A DNA stretch of 64,000 nucleotides. It comes from Auricularia sp. M13 (Eukaryota; Basidiomycota; Agaricomycetes; Auriculariales; Auriculariaceae). Of this stretch, positions 1 to 64,000 are shown one piece after another (the stretch's first letter is position 1; each line of letters opens with the position of its first letter). The position numbers and the translations under genes are program-made. Location: NCBI GenBank assembly GCA_037042915.1, contig CM073197.1:1488001-1552000 (forward strand). Direction: 5' to 3'. The notes beneath the pieces were generated by a model that did no database searches, was not told where the DNA came from, and saw only the letters and a program-made list of their open reading frames with translations.

Positions 1-114
1 GGAAATGAGTATCGGACAGAGGTACTTCAGACCTTATAGGTAGGTCGTCCCGACTTACTTGGACACAAAATACTTCCAGGAAGTCTCGGGGTGATGAGGC
101 GCCTGCGCGAGAGG

Positions 115-1897
115 TCATTGGAACATCCAGAGTGCATCCTGGAATGTACATGCCTCTTCGGCAATGCACCTCGCCAACTCAGCGTCCGACATTCTGGGGT
201 CCTCAAGAAGAAGCTTCTTGGCGAGCTTGAAAGCAAATTCCCGATCCTCGTCCGTGAAGCGATTGCCAGTGCCACCGCCCACCACAGTCGACGGCGGAGT
301 GGGCGAGCGAGCCTGGGTTCTCTGCGAGTACCGGTTCTCTCGCGGAGTCGACGGTGTCCGCGGTTCCTCTTTCTTGACTCTCGACGACTGCGACTTGGAG
401 GCTGCGATGGCGTCGTCTCGGAGCCTTCTGCATTCCGCTGAGAATTTCCTGCAGAAACCTGAATATAGCGCAAGAACCATGAGTTCTGAACGCACCGGCC
501 GATATGAGAGGCCCATGATGCTGATGTATGGTGAGGCGCCTGGTAACAAGGTAAGGGGAGGGAAATTCCACATGTAGCAGACTTCCACGAACCTTTCGCG
601 CGAGGTATTGATCGCGTCCATGGTCCGATATGTGCGGGTCGCGATGCAGAAGCCATTTGTATGCCTGAAGCGCAAACCGATTATCGTCGGCAGTGAACAG
701 ATTCCCCCTGCCGGCAGCAATGATCTCGGTGGAAGGTTCAGGTTCCCGTGACATGTCCTGGTTTAGTGTATAAGAAAATGCCAATGTCGGGGTTGAAGGC
801 GCTCTGGTGGACGTCTTCGGTGGCTTCGGGGTGCTCGGGCCAGCAACGGGGCTTTCGGTGCAGGCTTGGTCGTGGATGCGGATTTTAACAACTTTGCCGG
901 GCTCGACGAAGGCGTTGTGGTGGTGCCAGCCATTGACTGCTTGCGCGCCGATGGGATAGCAGATGCCGGAGTGGGTACAGATTCAACGAAGGGCTTCCAA
1001 TCCACGAGACGATTTTCCCTGTCACATGCGTCAAGCCAGGTCGACTGAATAGCAGGCTTTCCAGCGGGCAGCTGCGTAATTAAGATATCAAAGTCTGCGA
1101 TGCTGGCGGACAAGATGCAGTAATCTGCTTCGGCCATGTCGAATGTGGTCTGCCCTCCGTGTTTCTGGCGCAGGGTTTCAGCCTCGGATGATCAGGCATA
1201 AAGGATGTGCGCACCTTGACGAGGCGTATGAGCGCCATGCGGTTCACGAAGCGCATCTGAATGAAGAATTTGCAGGGCTCCCCGTCTGGGCGCTGGAAGA
1301 TTGGGCGGCGGCTTTGTGACTGCGGCGGCGGCGAGGGCGAGAGCGAGAGACTGCTGTCGCGGTCGATGGCAATGTGCAGAGGAGACGAAGTCAGGGATCT
1401 GCTTGCAAGATGCGGTTAGGGGCCCGGGTCGGTATTAACGCAGGGGTTTGTGCTCGCCTGGAAGCTCGCGCCTCCTCGAGCGCGTTGTCTTGGATGAAGT
1501 GCACGTCGTCCTCGTGCTCGGCGTCAATGCTGTCGATCTTGTCGTTCCAGATATACTGGTCCATAGGCGGCGCGAAGCCCTCGCGCACGGCCGCCCACGC
1601 CCACGCGCTGTCGACGAGGCCTTTCTTGGAGCCCCATTCTTCCGCGAGACGTTTGATCTGGCTGGGGTTGGAAGGATTAACGAGAAGGATACGCGCGTCG
1701 GCTATCTTGGTGACGATGCGAGCACCGTGTTCCTGCGTCGGTGGTTAGCGGGGACGCGGTTGGGCGACCGGGAGACTGTGGCTTGCCTTCATTGCATTTC
1801 GTAGTCTGGGGAAGTCCTCGACGGTCATGTCAATGTAAATCGCAAGTGGCGTGTCGTTTCCATCGTCCTCGATGAAGATTTGCGGCGTGCTCGACAT
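115..1897 (-). CDS. Rap1-like protein with two BRCT domains and Myb/HTH-like repeats
   Basis: The gene reads leftward in several exons. BRCT 1 starts at the ATG at 1897 (MSSTPQIFIEDDGNDTP) and continues after an intron near 1745 through KIADARILLVNP to KKGLVDSAWAWAAVREG. BRCT 2 (about 1300-1000) begins PDGEPCKFFIQMRF and after an intron reads KHGGQTTFDMAEADYCIL, then PAIQSTWLDACDRENRLVDW. Two related C-terminal segments open with GNLFTADDNRFALQAYKWLL (about 710) and GNRFTDEDREFAFKLAKKLL (about 290), each resembling a Myb-type DNA-binding helix. An acidic, basic and Ser/Pro-rich linker lies between them. A BRCT with the KFF and KHGG signatures followed by a Myb-like domain is the order seen in fungal telomere protein Rap1, so a telomere role is inferred. 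No Rap1 C-terminal (RCT) domain was recognised. Another BRCT protein is possible. An upstream in-frame ATG at 2026 is less likely. Confidence 0.55.
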
Positions 1898-2171
1898 TGC
1901 GGGTGTGGACGCGATTGCGAAGAGCCAACCTGTGGCAGCGGTATCTTCCGGCGCAATTGGCAGAAGACAAGCGGAAGCCACGTGCATGGACCCTTTGGGC
2001 AGCGATTTCTCGTGTTGCACATACATCGTACTTGCATGAATTTACTTATATCAAGCAGTACCATTCAGATGCATTCTCCCAAAGCTTACTATGAGGCGGT
2101 TTGAATCCATGCTTTGACGCCGAGCAATTCAACAAGAAGCAATAGAGTTACGTTGTTGCGTCTATGGACAG

Positions 2172-2836
2172 TTACGAAGACTCTGTCGTTGGACGTTCCA
2201 TGGGGAACGACGATTTGGGCTTGAAGAACTGCTGTCGCCGTGCCTCCTTGACAATCTCGGACTCGGCGTTCCGTCCGTCGCCAGACAGTGTCCCGCCCGT
2301 GGCATCGAACGTGCCTACGAGCGCCGCAATGGCGATGCACGACATACAAGCCATGGGTATCGAGCGCGCTGCGTTACCCGGCGTAAGTAGGTGTACTCGC
2401 AGCTCTCAAACGGGATGGAATAGACGCACCCCGAACTCCAGCGGCCAGGCCAACCGCACAACCAGCGGCAGCGCCATTTATGGGGTCGTTCTTCTCGCGT
2501 ATGTTGGCGACTATAGCGTCCGTGAATCCGAACGCAGCGCCGAGTGAGGCTAGTCGCAGCAACCGCAATTATATTGGATCAGCCCTGGAATGGCCGACGC
2601 AGCGTCGAGGGCGTACCGAAGAAAGCAATGGTGCCGCCAGTGCGCGTGAAGACGCCCCAGGCGCCGCGGTTGTGCGTTTCGAGGGCGTTGGTGACGGCGC
2701 TGACGAGCAGGCCAGCACCGCCAAGCTGGGCGCCCGCAATGCCAGTGTTGGCGAGCACAGGCTTGGGCTCGTACAAGCTTGTGTCTTCCTTCTGCTTGGC
2801 GGACGAGCCAGACGCCGCCGCCGGTTTTGAGCTCAT
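2172..2836 (-). CDS. NADH:ubiquinone oxidoreductase subunit NDUFA11/B14.7 (Tim17 family)
   Basis: Accessory membrane subunit of mitochondrial complex I; the family shares the Tim17/Tim22/Tim23 four-helix fold. Starting from the ATG at 2836 the product reads MSSKPAAASGSSAKQKEDTS, then YEPKPVLANTGIAGAQLGGA, AFFGTPS, an intron near 2570, AFGFTDAIVANIREKNDPIN, GCAVGLAAGVR, a second intron near 2370, and CIAIAALVGTFDATGG. It ends ESEIVKEARRQQFFKPK plus a short tail. The NDPINGAAAGCAVGL stretch and the glycine-rich helices are typical of the B14.7 subunit of fungi. There is no cleavable presequence, as expected for this family. It is divergent from the phosphatase gene at 2889, leaving only about 50 bases for both promoters. 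An upstream ATG at 2908 would add residues not expected in the family. Confidence 0.82.
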
Positions 2837-2888
2837 GACACGGTCAGGATGAAGGACTTTGAATTCGCTCTCATTGGATGTCCCGACC

Positions 2889-4007
2889 ATGACCCGCCTC
2901 GAGCGCATTTACATCGCTCGCCATGGTCAGTCCCAAGGCCCATCTCACGCTCTAGATCTCACCTGTACTCCAGGATTTCGCATGAACTGGAATACTCCCC
3001 ATTGGTGAGCACGGACTGTCCGATATGGCTCTAGCGCCCAGCACCGAGTATTCCCAGGACAACGCCCACTGGCGTCGCCCGCGATTCTCCACTCTCTGCC
3101 GTGGGACATGTGCGTCTGCGTTCTCAAGGATACCATCGATAATTTGGCTGAGCCGGCATGTCAAGGAACAAGCAGAGGAGCTCGCGAGCCACTTCGAATC
3201 GATGTCGGTGGACGAGCGACCCACCGCCATCTTCTCATCCCCATATTGCACGTCTCATCTCCTCGAAGTCAATCGGCGAACATAACGATGGCTGCGCAGA
3301 TCGGTGCCTTCAGACGTCAGCCCCGATCGCTGCACGCCTCAACATCCCTCTGTACGCAGAGCCTGGTGCGTCGAACAATCAACCAGAGAATCTACGTCGT
3401 GCTCATGCACCCTCAGGCATTGCAGAGTGGTACACGCCCGCCACGCCGCATACAGGACTGCATCCTCGGCCTCCTGGAGCTGAGGCCTTGAAGAAATTCA
3501 TTCCTAGCTTGGACACATCGTGGGCGCCAACCTGGCAGCCGAGCAGACAAGGCGAGACGGTCGAGGAGCTGTATGCCCGAGTTGCTGGCTTCCTGTCCGT
3601 CTTCATCCCACGCTTGGAAAGCCAGCATAACCACCCGCGAATCCTCTTTGTGGGACACGCAGCCAGCGTCATTGCCCTTCTGCACAACCTCCTCGCGACC
3701 AATGTGCCCGTGCGGATCGGGTGTGCGACGCTGTCTACCTTGCGGCGCATCTCAGACGATGTCCTCGGCGCCTGGGAGCCCGTCGGCACCCTCGCGCATG
3801 CAGACTTCCTCAAAGGCGGCGTGCAGCGCGATTGGGGCATGGAGGACGTCCAGATAGCCAACAGCCAAGTAGGTGATGTTATAGAGCCCGAAAAACACTG
3901 CTCAACCATGTCAAATGCAGATTGTTTCTGAACCGGGCGAACCTGGAACGGAGCACGACACGGATGTGGCACATGGGTTGGTTTGGCACGGGCATTCGAA
4001 GATGTAG
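2889..4007 (+). CDS. Histidine phosphatase superfamily protein, TFC7/tau55-like
   Basis: The product starts MTRLERIYIARHG; an intron follows this first catalytic motif and the next exon reads FRMNWNTPHW, giving the RHGFRMNW signature. It continues VKEQAEELASHFESMSVDER, PTAIFSSPYC, RCLQTSAPIAARLNIPLYAE, GETVEELYARVAGFL and FVGHAASVIALLHNLL, which carries the second catalytic histidine. The last exon after an intron near 3870 ends VWHGHSKM. The RHG/GxH pair indicates a phosphoglycerate-mutase-fold histidine phosphatase with an intact active site. The RHGFRxNW form is characteristic of the fungal family that includes yeast TFIIIC subunit Tfc7 and the related YNL108C. Whether this copy works in TFIIIC or as a free phosphatase cannot be read from sequence. 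Its 3' end faces that of the MMTAG2-like gene about 35 bases away. Confidence 0.78.
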
Positions 4008-4042
4008 ACGTACAATACATTGGATAGAATATTACACGGAAT

Positions 4043-4914
4043 CTAGCGTCCGCGTCGACCATCGCTGGGCCGTTCCCGACGCTCGTTTTCCTCCCAAAGC
4101 TTTCTGTTCCGGCTGGCATCGCGTTCCATGACGGCAGCGTCGTATGGTTCATCGCGTGAATGCGAGGGCGGCGGTATGGCGGCGTCCTGTCGTCCCTCCG
4201 CAAGCGCACCGGCGAGCGCGACCGGTCCCTACCCGCGGGAGAGCGGTCTCTCGAACGAGACCGCCGGCGCTCTCTGTCTCTGTGCGAGCGACCGGGCGAA
4301 CGCGAACGCGTGTGTCGACGGCGCCGTTCTTTCTCGGCGCGCCGCTGCTCTTTGCGCTCGCGCTTCTCTTCCTTGCGAGCGCGTTTCTCTTCCTTGCGCC
4401 GAGCCTTCTCCTCGCGCGCCAGCCGCTGCTCTTCACTCTGCTCCTCCGATGTTGGGGGCAGAATTGCAGCTGCCGCGGAGGATGACTCGGGCAAAGGGAT
4501 TGCAGTCACGGGCACGTTGGAGAATTCTTTGGGAGGAGGTTTGAATCCTCTAGAGCATGCAACCTTGTTAGCAAGAATATAGACGTAGCAAATGGAGGGA
4601 TCTTACAGCTGAATTGCGAGAATATCCGCCTCGGCCTCCTTGATTCTCCGAATTTCTTCAAGGCGGTCGAGTTCAGACTGAGCCTGGTCCCGGTTGTACC
4701 AGTGGATATCCTTGTTCTTCTGCCACCGTCCCGTCGGCGCGTTGATGGAATGTCCTAAGTAGTTCTGAAGAATGCGAATGTCAGAGCTTGGGCGCTCGAC
4801 TAATGCATACAAAGCACGTACCTCGCGGTCCTTGTCCGCCGAAACGTCTGACCACTTGAATTCTGCGGCGCCACCACGGGTGCCGCCGCGGATGGGTCCA
4901 TCAAACATGTCCAT
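4043..4914 (-). CDS. MMTAG2-like nuclear protein (MMtag domain)
   Basis: From the ATG at 4914 the product reads MDMFDGPIRGGTRGGAAEFK, WSDVSADKDRE, an intron (about 4823-4767), then NYLGHSINAPTGRWQKNKDI and HWYNRD. This is the conserved MMtag domain (RGG, DK-RENYLG-S, APxGRWQ, WY). A second intron (about 4610-4552) joins ILAIQL to GFKPPPKEF. The rest is a Lys/Glu/Arg-rich coiled segment followed by an Arg-Ser tail. The expected C-terminus, SHSRDEPYDAAVMERDASRN and WEENERRERPSDGRRGR with stop at 4043, lies in a different frame from the RS tail. No convincing intron links them, and one missing base near 4168-4171 would explain it. The frame as printed instead runs on to 3403 with unlikely sequence. 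Family members are nuclear and associated with RNA processing; function here is inferred. Confidence 0.72.
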
Positions 4915-6373
4915 GGTTGAGGAGAAAGGGAACGATGCAGTGGATTCGAAGCCCGACACTACGCGTCTTGTCTCCTTCCGCCTGCCCACCACGAGTCTAC
5001 CGAATGCTTTCTTTTGCGACACTAGTGCTCTCTGACCGATATCAATTTTTTCTTCGCGTCGAACTGTTTTGCTAGCACTTTCCGCTGCTGTTCGACCGCG
5101 TCAGGGCCAGGAAGAATCTGTGCAACCGGCTGGCAACGTGCTGCCAGTGGGTCGTCTTGCTGCTCGATATTTCACTATTTGCGCTCCACAACGTCGTCCC
5201 GGTTTCCTCCAGTCGTCCCTTAACGCTCACGCTATCCCGCTGTCGTGATAAATGGTAGCAATCGGTCAGAAGCTGCCATCGAGACCGCAGGCCAATCCAG
5301 GCCCGATATACTTTGTGCTCCTGTTCGCTGCTGTACCGCCTTTTCCGCCGACTCGCTGTTACTGTGAGCCGGTACTCGGGATAGCCAGGCGCGTTGACAC
5401 AAGATCAATACGCGAGCCGTGCTCACGGTCGGTCGAGATTGTATCTGTCTGAATGGAGGCCGGCTTTGACGCTCACTTGAGCACCGAGCAATAGCCCCCA
5501 GCATGTTTTATCGATGAAATACAGTACATATGTGCGCGCCTTCACCGAGGAGTTGATTTCGGCGTGATCCTGTGCTTGGAGGATTAGATGGCACTTCGGA
5601 TGGCTGAATGTGGGGCAGAGTGTTGTGCCTGACGTTGGTGGAGTCGATGATGCCTATGAGCAGAGCAGGTCGGCGTGCGTATGGCTATTCGGAACGAGCA
5701 GCTACTACTCGCTGCATAAACCGGGATGCTGCCGCGGGAGGCCGAAGAGTGACCTTGAAGCTTGAAGTTCCATTTTGAGGTGCGGCTGCAGAGTACAGGG
5801 TCAGCAAACCGGTCCGAGCATCATGCACGTCACTTGGGGCTGCCTTGCGCCAAAGCATGAATTGCGGCGCTAACGTCTACGACTAGGCCGACTGTCGAGC
5901 CTCCTTGTGTCATCTGTGCCTGTCCAGGCTGAGACTCCACCGTAACGACATATGTGCATTTGCATATGATGCTCGTGCAGATCAGTGGTGAGGGATGCAT
6001 ATACAGCGTGCAAACGCGAAAAGTCGCTGAGAAGCGCACGCGTCGCGGTCACTAAATCGGGCTTGCATGAGCCCCTCCGGACGCAAGCCGTGTCAGCTGC
6101 ATCGATATCGCCAGCAGTTGCAAGTCAGATGAGCGTTTGTTGTTCCCCGGACGGGACGCGCTTGGGCCGATCGTGAAGCTTTGGTGGGCATAGCTGACGC
6201 GGAGACAATCGGCTGACAGGTTCTGTGGCGCGGCTGGATTTCATTCCGTACAAAAGGGCAACCGACCAGCACCGTGACCTGGTTTGACTCACCCCCGCCC
6301 GACCTCTGCCGCTTCCTGTCCGCCCAGTGCGCTGCCCAGAACCGAGAGCTCGTCGCCCGCGCCGCCGCCGCCA
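4915..6373. other. Intergenic region, no gene seen
   Basis: About 1.46 kb between the MMTAG2-like gene (leftward) and the small membrane-protein gene at 6374. Only short unrelated reading frames are present and none has a recognisable domain or splice continuity. Near 5950-5970 the palindrome CATATG occurs twice, 13 bases apart, on either side of gcattt; its meaning is unknown. Confidence 0.5.
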
Positions 6374-6741
6374 TGTCGTTCTGCCTCTACTACGGCGGGC
6401 GCCTCGTCCTCACGATCTCGCACACGGCGGTCACCATCATCCTGCTCGCGATCTGCCTGCTCAGCCTCGCTGCGCTCTTTGCGACCGCGACGAGCAGCGC
6501 TGGGCCCGTGCATTTGGACGAGGAAGACGCGGAGGAGCTCGAGATTGCCCAGCACTGTGAGCAGCTTTCGTGCCCCGTTCGTCGGCCCGGAAATCTCTAA
6601 ACCGTTTTCTGCCCAGTGACACGGACAAGCATGAGCAGCCCCGTCTCCGCGGTTCTCAAGATTCGCTCGCCGCCACGCTCGCCGACGTCGGACCAGACAT
6701 GCTTCCCGCCTCTGCGAGCCGATCCAGGCACCATGGTCTGA
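6374..6741 (+). CDS. Small hypothetical protein with one N-terminal membrane helix
   Basis: I do not recognise this protein. Exon 1 encodes MSFCLYYGGRLVLTISHT, then a strongly hydrophobic helix (VTIILLAICLLSLAALFA, about residues 19-36), then a short acidic segment, HLDEEDAEELEIAQH. A likely intron (6557-6616, donor gtgagc, acceptor gcccag) leads to a Ser/Pro-rich exon ending at 6741. The helix followed by an acidic tail suggests a small single-pass membrane protein. The 3' end is uncertain because another frame through the same region stays open to 6842. GC-rich codon use in exon 1 supports coding; I found no homologue by eye. Confidence 0.35.
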
Positions 6742-7484
6742 TCGCCTCGGGCGCACGGCCCCTGCCTCCCCGCGCCGCATCGCTTCGCATCCCTCTCCCG
6801 CGCCGGTCACGTTCTCGACAACTCGCTCTCTATCTACGCTAAAGGCCCGCCGTTCCTGGACGGTTGTAATCAGCTCCTATCGAGCGGCATACGACGGTCG
6901 CCCTCTGCCGTGGGCACCTTTACCAATCAACGGGGAACATCTCCCTGCGGCAGTGGTCATCTGCCTCAACGCTTTGGGATACCTCGCAACGTTTTCCATT
7001 GTACCCTTACCAATTTCGGCCGCGACAGGCCCTGTACCAGCATCTGTTTCTACGACGCATCTCGACGACCTCGCAACGGCGGTCCCGCTCCCAACTCATG
7101 CTTTCCCTCCAGGTTTTTTTCTGTGGTGTTGTACGACTACCATCCGGGCGCGCTCGCACGTTGTAACGTGTCGTCGTCCATGTATTGTACGTTTCCAAGG
7201 GAATCAAACGCCTTTGGCTTCGGAGGAGTGTCGCTGAGCGCGCGCCTCTGGGCCTGGGCCATGTGTAGATTTTCAAAGCGCTTTCGAGCAACCCGCTGAC
7301 CCCGGATATTACAAGGCAATTTTCCCGAGCACATGCCGTTTGCAGCAAGAAAGATTAGATTAAATTCAATCGCGGACTGCATCTCGGGGCCTCCGAGTCG
7401 AAACCACCGATGCGGTGTTTGAAAACGCGCGCCTCCGTGTCCGAAGGACGTGTCGCTCGCCGTCCGTAAACTTCAACTCCTACA
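6742..7484. other. Intergenic region, no gene seen
   Basis: About 740 bases upstream of SPC3. Open frames on both strands are short and low in family resemblance. It probably holds the 3' UTR of the preceding gene and the SPC3 promoter. Confidence 0.4.
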
Positions 7485-8253
7485 ATGCACAGCGCGTGGC
7501 AGCGGCTAAGCAATGTGTCGGCGTTCTTGACGTCTTGCGCGATGGTCTTGGTCGCGCTCGTGTCCATCGTTTCCCTCCCTGCGCCGCCGGACGTCAGCGC
7601 GAAATTGACGGTCGCGCCTCAGAAAGTGTGCGTATCGGCATGCGCGACATTTCACTGTTTTCATAGTCTGACCCCTTGGTAGATTACAAGGTCGCAAGGG
7701 TAACTACGGGCGCGAGCAGGACTTTGCGTTCTTCAAGTTCGACTATGATGCGGGTTAGCTGCGCTGCCATTACCACGCCGTATAACATCACTGTCACTCA
7801 CGCGTTTTCGACAGATCTTGGTCCGCTATTCGACTGGAACACCAAGCAATTATTCTTGTACCTTGTGGCCGATTATACCAACAGCCAAGGTGTACGTGTC
7901 ACGGTCATCCAGCCCAACGCCTACCCCGGCAGCTCACGACACTTACTTTCCAGGTGCATAACGAAGTCGTGATATGGGATCGGATCGTTCGCCGTAAGGA
8001 GGACGCACGGTTGCGCATCGCAGACCAAAACAACAAGTACCCCTTCAAGGATTACTCGCGCAGCTTCAGGTGCGTTCGCCGCTCAGCTGTACTCACACTC
8101 CGTCCTGACATAATGCGGCCTTGAAGCAACGCGTCTGACGTAGGATTCACGATGCACTACAACCTTATGCCGCACATGGGCCTGTTGAAGTACGGCCAGG
8201 CTGGTGGGATCCCGCAACGACTGGTGTTCCCTGCGAGAGAGACCAAGACCTAG
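7485..8253 (+). CDS. SPC3: Signal peptidase complex subunit 3 (SPC22/23, SPCS3)
   Basis: Essential non-catalytic subunit of the ER signal peptidase complex: a type II membrane protein with a large lumenal domain. Exon 1 gives MHSAWQRLSNVSAFLTSCAM followed by a hydrophobic helix (LVALVSIVSLPAPP), the usual cytosolic stub and single membrane segment. After an intron ending near 7690 it reads GNYGREQDFAFFKFDYDA. After the next intron it reads DLGPLFDWNTKQLFLYLVAD and YTNSQG, then NEVVIWDRIVRRKEDARLRI, NKYPFKDYSRSFR, and finally FTMHYNLMPHMGLLKYGQAG. DLxPLFxWNTKQ, VIWDxI and the NxMPxxG ending are diagnostic of the family, and the length of about 180 residues fits. The ATG at 7485 is the only start giving the canonical N-terminus. 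Confidence 0.9.
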
Positions 8254-9255
8254 GACCACCTGTGACTAATAATATGGGCCTTTTTTCCGAAACGTCCGCA
8301 TGCAATGTGAGTGCCTGAAGTCATGTGTGGCCGATGCACCGTGTGCAAGCGTCTTGTTGCATTTGCAATACCTGTGTCCAAGCCGCTCAGCACGGCTGGG
8401 TGCTCAGCGCTCAGCGTTTGTGACCTCCACGTCGCTGAAGGGACGATATTTCTTCGGCATCATTGAACTGCTCGAGAGGTCCGATGTCCTTGCTGCTGCG
8501 GGAGGGCCTCGACGAACTGTCGATCATTTGTTGCCCAGTTCGCAAAACGTGGGGAACGACTTCGAGGAGCAGGTGATGATCCCTCAGGAACACTCGAAGA
8601 CAAATTTATATGACGGTATGAGCCAGGGTCGTCTGACTTTCGTTGGACCGCAAGTTGGCATGCTTGCTTCCACCACCCCCGGATACCGCGGTTCTAATGT
8701 CTGTTGCACGTCGAGAAAGAAGGACGTGGCAACCCGTCCTTAGAATAGACAAATGCGACTGCAAAACGTGGTTGAGAAGCGGGCAGCGTTGGACTTGGAG
8801 GCCGGGATCATGCACAGGCTCATGTATTTATCATCTACGCTATCATTTGGAGAATCCGGGGACGCGGCCCCAGTCAAATTGGATTGAAAATCTCAAGAAT
8901 CTGCTGCTGGGCGATTGAGAGCGACTCCGGCGTCGACCTTGTACGACATCGAAGCAGCCTTTCTCATTGCGCAGAAGATCGAGACAGCTGTATATCTGCT
9001 GTAGAGCCAGGGCGAGCGGACAGTCTGGGGTGTCAGTGATGGTTGATGCATATAAATGCTCGGTCACTTGATAGATGAAATGACGCGGGGAGCGGAGATG
9101 AGCGCGTTTTCGCAGCCCCGGCGCGTATGTGCCCAGCGGATCGAACGTGAGTCTGCTGTATAAGAAGCACGCCGCGTCCAGCATCATGATCTCTCCTGCC
9201 ACTGTGTCCTTGTCCCTTTGGCACTTCCATTCCTTCCTCGGCGGCGGTGAACGCG
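8254..9255. other. Intergenic region with the glucosidase promoter
   Basis: About 1 kb without a supportable gene. Open frames at 8300-8743 (+) and 8843-9202 (-) show no domain, no spliced continuation and no family resemblance. A TATA-like stretch (tataaatg) lies near 9051 and a second (tataagaag) near 9158, about 200 and 100 bases before the glucosidase ATG. Either could be its core promoter. Confidence 0.4.
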
Positions 9256-12500
<3,245 letters not shown>

Positions 12501-12721
12501 AAGGGCTTTTACCGCTCGCCCCTAGCATTTTTTGGCTACATAATTTACTACTCTCACAATTCATGCTCTCGTTTAGCCTTGGCTGTAAGTTATTACTGCA
12601 CTTGTAATCGATGCGATGAGAATCGAAGCTTTCTCTGCTGTTGTGGTATTGCAATTGAAGGCCTGCAACTGAACGTTGAACATCGGCTTCTCAAGTGCAT
12701 AAAATCTCATTCGGCATCCTT

Positions 12722-12773
12722 GACGACGCATTGGCAGACCTTTGCTTTGACGAGGCATCGGCAGACCTTTGCT
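12722..12773. repeat. Imperfect 26-base tandem direct repeat
   Basis: Two adjacent copies of a unit reading gacgaSgcatYggcagacc then tttgct, with period 26 and two mismatches in about 25 aligned bases. It lies in the 430-base gap between the glucosidase stop (12500) and the S10 gene stop (12933). That gap holds no gene that I can see. Confidence 0.75.
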
Positions 12774-12932
12774 GCCCAATGACAGTCAGATCAACGCGGC
12801 TGACCTTGGCCTCTCCAGCCAGCTTTGTGTGTCGTGGTGTCAAGCCATGTAGACGAAGTGAGAGTTCACGCGCAGTAATACCAGAAGAATAGATTGCGTC
12901 TAATGTAGGCAAACGCTGCCCGGCAGCAACAA

Positions 12933-15218
12933 CTATTTGATGAGTTCTTCCTCTGCCCGTGTCCTGTCCCAGCCCTTGTCTTTGGCCTGGTGATTGGCGT
13001 GTCTGAGCGCCAATATCGCGGGATAGGATCCCAACTTCGCCATCTTCTTCTGTTGGGCGTACAACTGCTCCATCTCCTCGAGACGTCGGGCAGCCATACG
13101 TTCCGCCTTGATGACCTTTTTGCTGGTCGAGGCGAGTTGCTCGCGGTGCGACCTTGGGTGCTTCATGGCGTTGAAGAAGACCTCCTGACCGACGCCGAGC
13201 GGGGCGCGGTCCCAGCGAACGATACGCAGACCGACGCCGCCGAGCGAGTGGCGCACGATGTAGTCGGCAAAGAAAGAGACGACCTCTGAGTTGGCGTCCC
13301 AGAGTTTGATAGCGCGCTTGTGCGTGATGCGGTGGAAGTTCTGCTGCGACTTTTTGAAGATGAAGGGAGAGCGCGGCACGGTCCAGAGGCTGCGCTGGTT
13401 GGGCAGCTTGGCTGCGCGGCCACATGGGATGCCGAGTGCCGACGCCGCGTGTGTCACGAAGTGAATGTAGAGTTCTAGCAGCGGCAGGTGGTGGGAGCGG
13501 AAGTGCACTACTGCCACAGGGATGCCGTGGGACTTAGGAATGCGCTCTGGTTCTGACATCCAGCGTGGTTTCTCGCGGGTTTCGCGGTCACTTCAAAGAA
13601 GAATGTGAGGTTAGACGAAGTACGATAGCGAGCAGCAGGATAAGACGTGCATGGTTTCGAGACGCTTCATATCCGCGAGATATTTGATCTCCCAGGGTTT
13701 GAAGATATCGTCTGGGCCCACGCGACGACCCATCGTGTGAAACGGGCCGCCCTTGGGGTCCAGGTTGCCGCCTCCGAAGCCTTCGCTGAGCGCCTTCGCG
13801 GCAGCGTGGTCGAGCCCTCCGTTATCGATTTCTTTCACAGCGGTCTGAAGACGCTTCAGGTCACGGTTGGAGAGACCGCTTGTATCGCCCGTCTTCAGGG
13901 CTTTAACGATATCACCAGGAATCCTGATATTTCCGGGGTCGGGGTCGAAGTTGGGGGAGTAAGTAGTGCTCTGCGCAATATTGTGCGATGCGAGCTCGTA
14001 CGCCAACCGTTCGTCCTCCTTGATGTCGCTTTCGTCGCCCGTGGCAAGCGCCTTCAGCCAGTGCGCCGGGATTTCATCAGGCTTCCACTGCTCCTCAGCG
14101 GCGGAAAGCTGAGCGCGCTCTTCGTCATTGAGATGGCTGAGATCTCCCGTCGTATGCGCCTTTTGGATGTGCCGGGGCAACTGACTGAGAGCGAGTTCGT
14201 GTTGAGGAACCTCGTCGGGAATAGGACCAGGGTCCGCGGAACGCAGCCCCTGTTGGTGCAGGAATTTGAAGAACTCCTTCTTCTCCTCGGCGGAGAGGTG
14301 GCTGATTTCGCCGGTTTCAAGAGCGCGTTGCCAGCCATTGGGTAGTCCAGGCAAACTACTGGTGGCCTCGGCGGGTGCGTCTCCGTCCACGTCATGGCTC
14401 TCGAGGAAAGCACTGAGTTCCTCCGCTTCTGCATCTGTGAGGTGGCTCGTGTCGCCGGTCTCGATTGCCTTTTGCCAGGACTCCGGGAGATTCTCGAAGT
14501 CAACGCTGCTCTCGCCATCCGCCAATATCTGAGTGGTCTCAATGAAAGTAGAAAGCTCCTGGCGACCCTCTGCAGACAAATGGCTAGTGTCGCCAGTCTC
14601 GAGCGCATGCCTCCAGCTGGCGGGTAAGTCGGAGGCAGAGACTTGCTGAAGGCTTTGTCGCGTCTCTTGGTACGCCTCGAAGTCCACACGCTCCTCGGCA
14701 GAGAGATGGCTGACATCGTTGGTCCGAACTGCCTGTTGCCAACTATCTGGCAGTTCGTCGAAGGGTATAATGACGGCACCCTCGCCGTGCTCGTTCACCC
14801 ACTCGAGAAAGCGTTTCTGCTCGTCTGGAGACAAGTGGCTGATGTCCTCCGTGTCAATCGCGCGTTTCCAGCCCTCTGGTAGAGAGTCAAGGTCAATGGC
14901 ATTGCCGTCTTTGTCGAATATTCGTGCGTCCGAGTCGGCGTCCTCAGAGGCTTCCGGAGCGTCTGCATCCTACATAGTTTGAGCGGACATTTCCATGAAA
15001 CGTCTGAGCAGGGTTCTGACCTGCTTAGAGGGCTGAGCATGCGTGTTTGAGCGCGGAGCCGTAGCGTCTGCGCGAGTTGTCGACGCCTCTGGACGAGGCG
15101 GCCGACGCTCGTCAGCGTAGCCGCGAGCAATAAGTCGAGACGCCGACGCTACAACGCATACGCGTCGTCGGACGAGAGCGCAGGGCGCTGCCGCGACCCG
15201 CAGCGCGAGCCTGTGCAT
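12933..15218 (-). CDS. Mitochondrial ribosomal protein S10 with long N-terminal tandem-repeat region
   Basis: Three parts read leftward. At 15218-15000 is a typical mitochondrial presequence, MHRLALRVAAAPCALVRRRV. After an intron near 14975 comes an open frame (14970-13640) with about eight degenerate repeats of roughly 40-50 residues. The core is LPxSWQxALETGDTSHLS followed by an acidic helix; copies start near LPEGWKRAIDTEDISHLS and LPDSWQQAVRTNDVSHLS and weaken towards the end. It closes with IFKPWEIKYLADMKRLE. At 13587-12933 is a clear S10 domain: AVVHFRSHHLPLLELYIHF, RSLWTVPRSPFIFKKSQQNF, HKRAIKLWDA. The S10 part alone starts MSEPERIPKSHG and lacks a presequence. A 60-base GC-AG intron (about 13650-13591, with a ctaac branch motif) joins the repeat frame to the S10 frame without a stop. 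One fused gene is therefore my preferred model; two adjacent genes is the alternative. Confidence 0.65.
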
Positions 15219-15297
15219 GAAGAAGCAGAAATTTCCGGGTGCACGATCGGAGAAAGAAAACGCGACTCGCACTGTCCTTTCTCGTCGTTGTCGCCAG

Positions 15298-16030
15298 ATG
15301 TTGTCCCGAACGCGATTACCGCTTACTCGAGGCCTGTCTGTGGCCCTGAAACGCTCAATCGCGCCGGTGCGATTCTCCGTATCACGTGCCCATTCGTGCA
15401 GTAGGCGTGCGTTCAGCAGCTCTGTCCGAATACGATTCCCTGCGACTGCGACGCACGAATATAATGTCAGGTCCGTGCTGGGAATCGCTTCGTTCAGGCA
15501 TGCGTCATTGCTGACTGCAATCTTGGGCGCGTTGCCCGGACTTGTGTTCCTGCAGTGACTTGACCGTCGACGACTACCACTCGCTCGCGGATGACACTAT
15601 GGATTCTCTTCTTGATCATCTGGAGGTACTTGTGGACAACTTGGACAACCCAAAGTACGAGGTGGAATACTCTGTGAGTATTGGACCGTCCCTGGCCTCG
15701 TCGTAGGCGGCGCGCTGACACCAGACCGCGACAGAGTGGCGTATTGACACTCAACCTGGCCGATAAGGGCGTCTACGTGATCAACAAGCAACCCCCCAAT
15801 AAGCAGATATGGCTTAGTTCCCCGTTCAGGTGGGCATACATCCCTTTCGACGCTCTCAACGCTGAGATTAAATCGCATGCAGCGGTCCAAAACGTTATGA
15901 TTACGACACTCAGCACGGCGTTTGGTTCTACTCCCGAGATGGGCAGACTCTCGACGGCTTATTGCGTGAAGAACTCGGCAAAGCATTGGATACAGAAGTA
16001 CAGATAGATCTTCAGAAAACAAGGCCATGA
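15298..16030 (+). CDS. YFH1: Frataxin, mitochondrial iron-sulfur cluster assembly factor
   Basis: Mitochondrial matrix protein that stimulates sulfur transfer on the Nfs1-Isd11-Isu scaffold. The ATG at 15298 opens an Arg/Ser-rich, acid-free presequence ([20 protein letters not shown]). After an intron (about 15465-15553) the domain reads [36 protein letters not shown], then after a second intron [20 protein letters not shown] and [11 protein letters not shown]. After a third intron it reads [20 protein letters not shown] and ends [19 protein letters not shown]. The acidic alpha-1 ridge, the sheet signature [22 protein letters not shown] and the WxYxRDG strand are all intact. An in-frame ATG at 15217 would lengthen the presequence. 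It is divergent from the S10 gene, with about 80 bases between start codons. Confidence 0.93.
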
Positions 16031-16075
16031 AAACAACATTCAGCATTTACCAAAGAACATGCTCAGAGCGCCCAA

Positions 16076-17422
16076 TCATGCATTGGTCTTCGACGCTGCT
16101 GCGTCAGTCAAGTCAAGATACACATCCCACTGTTGTTTGCCCCGTTTGCGCTCCCCGAACAAGAGCATGCGTCCATTGGGCAGTAGCTGAAAGACTTCGA
16201 AGTCGGCCGTCTTATGGCGCCAGATAGGTGTAGCGAGCTTCAGGCACGTCAGCTTGTCAGTCACAGGTCGCATGTCGTACGCCCAAATGTCGCAGGCGAG
16301 GAGTGCGTGACCGCTCTCGTCGTCCTTTTCGGTCTCATACCAGACGCACAAATTGGCGCCTTGGGACGTGGCGGAGCAACTCCGCAAGTTGTACCAAGCA
16401 GCAGGAGGTGGCAAATCGCCCGCGACTGACAACACCGACCAGCGATCCCACCGAGGATCGTAGTTGAAGAATGCGCCGTTGTCTAGTACAATGTCCTTGA
16501 CGCATCGTCAGCCATACGAGAAGCCCGCTAAGAAACCGCGCGTACATCTGCTGCTGCATTGGTTCTACCCTCGACAACCAATATGCCACCCCGCCAAGGC
16601 ACTGCGCCCAAGGCGTGCCCGACTAACGGCGCTTCCGCGTCGCGGTGCACCCATTCCCAACGAAGGCGAGCTGTGCTGAACTCCAAAACACAGAAGCTTT
16701 TCTGTGATCGTTCGTTCTCCCTCTAAGGGGGTCCTGGGCATCTTGGTGTCCCCCGAATATGTATAACCTGTCTGAGAGGACAACTAGAGCAGGCTCAACA
16801 CGCGGCGTTCCGCCAGATGCTGACTGCTGCAGGTCCCACGTGGGATCCAGTTCGTTTGTGAGGTCGACGGTGATGAGGTCGGCTGAAGCATTCCCATTCG
16901 CATCCCAACTGTAATAAGAATGCGTTAGAATGAATCATCGGGGTAATCTCATAGGCTTACCCGCCGTAAATTAGCATGTAGGAGCGATTGGTACGCCTAT
17001 AGAACGCGACGCCGGCGCCAATACGGGCAGGTATCGGTTCAGGCGGGCTGAAGTGCCCAACCCTACGTGTCTTTAGCTGGCTCATAGATTGGAATGAGTA
17101 GGCCGCCAATATCTAGGAGAAGAGCACGAAACCGTTGACGAACCGTCAAGTCGACCCAGCTCATGGGCTCGTCCTGCAGATCCAGACGATAGAAGTGGGA
17201 TGAGGGGGCCTCCTTTCCAGGCTCACACCCTCCGAAGATGTACATGAACCTCCCATTATCGTCGATCAAGCAGCCTTGCCAATCATTGAAAGGTGGTAGC
17301 TGTCCAATGAGCCTACGCAGTGGCGGCTTTGCGTGAATCGACTCGGGGCCCGCAGGACGAACCGCAGAGTCAGGAATCATATCTGCAGGTCGCGCAACCA
17401 TTGGGGACGAATATGAGGCCAT
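16076..17422 (-). CDS. Kelch-type beta-propeller protein, copy A
   Basis: From the ATG at 17422 (MASYSSPMVARPADMIPDS) the product reads LPPFNDWQGCLIDDNGRFMY, IFGGCEPGKEAP, HFYRLDLQDEPMSWVDLT. After introns it reads VLEFSTARLRWEWVHRDAEA and GHALGAVPWRGGILVVEG, and ends with DLPPPAAWYNLRSCSATSQG, CVWYETEKDD, KTADFEVFQLLPNGRMLLFG and WDVYLDLTDAA. The repeated aromatic-hydrophobic-Gly-Gly pattern (YIFGGC, WRGGILVVEG, GRMLLFGE) suggests kelch blades. Closely matching segments occur in the same order in the gene at 20190-21586, so the two are paralogues on the same strand. No catalytic motif was seen and the substrate or partner is unknown. Internal exon borders between 16440 and 17060 are approximate. 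Confidence 0.68.
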
Positions 17423-17537
17423 TTTATTGAGAGTTTTTGGTAAGTATACGAGGAGAGAGTTACAGTTCTCGACAAAGAACCGCGATCTGCCGACATGCAT
17501 TCGAACGCTTGACCATGATCAAGACGCTTGTACTTAC

Positions 17538-17565
17538 TCAAGCTTCAAGCTTCAAGCTTCAAGTC
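17538..17565. repeat. Heptanucleotide microsatellite (tcaagct)n
   Basis: About four head-to-tail copies of tcaagct, giving alternating HindIII-type aagctt sites. It lies just upstream of kelch copy A (5' side) in the gap before the deacylase. Confidence 0.85.
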
Positions 17566-17885
17566 CACGCCTTGGAACCCCATCTACCGCTACGATGCGC
17601 GCAAGAATTCAGAGCTATGTTAGCTTGGATCCGCGTATTCCAGCGGCATGCTCTGTGCGATAATCATCATCGACTATCGCATTCTCTGCTTTGGACAATT
17701 CTCTCGACGACTGTTCTAATAAAAAGCTATGGTCAGTGAGGTCCAAGCAGCCTTGCGTGATACTAAACTAGCACTGGCAGCATTGATAGCGTGTTCTCGA
17801 CGGGCCGGCTGCCGCTTCCCTTGTGACCCTATCGTCCTGCGCTTTATACCTCGCCTTCCTGCCACCCTGTGTAGCATCCGTCAAC

Positions 17886-19875
17886 ATGTGCGGTACGGCG
17901 ACTCAATCCGTGGCCAGCGTCCAGCCATACCCTGCTTTTATCACCCCGCCAGAGCGCGAGCCAACGATCATCCTGATCCGGAACGCTCAGGTCATAGATG
18001 GCACAGGCCAACCGCGCACAGTGCTCGACGTCCTCGTCCGCGGCGAAAGCATTGCGCACGTCGGCAGTGTTGCATCCGAAAGCTTTGAGCGCCTCAGAGA
18101 CGATCATGCGTCGCACGAACTGCTCGAAATCGACGCGACAGGGCTTGTGCTTTGCCCCGGGTTCATCGACATGCACGCGCACTCGGACCTCCACCTCCTG
18201 ACGCACCCATCGCATGTACCCAAGATCTCGCAGGGCGTCACCACGGAGGTCATCGGCCAGGACGGCATTGCGTTCGCGCCTGTCACGGCGCCGACGCTCG
18301 AGCAAATCCGCAAGCAGATCGCTGGCTGGAACGGCAATCCCACGCATGCGCCGTCTTTCTGGCCGGAAGGCGAGGCGTTCTGGCAGTGGGACTCGGTGAA
18401 GACCTACCTGGACACGATGGACCGCCATGGAACAGCCACAAACGTCGCGTTCCTCGTCCCCCAAGGCAACCTCCGCATGATTGCAGTGGGCAATGAACCT
18501 GTCCCGGCAAGCAAGGAACAAATCGAGGAAATGAAAAATATCCTCAGACGCGGGCTTGACGATGGCGCTGTCGGGATGAGCTCGGGCTTGACGTACACTC
18601 CTGGCATGTATGCTAGCGAGGAGGAGCTGCAGCAGCTTTGCTCCGTCCTGGCAGAGAAGGCAACCGTTGGGCCCGAAGGGAACAAGTATATCCCTTACTA
18701 CTGCCCACATACGCGGTCGTATGGTCGGGACGTGCTTGGCGCATACCAAGAGATGCTTCGTATTTGCGCCGCCACGGGCGCACCTCTCCATCTCACGCAC
18801 GCGACATTGAATTTCCCACTCAACAAAGGAACTGCTTCCAAATTTCTTGCCATTGTCGACTCGCACATCGAACGGGGTCTCGACGTGACACTCGATTCGT
18901 ACCCATATCTTCCCGGCTCAACGACGCTTTCTGCACTTCTACCTAGCTGGGCGCTCGCGGGCGGCTACGAAGGCACACTTAAGCGGCTCACAGGCCAGGA
19001 CGGCGAGGACGTTCTGAACCGCATTCGCAAGGACGTCGTGCATAACGGGACCGACGGCTGCCACGGTCTCGCCGTCGACTTTGCCACTGTCGAGATCTCC
19101 GGCATCAACTCCCCCGCGGGCAAGGATGATCCATTCCTTCTATCTCTCGTTGGAAAGCGCATTCAAGATGCGGCGAGCGACGTACAGGCTAACTCGGTGG
19201 AGGCGCAACAGGGCTTGAATGATCCGTTCGCGCTGATGGTGTACATTCTCGTGCACGACAAGCTCGCTACCACCATTATTCAGCACGCTGGGCACGAGGA
19301 CAACGTGCGGATGATAATGAAGAGTTCGGTACACATGGGAGGTAGGTTGCGCACTGCATACCCCCATTCAGCATCAATATAGGGCCGTTCTGACACCACT
19401 TCTAGGGTCAGATGGCATACTCACCGCGGCGAAACCACACCCGCGAGTGTGGGGCACGATGACGCGCTATCTGGGTTTCTACGCGCGCGACATCTTCTCC
19501 GCTAGCGCGGAAAACCCCATCTATGGGCCAGACGGAGCGCCTGAGATCCCAGTGTCAGATGCATATCCTGCACCATTCACCAAGGAAACAGCTCTGGAAG
19601 AGCTCATCCCGCACCTCACCTCGCGTCCGGCGCGCAGGCTTGGGCTACTGTCCGGCGAGGTGCGCCGTGGACTGATCAAGGAGGGCTTCGCCGCAGACAT
19701 CGTGCTTTTCGACCCTGCCACCGTTGCGGGTGTGGCGACGTTTGCCGATCCAAACCAACCGAGTCGTGGGATTGAGTGGGTGTTCGTGAACGGAAAGGTC
19801 GCTCTGGCACGCGGTGTTGTGACTGGTTCTAGGGGAGGAAGGACGATTCGTCGTCGGGAAACTGGAGTGTGGTGA
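17886..19875 (+). CDS. N-acyl-D-amino-acid deacylase / D-aminoacylase-type amidohydrolase
   Basis: Amidohydrolase-superfamily enzyme expected to hydrolyse N-acyl-D-amino acids. The product opens MCGTATQSVASVQPYPAFI, then IILIRNAQVIDGTGQPRTVL with the N-terminal beta sandwich. The metal-binding HxH strand follows: GLVLCPGFIDMHAHSDLHLL. Next are QGVTTEVIGQDGIAFAP, GLTYTPGMYASEEELQQLC, PYYCPHTRSYGRDVL, PLHLTHATLNFP and SHIERGLDVTLDSYPYLPGS. An intron at about 19341-19404 joins VHMGG to SDGILTAAKPHPRVWGTM, and the end is GFAADIVLFDPATVAGVATF with the family's C-terminal sandwich. The bacterial GNCG segment, whose Cys ligates zinc in Alcaligenes D-aminoacylase, is GQDG here. This places it in a variant subgroup. 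A start at 17823 is also open but less likely. It sits between two kelch paralogues. Confidence 0.85.
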
Positions 19876-20189
19876 AGAAATCTTGAACGGTGGAATCGAA
19901 GTGAGTGTGCTGTGCCATTTCCACATCTCAATGTGCTATTACTAAGAGTCTTTTCGCAGAGCACTAGGACCTCGGAATGACTCTCCAAATCGTATAGCGA
20001 CTGAACAAGGGTATATGGTAGCTCATCGACCTTTCACGTAAACAAAGCGTAACGACGCATGGATAGCACTACGTACAGAGTACAATAGATGAATAGCACC
20101 ACTTGAATGTGACAGAGCCGGACGACACAGGAAAACAACAAGATAGCAAGCAGCAAGAGCTGGATACCAGAAAACACTGAGGCTCACAT

Positions 20190-21586
20190 TTAAACAGCAA
20201 CATTCAACGCGGATGCGGCTTCTGTCACGTCGAGCGAGACGTCCCACGTCTGCGTGTCGCCTTCCACTGTAGGCTTTTGGGCACCGAACATGAGCATTCG
20301 CCCGTCATGCAGGATGTGGAACATTTCGAAATCTGCCGTTTGGTGACGCCAGATAGTGTTGGCAAGGTTCAACTGGGTCAGTTTATCCGTCTTAGGCCCC
20401 ACCTCGTAAGCCCAGACGTCGCAGACAATGAACGGGTTGCCCTTCTCATCCTTCTTGGACGACTCATACCACACGCACATCTGCGCGCACTTCGCATTGG
20501 TCGAGCAGCTCCGAAGGTCGAACCAGACGGCATCAGGTGGAAGGTCACCTCGAGGGCGCAGTGCGGACCAGTGGTCGGTGGCAGGGTCATAGTTGTAATA
20601 TGCGTTGTTATCTAACTCAATATCCTGGTTGATGTCATGCATCAGCATCTGGTAAAGCAGCTCAGCATAGCAGATGGTTGTACGTACTTCTTGGCCGACG
20701 AGCTTGCCGCGGACAACAAGCACCCCGAGGATCCAGGGAACTGCACCTAGTCGTGAACCTATGGGACCAATTGACGGGGGAATAGCTGCGTCCTGCAGGT
20801 GCCATTTCCATTGAGACGTCTGCCTATCAAGCTGCAGGACGGAGTAACTGTTCTCTGCTACCCCTGTACCAGGAGAGATACCGCAATAGCCACCAAAAAT
20901 GCAGAGATTATCGCCTACAGCAACAAGAGCAGGCTCGACGCGCGGGAGGCCGTCCGAGATGGAAGTCTGGAAGTCCCATGTTAGGTCCGCGAGATTGACT
21001 GAAATCAGATCGCCTTTCGGTATTCCTGCACCGTCGATGCTAACGCACAGTCAGCCAAGGACGGCAAAGCATGAGGTTTTATTACCCTCCGTAAATGAGC
21101 ATGTATGGCAGCTCATTGTGCCGGAAGAACACTACGCCTGCCCCAGAACGAGCAGGTAGTGGCTCCGTTGACGGCCGGAAATGACCCATCCTTCGAGTCT
21201 GATACTACGGAGAAATATGAACCAGGTTGAACGCAGGAAAAAGCTTGTCAACCGACCGTCAAGTCAAGCCAGGTCATGGTCTCGCTACGCAAGTCAAGGC
21301 GGTAGAACTGAGACGTTGGAAGGTCCTGGCCGGGCATGCAGCCTCCAAATAGATACAGGAAGCGGCCCTCATCATCCACTATAGAGCTCTGCCAGTCATT
21401 GAAGGTAGGCAGCTGCTTCCCGCTAAGTTTGAGAGGGAGCGCTAAGTTCGCAGCGGCGACATTAGCAGACCGCTTGGTATCGCGCGTTTGGAGGTTGGGG
21501 GTTCGTGAAGAAGACGAGCTCAGCGCAGGTGTGGGATAAGGCGAGCACCGCTTCAGGATGGGCAGGAAGTCTTGCGTCCGAGGCAT
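20190..21586 (-). CDS. Kelch-type beta-propeller protein, copy B
   Basis: Paralogue of the gene at 16076-17422, about 2.8 kb upstream of it on the same strand. Matching segments in order: LPTFNDWQSSIVDDEGRFLY, LFGGCMPGQDLP, FYRLDLRSETMTWLDLT, SVLQLDRQTSQWKWHLQDAA, LGAVPWILGVLVVRGKL, WSALRPRGDLPPDAVWFDLR, CVWYESSKKDEKG, DKLTQLNLANTIWRHQTADF, GRMLMFGAQKP, WDVSLDVTEAAS. Relative to copy A it has a longer Ser/Pro-rich N-terminus. I use the ATG at 21586 (MPRTQDFLPILKRCS); the ATG at 21718 is also in frame and would add about 44 residues. The final exon stops at 20190. It is probably a six- or seven-bladed propeller; function is unknown. Confidence 0.68.
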
Positions 21587-21943
21587 CGTGCGCGATGCGA
21601 CGAGGAGGCCAGAGCCAGAAACCAGACGCGCCGACGCGGAGCCTTGTCGAGCGTGCGGCGAAATCCCGAACTTCGGCGTCTTAGATGTTGGACCGCAGTG
21701 GCTGACTATGTTGCTCATGCGCTCGCACCTAATTATCGAGAGCAAAAACTAAGTTTGACCGGGAGGCTCAAGAATTCGGCTATGTAGCTACACGTACTGG
21801 CTAATTTTTCACGGAGAGATGCACGACTCAGACCAAAGAACAAACGAAGAGGGGTAAAACGCAAAATAATTTCATACGCAAAAGGCGAGTGGGGGGCAGG
21901 CAAAGGAGAAGAATGTGAAGAAGACCACAGCGTCCGATCATGC

Positions 21944-24480
21944 TCAATCCGAGTCGCTGGAACTGTCAGAGTCAGACGAGTCTGACGACGCCCCGCTACC
22001 CTGGCCTTGCGCGCTGGCGGGGTCCTTGTCGAAGAGCCGGATCCGCTCTTCAAGCAGTCGGATGCGCTCGGCCTCGGCCTCCTCGTCCATGCTCTTGCGC
22101 TTAAGGCCGCCAGTACCACCGTGTGACGAGTGACGCGCGGGGCCGGCAGCAGGACGACCGCTCGACTTGGCCTTGATAGGCCGCATGACGGTGTTGTACA
22201 GCTTGAGGAGCACAGCAGGGGGCAGTTGATCGATGTCGAGCTCAATCTCTTCTGTGCTCTGTAGCAGGAACATAGGTCAGTGCGCTCAACGCTCTCGGGC
22301 GCGAGGCGTACGTTGCGAATGTCGGGCACGCCCTCGTGGATGATGTTGATGACACGCTCCAGTTTCTGGCCCTCCAGCGTTTGGATGGTTTCGCTGAGTT
22401 CCTTCTTCTGGTCGAAGCTGAGAACCTCGTCGACGTCGGCCACGCGGGTCTTGCTCTTCTTCTTAGAGCTGCTGCCGCCGCCGTTGTACGCCTTCGAGCC
22501 GGATCCGGAGGCCTTCGGCTGCGATGGGAGTTTGCGCTTCTTGTCGTCCTTCTTCTTGTTCTTCTTCTTGTGAAGGGCAGCGTTGAGGTTCGACTTGACG
22601 CTCTCGAGTTGGGACGTGAGCGCGTTGATGGCTGGGCAGCTGTTAGCACGCAACGACGGGCCGGAAAAAATAGCACGTACTATCATCGTCCTCGTCCGAC
22701 TCCTCGTCATCGTCGTCGTCATTCTCACTCTGCGCCTCCCTGAGCGGAGGAAGTCCATGCCACTTGTCCTCGAACAGCGCAGATAGAGCCTGGCCGGCGT
22801 TGTGGACAGGCGTGCCGGGGGGGTTGAAGGTGAAGCAATTGCGGATCATGAGCTTGAAGTCTGCATAGAACTTGAGCGCGTCCGTATATTGGTGATTATC
22901 GAGCTTCTTCTTCATCGTCAACAGGTCCATCGGCTTCTTGATGATCTTCGGGTACGAGGGGATTTCAAGCTTATGCCAATCTAGACGATACCGATGAGCA
23001 CGCCGAGCGCGACGATATATTGGCTGTACGTACCGACAGGCTCGTAGAAGGGCGCCGCGATTTGCCAGTGCTGCTTCTTGTACATCTCCTGGATAAGCCG
23101 CGCACAAAATTTCAACTGCTCCTGGGTGCCGTCGTCCTTCTTCTTGACGCGTGTCCGCTTGGGCAGCTCCGGGTAGTTTGGTAGGTCCTTTGGTGCAGGC
23201 GGGTGGATCTCGCGCTTCGGCCGTGACAAGGCAGCGACGTCCGGGTCTGACCGCCGCGCGGCAGGTGCCGCAGGCTGCGCTGCAGAGGGTCGACGTACGG
23301 GCGCCTTCTTGGGTGGCACGGGCGCAGGCGCAGGGGGTAATGGAGGAGTTTGCTTTTTCACGACGGGCTTCACCTGTCAGGGACGAGTTAGACGTTGTCA
23401 AAGCACAGAGAAACACCACTCACATCTTCACTGGGCGGCAGCTGCTTGATCTGCTTGTCGAACACCTCCTCGAGCCGCTTTGCCATAAGCGTGATGGCGT
23501 GTTCTGGACCGTTGAATTTCTCGCAGTTGGCGAAGATTAAGCGAATGTCGGCAGTGAATTCGTCGACAGTGCGATAGCGGCCGACCGCAGAGCTGTGATC
23601 TGGTTTATTCGGATTGGACGCGTTAAGTTTGCGCTCGACGGTGCCGAGGTCCATGGGGTGGGTGATGATGGTTGGGTAATGGCGGATGTTGAGGGCGATG
23701 GGGTCAACGGGTTGGAGGAACGGTGCAGCGTCTTTCATCCGCTTGAGCGTGCGGACGGTGGCGAGCATGAAACGGAGCTGCGCGGTGGACAGCGGGGGCG
23801 CGACGTGTCTGGGAGAAGGGGCGGAGGAGGATGGAGGCGCCGACGCGCCGTTAGTCTGAAAACAAAGAAAACGAGTCAGCCTCCCCGCGCGGCGCAGCGC
23901 AGCGCGAGCAGACGCACGTGGTTGAGCGAGGCGCTGTCTGGGTCAGACAGTTTCCTCGCTCGCTTAGCGGGAGGCGCGCCGTCGTCCGAGTCGGGGTGCG
24001 GGCGGACGTTGCCGTTCGTATTGCCGTTCGTAAGGTTGTGGAAGGTGGCAGCGTCAATAGTGGTGGTTGATGTGCCGGGAAAGACACGGAGGTCTGCATG
24101 GGCTGCTCCTCAGGCTCAATCTTTGCAGTCACAGGCATGGCGGGTTCTGAGACAGAGGCTGAGACTTCTTCCGACATTTCATGGTCGCCGTTCACGTCGG
24201 CCGCGACACCATTTACGCCGTTGACGGTAGAGGGCGCGTCGAAGTAGGGATTATGCGACGCGTCCCCGCTGTCCTCGACGGCCTCTGCCATCTCAACCTC
24301 GGGCAAGAGGTGGCCAGGCTCGGGCGGCGGAGTTTGACCCGTCGGCGCGTGGACAGGGATGGATGCGGGGTCCGGAGGGGTGTCGAGGACGGCCTGCGTC
24401 GACGGCAGGGGCTCCTCGCGCGCATCGCTGGTCGCCGGCGGGAGCGAGTCGAGCGAGAGACCAAGAGTGTCGGCGGCCAT
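21944..24480 (-). CDS. BET-family double bromodomain protein (Bdf1-like)
   Basis: Chromatin reader that binds acetylated histone tails and is linked to TFIID and transcription in fungi. The ATG at 24480 begins a long acidic, Pro-rich N-terminus (MAADTLGLSLDSLPPATSDA). Bromodomain 1 (about 23770-23430) has RFMLATVRTLKRMKDAAPFL, DPIALNIRHYPTIITHPMDL and NCEKFNGPEH. A basic Pro-rich linker follows. Bromodomain 2 (about 23130-22780) has FCARLIQEMYKKQHWQIAAP, an intron, DWHKLEIPSYPKIIKKPMDL and NCFTFNPPGTPVHNAG. The acetyl-lysine Asn is present in both (FN). After an acidic stretch and a Lys-rich segment comes the NET/extraterminal domain, LSFDQKKELSETIQTLEGQK to EIELDIDQLPPAVLLKLYN. The Ser/Asp tail ends at 21944. 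All hallmark domains are in the usual order. Confidence 0.93.
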
Positions 24481-24655
24481 GGTGGTTTGGAAGAGAAAAT
24501 CGGAGTTTGAAAGACCCGGTGTTTGCCGGACACCAGATGGGGCTCAACTTCACAAATTTTCAGGAGCGTGCGCCGAACCATTTGGGCTTTAAGGACACGG
24601 GAGCTCCGTATTCTTCCGACAAACTCCGCTCGCCGCCCCTCCCTTCTCCCCCATC

Positions 24656-27000
24656 CTATCCTCGTTCCTCGTCGCTGTCCTTCTCTTCCACATCCTCCTC
24701 CTGGAAAATTGGCTTGGGTTGAGTTGCTCGCCACGCTGTACGGAATATTTTGAATAAATATGCAATATACGAGCTGCTGCGCCATCCGTACCTTTGGTCC
24801 ACCTGGGGTCTTTATCAGCAAGATCCGCGTACTTGAGCAACGCCTCTCGCGGCTAGAAACAGGCTGCCGTCAGCCCCAAGCGCATCGATGAGCACGGTCC
24901 GAGCGCGGCAGCACTCACATCTTCGTCGCGCGTCGTGTCCCGCACCAGGTTCTGGACCACGTGTTGTGTCGCACTCGCTCCCACGCGGCCACCACGTCCT
25001 GGTCCAGAAACGGGCAGTTCCGGCCTGCGCAACTTGCGGGGATCTATCTTGCCCCTCTCGCGCTTGCGCTTGCCCGTGAGCACGCTCTCGTCGCCATCGG
25101 CCAGTGCGCTCTGGGCGCCCGGCGTCAAAATCGGCACGCCGAGCAGCGTCTGCATCGCGTCCTCAATCGTAACCTTCTTCCGCGGCCCCCTAGCCACGAC
25201 CATCTTGGCACCATTCACGCTCGTCAGCGGCGAGTACAGCATCGACATCTGCCCATTGGACAGGCCCGCGACAATCTGCAGCCGAACACGGACGCAAAAC
25301 ACATGGGTAAGCGCGAACAGAACAGAACAGAAGCCTGAACGATAGGCGCACCTGGTTGATCTTCGAGTGCCAGTAGACCTTGACGACCGAGGTGTCCATG
25401 TCGAGCTCCTGCTGCACCTCGAGCGTGTCCCGTTTGAGGAAGTGCAGCTTGCCCTTGCTGCCCTTGACCGTCGCCCCCGAGCCGGTGAGGATGTACTTCT
25501 CGTCCGGGCTAAAGATGGCGTTGGTGCCAGGGTACAGCGTCGCAAGTCCCGAGCGGGTCGCGACCGGCTTTTTGAACGCGCGTAGGTCCCATGCTGCCGA
25601 AGGAAGGGACGGTGTCAGAAAGCCTGCACAGCACCAGGACGAGCAAGCACAGGAACAGTCATAGACTGCGATAGGCTGGCACTTACTCTTAACAGTATCG
25701 TCTCCGCCTCGGGTGACCACGGTGCGGCCGTCCATGGAAAACGCGATCGAGCCGGTCTCTGTCCCCTTGGTGTGCGCGCCTTCGATCGTCAGGTTCGGCC
25801 GAACAAAGTTGGACGACGAATTCCACATGTGCAGCGCCCCGTCGAGGCAGGCTGGATTGTGCCCACGTTAGGCCACGTTAGCATGAGCCGTCACAAACAC
25901 GCTGCGGCTCACCTCCTCCAATAATCCCGCCGTCATACGAATACGCACAATGCGTCACCTTTGTGCGGGCGCCGCGTTCTTTCGATTTGACGACAATGAC
26001 GGTCTTCTGTTTGCGCCTATTCTCGACGTCCCAAATGCTGAAGGAGAATTAGACGCTAGGCAAAGTCTAAAGAGGCAGCGTTTTGTGCTACGAACCGTAT
26101 TGTCGAATCGGCTGAGGAGGTAATAAACTGCTGGGTCTCGTAGGGATGCCATGCACAAGATGTCATTTCCGCGACGTGGCCCCTGCATTGCAGGTTAGCT
26201 TGAATAGCGTGAGACCAGGCGGGGACGGGCATGGAGCTGAACACTCACGCGGTATGGTGCATGTCACGCAGGTACGGGTCGCCTTTCATGAACATGCCCT
26301 TCTCCTCGCCCTCTCGGTCGTAAAGTTTGGCCTGCATTGTGGCTGACACGACGAGGTACATGTCTGCGGCTAGCGAGTACTTGATATCGTTGACCTGAAG
26401 AACCACGATGAGCATGAGTCGAATTGGGTACGCGAGGAGGCGCACATAGTAACTGCCTGCGGGTTCAAAGCTCTTGAAGGGCTTCGCGCGCTCGTCCATG
26501 CCGCCAAAATCCCACATCTTGACTTCATAGTCGTGCCCGCCAGAGACCATGCGTGCTCCCGAAGGCTCCATTGCGATGGCAGACAGCACCTTGGTATGGT
26601 CTTTGAGCACTAGCTCGTGGGTGATAGGGAACAGTGGTGCGTCTTCGTCCTCTGCGTCGCCATTTTCGTCCGGGTCAAACTCTGGCTCGACGAAGGGCTG
26701 CGGCTGGGCGGACTGGTTCAGGTTCGACGGTCCCGCGGATGGCGGGGGCGGCGGGCCAGGCGCGCGTTCGTCGTCGCTGTCCTCCTGGTACAAATGGCGG
26801 CGTTGCAGCCTTTGGGGGCGGCGCGGGACCGGCAGGCTGGCAAGCAAGACAATGAGCGCGAGAGCAAAGTCAAGCATAATAGGGACGCCTACCCCGCGTC
26901 GAGTTTTGTCGAATGTATGCAGATTGACCTGCTTCTGCGGCGCGGCCTTTCCAAAGCCCGAAATGCCCATCATCCGCATCATTTCGTCGTCGTCTGCCAT
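24656..27000 (-). CDS. WD40-repeat protein WDR70
   Basis: The ATG at 27000 gives MADDDEMMRMMGISGFGKA, then an acidic Pro-rich N-terminus and seven or so WD40 blades. These include ITHELVLKDHTKVLSAIAME, GGHDYEVKMWDFGGMD, MKGDPYLRDMHHTAGHVAEM, SCAWHPYETQQFITSSADST, GALHMWNSSSNF and GGDDTVKTWDLRAFKKPVAT. The TAGHVAEMTSCAWHP and FGGMD segments are typical of WDR70 (gastrulation-defective-1 family). Its orthologues act with CRL4-DDB1 in H2B ubiquitination and DNA-break resection; that role is known for the family, not shown here. The C-terminal part reads TIEDAMQTLLGVPILTPGAQ, KIDPRKLRRPELP and DPREALLKYADLADKDPRWT. A last exon ends DVEEKDSDEERG at 24656. Many introns of 50-90 bases interrupt it. 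It is divergent from the gene at 27112, with about 110 bases between. Confidence 0.87.
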
Positions 27001-27111
27001 CGTGGTGGTTGTGAGCGACGGGTTGGGCGGATGGCGCGTGCTCGGCTGAACCCGGCAGGCGTCTGAGGGTCTTCCACTGTCCAGCAGCCACCGCGTACGC
27101 TCGTCTCCGCC

Positions 27112-27839
27112 ATGCTCAAGCGCCGCCGCGAACCCTCTCCGCCGCCTGCCTCGTCTGCGGGGGACTCGTATGCGGCACATCTGAACCCGCAGCTGCACGC
27201 GCCGGGCCAGTCAGCCGCCGTGGATGACCCCGACGAACGCGCCACAGCGCCTATGCCGCGTGCCAAGCGGCGGCGGACCGCTGCGCCCGTGCTGGACGGC
27301 CGCCAGCGAGGCTGGGCGGTGCCCGAGGACGACGACGGCGAGGAGGACTGGGTCGAGAGCGACGATGACGCGAACCCCGACCGTCGCGACGGCCAGGCAC
27401 ATGCGCAAGCCCAGCCCGCAGCCGACTACCAATCCGTCAACAGCCTCCTGCATAACCTGCACCAACAGCGCAGGACCGTCCATCCTGCTTCCGCACCAGT
27501 TGCCACAAATTATGCATCGTCTACGCGCTGGTCCATACGCGCCACCTCCAACTATCAAGCCGCTGCGGGCAAGATTCTTCCTCAGATAGCTGCGTCGCCC
27601 ATGCCCCATGCCTCTCCCAAGCTCTCTGCCTACGATCCCGCTGGTCGTGACCCGGTCCGTAACGATCCCACCACAGCATGCGAAATGGAGTATGTCCGAG
27701 GCCGATATGAGGAAATGAACAGGTCCGTTTCTCTCTTCACCATATTTCAGTTCTTGATGTTCGCAACAGGCTATTAGGTTCCCTGGCCTTGCGGCGGAGA
27801 CATCCCGATTCAAGCGACGGCAATGGCCAGGGCTATTGA
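27112..27839 (+). CDS. Hypothetical basic/acidic low-complexity protein
   Basis: Not recognised. Exon 1 runs from the ATG at 27112 (MLKRRREPSPPPASSAGDSY) to YVRGRYEEMNR near 27723. A short intron (gtccg...acag, 27724-27769) joins it to LLGSLALRRRHPDSSDGNGQ with stop at 27839. The frame is continuous across this splice, which supports the model. Two basic clusters (KRRREP and RAKRRRTA) look like nuclear localisation signals, followed by an acidic DDDGEEDWVESDDD stretch. The C-terminal EYVRGRYEEMNRLLGSL segment is the only part with helical, conserved-looking character. No enzymatic motif is visible. Confidence 0.62.
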
Positions 27840-28138
27840 CTGACCAATGCATGCATCTGCCTCGCACGCTCCGCGCCATGTATCTGCGTTTCTCTGCATG
27901 TTTATCTTCACCATCGTCTGGCGCATCCTGTACCTCTTCAGTAACAGCAATCAAAGCATCGAGCCATTTGGTTTATAGTACTGGTTGATCATCACGAATG
28001 TTGAACATCTGTTGAGTACAACGTATTCCAGTCCTGTCACTATGTACAGACAAAGCAAGATACAAACGGTGCGTTACATAGAGAGCAGTGCGGGACAGCA
28101 CGACAGGACAGCGTATTTGAGGCGAGGTATTCATCGAT

Positions 28139-30165
28139 TCATCGACGACCGTATCCATAGGACCCGTAGCGAGAGTCGCCGCGACCTCGCCTGTCATTCC
28201 AGCGGTCGCCTCGGTCACGCTCACGCTCTCGCTCATCCCGCCCTGGAGCCCGGTCATCGTCGTAAGCACGCGACCCTGGCAGGCGGTGGCGACGCGGCGG
28301 GGAACGGGACCTTGATCGCGACCTGGACCTGGACCTGGAACGCGAGCGAGAACGCGAATACGACCGACGGCGACGCGGAGGTGAACGCGACCGACTCCGC
28401 GAGCGTGAGTGAGACAAACGCCTCTTTGCACCCCTCGAGGGCCCGGTCACCGGAGCCGCCGGGGCATCGCGGCGTTGAGGCACAGAAGCAGGTGGGGGTG
28501 TCTGCACCGGTGTCCCGCGCTGGAAGCTCGCCCAGTTGGCGCGCTTGACCTCTGCGTTCTTCCGCTGGGGCGGGGCGGCCGTGGAAGCGGGCTCCGCTGC
28601 CATAGGGGGTGTGTCAGGGACAGGTGCCAGCTCGGTTTCCTTGATCCCAGGCGAGGGTGCTGGATTTGGCGTTGTGGCAGGAAGAGCCGACCCGATAGCA
28701 GACGAAAAGCCGATCTTCTTGAAACCTGAAGTGCGCTGAGCAGCAGGTAGAGTTGATCCTCCTGCTGCCGTTGGTATTGCTGGTACTGTTGATGCTACTG
28801 GTGCTGATGCAACGCTTGCAGAAGTACCTGCCGCCGCTGTACCGACGCTCGCCCATCCTGACTTTTTAAAACCGGAAGGGGCACTCTCCGGTGTAGGCGC
28901 CGTCGGTTCAGCTAGCGCCGATGACGCAGAGGTAGCGACAGTTGCCCATCCACCCCTTTTGAAACCGGCCCCAGATTCATTACTGGGGGTGGCCACCGCG
29001 GAAACAGTCGCCCAGCCGCTCTTCTTGAAACCTGGTGGCTTCTCCTGGGTTTCAGTCGTCGGTGCCTCCGCCGTAACTGGAAGAGATGCGGAGGACGTGG
29101 CAGGCAGCTTGATGCCAGCGGCTTTGGCGATCTTGCGTAGTTCCTTCGCTTCTCGCTTTCGCTCCTTCTCTTTCCGGGCATCCACCTCGCCGGCTTGAAC
29201 CTTCTTCATGCGCTCTGCCAACTGCGATGAAATTCAGTCAGACGATGCAAATTCACAAGTCAAGTTGACAGACCTGCATGTCTCTAAACCTCTGCTTGTG
29301 ATGATGCGCATAAGAGTTGCAATGTTCGTCGTATTGCGCGACATTGGTGTATTGCTTGTCACAAAGCTCACCTGTTGCTACAAGTTAGCTTGTGCGTCAT
29401 ACCCAATAATGTAGGACTGACAGTAGAAAGGACGTAAAGTCTGTGCAAGCTCGCTCTTGATGTTTTGCTTCTGGACGACAGTGTTCTACACCAGGGCGTC
29501 AGTTGAAAGACAACTTGCGGGTCAGGTGGCGGCGACTAACCTCACGTTTCTTGCGTTGCTCCTCAGATTCCTTCATCTGCTTCTCGGAGTCGAGGTCTCG
29601 TCGTGTAGACACTGTGGCTTCGATAACACGAGCATCCAGGGCTGCCTTGCCAATACCAGTACTGTCGGCCTTGAGAACGAACGGAATGGGGTCGACGCGG
29701 GCTTGTGAACGTCAGACCTTCGAGCTCGACAGAAATACACAAGTTGGCGCATACCGTCGTCAGAAAGGCCGAGGCCTGTGCCCTCTTTCCAGCCCATCTT
29801 AGCCAGTAGAGCAAAACCCTTGTTGGTGCTCGCAATCTTCGTGTTGACGGTAATGACTTCTCGTTCATAGCGGCCGCCAAGGTGTTCATCGAACGTGGCA
29901 ACATCCAAGGGGTCCACCGGCTTAGGGGATGGCGTGCGCGAGACTATCGACACGTTGTCGTCGGACTCCTCGCCTTCAAGGTCACGCAGATACTGTGGCT
30001 TCTCGTCGCCGTTATTGTCGTCGTCGTCATCCTCGGACTGCTGGGCGCGACGAGAAAACGACGGGAGTGAAGGGCCTATGGCGCATGACGGAGACGGGCA
30101 GCTACCTTTACGTTTGTGCGCTCGAGCGGAATGGCGTTCCAGCGAGCGACGGTGGATGCGGACAT
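28139..30165 (-). CDS. GPATCH8-like protein: G-patch, C2H2 zinc finger, RS tail
   Basis: Likely spliceosome-associated factor. The ATG at 30165 gives MSASTVARWNAIPLERTNVK, then an intron and an acidic exon with DEKPQYLRDLEGEESDDNVS. A G-patch follows at about 29840-29750 (NKGFALLAKMGWKEGTGLGL). After introns come KSELAQTLRPFYCQ and LCDKQYTNVAQYDEHCNSYA then HHHKQRF, a C2H2 finger with the CxxC split by an intron. Next is a coiled region (MKKVQAGEVDARKEKERKRE). The next 250 residues carry at least four spaced copies of GFKKSGWATV-like motifs. The C-terminus is a long Arg-Ser repeat ending in a DRGDRWNDRRGRGDSRYGS Arg/Gly tail at 28139. G-patch plus this finger is the GPATCH8/ZNF804 arrangement. 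G-patch proteins activate DEAH-box helicases; the partner here is unknown. Confidence 0.83.
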
Positions 30166-30397
30166 GACGGAACAAGAAGAACGTAGTCGCGAAATTTAGA
30201 CCCCGCGATGCATGTACTTTATCCAAAACAACGCATGAAATTCTAACACTAACAGAAGTGGCTACAGTACAGTTCAGGAAGCTCCAGCACCTGGAGTTCC
30301 CTGCCGTGAGGTCCAGTCAAGCCACGATCCCTCGTAATTCAATACGCTGCGATATAAGGGCGCTCAACATCCAGTAAACGCCAGCAGTTGCCGCGGC

Positions 30398-30917
30398 TTA
30401 CTTCTTGTACCCGTTCCTGCGAGCAATGTCCGACGCAGATGCGCTGCGCTTGCCGCTGCGGCAGTAGAAAATAACTTCGTCGTCGAACTTGGGCTTATTA
30501 AACCCGTGCGCCTCCAGGAACTCCTTTTGACCGAGCTGGATAGATTTCGCAAAGCCTGAAAGCGGAATAGACACGGCGGACGGGATTGCGCCCTGCGCGA
30601 CTTCGTCCGGTTCGCGCACGTCGATCAGGTATACGTTCTGCGGCAGAGTGAGAGTCTGCAAGCCTGCGTTATGCTCGGACGGTTCGCACTTCGCTGGGCT
30701 GTTCAGTAAGCTGCTTTATGCGTTCATAAGGCACCACGGGCGCTGCCCAGTCCGCCTGCAGGTCTGCGCGCTCTTTGGCTTGCTCCGAGGTATGTTCGAA
30801 GCGCCTCAAGGCAGGAAGACGCGTTGCAAGGACACGGGGACGCGCATGAGCGTGCAAGGATCGTGTAAGGCCACTTCTCGAGGCTACAGCGACGCGGCGG
30901 GCGGCGAGAGACAACAT
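30398..30917 (-). CDS. Mitochondrial single-domain rhodanese-like protein
   Basis: Sulfurtransferase-fold protein. The ATG at 30917 starts an Arg/Ala-rich presequence (MLSLAARRVAVASRSGLTRS) suggesting mitochondrial import. Exon 1 ends VPYERIKQLTEQPSE. A 52-base intron (acceptor after cactctgccgcag) leads to NVYLIDVREPDEVAQGAIPS, AVSIPLSGFAKSI and LEAHGFNKPKFDDEVIFYCR. The active-site loop is CRSGKRS, so the catalytic Cys is present, and the end is ARRNGYKK at 30398. The size, about 155 residues, fits the small fungal mitochondrial rhodaneses similar to yeast Rdl1/Rdl2. A role in thiosulfate or persulfide metabolism is inferred from the family. Confidence 0.86.
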
Positions 30918-32236
30918 GGCGAAAGCACAGTGACAGGGCAGCGCCGATCGCGAGCGCTGAGCAAGAAAGTCGCAATCCGGGAACAGAGGTACCGGAAGGA
31001 AATCCACGGATACTTCCCAAGTATGGAACACTCGGGGCATGCTGCGATATTCCATGTCTTGGTAAGTTTGTAGGGCTAGCTAAAGCCAAACCAGTAGGTC
31101 TTGCATGCTCTATGACCAGGCATAGGAGGTTCAGAGTGGATGTTCGTCGTCGAACACGTTCCGAGCGTAAAGGACGCATGCGCGATTTTGGCCGTGCGGC
31201 ATTTTCGCGAGAAACCGAGACTCCCACCTTGCCCAGCTTTCCCCTCCATCCCACCTGCTGCCACCCGCCGTCGCTGCTTTCACCTCAGTTCTGCGGTCGG
31301 CCCGCTTCTTTTCCCGTCGTCGCTTGCTTGATTGTACGACAGAGGCTCGCGCGCTCGCGTGCCACCTTATACGCTGCTTTAGCGGTCTCCTCTGGTCGAG
31401 CCCACCGTCTTGGACGCGTTTGGTGCGAGCGCAGCCTCCCGAAACCATCGCTGTGCATGACGGTGGACTCGTACCCCATGTTCATCCGCCTGCCTGCCCG
31501 CTTCCTGCCAACTTGGTGCCTCGTGGCGACTCCAGTTGCGCTTGTCATCGAGCTTGCTGTCTTGCCATCGGGGCGTATTTTTGAATACTCTGGTACAGCC
31601 CGTGCCTAATCCCTTCGACGTTCTTGAATTGTCTGCCTTGCGTTTCGCTACGGCTTCCTCCAACCTTCTCATCATCAACGGTGTGAGCGTAGCCTCGAGA
31701 ACCCCGAGATGCGCCGACGATTCCATGTGTTCTGTGCATGTTGACGTCCAGGACCTGGATATTTGATGGGCGAGTTGTCGGCAAATCTCTGACTTCTGTC
31801 GGATAGTCTGCATTGATCTTCAGGGTCGCCTTCGTCACTGCTGGCTTTGTATTGTGCCTTGCTGGCTCGATTCTGAACGCTGTTGTTCTTACGCGGGCTC
31901 TTTCATTGGACTAAAGATTCATCCTGCAGGACTGCTTTGCGTCTTCGTGGCTCCCATCTGACGTGCCAGGATGCTTGTCCTAACGGTAGGAAATGCCGCA
32001 GGCTTCTCAGCCTGACATGTCCTTAGATATTGAGCCGAGTGATTGTTTTGTACCTATACGCTTTACATTCCCTTTCATAGCAGCGGCAAAGGTAAGCACG
32101 AGCACCAACTGTATTTGCCAGCGTGGATGGGGGTGTCTGGGGTCTACCGTCTATGTCCGTTGACTCGGCCCGTGCCGAGTCCTTCCGGCTTGACCTTGAC
32201 GACTTGTACACCCCTCACTCAGCGACGACACTCACG
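30918..32236. other. Intergenic region upstream of the copper cluster, no gene seen
   Basis: About 1.3 kb between the rhodanese start (leftward) and the Ctr start (rightward), presumably a bidirectional promoter region. Open frames on both strands (for example 31112-31609 + and 31379-31813 -) show no domain or spliced extension. A good splice donor (ggtaagc, near 32090) could belong to a 5' UTR intron of the Ctr gene. I looked for GAGCAAA/TTTGCTC copper elements near the Ctr start and saw none. Confidence 0.4.
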
Positions 32237-32918
32237 ATGGTCTTGCCCCAGTTCAAGGACTTGCACTCTCACGGAGGAATGACCATGGATGGTAATGCCA
32301 CGGGTGGCATGTCAGCATGGATGCACGTCGTTGGCGGTGACACCATTTGGTTCGAGGGCTGGGCACCGTCTTCACCGGGTGCCATAGCGGCCGCGACAAT
32401 CGGTCTCTTCTTGCTGGCCATTGTTGAGCGGTGGCTGTCAGCAATGCGCACAGTCATGGAAGCGTGGTGGAAGCAGAAGTGAGTGACCGCGATCGTCGCC
32501 TGTCTGCGACTGAAGCTCGTCTTAGAGCGGAGGCTGTCGTGGCTGCTCGTATGGTCGGCTTCCGCCCATCAGTCGCAGAAAAGACGGTCGAGTGTGGCAG
32601 CTCTGCAACGTCTCTAGCTGCAGTCGCGTCACCGCCGGTCAGCGGGGCAGCGGCTCTCCGACTTGCTTCCATCCGTACTTCGGCGCCTTTCATCCTATCC
32701 CACGACCTGTCACGCGGGGTGCTTCATGCCATGCAATCTGCCATTTCTTACGGGCTCATGCTGGCCATCATGTGCGTCCATATGTGCTCGGGCATCCTCT
32801 CCATGCTCATCACATTGCCAGGACTTTCCAAGCTGCATACTTCATTGGCATCGTGCTCGGACTGGGCGTCGGGGAGTTCTTGTTTGGCCGATATGGCCGG
32901 GGTGCCGCTATACACTGA
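32237..32918 (+). CDS. Ctr-family high-affinity copper(I) transporter
   Basis: Trimeric plasma-membrane Cu(I) channel. The ATG at 32237 gives a short His/Met-rich extracellular N-terminus (DLHSHGGMTMDGNATGGMSA) that would bind copper. Then come the WMHVVGGDTIWFEGWAPSSP segment and TM1 (GAIAAATIGLFLLAIVERWL). An intron (about 32480-32526) joins MEAWWKQK to AEAVVAARMVGFRPS of the cytosolic loop. TM2 (RGVLHAMQSAISYGLMLAIM) carries the conserved MxxxM as MLAIM; a second intron follows. TM3 (TFQAAYFIGIVLGLGVGEFL) carries GxxxG as GIVLG and ends FGRY. All pore features of the family are present. It is the first of three plus-strand genes with linked copper/metal-uptake functions. Confidence 0.92.
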
Positions 32919-33208
32919 CATCGCTTTGCTGTCCCCTGTATCATGTCAGTCAATATGTACAACTATCCTATAGAGAATACATCGCCCAGTTGTCACAGGC
33001 CCGTCGCGAGACTGATATTGAATATATCCAGTCCTTGTTCGTCGCGATCCCACGTCAATGAAGACGTGCACATGCGTAGTTGTGGCCTTCTGACTCAGAT
33101 TCTGACGATGTCTTGAACGTTGAACGTTGGACATACTGCCAAGACTTGATCGAATCAGATATTGTGAAAAAGTTTTTCGTGGTCCATACCTTCGGCGAAA
33201 ACTATCCG

Positions 33209-33214
33209 TATAAA
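33209..33214 (+). promoter_or_regulatory. TATA box of the BIM1-like gene
   Basis: A perfect TATAAA in the context cgtataaagcg, 62 bases upstream of the ATG at 33276. The same gTATAAAg context occurs before the FRE gene. Confidence 0.5.
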
Positions 33215-33275
33215 GCGAGGTTCATTCGTGCCTTTTCCATGTCGTACCCAGCTACCCCGCAGACAAACAAGGAAA

Positions 33276-34046
33276 ATGCGCGCCTTCGCCTCGTCTCTTG
33301 CTGCCCTCGCGCTTGCTTCCAGCGCAGCGGCCCACTTCGTGCTAAACTACCCTCCGGGTCGTGGATTCGCGGCCGAAAAGGAGCCAGAGCCCATCTGCGG
33401 TGGCTTCCCGGACGTTTCGGCCAACCGCACGGAATTTCCGCTCAAGGACGGTATTGTGTTTATCTCGAGCCACCACCCGCACGCAAACAGTCTGTTTATA
33501 GCTCCTGCCTTGTACATGTCGCCTTCCTAACCTCCTTTGCAGTCTATGTTGCGATTACGCTCGCCGAAAACCCGACCAAGTTCGACGAGTTCAACTCGAC
33601 GTCCGAGGGTGGCAAGGGCGGCGCAGTCCTGCCGTTCTTCAGGGTGACCAGCGAGGGCGACTTGTGCTTCAACACGAACATCGAGGCGCTGAAGATCGAT
33701 GGTGCGAAGGACGGCGCCAAGGCAACTCTTCAAGTCATCTACGACGGAGGCGACAGCCAACTATATCAGGTGGGATTTCTGTAGTTACACCTGCCGGCGC
33801 GGTGCTGATGCGTGCCAGTGCGCGGATATCATCCTCTCTGCCAGCGCCAAGTCCCCCGAGCAACCGACCTGCAAAGTAGTCGTTCCGGGTGAGGCGAGCG
33901 ATGACGACTCGGACCACGATGACGACCATGGCTCGACGGGGGGTAACTCGACAACGACTGAGCCGCCGAACGCTGGCATGAAGACCTCGGCATCCCAGTT
34001 CGTTGCTGCTGCGGTTGCATTCGCTGGCATGGCTCTGGCTATCTAG
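33276..34046 (+). CDS. BIM1/X325-like copper-binding GPI-anchored protein
   Basis: Member of the LPMO-like X325 family. In Cryptococcus, the family member Bim1 works with Ctr1 to acquire copper; X325 proteins bind copper but do not cleave polysaccharides. The ATG at 33276 starts a signal peptide (MRAFASSLAALALASSAAA) whose cleavage would expose HFVLNYPPGRGF, giving the N-terminal His of a histidine brace. CGGFPDVSANRTEFPLKDG follows. Then comes VFISSHHPHAN, joined across a 53-base intron (about 33491-33543) to IYVAITLAENPTKFDEFN; a His here is the likely second ligand. Next are GGKGGAVLPFFRV, GDLCFNTNIEALKIDGAKDG and TLQVIYDGGDSQLYQ. A second intron leads to CADIILSASAKSPEQPTC, a Ser/Asp/His-rich stalk (DDDSDHDDDHGSTGG) and a hydrophobic C-terminus (SQFVAAAVAFAGMALAI) typical of a GPI signal. 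Confidence 0.88.
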
Positions 34047-34228
34047 TTGGTGATTACTATGAACCATCTTTACGGGCCTCTGGCGTGGATGCAAAATAAA
34101 TATTTGATCTGGGCAATAAATATATGAAATGCGCAGAGAAAAAGAATTTGTATCGGGCTATGCGGAGGGCCACCGGAGTTGAATGTGACGGCAGCACTTT
34201 CCTCCGACCGCTCACGACATAAGCCAGG

Positions 34229-34234
34229 TATAAA
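34229..34234 (+). promoter_or_regulatory. TATA box of the FRE gene
   Basis: TATAAA in the context ggtataaagac, 51 bases before the ATG at 34285. It lies in the 238-base gap between the BIM1-like stop and the FRE start. Confidence 0.5.
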
Positions 34235-34284
34235 GACACCGCGGGGCTGTCTTGGGTTGCCCTCCTGTTCATTCCCGTTTCGAC

Positions 34285-36296
34285 ATGGCTGGTACGCCTC
34301 CTCAAGCGCCCCCAGAGCTCTCCATTTACAAGTGCGCTGGCACCTGTGTCCTGCGATCCCTCCTGACGTCGCATACGCAGTTCCTACGGCATTGACCCTC
34401 AATATGCTCGTGGATTCACAGCGCTCTGGACATCTGCGTTGGGCGTAGCCATTCTCGTCTCTCTGCCGAGCGTTTTACGATCGATACGGACTGGGAGGAC
34501 GTACCAGGGCTTGGGCCTCTGGGAGGACCTGCAGGGCAAGACTTATGCACCCATTTCGGACTCGGAGAATTCGCCTCCACCAAAGCCACGCTCACGAAGA
34601 ACTGTACGACCGCTGATGGACTGGTTGAGGACGAAAGGCAATGTCTTACCACGAGGACTCAACCTGAATATTACCCAAGGTACCGCCGTATCCTTCAGCA
34701 TCCGGACAGCGCCGTTGACAACGCTATGCAGTGCTTATTGTTGTCGTCTATATCGGCGCATTGGTATTCTGCACCTTTCACAAGGTACCAATTAGAGAGT
34801 ATCCAAACCGTCCTGGTATGCACGTCCTGCCGAGTGGCCGGGCAATTGCTGACAGTGTACACATCAGGGTTCATGAGCGTTGCTCAGCTGCCGGTCATCT
34901 TCCTATTTGCCTCCAAGAATGGCGTACTGTCCCTGCTACTTGGTCGTGGATACGAGAAGTTGAATTTCCTCCATCGCTGGGCGGGACGGGCTATCCTGGT
35001 GACCACGACAATTCATGGCTCGCTCTGGATACGCAACCATTTGACGCAAGCCCCCGAGCTGATGAAGGGGAGCAAGGAGCGCTATGGGATGGCCGCGTAC
35101 GGAACGCTTTGCCTCATCGTCCTGTCTTCCTTGGGACCTGTGCGAAGAGCTGTCTATCAATTATTTTTCTTCTGCCAGTACGTTCTTTGCCAATTGCTGC
35201 CGCGCTGTGACGCTCACGCCCGAGCGACAGCGTGATTGGATATGTTGCCTTCTTCATTATTGTATGCTACCACACGCCGTACGCAGTGCCGTGGATATTC
35301 CCCGCCGTCGCATTCTATGCAGCCGACCTGCTTGTGCGCATGGTACGCTTCCGGTTCAAGGATGCCACGGTCGTCGCAGTCGACAACCAGCTGACGCTCG
35401 TTCGTCTTCGTTCTTCACATACCCCTTTCGATGCCACTCATGCGATCTTCAGCTCCATGTACATGATGTTGATGGCGGCTGGATAGCGGGCCAGCACGTC
35501 CGAGTGCGCGCGCTCTTCGGCGGCCGCGTTTTCGAGTCACATCCATTGACAATATGTACTGCGCCACCGTCAACGTCATGCTCGGAGCAGCGGGGGCTGC
35601 TGCTTGGCGCGCGAGTGCAAGGACCGTGGACGCGCTCTTTGAACGCCCTCGCTGCGCAGCACGAAAAGGGCGCCCGTTTACTGGTCATGCTCGACGGTCC
35701 GTACGGTGGATGCAGGCTCGATCTCGGAGAGTTCGAGAATGTGCTGCTTGTTGCTGGCGGCTCGGGTGTCACGTTTACCCTTGGCCTGCTGGACGACCTG
35801 GTGGGCCGCGTTGTGCGACATGGCAGGAAGCATGGAGAGGTGACCAGGCGCGTCGAGTTCGCGTGGTGCATTCGCTCTTTCGGTATGTGTAGCACATGGT
35901 TTACCTTACATGTTCACATGCTAAGCGGCAATAGGCGCCATCGCATGGTTCGAGCCTCTGCTGCTTGACATTGCGCGCAAGGCGAAGGGCAGCTCGCTTG
36001 ACGTGCACATCTCTGTCTACGTGACTTGCCTATGCGACCCCGAAGCGGTCCCTGACATCCCCAACATGGATGTGACGCTGGACAAGCCGTCGATGAAGAG
36101 CCACCTGAGCCTATTCCTCACGCCCGATAGCGACAAAGAGGCAGGGAGCGTGGCATCTGGCGGCGGGCTTGGGATAGCTGTCTGTGGACCATCAGACCTG
36201 ACACGGGAAGCGCAGAATACGGTGGCGAGGTTATCGCCCGCGCAGATGAAGCTGTTGGGCGGGGCATCGCTGCACACAGAGCAGTTCTGTTTGTAA
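34285..36296 (+). CDS. FRE-family ferric/cupric reductase
   Basis: Plasma-membrane flavocytochrome that passes electrons from NADPH through FAD and two hemes to extracellular Fe(III) or Cu(II). Exon 1 (MAGTPPQAPPELSIYN) is joined by an intron (about 34332-34380) to SYGIDPQYARGFTALWTSAL. The ferric-reductase membrane domain includes GFMSVAQLPVIFLFASKNGV, LNFLHRWAGRAILVTTTIHG and VIGYVAFFIIVCYHTPYAVP, with the paired heme His residues. The FAD-binding part has GGWIAGQHVRVRALFGG and ESHPLTI. The NAD-binding part has VLLVAGGSGVTFTLGLLDD, and the C-terminus has GIAVCGPSDLTREAQNTVA. All FRE hallmarks are present across about eight exons with no frame break seen. It is third in the copper cluster. 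FRE proteins reduce both metals, so copper specificity is inferred from the neighbours. Confidence 0.9.
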
Positions 36297-36412
36297 GATC
36301 TATAGAATGCGGTCTTGTATACATTGGTCGTGTGCGGTCGTAAGGGAAAGTGTAATACTAGTGCTGTGTTGTACATCCCAAGGAGAAGACATTGTCATGT
36401 CACTGCAGTCAA

Positions 36413-37480
36413 TTAACGCAACTTGCCCATCTGTGCCTTGGCACCTTGAAGCTTGCTGCTGGTGTTATCGACCTCGTCGGAGAATTGGTCGAGTATCTCG
36501 ATCTGCTCCGCAATCTCCTGGCCGATGGCGATCCCGAGATGCTTCTGACGCTCGAGGATAGAGGAGAGTCGGTTGAGGTGCTGGTCTTGCTGTTCAATCT
36601 GCAGCTGCTGCAGCTGCACAAGGCCGCGTTCGTCTAGAGGACGAGTCTGTTCCGTTTCCTGTGGCGGTTGGCGTTGGCCAAAGACACGCGTCGGAGGCTT
36701 GGTAGACGCTGCGCCCAGCAGTTCAGTCCGCTCAGCGCGAGCTTGCGAACTTGTTGCGGGCTGGGAGGTCGCGATGGCACGCGCCGTCTTGGCCGCGATG
36801 ACGATGCGGCTGAGCTTCTCGCAGTCGTCGTTCAGCCTGGCGACCATGTCTGTCCGACGCTGAACTTCGCCCTCGCTCATGCCCGCCGTTGCCAGCGCGC
36901 TCAGCGAGGTAGCAAGGACGCCGACACGCGTGACCAGCGCCGCGAGCTTCTTCTTGGCCTGGACGTTGGCGGTATGCGCGCCAGCGACGTCCCCGCGCTC
37001 GGCCAGCGCGTCCCGCTTGAGTGTGTCAGCCCGGATGTCGCGCGCCACGGCCTGCAGATCGAGCTGCTCATCAAGCCAGGAAGACGCCGTAAACTGCGCG
37101 CTGCCATCCGGGGCCGTGTTGCCCTTGCCAATGGGTACAGCGATGAAGTCCTTGAAGGCGAAAGTGTCGCGCCACCGAGAGTCGCGCGAGCTCAGGATAG
37201 CCCGCAGATAGCGCTCCAAGCCCTGGCGCCGCTCCTCTAGAATGGCAGGGTCGTGCATGGTGCGCCTGAGCGAAAATGTGTGCTTGGGCGGGAGCTCGGC
37301 GGGCGGGGCGGCGCCGGCAGCCTCGGTAAGCTCATCGTGCAGCTCGACGAACTCGGAATAGCGACGCCAGGTCTCCCATGACCGTACGGACGCGATGACC
37401 GCAATCTTGAAGACGGTATGCGGCTTGGGCTCGCTGCGCTCCTTGTGCTCGGGGACGGTTATGGACTGGACCGTGGTCAT
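36413..37480 (-). CDS. VAM7: PX-domain SNARE Vam7-like
   Basis: Soluble Qc-SNARE of vacuole fusion. The ATG at 37480 (MTTVQSITVPEHKERSEPKP) begins a PX domain that binds PI3P: VFKIAVIASVRSWETWRRYS, EFVELHDEL, ELPPKHTFSLRRTMHDPAIL and ERRQGLERYLRAILSSRDSR. A helical middle region follows. The C-terminal coiled coil (QQLQIEQQDQHLNRLSSILE, then ERQKHLGIAIGQEIAEQIEI) is a SNARE motif with Gln at the expected zero layer, ending KAQMGKLR. There is no C-terminal membrane helix, as in yeast Vam7, which is held on vacuoles by PX and HOPS. The gene appears intronless after the start. The frame is open far upstream, but that part is low-complexity and unlikely to be coding. Its partner Ypt7 is encoded at 52816-53774. 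Confidence 0.85.
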   Translation of the reverse strand: MTTVQSITVPEHKERSEPKPHTVFKIAVIASVRSWETWRRYSEFVELHDELTEAAGAAPPAELPPKHTFSLRRTMHDPAILEERRQGLERYLRAILSSRDSRWRDTFAFKDFIAVPIGKGNTAPDGSAQFTASSWLDEQLDLQAVARDIRADTLKRDALAERGDVAGAHTANVQAKKKLAALVTRVGVLATSLSALATAGMSEGEVQRRTDMVARLNDDCEKLSRIVIAAKTARAIATSQPATSSQARAERTELLGAASTKPPTRVFGQRQPPQETEQTRPLDERGLVQLQQLQIEQQDQHLNRLSSILERQKHLGIAIGQEIAEQIEILDQFSDEVDNTSSKLQGAKAQMGKLR

Positions 37481-37631
37481 GATGTCAGTCAGGGTGCGTT
37501 CGGCTGCGAGCGACTGCGCGCCTCGACACATCTGGCAACGAGCGACCTTGTATTGCAATATCCTAACCATATACAATAATATACTAGGATATTTAATTAC
37601 AGGCGATCGGAAGATATGAAAATTGATGCAG

Positions 37632-38957
37632 TGATACCCAGGATCAAACAGACCCCAACAAGTGTACCCTATCCCGCTTCCTCGACGACGGCGCGCTGGC
37701 TGGAGCGAATGTAGAGATAGAGCGCGTGGGCGGCGGCTCTGACGGCGCCACGCTCGCCCCCCGCCCGCCGTCGCCCGCGCTCTCGACGACGTCCAGCGTG
37801 TCCAAATTCCACGAGGAGCTCGACGACGACCGTGTTTCTGTGGTCCCACCCTCGCCGCCCGACGCCGAGCCGCCGTCGCGCCCGCGCAGCCCGCAGACCG
37901 AACAGGGCGCCGGCTTCTTCGGTTCCGGCGAGCGCAGCGCCGACGGCCTGCGCTTGCTCGCAAAGCGCTTCCGCGCCAGGACGCACTCGGGCGGCCGCAT
38001 CCGCCCAGCCAGCGGCGTAGGCGAGCGGCGCACGCGCGTACTCAGCGTCGAACGGCCGTCCTTTGAGGTCTCCGTGACGCCGCCGACGCCGAGCACGGTG
38101 CTGGGGCTGGGCATGCCGGCGCACACCGAGAGCAAGGCCGAGGGCAAGAGAAAGGCCAGCGACCCCGACAGCAGCATGGACAGCAGCGAGCCTGCGGACG
38201 GCGGTACGTAGCCTGTCTCCGACCTGCTCACGTGCTCATCGCCGCCGTCGCCGTAGCCAAGCGCGTCCACACGAAAAGTCTGGCATCCAGTGCGCCGTCC
38301 GCGTACCGCAACGCCAAGCGCATCCGCCTCTCAACCCCGCACGAGGAGGCTGGCTCTTCCACGCTGCGTGGAGCCCCGCACGGCCTCGACCAGCAGCTTC
38401 ACCCGCCGCCGCGCCCGTCGTCGCGCGCAAGCACCGCCTATACCGTCCGCACCAACCGCAGCATCCCCGTCCGCGCCATCGTCAGCCCCCGCCCACCCAG
38501 CATCGCAGGCTCGAACAGGACATTCCACATGCGCGACCCGACCGCTCGCCCGCCACCGCCCGTGGGCTGGCGGCCGCTCTCTGCTGTGCTCGACGAGGAT
38601 ATCCAGGTCCCTGTCGTCCCCTCGGCGCAAGTCCCGCCTCCTAGGAAACGATCGGTCCCCTGGACGGCGTGGGCGTTCTACCTTGGCTTTGTGCTCTTCC
38701 CGCTCTGGTGGATCGCCGCCTTCAGCAGGGTCTCTCCCTGGCCTGGGAGGGAAAAGCCAAATTGGCAGGGTTGGCTGCAAGCACGAGGTATGTTGCTGGT
38801 CTTTGGCAGCTGGGTTTGAGCTCTGATTTGCCGTCATATAGACCAGCGAGCGTGGAGGCGGCGGAATAGATGGATGAGTGCTGTCGGCCTCGTTGTCTAC
38901 ATCCCCATTATCGTCCTCGCCGCCGTGTTTGGCGGCAAAGCCACCGTCACTGAGTAG
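37632..38957 (+). CDS. Hypothetical protein with two C-terminal membrane helices
   Basis: Not assigned to a characterised family. The 5' end is not resolved: the frame is open from an acceptor-like site at 37631 (DPNKCTLSRFLDDG, then NVEIERVGGGSDGATLAPRP), so a first exon probably lies further left. The long N-terminal region is Ser/Pro/Arg-rich and probably disordered. An intron (about 38202-38257) leads to KRVHTKSLASSAPSAYRNAK. Near the end is a membrane segment, VPWTAWAFYLGFVLFPLWWI. After an intron ending near 38848 comes DQRAWRRRNRWMSAVGLVVY, with a second helix continuing IPIIVLAAVFGG. Stop is at 38957. A long disordered cytosolic part with a C-terminal hairpin of two helices resembles uncharacterised membrane proteins of Agaricomycetes. 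Confidence 0.6.
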
Positions 38958-39526
38958 CAGTCAGTGCCCTCAATCCTCCACTTTCCCATTCATATACTCT
39001 GGGTTCAATTTCTTTGACCATCAGCCCACACCCGCACTCTCAACTCCCACCCTCACATCCTCATCATCATCTCGTTCCCAACATCTCATACGCTTCGTGT
39101 CACTCATTTTCTGACCACATTTTTGCCTTGCCATAGCACGGACACTCACACTCACTTAAAGTATATTAATTTGCTTGCCAGATGTCCTTTTGACCAGACA
39201 GCTCGTGGCTTTGTCCGCTGCTCCGCAGGTTTGCCTTTTCTCTGTCTCATTTTTGCATCGTAGGATTGCATTGCTCATCTTGAAGCTCGTCTTGTTGGTT
39301 TTTGGAGGGTCGGAATAGTCGTGCTGTAGAGCTGTTATATAGCTTGCTGCTTTAGACGATATCTCCTGTCCACCGTGATGAAGATCCCCCAACCTGACCT
39401 TACATCTGACTGCAGAAATAATGATGTGGAAAACGCTGATGAAGTGCACTGGCACGCAGAAGTAGGGTAAGAGATACAGGACTCGCGAACGGGGACGGGA
39501 ATAAACTATGTATACATAATGAGAGC
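38958..39526. other. Convergent intergenic region, no gene seen
   Basis: About 570 bases between the 3' ends of the two-helix membrane protein and Mph1. It is pyrimidine-rich at first (cctcatcatcatctcg) and AT-richer than its surroundings after that, as expected for 3' UTRs. Confidence 0.45.
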
Positions 39527-42500
39527 TCAAGGTTCGCTGGAATCGGGGATGATAGGGTCGTCGTCGCCGACCACAAAGCTGTCCATCTCGTAGTCCGATA
39601 ACGTGCGGTCCTGCACAGGTGAGCTCGATACGCCCGCTGCACGCTTCCGGTTAGCGAGCTCGCGCGCATTCAGGTGCGAGTTTTTGCGCATGGGACCGTT
39701 GGCAAAGCGCGGGCCGCGCGCGCCAGGTGGCGCCTGGGTGAACAGGCTGGCGCGGTACGCTGCGTCCTGATCGTACGACGAGTCCGCCTGAGTGCAGGCA
39801 GCTCGGTCACGAAGAGGCGATCCGACTCGGACTCCTCTTCGTCGCTGGCCGAAGTGTCGCCCGCGTCCGGATCGTTCTCGTCGCCGGAGTGCACGGCAAT
39901 GGTGTCGACAAGCTCGTTTCGCTCTGCGCGCCGGAGGGGATCAGCGCGGACGCGGGTTCGTGAGCGCCGTACGGGCGCGGGTTGGATGGGAGAAGAAGAC
40001 GGGAGATCGGTGACACGCTTGAGGCGCGATATGGGCTCGAGTTCGGGAGAATCGTCGAATGATAGGTTGGCGGCATGCTGCAGACGTCGCACAGCCTGGC
40101 CGGGTGCGCGTATGGCTTGTGTGGACACCTCAGGCGAGGACTGGAGGGCCGCCACTGGCGGCGCCGGTTTGACAAAAGCAAACGAGCTAGTGGGACGAGG
40201 GGGGACCGGTCTGCTATTGGCGACAGTTGACGATAAAGGGGCGGGTTTGTCGCGCAGGCGTAGACTCGACCATCTCTACGTCGCTGTCCAAGACCGGTTC
40301 AGGGACACGACTGATGGTCCTGGCTGACTGGAAACCGACAGTAACTGGAACCGAAGGGGGCGCCATAACCTCGACATCGGAGTCGTCGTCGCTGCTGAGA
40401 ATCCACTTGTACTTGTCTGAAGGATGAGGTGCTGATTTTGTCGAGATAGCTGGGGAGTCGCAAAGATCCACGATTGAATGTTCAGCGGACGTCGAGGCAG
40501 ATCCAGATTTCGCTGATGCGGAGCGTTTTGATGTCGAGGATTTGGTGGAAGATTTTGCCTTGGCTTTAGACTTGGTGGGCAGCGGCGGGGCATCCGCATC
40601 AGAGCCGGAAGCCATCTCGGCCAGGACTTGACTGTAGGAAAGTTCCTCAGGCGGGTCGTCTTTCTTCTTCGTCGCACGCTTCTTGGTGGGCTTCTTGGGC
40701 AGCTCGTCGCCGTCTATGGCAGCCTTGACCTGTTCATAGGTGAGCAGTTCTGGCTCCTTCGACTTCTTGGATGCCCGTTTTCTCGGCCGGTCATCAGCGT
40801 CGTCCCCGTCATCCTCCTCGCCCTTCTTGCGCTTCTTGCGTAAACTAGACGCCGTGACGAAGCCGGTCATTGCGCCTTCGGGGATGTTCCTCAGCGGGTC
40901 CGAGTTTCGCTTCCGCTTCTGCGAGGGGGCTGCCTCTCCGCCCTCTTCGTCGCCGCCAGCGTCTCCCTCGGAGGACTTGGCTTTACGCCTCCTCTTAACC
41001 TCCCGGACGTAGGGCTCGCATTCGACGATGCGCTCCACGCAGGCAGGCGAAATGTCGTTGGGCAGGAGGCGGTCCACGTCGGAGTATAGTTCGTACTGCG
41101 CCATGCGGATCGCATACTGTACGGCCTCGTACTTCTCTTGCGCCTTGCTCCAATTCTGCTCCTCGCGGTTTTCCGTCATCAGTAGTATGAGTTGGCCGTC
41201 GCGTCTACGACCCGTACGACCTGCGCGCTGGAGACCGCGGATGGGACTGCTCGGTGTTTCGTAGCAGACGATCAAGTCGACTTCTCCGATGTCGAGTCCC
41301 TCCTCACCGATGGAGGTGCTGATTAAGACATTGTACTCGCCGTTTTTGAAGCGCTCGATGAGCTGTTGTGGAAGAGGATCAGGAATAGTTGACTGGTTAC
41401 GGAACAAATATGCTCAGACCTCGAGTTGCTGGGTCTGCGCCATCCCCTTCTTGCCCTTCTTATCGTCACCCTGGCCAATGAACCTTGCCGCATTGATAAG
41501 CGGCGAGTCAGACTTGAGGTACTCCACAATCTCCTCAACGCATGCGCGAAAAGAAACGAAGACGATGGCCTTGGAATTCTTCCGTTCGTCGTCCTCCATG
41601 GCTTGAACGAAGTAGTCGATGAGCAACGCGCGGAGCTTTTCCAGCTTGGGATGTATGAGTCTCCCCTGCTCTTCCTCGGTATGGAAGTCCTTGAGGAGCT
41701 GTTTGTATTCTCTCGATTGGGTGTACGAAGGCGGCTTCCTCGGCTTGCCATCCGCGGAGGTCTCGTTCAGACGACCCTCAAGGTGCTCGAGGGCGAGTTT
41801 TGGGCTATACTCGAGCTGCAGGACGGTTAAAACCACATGTCACGAAACCGGCTGCACTTACAAAATAACTCATCGCCGTTGAAAGCGCATGCAGATTGTT
41901 CAACGTGGGCCATACCCAAGGTTCCGCCGGTGGTCGCCTGCCGTGCAACGAATCTATGGCACCCTTGATCGTGAATGGACGAATATACAACGGATCGAGG
42001 GTGCCGCGGATTTCGCCATTCTTGAATCTCTTGAGCATTGGCTGAACCAAGTCAAACGGAGAACTCTACACGGAACGATATTCTGCGCACCAGCATCATC
42101 TTCGCCATAGCATCTCGAAGTTTCGCCAAGTGAGGCGGTATCTGGAGTATAATCTCGCTTCGTGCCTGCAATGGAAAGCGTTAGTTGTAAAGAACGAGGT
42201 GAACTGCGCACAGCTGACCTTCTTCTTGATATATGGAACAATATCCGGGCTCGCCTCACTGCGAATCTCAATATGGCTAATGTGCAAGGCATCGATGATA
42301 GGCTGCATTTTCTCTTTGTCGGATGATGGAGTCGCAGTCAGCGCCAGAATCCTAAAGTGCGGATTCTTTGCCGTGATGTGGCGGATGACTGTAGCGTATG
42401 CATATTCCCCGGTGGCTTTATGAGCCTCATCTATAAGAGAGACATGCGGTTAGGACGTGAATTTGGGAAGCGCCGGACGACAGACCTATAATGAGTAGAA

Positions 42501-43748
42501 CGATATCTTGGACGTCGAAGTTCTCAGAGTTCAAGTCGTTCTGGAGTGTTTGTGGGGTCATATAGAATACCCGCTTCTGCTCCCACTGGTGGTTATTCAC
42601 GTCAGCTTTCATGGGCTCAAACTGTGATCCACAAATTCTGGACGAACCAGGATCGCGCGCCTCTCCTTCGAAATTTCACCGTGCATTTCGGCCGCGTCTG
42701 AGCCAGGTATTCCGCAGACCTCGTGACAAGCTGCGATTTGTTGTGCCACAAGAGGTTTCGTAGGGCACATGAAGATGATCTTGCCTGTCGGGAACCATCG
42801 CCAGTCTGCAAGACAAGATTAGGTTGCATATAGTGCACGGCGCCGAAAAGCTTACAGTTGAGCATAATCACGCTCGCAATGAAAGTTTTGCCCAGACCCG
42901 TAGGAAGAGCTACTAGAGTATTCTCGAGGAGGGCAGCTTCCACGATGGAGAACTGGTATGATCGTTTCTCTCGGTTCAGCGGGTATATCCACTGTCTGGC
43001 GTTCAGTCTGTCGAGTTGCGGCTTCATCGGTGGAGGCTAGAGGACATTGTTAGAGAATTTCAAGACACAGCGATGCGGTAAGTACGCACGGGCCTGTATT
43101 CGGAAACGCAATCGAGGAAGATGCGGTCAGTAGATCAAAATGTGGCGGACGATTACACTTGCCCGACTGGAGCGAATGTTAGCTAGGCAACACTATGCAG
43201 GGCCCTAACATACCTGGGACGAATGGAGCAGGGAATTGTTCGAATTCGATTTCTTCCTCGTCGCTGGCAGGCTTGGATTTGCCCTTGCCCTTCGGCTTCG
43301 ACTTGCGAGGCTTGCCGCTTTTTGCGAAAGCAGTCTGATCCCAGACCTTGGACTTGACAAATTTTCCAGCCTTCGGCATGGCTTTGGGCCTGTCGTTGCC
43401 TGCGTTTGCATTGTATGCCTCGCCTGTAAGCGTGGTCTGTATGGTCCGGCTGGTGGTGCGCGCGAAAGGCGGTCTCGGTTGTGCGGTTTCGCGTGGTGGG
43501 ATGGTGATAGGCCCGGTGGCCTTGTCAATAAGCTCGAGCTCGCTCTCGTCAAAGTCGAAGGTGTAGTCCTCGAATTCGTCGTCGTCGTTCTGGGTTGGTA
43601 ACGTTGGCGGCGGCTGGGTTGCAGCTTGAGGGGCTGCTTGCGACTGGGCCGGCGCCTGTGTCGCGTGTGCGGACTCGAGCGCGTCAAGCTGGGCTAGGAT
43701 CTCGTCGTCGAAGGCATCGTCGGAGTCGAGCAGCATCGACTCGTCCAT
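39527..43748 (-). CDS. MPH1: FANCM/Mph1-type ATP-dependent DNA helicase
   Basis: SF2 helicase/translocase that remodels replication forks and D-loops. The ATG at 43748 ([20 protein letters not shown]) leads through an acidic and Pro-rich region. Then come [20 protein letters not shown] and motif [21 protein letters not shown]. The next exons give WRFPTGKI-type sequence with [40 protein letters not shown] and motif [21 protein letters not shown] (an intron splits LLII from DEAH). Motif III is LALTATPSS. The helicase C-lobe has [40 protein letters not shown] and motif [16 protein letters not shown] long basic, disordered tail ends [10 protein letters not shown] at 39527. The start is divergent from the protease gene at 43826, about 77 bases away. 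The domain order and all SF2 motifs fit FANCM/Mph1/Fml1. Confidence 0.92.
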
Positions 43749-43825
43749 GCTGTCGGGGGTGGCGCGGAGACAGGAGACAACGCGGTCTGGCGGAGTTTAG
43801 TCACGTGTTGATCCCTCTTTCAGCC

Positions 43826-44912
43826 ATGCCGCGCTTGGCCGCCGCCCGTTGGCTGGGTCGCCGCTTTTACGCACAGCTAGCTCATGACTCGCACTCTGCA
43901 ATCTCGCGTTCCCTGCTGAGCGCTTACAACCGACGCATTCTTCAAGAATTTCATGATCACCGACGTTCCACGCCAGGCTGTATGTCGCTGCCACAGCTCC
44001 TAGGTCAGCTGCAAGCCCGCGCAGGCCACGTTCTGGACACCACTTTACCATATGAGTCTGCGCCTCCTAGCTCTCGCCGCGTTGCCTTCGACGTTGCTCA
44101 CCCTGGACTCGTCTCTGTGAGCCACATTGTGGATGACGGAAGCCAGCCAGAAGTTCACACCAGCACTGGCTTCGCCCTTCATCTGCCTGACTATGCTGCT
44201 ACTGCTATCTTGACTTGCGCCCACACGCTGCAAGAGGTACTCATTGGCTCAGTCCGTGCGACCGGAGCGTTGACGACAGGCTCAGATTCGACACTCTCGC
44301 CTACTGGAAAAGGAGGCAGTACACTCAGGCACCCTCATCTGCACCTCTGAAGGTCAAACTTTGCCCGCTTCTGGTATCCTAGCGTCCCTGCCGTGGCACG
44401 ATCTTCTCCTGCTCTCAGTCAACACGCCCGTGTCTACGAACATTCCTTCTCTACCCATTTCACCATATCCCGCGCCGATAGGCAATGCATCTCAACTGCC
44501 GTTGGTGGAAGTGGAGCCCACAAGCTCGACAACAACTTCCAATTGGAAGTCTGGAACCATCCACGGCTACAGAGACCCGTGTGGTCGACCAGCTGAGGCG
44601 AGCGTGACGACCGTAGCTACCGCGCACAAGATTGACCCAGGTTTCCGCTTTAGCCAGGGACATACGACACGCTCTCACAGATTCTATTCTCCCCTTGTCC
44701 AACCCAAGGCACGAGTGGAGCACCTCTCGTCGACGAATCATCTGGCGCGGTGATCGGTGTTGCACTCGGTACAAAGGTCGAGACTGGTGCGTTCGTCGGA
44801 TATGGCGTCCCTTCGGAAGTGATATACGAGGTTAGTCATCTACCATAGTCAGCGCCCAGCATGCATTACCTTGTTGCAGATGTTCTGCCTTCCAGGCATG
44901 CGCAAAGCGTAA
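43826..44912 (+). CDS. Trypsin-fold serine protease-like protein with mitochondrial-type N-terminus
   Basis: The ATG at 43826 gives MPRLAAARWLGRRFYAQLAH, an Arg-rich start without acidic residues that resembles a mitochondrial presequence. The chymotrypsin-fold triad can be picked out. His is in STGFALHLPDYAATAILTCA then HTLQE, Asp in ILASLPWHDLLLLSVN, and Ser in GTSGAPLVDESSGAVIGVAL (GxSGxP). Introns at about 44236-44279, 44611-44651 and 44831-44879 keep the frame: LQE to AQIRHSRLLEKEAVHSG, then ASVTT to PGTYDTLSQILFSPCPTQ, then VIYE to MFCLPGMRKA with stop at 44912. The oxyanion motif is GTSGAP rather than the usual GDSGGP, as in HtrA/Nma111-like and viral-like trypsin folds. Substrate unknown. 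Only about 77 bases separate it from the divergent Mph1 start. Confidence 0.7.
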
Positions 44913-45520
44913 CGCAACATACTGTACCAGATATTGTCCATAGGCATAGAGCTCTGTTGCCGCACAAATACACGTCCAATCGGACAAGCCAGCGCTCGAA
45001 TCAACAGGCAGTCTTGCTCAAGCAAATCTGTTAGCGGTCACGGTCGTTTCCTCTACGGTCCAATCCAAACGAAAATCCCGTCGACACCAATGGGCTATGC
45101 GCCTGTGCCCTAATCATGGGACCATGAGCACAGTCGTGTTCTTTGGTGAATAGCGACACGGTCTCCAGGTTCTGACGCTCCGTGCTGACGAGCTCGAGTC
45201 GTGGTGCGATGATGGAAGGTTCAATTGCGCCACTGCAAGAGCACGAAGAGCACGTTCAGCGGATCTCGAGGACCGAAGCGTTGGGCAACGATATCCTAGA
45301 GGGCACGGCACCGCGATGAAGCCACTATTTAATACAGTCCTGATTGCGTTGGTACATCTGACCAATAATCGGAGCAGAAACATCCTGGTTCTCGTCGCCC
45401 ACGTCTCACGAAACAAGCTATCATATTGCGCTATAAAGATAGCAAAAGTTAAAACATGGTACTGTAGGTATCCGGGGGCCTTGACCGACAGGAGTCGGAT
45501 GTGCAACTATGCCGCGAACC
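44913..45520. other. Intergenic region, no gene seen
   Basis: About 600 bases between the 3' ends of the protease gene and the DJ-1/PfpI gene. A minus-strand open frame at 45114-45506 has no domain and is taken as noncoding. Confidence 0.45.
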
Positions 45521-46386
45521 TCAAACGCCGAGGTATGCACTGCTCTCGCTATCCTGACGGTCGGCGGAGGTGGTATTGAAGATATCCGAGAAGGGATCCC
45601 ACGATGGGTCCGTGTGGCGGTCGTACTCGATTATGTTCGCAATGGTCGTGGCAGTTCCTTCGCCGTAGACGTGCTCGATCCACGCGAATATGCCATCGAT
45701 ACCCGCGGCAACGCCACTCGTGGTCCAGATGTTTCCGTCTACAACCCAGCGAGCCTGCGTAGACAGTGACAAATGGCACAGCAGTAACTACAAATGTTTC
45801 CTTACCTTGGGGACCCAGTCCACGTTGGGACCGGTGGACTTGACGAACTCCCAGGCAGCCTTGTTTCCCGTGGCCCTCTTCCCATCCAGGACACCAGCAC
45901 GCGCAAGGAGCGTCACGCCAGTGCAGACAGAAATGAGATATTTGAGCGACGGATATGTGTTGCGGATTAAGTCGATCTGGGGCTGCAGTTGTTCAATGGG
46001 GGCACGAGTACCAGGCCCGCCAGGGACGATGAGAACGTCAAGGTTCTCCGGCGGATTAGCGAAGGTGTGCGTAGGTACAATGGATTGGTTGAACGACGAC
46101 GGTGTTTGCATCGCTTGAAGCCTTGTACTGACTGGCTCGAGTGACGGCCCAATGATAGAGAGGTTCAAAGGCACCGTAATTGAGAGCATATTCAAGGGGT
46201 CCAGCGGGCCGAAGACGTCGAGTGCCTCGAAAGCGGGGAAAACGATATAGCCAACATGCAGGGCTTCGGGTCCTGGAATTCAGTTTGAACCTCTGATCAT
46301 TGATACCTAGAGGTGAGTGCGTACCGGTCGCCTGCGCAGCAACGTATGCGCACAAAGGCGTAGCGAGCACAAGTGGGAGCCACATT
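45521..46386 (-). CDS. Secreted DJ-1/PfpI-superfamily protein (isonitrile hydratase-like)
   Basis: The ATG at 46386 gives a convincing signal peptide, MWLPLVLATPLCAYVAAQA; an in-frame ATG at 46430 would spoil it by adding 15 residues. An intron (about 46275-46326) joins ATG to PEALHVGYIVFPAFEALDVF and GPLDPLNML. The class I glutamine-amidotransferase-like fold follows: NLDVLIVPGGPGTR, then IRNTYPSLKYLISVCTGVTL with the nucleophile-elbow Cys in SVCTG, then GVLDGKRATGNKAAWEF. After a second intron near 45805-45752 come ARWVVDGNIWTTSGVAAGID and the C-terminal helix FAWIEHVYGEGTATTIANII. It belongs to the DJ-1/PfpI group near isonitrile hydratase and AraC-type GATase domains. Most members are cytosolic; the leader suggests secretion or entry to the ER. 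Reaction unknown. Confidence 0.8.
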
Positions 46387-48211
46387 TGGACAGGACTCTC
46401 GAGAAAGGAAGCGTTGGGAATGGAGATCATCGTTTCATCGCCAAGTCTACATTTATACTGCTATAAGACGCCCGGCCATGTGTACGCGGCGCCTGCTACG
46501 ATCAGGATTTACATGTGTGTTATTTCATTGACACACGACGCAGGACCGTATCGACGCCGGATACAGTATTTCTGCTGGATTCTCCGATTCTCATCACGCA
46601 ATCGCCCAGACTCCGAGGTAGTACCCATTCACTTATTACCACCGCTGAAACCGACCACCATCTTGTACGATGAGCGCGATGACTGTTTCGTGGCGCGAGT
46701 TGGAATTTCCAGTAAACTCGCCTGCGGCCAGCACTACGGCATGATGGAGCACGCGATACGATGAAAGGGCGAGGAGTGATATAACCCCTTCGGCAGCCAT
46801 CCACGGCGGAGAATGGGCAAGCCTGGTCCAGAAGACATCTCATCATGTGCTGCTTGAGGTTCCCGAGCAAGGGGTTTACTCGGGAACGGCAAACAACATA
46901 ACTCCTAAGAACACACGTTGCCGCGACGATAGATGACACTGCCAGCGGGCCGAACGGCGTCACGGGCCCCGCTGACGCTAGCGTGTGTTGTCAGCGCGGT
47001 GTCCGGGGTTCCCGCCGTCGATGGAAGGATATGTTGTCGATGTTCGGTATAGAAGTCGTGTTGCGAGCAGTGAAGCTGAGGGGAATGGGAAGACCTCAGA
47101 TGCATGATGGAGTTACCGAGCAACAGTGTTCGACTTGAAATGGACACGGGGCAAGACAAGACATGCGTGGTAGGGAGCAGTCGAGGTGGAAAACAAGCAT
47201 CTCGAGGTATCGGCGATAAACCACTTGCTCGAATGGAAGAGGTAGGTTCAGGTGCGGGCCATAGAGAAATGGGCGAGTGCACAGCCGGCCACGCTGACGG
47301 GTCAACACACCGAGACTGGTGAAGGAGGTGGGAGGCAGATGGGAGGTTGCGGGGGTGGACTGGGGCGATCGCCGAACCCAGTGCGACGCTATATGGGCGG
47401 CGAAAATGCCTCAAGCCAAAATGCCTCATCTTCCGGATGCTAATCGCATAATAGCTCCGCTCCGCGTCTCTCAAATCTCTTCCAAGTCTCTTCATAGCCC
47501 GCTCGATGGTGGGTTTGCTAGCTTGTTTTTACATGGTCGGCATAGTCTCGGAAATATTCAGGCACCCAAGAACTTGTGTACTGTCTATTTCTTATCAGCG
47601 ATAGCTTCGCCTTGGTCTTCTGCTCTGTAAGTGTTCCGTGGTCGGCCTATATCTTGCACAGATGTAGAAAACGAACCGACATCTCCACACGATACGAGGT
47701 CCTGGTTACTCTTTTATTTTCTTTTGCTTCGGTTGCTAGTCACGGTGAAGGCAACACAAAGCAGGCGATCGCTCGGAAAACGGAGCGTCTGCTTATGGTT
47801 TACACCACGGCTGTATGGCTTTACAACAATTACGCCTGGCTCATGGATTCTCGGGTATCACATGTGATGGTTGTTGTAGGCTGCAATTTCCAGAAGAGTC
47901 TTCCCCCGCGCGGAGTCCGAGGACTCACTAATAACGCCGTTTGTCTTTCGGAACTCTGACTCCAGCTCTCGAGTTTGGACGTAATCCACTCGTTGAATTA
48001 CGGGACTCCATAAAGGCAACATCAAATAACCTGCCTCGATTACCCTCAATATACTACAGTACATAGACGTATATCTGACCAATAAGTAATCATTGGTTTC
48101 TGGGAAGCTGAACGTGCTTATTCGCGACGAAAATATCCTCCGCCCTCGGTTCGGGGGCTGCATGGGCTTTGTGCACACCAATGAGAGGCTGAATGAGGGA
48201 GTCGAACGCGA
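46387..48211. other. Long intergenic region, no gene seen
   Basis: About 1.8 kb, the largest empty stretch in the window, between the DJ-1/PfpI start and the arrestin 3' end. A minus-strand frame of 196 codons (46905-47495) is Pro/Ser/His-rich with no recognisable fold. Near 47405-47430 the string aaaatgcctca occurs twice, 15 bases apart. No RNA gene or mobile element was recognised. Confidence 0.4.
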
Positions 48212-49706
48212 TCATGCAGATACAGAAACAGTATGCGTCGCCGGTGCATCGTCCACCGCGAACTGCTTCACGCGCTTCACGGCGTTGACGCTCAGCTGTC
48301 TTGCCTTCGGCGACGTCGACGTATGGAGGTAGCACGAGACTATCCGGGAAACAGCAGCACTACGATTTACAGTCCTCAGCAAAATCGAAGGGAGAAACAG
48401 GACAACCGGCAGAATGTAACGCACAGAGAGAATTGTCAATGGCCGCTCTACCCGTAGTAGTCGCGGGCTCGTGCCTGGTGTGGAGAAGTTGACATCGAGC
48501 ACGATTTTGTGCGAGATACGGATGGGCGCGTTGGTTCCGTCAAGAGTAGTCGCCCGCAGCAGATCGTCGTCGGGCAAACGGGCAACGTGGCTAACTTGCA
48601 GCGACTCGCCAGGAGAAAGCTGTGCCATCACATAAGGACCGCGGGAGACAGTAGGACTGGACGTCTTCAGCACTGTGCCAGGTCGCTTTCCCGGACGCGA
48701 GGACGATGATAACGCATCAGAGCTATCCTCCTCACTCCAAAGCGGGGTGAGGTGGTCCACATGGAACACTAGGCGACGATGTGGTGGGGGCGCGGTCGTC
48801 TGCCCCGGTTTTGCATGCGATCGAAGAGCATACGACTGCACAATACTCGCAGAGATCGAATGTAAACAGAGCTCTTGTGGTACGGAGGCGAGGTTGAGCG
48901 AATAGTGGATCACGCCACCGACCGTCAGGTGTTGCGACAAAAGCGTCATGAGATATGGCTGCGAGTGTGAGCGTTCATACAAGCCCAATCGTGGGGACCA
49001 CTGACACCAGTCTCGCTATGAAACCCTTCGAACCGCTCGTTGAGGGCGGCTGTCTCCGCTTCGCTGGATGAAAGCATCGTGAGAAAGTCACAGGCGTAGA
49101 ATAAGGATCCTGGACGTACAGGGCTGGGACTGCAACGACCTCAGTAACCTGCTCGCCTTTGACTGCACCATCCGGACCGTCGGCAACAGCGAACAGCTTG
49201 TAGAACACTCTTCCATAAGGACATCTCTCATATGGGGCGCTGGAGCGAGGAACGTTCAGTGTCCATGCGAAGCTGGCTCGTTTTGAGTTGTCAGGCTCTA
49301 TCTGCAGTGCAAAGCAGTTCGGACTCACGTATGTTCGCCTGGTTCTAAGCGCTTAGGAATGGACACTTCGCACTCCCAGCTGCCTAGAACGCCCTTTTCC
49401 GTGCTGCTACACATTAGCAAGTTGGCGCGAAGAGTGGGCATGGCCATACGAATGTCCAGGTACGGTGAGGCTGTAATTGGCGACAAGCTTTACCACCAGA
49501 CTCGTGAACGCGCGAGGCTTGGGCAACGAGAGCACAATTTGCCCCAGGAAGGTGTCATTCGTGTCTGGTGCATCCGGCTCCAGATGTTCGTATACAGTCG
49601 GGGGATGAAGATGGAATATGCCTTGATAGGGCTGAATCTTCAAGGTTGGGCGCCGCCCGCCGCCAAGAACAGAGACCATGTTGTCAGTGGGATGCTTTGG
49701 GCGCAA
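48212..49706 (-). CDS. Arrestin-domain protein
   Basis: Alpha-arrestin-like adaptor. The frame opens MRPKHPTDNMVSVLGGGRRP, with a second possible start at 49679. The N-domain reads LKIQPYQGIFHLHPP, then DTFLGQIVLSLPKPRAFTSL and VVKLVANYSLTVPG. After introns come SKRASFAWTLNVPRSSAPYE and RCPYGRVFYKLFAVADGPDG. The C-domain includes LTVGGVIHYSLNLASVPQEL, CLHSISASIVQSYALRS and PTVSRGPYVMAQLSPGESLQ, then APIRISHKIVLDVNFSTPG. The FAWTLxVPxxSAPYERCPYGR signature is typical of a fungal arrestin group. The last exon is uncertain: I favour ILFSCYLHTSTSPKARQLS ending at 48212. Another frame through the same bases stays open to 48090. No PPxY ubiquitin-ligase motif was seen. Partner receptor or transporter is unknown. 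Confidence 0.72.
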
Positions 49707-50120
49707 TGATACGAGTCATTTCTATATGGCACTCCGGTGCTGTGCATTTCAGGCCCCGGATGGTGCAGGATGGTGCCTTCAAGATGGCGGAACTGCGGGC
49801 TCCCCACCCGACAGCACCGGGCAGGTACATTCTTGCCCTATTTTTAGACAAATTTCGATGAAGAGTTCCTGGCAGTTGCTCTCGTCTCCGCTCCTTGCAA
49901 TTGTGCTGCATCCTGACCCAGTAAATAGGTAGGTAGTGGTCGATAAATTGATAGCCTGGCCCTGTGGTGCTGACCAAGTATTCATAATCCCCGGGAGTTT
50001 GCACTGGGAAAACATCAAGTCATGTGACTCTTGATTTTGTTATGGCAGCAAACGACGTGATGCCTGTCAGTTGGAAGCAGTTCTCCGCGGTTTCCATCAA
50101 ATTCAAGCTCCGCGGCTCGA

Positions 50121-51625
50121 ATGCCGCCCTCGACCAAGACCTCGGCGCCTGTCCCGCTCGCACGGCGGCTCCTCTTTCCCAATGGACCGTCGACGCCGCC
50201 GCCGCTGCTCTCGGGCGTGCCGCAGGAGCTGAACGACGAGCTCTACGACTTCCTTGCGCTCGCATTGCGCGCGTTCGTGCTGCCCTGGTGGTCCAAGATC
50301 ACCAAGTACGACAAGGAGTTCCTGCCCGAGATCACGCGCGTCGTGTCGCACGTTATACGCGGCCTCGAGCCCCGCGTACGGGCGGCCGACGTGCCCGGCC
50401 TCGTCCTGCGCGACGTCCCCGCGCTGCTCGCGCAGCACTACGCCGACTTCCATGCTGCGCGCCTCCGCCTCGGCACGTCGTACGCTGCAGGCGAAGGCAC
50501 GCTCGCGGAGACGTTCCACTCGCTGCAACCGCACATCGCCCTCACACCCGAGGGCCAGATCCGGGACGAGTACCTGCGCCAGGCCGTCGAGCGTGTGCTG
50601 CAGCTCGTCCTCCCGCCCGAGGACTATGCCGCCCAGGCCGAACGCGAGATCATCCGCGAAATCCTCGTCAAAGTCTTGCTCGGAGACGTCTTCCCCAGGG
50701 TCGTGCAGCCCTGGTTCATACAGAAGATGGTCCTGGACGTCCTGGGCCCGCCGCGGTCGTCTTCCCTGTCGGTGCGTCTCTCATGCATTTTGTACGGCTC
50801 CTTCTAATATAATACAACAGCCTTCAACGCCACTATCTCAAGCCTCGTTCCATGCAATGGTCATTCTATTTCTATCGGCTGTCCAAGCCATGTCTGCGGC
50901 CTGCTTGACTGCAATTGCAGTATCGCAACAAGCATGGCATGCCATTGTTGCCATACACAATGCCAGCAAACCCTCCAAGGACCCTGCACGGCAAGGTCTT
51001 GGACGTGGTATTGTGGATCTGGTTGGCGAGGTTCTAACGATGCGCACAAGATTCGCGTCGGCGATGGTGCTTGCGTTCATGCAAATGTGCATAATATGGC
51101 TTTCGCCATGGTTCGACCGGTATGTCCACCCAAGTCGATCCCATGTTAAGAATGCTACTCATGGAATGTCAAACAGTTATGCTCCGCATCTCATAGAACA
51201 GCATCTCTGCACGCCGACACTCGTCCTGAAAGTCGTCGTGCAAGGCAAGAAGCTGCTGTTCCCCAACGGGTGGCCTGGACCCCCACCCATAGACCCTACG
51301 CCTGAGGAGCAGGTTGTAATCCGCGAGTCGCTCGAGATTCGTCTGGCAGGGCTTCTACCCGGTGCGTGCAGTGCGGAGACCGCGGTCCAGGGTTGCTCAC
51401 GCCCGCACAGACGCTGTAGCACCTGTTTTGATAGGACACGACATGCCGTCGAGACGCCTTACCATCAAGTCCGCAATCGACCCGTTGACGTCGGTGCCGT
51501 GCAACAACCACCTGCTCATATTCATCCTGGATGCCTTACTCTTGGCGCTGTTTCCGGAGATGGGGATGGAGACGTGTGCAACGCACTCGAGCGCGACCAC
51601 GCCGCGCGCTGACGAGTCGCCATGA
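50121..51625 (+). CDS. PXA-domain protein (Pxa1-like, PX-associated family)
   Basis: The ATG at 50121 gives MPPSTKTSAPVPLARRLLFP. The PXA domain follows: LNDELYDFLALALRAFVLPW, WSKITKYDKEFLPEITRVVS, VPGLVLRDVPALLAQHYADF and EREIIREILVKVLLGDVFPR. These are the amphipathic helices of PX-associated domains found in sorting nexins. An intron near 50770-50820 leads to a hydrophobic segment (VILFLSAVQAMSAACLTAIA) and MVLAFMQMCIIWLSPWF. After further introns come LLFPNGWPGPPPIDPTPEEQ and ESLEIRLAGLLP, then after an intron ending near 51429 SAIDPLTSVPCNNHLLIFIL and LLLALFPEMGMETC. The C-terminal IDPLxSxxCNxHL segment matches nexin-C-like ends. No PX or RGS domain is visible. An endosome or ER membrane role is inferred from the family. 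Confidence 0.78.
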
Positions 51626-51829
51626 TTACGACGACGATGACGATGAGTTGCATGATTGTCACAGCATGTCTATTTATTTCTCACGCTGCATACTTATTCT
51701 CGTGTTACAAGAGAGACGTTGGTTCTATTTCGTTCGCTGGTAGATCAGAGGTGTACATAGGGAGGAGCAGGATATAAATCTGGCAAGAAGGGTTGGGACG
51801 ACAGCGGAGGGAAGACTGAGCGGCACGCG

Positions 51830-52665
51830 CTACACACCAGGCTGCGTCCTGGGGTACGTCGTGAGCTCGCTAGCGGCGTCGTCGACGAACCAGGTGACGG
51901 TGCCCGGGTGGGCGGGGCGGACGCGCGAACAAGGCAGGCCCAGCTCGGGCTGGTCGAGGACGGCGTGGAGGATGACTTTCTTGGCTGCGCCGGTGGCGAC
52001 GAAGGCGATGTGGGCGGCGTGGTTGATGACTCTGAGGGTGAGGTGATGCGGCGCGGCGGCGGCTTGGGCGAGTCCTCGATGTATGCCACCCAGCGGTCGT
52101 CCTCGAGCAGGATGGAGTGTCCGGGGAAGAGCGACGCGGTGTGGCCGTCGGGGCCCATGCCGAGCAGGATGAGGTCGAACACGGGGAACCGCGCGGCGTC
52201 CTTGCTCGCGAACTCCTGGATGAGCTGGCCCTCGTACGCGTCGGTGACCTCGTCAATGTCGTCGATGAGCGACTCGTCGATGGCGTGGATCTGGCTCGCG
52301 GGCAGCGCGCCGCCCAGATGCGAGTACAGCTCGCGCTCGCACAGCGAGTGGTTGGACTCGGGGTCGCTGAAGGGCACGAGGCGCTCGTCGGCATAGAAGA
52401 CGTGCCTGCATGTGCGCGATTATCGGCCCAGCCATCTACGCGCGCCGGCTCTTATCACGCACCACTTGTCCCACTTCACGCCGGGCCTGCCAATGAGCCC
52501 GCGCAGCGTCTTGGGCAGCGAGCCGCCCGAGATCGCAATGGTGAAGCGGCCCTTCTTGTTCACTGCGTCCTTCTGGATCTTGGTGATGTACGCCGCCAGG
52601 CTGTCTGTCAGCGCGTCGACGGTCGGGAACGAATGCAGCACGGGCGCGGTGGCGGTCATCGACAT
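51830..52665 (-). CDS. 6-phosphogluconolactonase (SOL family), frame interrupted once
   Basis: Second enzyme of the oxidative pentose phosphate pathway, hydrolysing 6-phosphogluconolactone. The ATG at 52665 gives MSMTATAPVLHSFPTVDALT and GRFTIAISGGSLPKTLRGLI. After an intron (about 52467-52409) come HVFYADERLVPFSDPESNHS, FPVFDLILLGMGPDGHTASL and FPGHSILLEDDRWVAYIEDS followed by PKPPPRRIT. The expected continuation, LTLRVINHAAHIAFVATGAA, then ILHAVLDQPELGLPCSRVRP and HPGTVTWFVDDAASELT ending at 51830, is present but in another frame. The switch falls at about 52043, inside ATCACC-TCACC, where one C less than expected is seen. No intron can explain it because the flanking codons are conserved on both sides. 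A sequencing error or a recent one-base deletion is likely. The frame as printed continues to 51745 with unlikely sequence. Confidence 0.86.
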
Positions 52666-52800
52666 GGCGGTTGCGAAGAACAGACGGGAATTATATCAAT
52701 AGCGAAAGGCAGGAAACAGGATGTAAAGGTCGTAAACGCGGGATGAGTGAGACAACAACTATGTCGGAGTGCAACACCACTTCCTCCGATCCACACGCAC

Positions 52801-52815
52801 GCTCTCTCTCTCTCT

Positions 52816-52817
<2 letters not shown>
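52801..52817. repeat. (TC)n microsatellite
   Basis: A short run of ct dinucleotides ending in the ctag that contains the YPT7 stop codon on the opposite strand. Confidence 0.8.
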
Positions 52818-53774
<957 letters not shown>

Positions 53775-53888
53775 TCGCGGCAATAAGGACTCTGGGTCGT
53801 CAGCGAAGAGAGTGGAACTGGAAGCTGGAAGGGCGGGCGGGCAATTGGACTCCGCCGACGAGGCCGGCTGAGCACTCGGAGCAGAGCC

Positions 53889-54870
53889 ATGCAGCCCGGT
53901 CCCAGCTCGCTGGCGACGTTCCAGGACGTGATACGGCAGCGGCTGGTCGAGCGCAACGAGCGCGAGCACGCCTATGCGTCCATCATCGAGCAGTGTGCGT
54001 CGCCGTGCCCACGTGTTCTGCGCGCCGTCCTCACCGAGCCCCAGATCGCCGGCTGGCGCAGCAGACCCGCCTGCTCAAGGAGCGCAACCAGAGCCTGCTG
54101 CGCGCAGTCGGCACCGTCAAGAGCAACCCAAATGCATCCACAGTCCTCGTCGGCGCCGAGGAGTGAGTCTTGCTCGCCGCTCGCCCCGCGCCATCCCGCT
54201 CACCGTCTCCCCCCAGCAACCCCGTGCGCGCGGCATACACGTCCTCGCTCGAGTCGCAGATATCGAGCATGCGCGACGAGCTCGCGGCCGCATACAAGGC
54301 CCAGAGCCAGGCGACACAGCGTCTCATCGCCGTCAACGACACTCTCCGCGCCCAGGAAGAACAGTCCCGCATCGACGGCGAGAACATGCGCAAGCTGCAG
54401 GACGAGCTCACCATATTGCGCCGGAAGGTCGCGCAGCACACAGAAATTCTCGCTGAAAAGGACAAGACTGTTCAGGTTCGCCTCGCTCAATTGCCGTCTC
54501 TCCTCCTTTGCTAAATCATTTTATTACACAGAACCTCAACGACGAGCTCGCGGCGCTGACGCTGGAGGTCACGCAGCTCGAGCAGCGCAACATAGACCTG
54601 CGGCGAGACAATGCATCGCTACTCTCAAGATGGATCGACAAGATGAACCTCGAGGCCGAGAAGCTGAACGAGGCCAACGTCTTCTACGAGGACCTCAAGA
54701 CGCGCCACGAAATGGCCACCGCCGCGCTGGGCGACCTCCCGACAGCCAAGTCGGCGGGGCCGTCGGGCTCGGGAAACGGGGTGGCGAACGGGACGTCCCG
54801 AACGACGGGGAAGAGTCCCGCGACTGGGTCGACGTCGAGCACGTTGCAGAGCCTGAGTCCGAATGGCTGA
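53889..54870 (+). CDS. ATG16: Autophagy protein Atg16
   Basis: Coiled-coil scaffold that dimerises and binds Atg5-Atg12 to direct Atg8 lipidation. The ATG at 53889 gives MQPGPSSLATFQDVIRQRLV and ERNEREHAYASIIEQ, the amphipathic Atg5-binding helix. After an intron (about 53990-54050) comes LAQQTRLLKERNQSLLRAVG. After another comes NPVRAAYTSSLESQISSMRD, with a long coiled coil through NMRKLQDELTILRRKVAQHT. After a third intron (about 54475-54531) comes the conserved NLNDELAALTLEVTQLEQRN, RRDNASLLSRWIDKMNLEAE and ANVFYEDLKTRHE. It ends in a Gly/Ser/Thr-rich tail at 54870. There is no WD40 domain, as in other fungi. The RDNxxLLxRWxxK(M)N motif is diagnostic of the family. Confidence 0.9.
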
Positions 54871-55213
54871 TCGTCAGCGATTCCGAGGACAAGGACTGAG
54901 GATCCCCTCCCAGTGTCGCAAAGAGTCGCCGCTTGCCCCACCCATTCCCCGTCGCCCATTGTAAATATGCCTGCCAGCTATTCGCGCTTCCCGTGTCTTG
55001 CTATTTTTTTCCCGTTGGATTTCTCGCGCTGCCTCACGCACCTACGCTCGCTTCTAGTCCCCTTCTTTTTACAGTACCTTTCTGCTTTCCAGAAATACAG
55101 TTACATACAGTAAGGGTTTGCTTGCTGGTCGGCCGAATGAACTGACCGCCGAGTCATGGGGAGTTCCATAAAACCGGCGCGCGCCTGTTCTCAGGCTTAT
55201 CCTCCTGCGCAAC

Positions 55214-56951
55214 ATGGTCCTTCCCTCGCTCGCTCTGCGCTGGTCTGCGCGTCGCGCACCGTTATTCTCGCGCGCAACTGTGCTGTGTGCCCGCAATAAC
55301 TCGACGGCGCGGCCAGCGGCGCTGCCAGACATCGACGTTCGTCGCGCCTTCGCCGCGGACGTCCCCGTGCGCGGACTGACGCGCTCTGCAGCCCTCCCGG
55401 TTAAAGATCACCAAGCGCACCGACCTCAAGCCGTTGCCCGAGCTCGATGGCCTCGCCTTCGGACGCGTCTTTGTGCGTGCTCGCCGTCGTCGCAGGCTCC
55501 GTGGCGTACGCCGCTCATGTGACGCCCGCAGACGGACCATATGCTCACCATCCCATGGAGCATGGATAAGGGCTGGGCAGAGCCGGAGATCATCCCCTGT
55601 ACGCGTTTCCTCTGTCGCCTCGAGAAATAGCACGCTGAACGCACGATGCGTATGTGCAGACGGCCCGCTGTGCCTGGAGCCGAGCGCGACGGTGTTCCAC
55701 TATGCGCAGACGCTGTTCGAGGGCATGAAGGCATACAAGAATGCCCAGGGAGCCATCACCCTCTTCCGCCCGGACATGAACATGAAGCGCATGAACAGCA
55801 GCGCGGAGCGCATTGCGCTGCCGGTACGTGTGTCATTTAGCCCTCATCTATTCTCACGAAATACCGCGAACAGACATTCAACGGGAACGCGCTTCTCGAC
55901 CTTATCAAGACGCTCATCCGGCTCGACGCCCACTGGATACCAGACAGGCCAGGCTATTCGTTGTATATTCGCCCAACGCTCAGTGCGCATCCTTCCTAAT
56001 TGTCAGACGTTGGGCGATGCCTAAGTCTACCATGCCAGTTGGCACCCAACGCGCCATAGGCGTCAATGCGCCCGACGAAGCGTTGCTGTTTGTCATTCTT
56101 AGCCCAGTGGGCCCGTATTACAAGTCGGGATTCAAGCCTGTCGCGCTGCATGCAACGACGGAATACACACGCGCTGCTCCTGGAGGTATGCGCATGGGCC
56201 CGCTAGTCCTGCGGCATTTATCTCAATTATTATAGGTACTGGCGCGTACAAGCTCGGTGCAAACTACGCGCCGGGCGTCGTCCCGCAGCGCGAGGCTGCC
56301 GTGCACGGATACGCCCAAAATTTGTGGTTGCATGGACCGGAGCACTACCTGACCGAGGTTCGTCAATCTTACCATTCGCTTGTGCGTCGCCGGAACTCAG
56401 GCGCCCTCGTAGGTCGGCACGATGAACATGTTCGTTGCGCTGCGCAATGCGCAAGGTGGTACGTTCGGCATGTGCAGCGAGTCTCAACAACGCGTCTTAT
56501 CGGACATGCGCCTTTAGAAATCGAGCTCGTCACGCCGCCATTAGACGGCATGATCCTCCCGGGCGTCACGCGCGACTCTGTGCTGTCCATTGCACGCGAC
56601 CACGCATCCGGCAAGAAGAAATTGGACGGGCTCCCAGACAAAATTATCGTCAACGAACGCCCCATCACGATGAAGGAGGTCAAGCAGGCAGCGCAGGACG
56701 GCAGACTCGTCGAGATGTTTGGCACCGGTGCGCCTCGAATTGCCCGCTCAATGCTGTCACTGATCGCTCATGACTGCACATTAGGCACTGCTGCCATTAT
56801 CTCGCCAGTCGACAAGATTGGGTACGAAGGGAAGGATCTGGCTATCCCCACCGGCCCAGATGGCTTGGGCCCGCTCTCCAAGACCATCCTCGCAGAGATC
56901 CAGGGCAGGCAGAGGGGCGAAATCCCGTCTGACTGGAGCGTCGTATTGTAG
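55214..56951 (+). CDS. Branched-chain-amino-acid aminotransferase, mitochondrial type
   Basis: PLP enzyme that interconverts Leu/Ile/Val and their 2-oxo acids. The ATG at 55214 starts an Arg-rich presequence ([20 protein letters not shown]). Exons joined by GT-AG introns give [20 protein letters not shown], then [20 protein letters not shown] and [20 protein letters not shown]. They continue [59 protein letters not shown] with the PLP-binding Lys in [29 protein letters not shown], and [20 protein letters not shown]. Later come [20 protein letters not shown] and VEMFGTG, then [20 protein letters not shown]. It ends [10 protein letters not shown] at 56951. All class IV aminotransferase signatures are present and about nine introns split it. 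Confidence 0.93.
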
Positions 56952-57216
56952 TCGATATAATAGGGTAATAAGTAGCGTAGTAGACGCAACACAAGCGACC
57001 AATTACTTTTTTTGCGTACGGCAACATCGTCCCTGTGCCTCCCTCCCCCAGCATATCATTTTGAGCAAAGCGGCAGGCAGGAGTAGGTAGTACGACAAAT
57101 ATAAAAGCAGGAGCAGGAGCAGCAGCAAACAGCAATTTACAGTCCAGACAGGGCAATATACACACAGAGCTATACATGCAGCAAGATGCAGTTTGTTCTC
57201 GAGGTCGTGCGGCGGT

Positions 57217-59717
57217 TCATCGTCTTCGGCGACGGTCGTCTTCGTCGTCCCAATCGTCGTCGTGCATACGCCGCAGATCGTCATCGTCGTCGTCGTCGTC
57301 GCGTCTGGGTGAGCGTGCTCCCGACGACTCCTTCATAAGCGTGTCCTCGGGACCATCCATTTGCGACTCGCTCGAAGCCGCTGGCGCTGCGCTTCCCGAA
57401 GCTTCGGAGTACCATGCAACCTCGACAGAGCCGATACCAGTGATATTACTAGGTTTCGCAAACGCCTGCGGGGGTGTGTGGTTAGCATATCCACTGCTAT
57501 GAGGGATGGGAATCCAAGCACGTACCGATTCTGCGAAAGAACGGCTGGTGAACGAGACGAGAACATCGCCAGATGGCAACAAGCTTGCGGACTCGACTTG
57601 GCCCATCGTGTCATACCAGCTACGCACGGTCTGAAGGGCTTCTTCGCTGCCGGGCGTGCCCTTGACCAAGAGCTTCCTTGGGCGGTTGTCGAGCGTCATA
57701 TTGCGTATGACCGCCGCCCCACGGCCGCGATAATATCCGCGAGCGCCTCTGCCCCGGCCGCGATATCCGCGGAAGGATGTGCTGGGGTATGTTGAGGCAG
57801 AGGGGTCTGTGATTCCCAAGCTGGCAGCCTGTAAGGAAAAAACCCAAGTCAGCTCATCAATTCCTGTTGATAAAATGTCCAACTCGCCTCCTCCCGCAAC
57901 TTCGCCAACTTCGCCTTCAGGGCCTCCGTCGTGGAGCTCGATCCCTCGGCTTCGGTCCCGGCAGCAGCTATCTCGAGCTCCTTGTCCAACAGTTCCTTCT
58001 TCTTCAGCTCAGCATCCACAGCCGGCGCAGGCGCAGCAGGCTCGCTCTTCATCTCGTCCTTCAGCTGCCGCAACCGTGCCATGATTTGCTGTTTCTCCTC
58101 CGCAGACGAAGCAGAGGAATACCGCGCCATGAGGGTCTTTTGCTCGGCGATTTGCCGCTCCAGTAATTGCTGCTTTGAAGCGAGCGCGGCCGTATCGATA
58201 GGCTTCTTTTTCGGAGTTGGAGCAACAGTAGCAGCAGCAGCAACTGGAGGAGTAGAACCATTGGTTGCGTCCCCGGAAGGAGCATCCTTGCTGGCAATAT
58301 TGGAGATGAGCGGTGCGGATGCCTCGAGCATCTTCTGGCCGGCAGCACCGTGACCAGCCATTGGCCTGTGCCAAAACACCTTGACGAAGCGGTTGTTGAA
58401 AACAGCATCCTCTGATTTCCAGGCAGCGTGTGCCTCGTTTGGGGTAGCGAAGCTGACAAGGGCTTTCGAGCCCTTAGCGTCGATAGCGACATTTGTCACG
58501 GTACCGAAGCGCTTGAACCACGCGTTGACACCTTCCAGAGACAGGTGCTCGGTCGGAATTTTCTCCACGACAAGCGTTTTGTTCTCGCCTTTGCGCGGAC
58601 CGCGGGCATTAGCAGAGCCATCGTCGAAATTCTGCGCGCCGGCGAACGTTCCTCGCTGTGCATCGGCAGGTTGTGGCTGACGACGCATACCGCCGTTATG
58701 TGGCCGTGAGCGAGCGTCTGGTGCGCCTTCAGGGCGAGGTGTGAGATCCTGGATGACCTCGCCGAGGGGGTGGCGGTTGCCCATGTCCATCTGGGCCTGT
58801 GTGGGGTCGTACGCTGCCGCCATGGCAAACGGCATCCCAAACTGTCCGCCCATAGGAATAAACGGCATCCCCGGCGGCGCGCCGGGAGGCCCACCATATG
58901 GCATATGCGGCACCACGGCGTCGTTGCCGTGGCTGTAGGGGCAGAGCGCGCCGCGCGCACAATACCCAAGGTCTTAGCCACAAGTCAATGTTAAAGTCTG
59001 GAACCAGGCATGTATTATACGCACTGTGATAGTCCCTGCACATTCCTCTTCGCGGACCGCGCTGGGACATGTCGTTTTGTTGACGTCCGTTGGAGCCGCC
59101 GTTCGAGTAGCCACCGCGTCCACCCTGAGGCGGAGGCGCGCCTCCCCTCCAGGCTCCGCCGTTGTTGTGCGAGGGCCCAGGACCATATCTCGAGAAGTTT
59201 CCGTCAGCGCTGAGACGCGGACCCTTCGGCGGGGCACGCTCAAAGTCGTCGCCATCCGCGGCGCGCTTTTGACCAGCAGCAGGGGTAACGAGCGCGTCGA
59301 GGGGGATTGGAATGCCGGTATCCTCGGAGCGCATGGGAGTCGGGTCGGCCGCGTAGGGCATGTAAGATTTGGTACGGAGGGCGGCCAGGAGCTGCTCTAT
59401 GAAGGCTGGCGCCTCTGCGTGCGCAGACCGCGCGTCAGACGTGATGCTGGCAGGAGGCGCGTAGAAGCAAGCACGCACCCTGGTCAAGAAAGTCCGCCAG
59501 CTGCTTAGCGAACATGTCCCGCATCTCCGCCTCTGGCGCTTCGTGCTTGAGCAGCGCGAGCACATAATCGGCGAGCACATGCGGATCAGCATCGCAGCTG
59601 TGCCAGCCAGTCAGTACTATCTCGCGCGGCATCTAAAAATTCGGCGCACATGGGCTCCAGCGTTCTGATGAGCCATGGTCGAAGGTGCGAGACGTCCACG
59701 GGTTCTAAGTGTGGCAT
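57217..59717 (-). CDS. RBM26/RBM27-like RNA-binding protein (PWI-like, CCCH finger, RRM)
   Basis: The ATG at 59717 opens MPHLEPVDVSHLRPWLIRTL and, across an intron, SCDADPHVLADYVLALLKHE, a PWI-like N-terminal fold. After a Gly/Arg-rich region comes a CCCH zinc finger: MCRDYH joined by an intron (about 59028-58975) to NLGYCARGALCPYSHGND, with C-x8-C-x5-C-x3-H spacing. A Pro/Gly-rich stretch follows. The RRM reads KTLVVEKIPTEHLSLEGVNA, FGTVTNVAIDAKGSKALVSF and NNRFVKVFWHRP. Next is a coiled coil (KQQLLERQIAEQKTLMARYS), an Arg-Gly region (FRGYRGRGRGARGYYRGRGA) and a second RRM-like segment (RPRKLLVKGTPGSEEALQTV). It ends in a run of Asp and Arg at 57217. This order matches RBM26/27, partners of the nuclear exosome adaptor Mtr4 in animals and fission yeast. 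A nuclear RNA-surveillance role is inferred. Confidence 0.85.
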
Positions 59718-61051
59718 GAAGTCAAGTGCGGCGCGCACAAATGCAACTCCGACGGCACGTCTCTCTGCTCCTGCGAACAACACCCGCTGCAGTCCCCAAA
59801 AACAAATCCCTGTTCTACTTTATCCTGCGTGCCGGAACTATCCTGATTGAACGACATGCTCGAGTCATTGTGTTCTCTATGATCTCGATCCTTCGACGAT
59901 CCACAAGGAATGCAACGCAAGTACATCTTCTGGCTATGGCTACATTGTTAGCGCTGGATCCCCTGTGCTCACCGAGCTGCTGACTTGTTGGCCATTCCTC
60001 TTGTTCTGACAACTTGGCGCATTGTCGGGCCTGTCCTGCAAATGCAATTAACGCTGCATAGCGCATTCTGCTTTCGTTCATTTCCGTTTCCCGAGCACCC
60101 GGGTTTCGACCTGCTGCCAGCCAACCTCCGCCTTTCAGCCTGGAAGGGTCAGCTCAGGAAAATTCTCATTCCTGTGGATCTAGGGGCCGGCCGATGTGCT
60201 GAACTGCACAGAACAGGGATTCGAGACACTGGACTGTCGAACACTTTTTTCACCGAATTCTCTGCTACACCCGCAGCGTCGTAGCACACAACCATATGGT
60301 TGTTGGATATCCGATGCTAGCCGTGCAGGATATGACCCTTTCGGAAGGAGCCCTGCAGTCTGGCGCGCCCCGAACTCATCGTCCCGAAGCGTCGACTCGG
60401 AGGGCGACCCAGGTCAATATCAAGGGCCAGGCATTGCATGCTACGACAGCGCACGACTCTGAAGCCTGCGTGGTCATACTTCATCGATGTGCTACGGGCG
60501 GTATAACGAAATATACCCGTTCACAATTCGTCTCATTTGCTACTGGCCGTTCATCTGGAACCGCATGGGTTCGCCGCGGAGTATATTTGTCTTGTTTATG
60601 AGAGTTGCAGTCACTCAGGCTCAGCTGCTAGTGCCCCCAATCTCTGTAGTGGGTTGCGGGGGCTTGTGGTGCGTAATGTGACTGCTGAAAACATGATTCT
60701 GTAGCAGCTTTATAGCCACGGCGTTGTCATGAGAGGTCGCCGGATGAACACTAACCATAACTGCATAGTCACAATGGATAACCTCAAGTGTGTCAGTGTA
60801 GCTGCTGCGCATCCGGATTCCTCTTCGAGTTGTACCTGACGCGATGCGTTGCGGGTGCATTAAACACTCGAGGCTGTGAATGCGCGCATCTTGATTACGC
60901 GATGGCACTGTGCCGATAGACATTGACAAGGAACGTTGTTGAAAGTAAGTTCCTTACCAGTAAGAAAAAGTGGAAATACATTTGTCATGGGGAGAACGTG
61001 TGCACGCGCCGCATTTCGCCGGCAACGCTCTTTGAACTCGTTCGTCTCTTT
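59718..61051. other. Intergenic or unresolved 5' region, no gene clearly seen
   Basis: About 1.3 kb upstream of the single-pass membrane protein. It may contain its missing 5' exons, since that protein lacks a leader at its only in-frame ATG. I could not link any frame here to it with convincing splice sites. Short frames at 60196-60462 and 60296-60601 show no domain. Confidence 0.35.
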
Positions 61052-62841
61052 ATGCCGCCGCCGCCCGTCGAGGGCCCGCAGTCGCCGTCGCCGACGCCGT
61101 CGGGCTCGCGGCCGGCGCAGACGCAGACGCGACCAGGCTCGTCAAGGCCGCAGTCGCAGCCACAGTCGAGGCCTACTCAGACACAGTCTCAGTCGCCATC
61201 ACAGTCTCTTACTACGCTCCCGCCGTCCTCTTCGACGCCGGCCAGCCAGTCACTCTCTACACCCCCACTGCCATCCGCGCCCCCGGTTGAAACGCTCAGC
61301 CAGAGCCCCAGCGCTCAGTCCACTCCTTCGCATTCTTCGTTCGCAGCAGCAGGTCCCACTGCTGTGAGCGCCGCATCTAGCAACACCCCAGTCTCTACGA
61401 CGACGATAGCCGGCGCCGCTGCTGGCGGAGCAGTTGTCGTCGTCGCGCTTCTTGGCTGGTATTTCTACCGGCGGAGACAGCGTAAACGGGCGTCTGTGCC
61501 GCCTCCGCGCCCGTTCTCGACATGGGTAAACGACAGGAACACGCGCGGGCAGACCCTGTATGACGCCTCAGACGCCGATCCATATGCCATGGCGTCGCTG
61601 TACCGCCTGCCGCCGTCGGCCGCCCAGTCGGGCTCGTCCAGCATCAAGGCTAGCCCCATCTCGGAAACCGCGCCAACCAACTACTTGTCCCTCCCCGCTC
61701 ATGGTCGCACACCAACGGACCTAAGCAACGATAGCTGGATCGGCGCAGGCACTCCCAGCACCGCAACTTCCACCCTTCCCCTCATCAGCCCGGCCTCGAC
61801 TGATGGCGCTGATACACATGGGCCTTTCGCGGCAGCGCTCCAACATCAGCCTTCGCGTCGCTCCGTGTCGTCTAGTCGCGATTCACCGGCACCATCGCTT
61901 TTGAGCGGCTCGCCGGCGCCCACACCGCCGCCGGGCGACATGTCACATGTCTCGCCTTTCGCGGGCGGTTCCTCGCGCTCGCCATCTATCCATTCATCTT
62001 CGCGAAGCAGCATGCGCCGGGTGTCTACTGCGCCGCCCCGGCCTGTCTCTTACGCGCCGTCCATGGCGCCCTCGCGACATTCCATCTATTCGGCGTCTGC
62101 GTCTACGATTCGCGGTGCGCCGCATCAGCCGCACAACCGTATCGACATCGTACTGCCGCGCCCTTACAACCCGAGACATTTGTGCCCGTAGCGCCCTTCA
62201 TGTCAAGTCACTCACGTACAGGCTCTGATCGTTCCCGAATGAGCATGGGCGCGATGAGCACGTTTACTCACGGACAGGCTTGGCGGGATGACAGCCCAAG
62301 TAGAGAAGGTTTGTTCAATCGCTGTCATATTGTAACTAAAACGCTAACGACGTGTAGGTTCTATTGCCGACGATGTAATGTCTGTGAGATCGCAAAGGTC
62401 TACGGCAACGATATCCGCCTCGGCCCAGGCACCTCTCTACGATCCTCGATATCCCCAATCCTGACTGCGCTTCCTCCAGTGCCTCCGCTCCCTGCGTCAG
62501 TCACTCGGTCATCCTCTCCGGCTTCGCCAGCGAAGGAGTCGCGTTCTAACACTCCACGTCCCAATACTAGCACCACTATCGCGAGCCTCACTGACGCCCT
62601 TGGCCTTTCTGGCACCGTTACGCCGACGTCCGCTGGGACGAGAACACCTGTTCTGCCTTCGCCTTCGGCGGCTAGCATATCGACGGCGGAGTACAGCACG
62701 CCTCTCGGCTCCCCAGACATGCTGGACATCAGAGCTCCGCATGCTATCCTACCTCCTAGGATGTCGCTGGAAGAGCTCGCTGCTGCCGCGGTTGATACTC
62801 TGCTCGCGGGACCGCCCCAGCAACAGCAGCAACGCACATAG
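61052..62841 (+). CDS. Ser/Thr/Pro-rich single-pass membrane protein, 5' end unresolved, one frame break
   Basis: The first in-frame ATG (61052, MPPPPVEGPQSPSPTPSGSR) gives no signal peptide, so an upstream exon with an ectodomain is likely missing. A Ser/Gln/Pro-rich stalk leads to the membrane helix (IAGAAAGGAVVVVALLGWYF, then YRRRQRKR), with positive residues on the cytosolic side. The cytosolic tail has SYAPSMAPSRHSIYSASAS and RIDIVLPRP. At about 62157-62160 the frame changes: the next sensible sequence is QPETFVPVAPFMSSHSRTGS in another frame. Reading CTGCCG-CGCCC with one extra G would restore IVLPAPLQPETF, a motif common in this fungal membrane-protein type. After an intron (about 62310-62357) the tail ends at 62841 with a Gln run. 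As printed the frame stops at 62191. Possibly a surface sensor or mucin-like protein; function unknown. Confidence 0.6.
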
Positions 62842-63258
62842 CCCATGTTATTCTTTCCAGGATCCTAGCAGCGGTTTCGGGCTGAACACGGTCTCCTACA
62901 CTAGGTGTTACCGTGCTCTATGCCGACGTTCTTTCATTCTCTGCTAAATCCGGATGGATGTGAGCTTACATTTTTATCTACGGCACGCTCATGTTTTATA
63001 AGCTGTCTATCTTCTGCTTCTCCAGAGACGGTTGGTTTCTTTACCCCTGCGTGTGCTCCTGTACAGTTAGACCTGCCTACTAGTAGTATTAGGTACAGAC
63101 AGAATGTCGCATGACAATGCTGGAAATATTTGGAGCTCTTGAAGACATCGTGTGTATGCTTGGAAGCTCGGAACGCCCGTCGGAACATACTTGAACCAGG
63201 TCATGCGTCCAATGTTGCCGACGTTAGTTGCTCTGCGACACTCAGTCGCTCGCCCACC
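62842..63258. other. Intergenic region upstream of thiolase
   Basis: About 420 bases with no gene seen. It would hold the 3' UTR of the membrane protein and the thiolase promoter. Confidence 0.4.
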
Positions 63259-64000
63259 ATGTTGAAACTTGCGCGTCAAGGACTCACGGCTGCTCAGCTT
63301 ACGCGACGCTATGCACATACACACTCGGCGGCGGCACAGGCTCTGATGAAGAAGAACCCTGAGGATGTGGTCATTACCTTCGCGAAACGGAGCGCAATGG
63401 GACGCGCTAAGAAGGGACAGCTCAAGGATACGAGTGTGGACGCGCTGCTCTATGCTATGTTCGAAGTGTGTGCGTCGCCAATCTGCTTTGTTCGGGCTCT
63501 GAGACTCGCGCAGAGGACGCTCGCTCAGACCAAGCTCGACCCAAGCACCATAGATGACATTTGCGTGGGTCAGCACTAACGTCGCTGCCCAGCAGCATGT
63601 TCTCAATACAGCCTTCAAGGAACGTGTCACCCGCCATCGCCGTTGTATGTTTCGCGGGCTGCAGCACTGGCGGCCGGGATACCAGCAGACGTACCCATCT
63701 CAACCGTGAACCGCCTATGCTCGTCTGGTTTAATGGCTATTCGGAGGTGCGCTGGGTCTTCTAGCATGTTTAATCAGTAGATTGATGTTGTGCCAATGGT
63801 GAAGCATCGCGAACGACATCCGGGCAGGCGAGGCTAAGCTCGGAATCGCAGTCGGCGTGGAGAGCATGTCGCTGCAGTGCGTAGAACATTGAAGACTGGA
63901 GTCTACGACCTCTGACCCGTTACAAGCCCACGTCCCACACCGCAGGTATCGGCCACTGTCGGTGCAAATGCGGTTGCGGACGATTGCATTCAGGTAAGGT
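63259..64000 (+). CDS. 3-ketoacyl-CoA / acetyl-CoA thiolase, 5' part
   Basis: Thiolase that cleaves 3-ketoacyl-CoA or condenses acetyl-CoA. The gene runs off the window. The ATG at 63259 gives MLKLARQGLTAAQLTRRYAH, an Arg-containing start compatible with a mitochondrial presequence or peroxisomal PTS2-like leader. Then follow KNPEDVVITFAKRSAMGRAK, KGQLKDTSVDALLYAMFE, an intron, and RTLAQTKLDPSTIDDICVG. After another intron, PPSPLYVSRAAALAAGIPAD is followed by the active-site region VPISTVNRLCSSGLMAI, where Cys is the acyl-accepting nucleophile. Then, across a further intron, IANDIRAGEAKLGIAVGVES and MSLQ. The last visible exon reads NAVADDCIQ and ends at a gtaagg donor at the window edge. Peroxisomal Pot1-type is most likely, but the C-terminal half is not visible. 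Confidence 0.83.

What the first reader, a model, noticed from the sequence alone, without database searches (positions are those of the whole stretch)
32237..36296. Compact copper-acquisition cluster: Ctr transporter, BIM1/X325-like protein and FRE reductase side by side
Three consecutive plus-strand genes encode the three surface steps of copper uptake: Cu(II) reduction (FRE), extracellular copper capture (BIM1-like, N-terminal His brace, GPI anchor) and Cu(I) import (Ctr with MxxxM/GxxxG). Gaps are 357 and 238 bases. That Bim1 cooperates with Ctr1 in Cryptococcus is established; physical clustering with both Ctr and a reductase is, to my knowledge, not a standard description. Clustering suggests co-regulation and possibly a surface complex.
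Basis: partly seen in the sequence, partly recalled or inferred. Interest (0 to 1): 0.85.

Follow-up and report, generated by a model that had tools for sequence, protein, structure and literature searches.

The report
Fungal three-gene copper uptake cluster
Three neighbouring genes in a fungal genome encode a copper importer, an anchored surface copper-binding protein and a metal reductase; the grouping is real and sensible, but an apparently matching trio was already reported in another fungus, so this is a new example of a known arrangement.

Summary
Three intact, intron-containing plus-strand genes lie at 32237-32918 (Ctr), 33276-34046 (BIM1/X325-like) and 34285-36296 (FRE-type reductase), with gaps of 357 and 238 bases. 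Pfam, alignment to a crystallised relative and motif checks support the identities, including aligned His/His/Asp residues and two H-x13-H pairs. In the 52-Mb genome one of 3 Ctr loci, one of 2 BIM1-like loci and one of about 9 reductase-family loci meet here; chance placement gives about 5e-7.

The reading (reduce, capture, import copper) is the best explanation, by inference. The novelty claim fails: A. fumigatus has three adjacent, co-induced genes for a GPI protein, a Ctr and a metalloreductase (PMC2481287), and PMC13208438 lists three consecutive A. fumigatus accessions as BIM1, Ctr1a and FRE7 homologues. A metalloreductase stands beside a Ctr gene in 110 of 127 species in PMC7705104. I saw no report of the trio in a basidiomycete, which this genome appears to be.

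No shared promoter element was found; conservation in relatives could not be tested. Co-regulation here rests on analogy; a surface complex is speculation.

The parts
32237..32918 (+). Ctr copper transporter gene, exons 32237-32478, 32526-32771, 32822-32918; 194 aa; MxxxM at residue 159 and overlapping GxxxG at 172/176
   Evidence: model; PF04145 6.7e-33; CTR1 chimera 6m97, 8e-7; motifs
33276..34046 (+). BIM1/X325-like gene, exons 33276-33489, 33543-33769, 33819-34046; 222 aa; presumed signal peptide exposing His20, second His67, Asp150, C-terminal hydrophobic GPI-type tail
   Evidence: model; PF20238 1.8e-31; 6ibh 5.1e-23, residues aligned
34285..36296 (+). FRE-type metalloreductase gene, exons 34285-34331, 34381-34679, 34732-34815, 34868-35177, 35231-35399, 35453-35882, 35935-36296; 566 aa; two H-x13-H pairs (from residues 179 and 247)
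   Evidence: searches (model; PF01794, PF08022, PF08030)
32919..33275 (+). Ctr to BIM1 intergenic region; TATAAA 67 bases before the BIM1 ATG; no Mac1-type TGCTCA and no fission-yeast Cuf1 consensus; one TTTGCTG at -351
34047..34284 (+). BIM1 to FRE intergenic region; two AATAAA signals just after BIM1 (34095, 34115) and TATAAA 56 bases before the FRE ATG, suggesting separate transcripts
30398..30715 (-). Rhodanese-domain frame, nearest Pfam-supported frame found upstream: outside the cluster; no gene was assigned between it and the Ctr
36413..38041 (-). Open frame that holds a PX-domain protein gene: downstream boundary of the cluster

Best explanation
A three-gene copper-acquisition cluster. 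Proposed mechanism: under copper shortage the FRE protein, a plasma-membrane bis-haem flavocytochrome, passes electrons from cytosolic NADPH to the outer face and reduces Cu(II). The GPI-anchored BIM1-like protein holds Cu(II) in its histidine brace (His1, a second His, an Asp) near the membrane and gives it up to the reductase or to the Ctr mouth. The Ctr trimer lets Cu(I) enter through its Met-lined pore. The genes are probably separate transcription units, in tandem, and probably respond together to copper shortage. Shown here: gene structures, family identities, aligned copper-ligand residues and haem-type histidine pairs, and that this is the only place found in this genome where the families meet. 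Inferred: localisation, copper (not iron) as the reductase substrate, joint regulation, hand-over between the proteins.
For: Families and domains. BIM1 aligns to LaX325 (6ibh) from residue 1 of the mature chain, with a His (H67 on H49 of the chain) and the CAD aspartate aligned (alignment confidence is only moderate around the His). FRE has two H-x13-H pairs, Ctr has MxxxM and GxxxG. Non-random adjacency (with 4, 9, 20, 21, 45). In other fungi: C. [quoted passage not shown] P. destructans BLP2 (VC83_03095) and FRE VC83_03096, consecutive tags, both rise under copper withholding (PMC12113139 section 4.2; protein log2FC 3.57 and 3.59, PMC13208438 passages); A. [quoted passage not shown] F. oxysporum Mac1 sites map to ctr3/fre9 and to the shared promoter of fre12/ctr1b (PMC11563359 passages).
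Against: No Mac1-type TGCTCA in the three upstream regions (0 in 1,595 bases, about 1.5 expected), no fission-yeast Cuf1 consensus, and no shared k-mer above background; a lone TTTGCTG lies at -351 of BIM1 (0.07 expected) but not before the other two. The FRE substrate could be iron. No expression data. A. fumigatus Afu6g02820 was more strongly up in wild type than in an aceA deletant under high copper, which fits a copper-excess response and complicates the starvation reading for that relative. The A. fumigatus triple deletion showed menadione sensitivity, none to hydrogen peroxide and no reduced growth on iron-limited media; I saw no copper-starvation test in the passages read. In this genome the other two Ctr loci and the other BIM1-like locus are not clustered.
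Confidence: 0.8

Rival explanations
1. The reductase serves mainly iron uptake (or both metals), and the cluster is a general reductive metal-uptake locus rather than a copper unit.
For: FRE reductases act on both metals in yeast (stated in PMC12113139); sequence alone cannot tell the substrate. Several reductase-family loci exist in this genome.
Against: Both direct neighbours are copper families. No iron-permease or multicopper-oxidase domain appeared among the frames scanned (2 flanking frames and 20 of the 43 frames of at least 230 aa), which is not a full annotation. A. [quoted passage not shown]
Confidence: 0.2
2. The BIM1-like protein works mainly in the cell wall (polysaccharide or copper-stress role), and its position between Ctr and FRE reflects copper supply to the wall rather than import.
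For: C. neoformans Cbi1 controls levels and exposure of wall chitin and chitosan (PMC9258870 passages).
Against: Cu-Bim1 released no soluble products from cellulose and oxidised ascorbate very slowly or not at all by itself (PMC7529816 passages); Ctr and FRE neighbours point to import.
Confidence: 0.12
3. The adjacency is neutral: three unrelated genes that drifted together, without functional consequence.
For: No shared promoter motif. The other Ctr and BIM1-like loci found in this genome are not clustered with the partner families (flanks read by eye in 26-28).
Against: Chance of about 5e-7, and the same families sit together, in whole or in part, in distant ascomycetes.
Confidence: 0.07

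Closest known systems
Aspergillus fumigatus Afu6g02800-Afu6g02810-Afu6g02820 (GPI-anchored protein, CtrA2, metalloreductase)
   Same: Three adjacent genes of apparently the same three families; XP_747797/747796/747795 are listed as homologues of P. destructans BLP2, CTR1a and FRE VC83_03096, and XP_747796 is called a hypothetical copper transporter Ctr in PMC2932688; co-induced
   Different: Order by locus number in A. fumigatus is GPI protein, Ctr, reductase; here Ctr, BIM1-like, FRE. Orientation there was not seen. That XP_747797 is Afu6g02800 is inferred from consecutive numbers; the 2008 paper, in the passages read, calls it only a GPI-anchored protein
Aspergillus nidulans ctrA-freC pair, with a metalloreductase in tandem in 110 of 127 species (PMC7705104)
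   Same: Ctr next to a metalloreductase; copper co-regulation
   Different: Shared promoter there; no BIM1-like gene in the section read; no significant match to A. fumigatus CtrA2 in the A. nidulans proteome, so AnCtrA is another Ctr type than the one in the A. fumigatus trio
Fusarium oxysporum ctr1b/fre12 and ctr3/fre9 (PMC11563359)
   Same: Ctr-FRE pairs with Mac1 binding sites
   Different: Divergent; the term BIM1 does not occur in the main text; Mac1-type motif absent here
Pseudogymnoascus destructans VC83_03095 (BLP2) - VC83_03096 (FRE)
   Same: BIM1-like and FRE with consecutive locus tags, both raised under copper withholding
   Different: CTR1a (VC83_00191) lies elsewhere by tag; adjacency inferred from tags and not remarked on in the passages and section part read
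Cryptococcus neoformans Cbi1/Bim1 with Ctr1
   Same: GPI-anchored His-brace protein working with a Ctr importer
   Different: Functional link; I saw no statement of physical clustering in the passages read. [quoted passage not shown]

Membership tests
BIM1/X325 (DUF6595) copper proteins | BIM1-like domain by curated profile | tested here: met
   PF20238 1.8e-31, cut-off 27, score 109.9
BIM1/X325 (DUF6595) copper proteins | N-terminal His after signal cleavage, second His and Asp as copper ligands | tested here: met
   Alignment to 6ibh starts at chain residue 1; H67 and D150 align with H49 and D130 of that chain (chain positions counted from the printed alignment). That the family uses two His and an Asp is stated in PMC10952591 and PMC7529816 passages; that H49 and D130 are the ligands in LaX325 is inferred. 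Signal cleavage is presumed: the hydropathy scan did not flag the N-terminus at its threshold. Metal binding itself not shown
BIM1/X325 (DUF6595) copper proteins | C-terminal GPI-anchor signal | tested here: inconclusive
   Only a hydrophobicity window (204-222) and residue composition; no GPI predictor available
BIM1/X325 (DUF6595) copper proteins | Copper binding without LPMO activity; role in copper import | not testable with these tools
   needs biochemistry
Ctr copper transporters | Ctr domain by curated profile | tested here: met
   PF04145 6.7e-33
Ctr copper transporters | MxxxM and GxxxG in the second and third membrane helices | tested here: met
   MxxxM at 159, GxxxG at 172/176, in the stretch aligned with the CTR1 chimera 6m97
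Ctr copper transporters | Three membrane helices, trimer | tested here: inconclusive
   Hydropathy shows helix 1 and an unresolved helix 2/3 stretch; trimer not testable
FRE metalloreductases | Ferric_reduct, FAD and NAD(P) domains in order | tested here: met
   PF01794, PF08022, PF08030 all over cut-off, in order; PF08022 only just (24.7 against 22 bits)
FRE metalloreductases | Two pairs of haem histidines | tested here: met
   H-x13-H from 179 and from 247; the spacing rule is recalled
FRE metalloreductases | Reduces Cu(II) at the cell surface | not testable with these tools
   needs assay; the best PDB matches are NOX2 and DUOX1, with a 'putative ferric reductase' further down, so NADPH-oxidase chemistry is not excluded by similarity alone
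Copper-uptake gene cluster of the A. fumigatus type | BIM1-like, Ctr and FRE genes adjacent | tested here: met
Copper-uptake gene cluster of the A. fumigatus type | Common copper or stress response | not tested
   No expression data; promoter scan negative

The most novel reading that the evidence does not exclude
The trio is an old selected unit of fungal copper uptake. It would be present in both Ascomycota and Basidiomycota, kept whole in some lineages (A. fumigatus, this genome), kept in part in others (BIM1-FRE in Pseudogymnoascus, the ctr1b-fre12 pair in Fusarium), and reshuffled in order while staying adjacent. That would imply that joint inheritance or physical hand-over between reductase, capture protein and channel matters.
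Probability: 0.35. Interest if true: 0.5.

Novelty: new member of a known kind. Interest (0 to 1): 0.3.

Why it matters
If the trio recurs across fungi in different orders, it gives a guilt-by-association handle on two open questions: which of several FRE paralogues is the cupric reductase, and how Bim1-bound Cu(II) becomes Cu(I) for Ctr. In this genome the cluster singles out one of about nine reductase-family loci and one of three Ctr genes as the likely Bim1 partners. It also ties together published observations that I did not see joined in what I read: the 2008 A. fumigatus triple deletion, the 2020 Ctr-FRE synteny and the later BIM1 work.

Tried and rejected
Shared promoter motif: Mac1-type (TGCTCA, TTTGCTC, DHNTGCTCA; the last from PMC11563359), a fission-yeast Cuf1-type consensus (recalled) and de novo shared k-mers of 6-10 bases gave nothing shared or above background; the short GCTCA core occurs before Ctr (2, 3.2 expected) and FRE (1, 0.76 expected), and one TTTGCTG before BIM1 (0.07 expected). 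TATAAA occurs before BIM1 and FRE but not before Ctr. Operon or read-through transcript: thought unlikely, because polyadenylation-like signals follow BIM1 and, more weakly, Ctr, and TATA boxes precede BIM1 and FRE; none was found within 204 bases after FRE. Origin in bacteria: of 30 pattern matches in the prokaryote collection none was confirmed as a relative, a close-relative search only; the BIM1 paralogue on contig C1 is 60% identical (127 of 212 aligned residues) with the second intron at the same site and the first near but not at the same site in my models, which favours descent within the lineage. A second copy of the trio: none found among 3 Ctr, 2 BIM1-like and about 9 reductase-family loci; these are lower bounds, one of the nine rests on the NAD domain alone, two lie 4.4 kb apart and could be one gene, and NADPH oxidases may be among them. 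Hits to these three families were nearly all on the plus strand; a minus-strand control gene was found correctly. L018, fetched around one other reductase locus, was not examined beyond serving as background sequence. Gene order in other Agaricomycetes could not be examined: the genome has no held relatives, and no collection I could scan is of fungi. The Labourel and Garcia-Santamarina Nature Chemical Biology papers were looked up under DOIs given from memory and were not held, so a statement there about clustering cannot be excluded. Ten literature searches gave no listing or passage that I saw on the trio in a basidiomycete; most listed papers were seen as listings only, and the library is open-licence only. 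Structure prediction was not run, because the spliced proteins are not contiguous translations of the window.
Full report
OBSERVATION. The window is part of a 52.1-Mb genome in 14 contigs (G000:C5:1488001-1552000). It is most likely a wood-decay basidiomycete: at least 49 DUF6533 matches and 16 matches to the fungal peroxidase extension domain were found; that these families mark Agaricomycetes is recalled, and no name or relatives were available. Three plus-strand genes lie side by side. Ctr: exons 32237-32478, 32526-32771, 32822-32918, 194 aa. BIM1-like: exons 33276-33489, 33543-33769, 33819-34046, 222 aa. FRE: seven exons, 34285-36296, 566 aa. The gaps of 357 and 238 bases are exact. Models rest on hand-chosen splice sites with domain continuity as guide; some FRE introns had other open candidates, and there is no transcript evidence.

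IDENTITY. Pfam places the Ctr and BIM1-like proteins far above cut-off; the reductase has all three FRE domains in order, the FAD domain only just over cut-off. The BIM1-like protein matches one distinct solved sequence, LaX325 (6ibh/6ibi/6ibj, 5.1e-23; the name LaX325 for it is recalled). The alignment begins at residue 1 of that chain, so signal cleavage would expose His20 as His1; H67 aligns with H49 of the chain, with moderate alignment confidence, and D150 with the Asp of the CAD motif. The Ctr carries MxxxM (159) and GxxxG (172/176), in the stretch aligned with the CTR1 chimera 6m97. The reductase has two H-x13-H pairs; its best solved relatives are NOX2 and DUOX1, so its substrate is not given by sequence. 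The window Ctr protein shows no significant translated match to the two regions that hold the other Ctr loci (best E 0.15), so it appears to be a distinct Ctr type; which yeast type it corresponds to was not tested.

SURROUNDINGS AND GENOME. The nearest Pfam-supported frames are a rhodanese frame upstream and a PX-domain gene downstream, both on the minus strand. I scanned 20 of the 43 window frames of at least 230 aa; matches above cut-off were BET, G-patch, helicase C, amidohydrolase, NPCBM_assoc and Kelch_3, none copper-related. This is not a full annotation. In the genome there are 3 Ctr loci, 2 BIM1-like loci and, joining two domain searches, about 9 reductase-family loci, all lower bounds. 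Only this locus was found to bring the families together; the positions of the other hits lie far apart, and the flanks of the other two Ctr loci and of the other BIM1-like locus show no partner gene by eye. Random placement would give about 5e-7 such coincidences within 2.5 kb.

REGULATION. TGCTCA, the core of the Mac1 element, is absent from the three upstream regions, with expectations of about 0.95, 0.34 and 0.23; the recalled fission-yeast Cuf1 consensus is absent too; one TTTGCTG lies 351 bases before BIM1 (0.07 expected). No shared 6-10-mer exceeds random stretches. TATAAA stands at -67 (BIM1) and -56 (FRE), expected 0.09 and 0.06, and not before Ctr. Polyadenylation-like signals follow BIM1. 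One copper-fist gene was found. So separate transcripts are likely; co-regulation is plausible but not shown.

PRIOR ART. PMC2481287 (passages) reports that Afu6g02800 (GPI-anchored protein), Afu6g02810 (copper transporter) and Afu6g02820 (metalloreductase) are adjacent on A. fumigatus chromosome 6, are higher in hyphae with normal than with CGD neutrophils, and were deleted as a block; [quoted passage not shown] PMC8425704 (passages) names Afu6g02810 ctrA2, down under high copper, and lists Afu6g02820 among genes more strongly up in wild type than in the aceA deletant under high copper. PMC13208438 (passages) lists XP_747797.1, XP_747796.1 and XP_747795.1 as the A. fumigatus homologues of P. 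destructans BLP2 (BIM1/CBI1), CTR1a and FRE VC83_03096 (FRE7). The consecutive numbers make it very likely that this is the same trio; that step is inference. PMC7705104 (passages and the section 'Screening for Cupric Metalloreductases') reports a metalloreductase in tandem with the ctrA orthologue in 110 of 127 species. PMC11563359 (passages) shows two Ctr-FRE pairs with Mac1 sites in F. oxysporum; it calls Fre12 close to yeast Fre7 in one place and says in another that the four reductases have no close yeast orthologues. PMC12113139 (abstract, part 1 of section 4.2, passages) shows BLP2 and FRE VC83_03096 both induced under copper withholding. PMC9258870 (passages) gives the Cbi1/Bim1-Ctr1 link. 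[quoted passage not shown] PMC2932688 (passages) gives 46% identity between C. neoformans CNAG_07701 and the A. fumigatus Ctr over the first 50 residues and names that Ctr XP_747796.1; the later name Ctr1 for CNAG_07701 is recalled. PMC11509074 (passages) places P. destructans CTR1a close to C. neoformans CTR1.

VERDICT. The finding is real and its functional reading is the most likely one. The claim of an undescribed arrangement does not hold: the kind is known in ascomycetes. What I saw no report of, within ten open-library searches, is the trio outside Ascomycota, with the order Ctr-BIM1-FRE. This is a new member of a known kind. The stronger idea, an old copper-uptake unit kept across Dikarya, is not excluded and is directly testable with public fungal genomes that were out of reach here.

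Noticed in passing
window 33897-33935: The linker of the BIM1-like protein before its GPI-type tail holds an acidic, His-containing run (SDDDSDHDDDHGS) that its C1 paralogue lacks; possibly an extra metal-binding patch.
   Followed up: partly
window 34095-34134: Two tandem 20-base units, each starting AATAAATA, shortly after the BIM1-like stop codon.
   Followed up: no
G000:C6:2614734 (L019): Only one copper-fist DNA-binding domain was found in this genome, a lower bound, recalling the single regulator Cuf1 of Cryptococcus.
   Followed up: no
L016 5' flank of the C6 Ctr gene: The unclustered C6 Ctr gene, not the clustered one, has a Mac1-like TTTGCTC at -311 (expected 0.13).
   Followed up: no
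G000:C1:4449059 and C1:4453467: Two ferric-reductase-domain matches 4.4 kb apart, possibly a tandem pair.
   Followed up: no
L017 1496-2437: The second BIM1-like gene lies downstream of what looks, by an HEYTH motif read by eye, like a fungalysin-type metalloprotease.
   Followed up: no
G000, several contigs: At least 16 peroxidase-extension matches, as expected of a white-rot type of fungus (the label is recalled).
   Followed up: no
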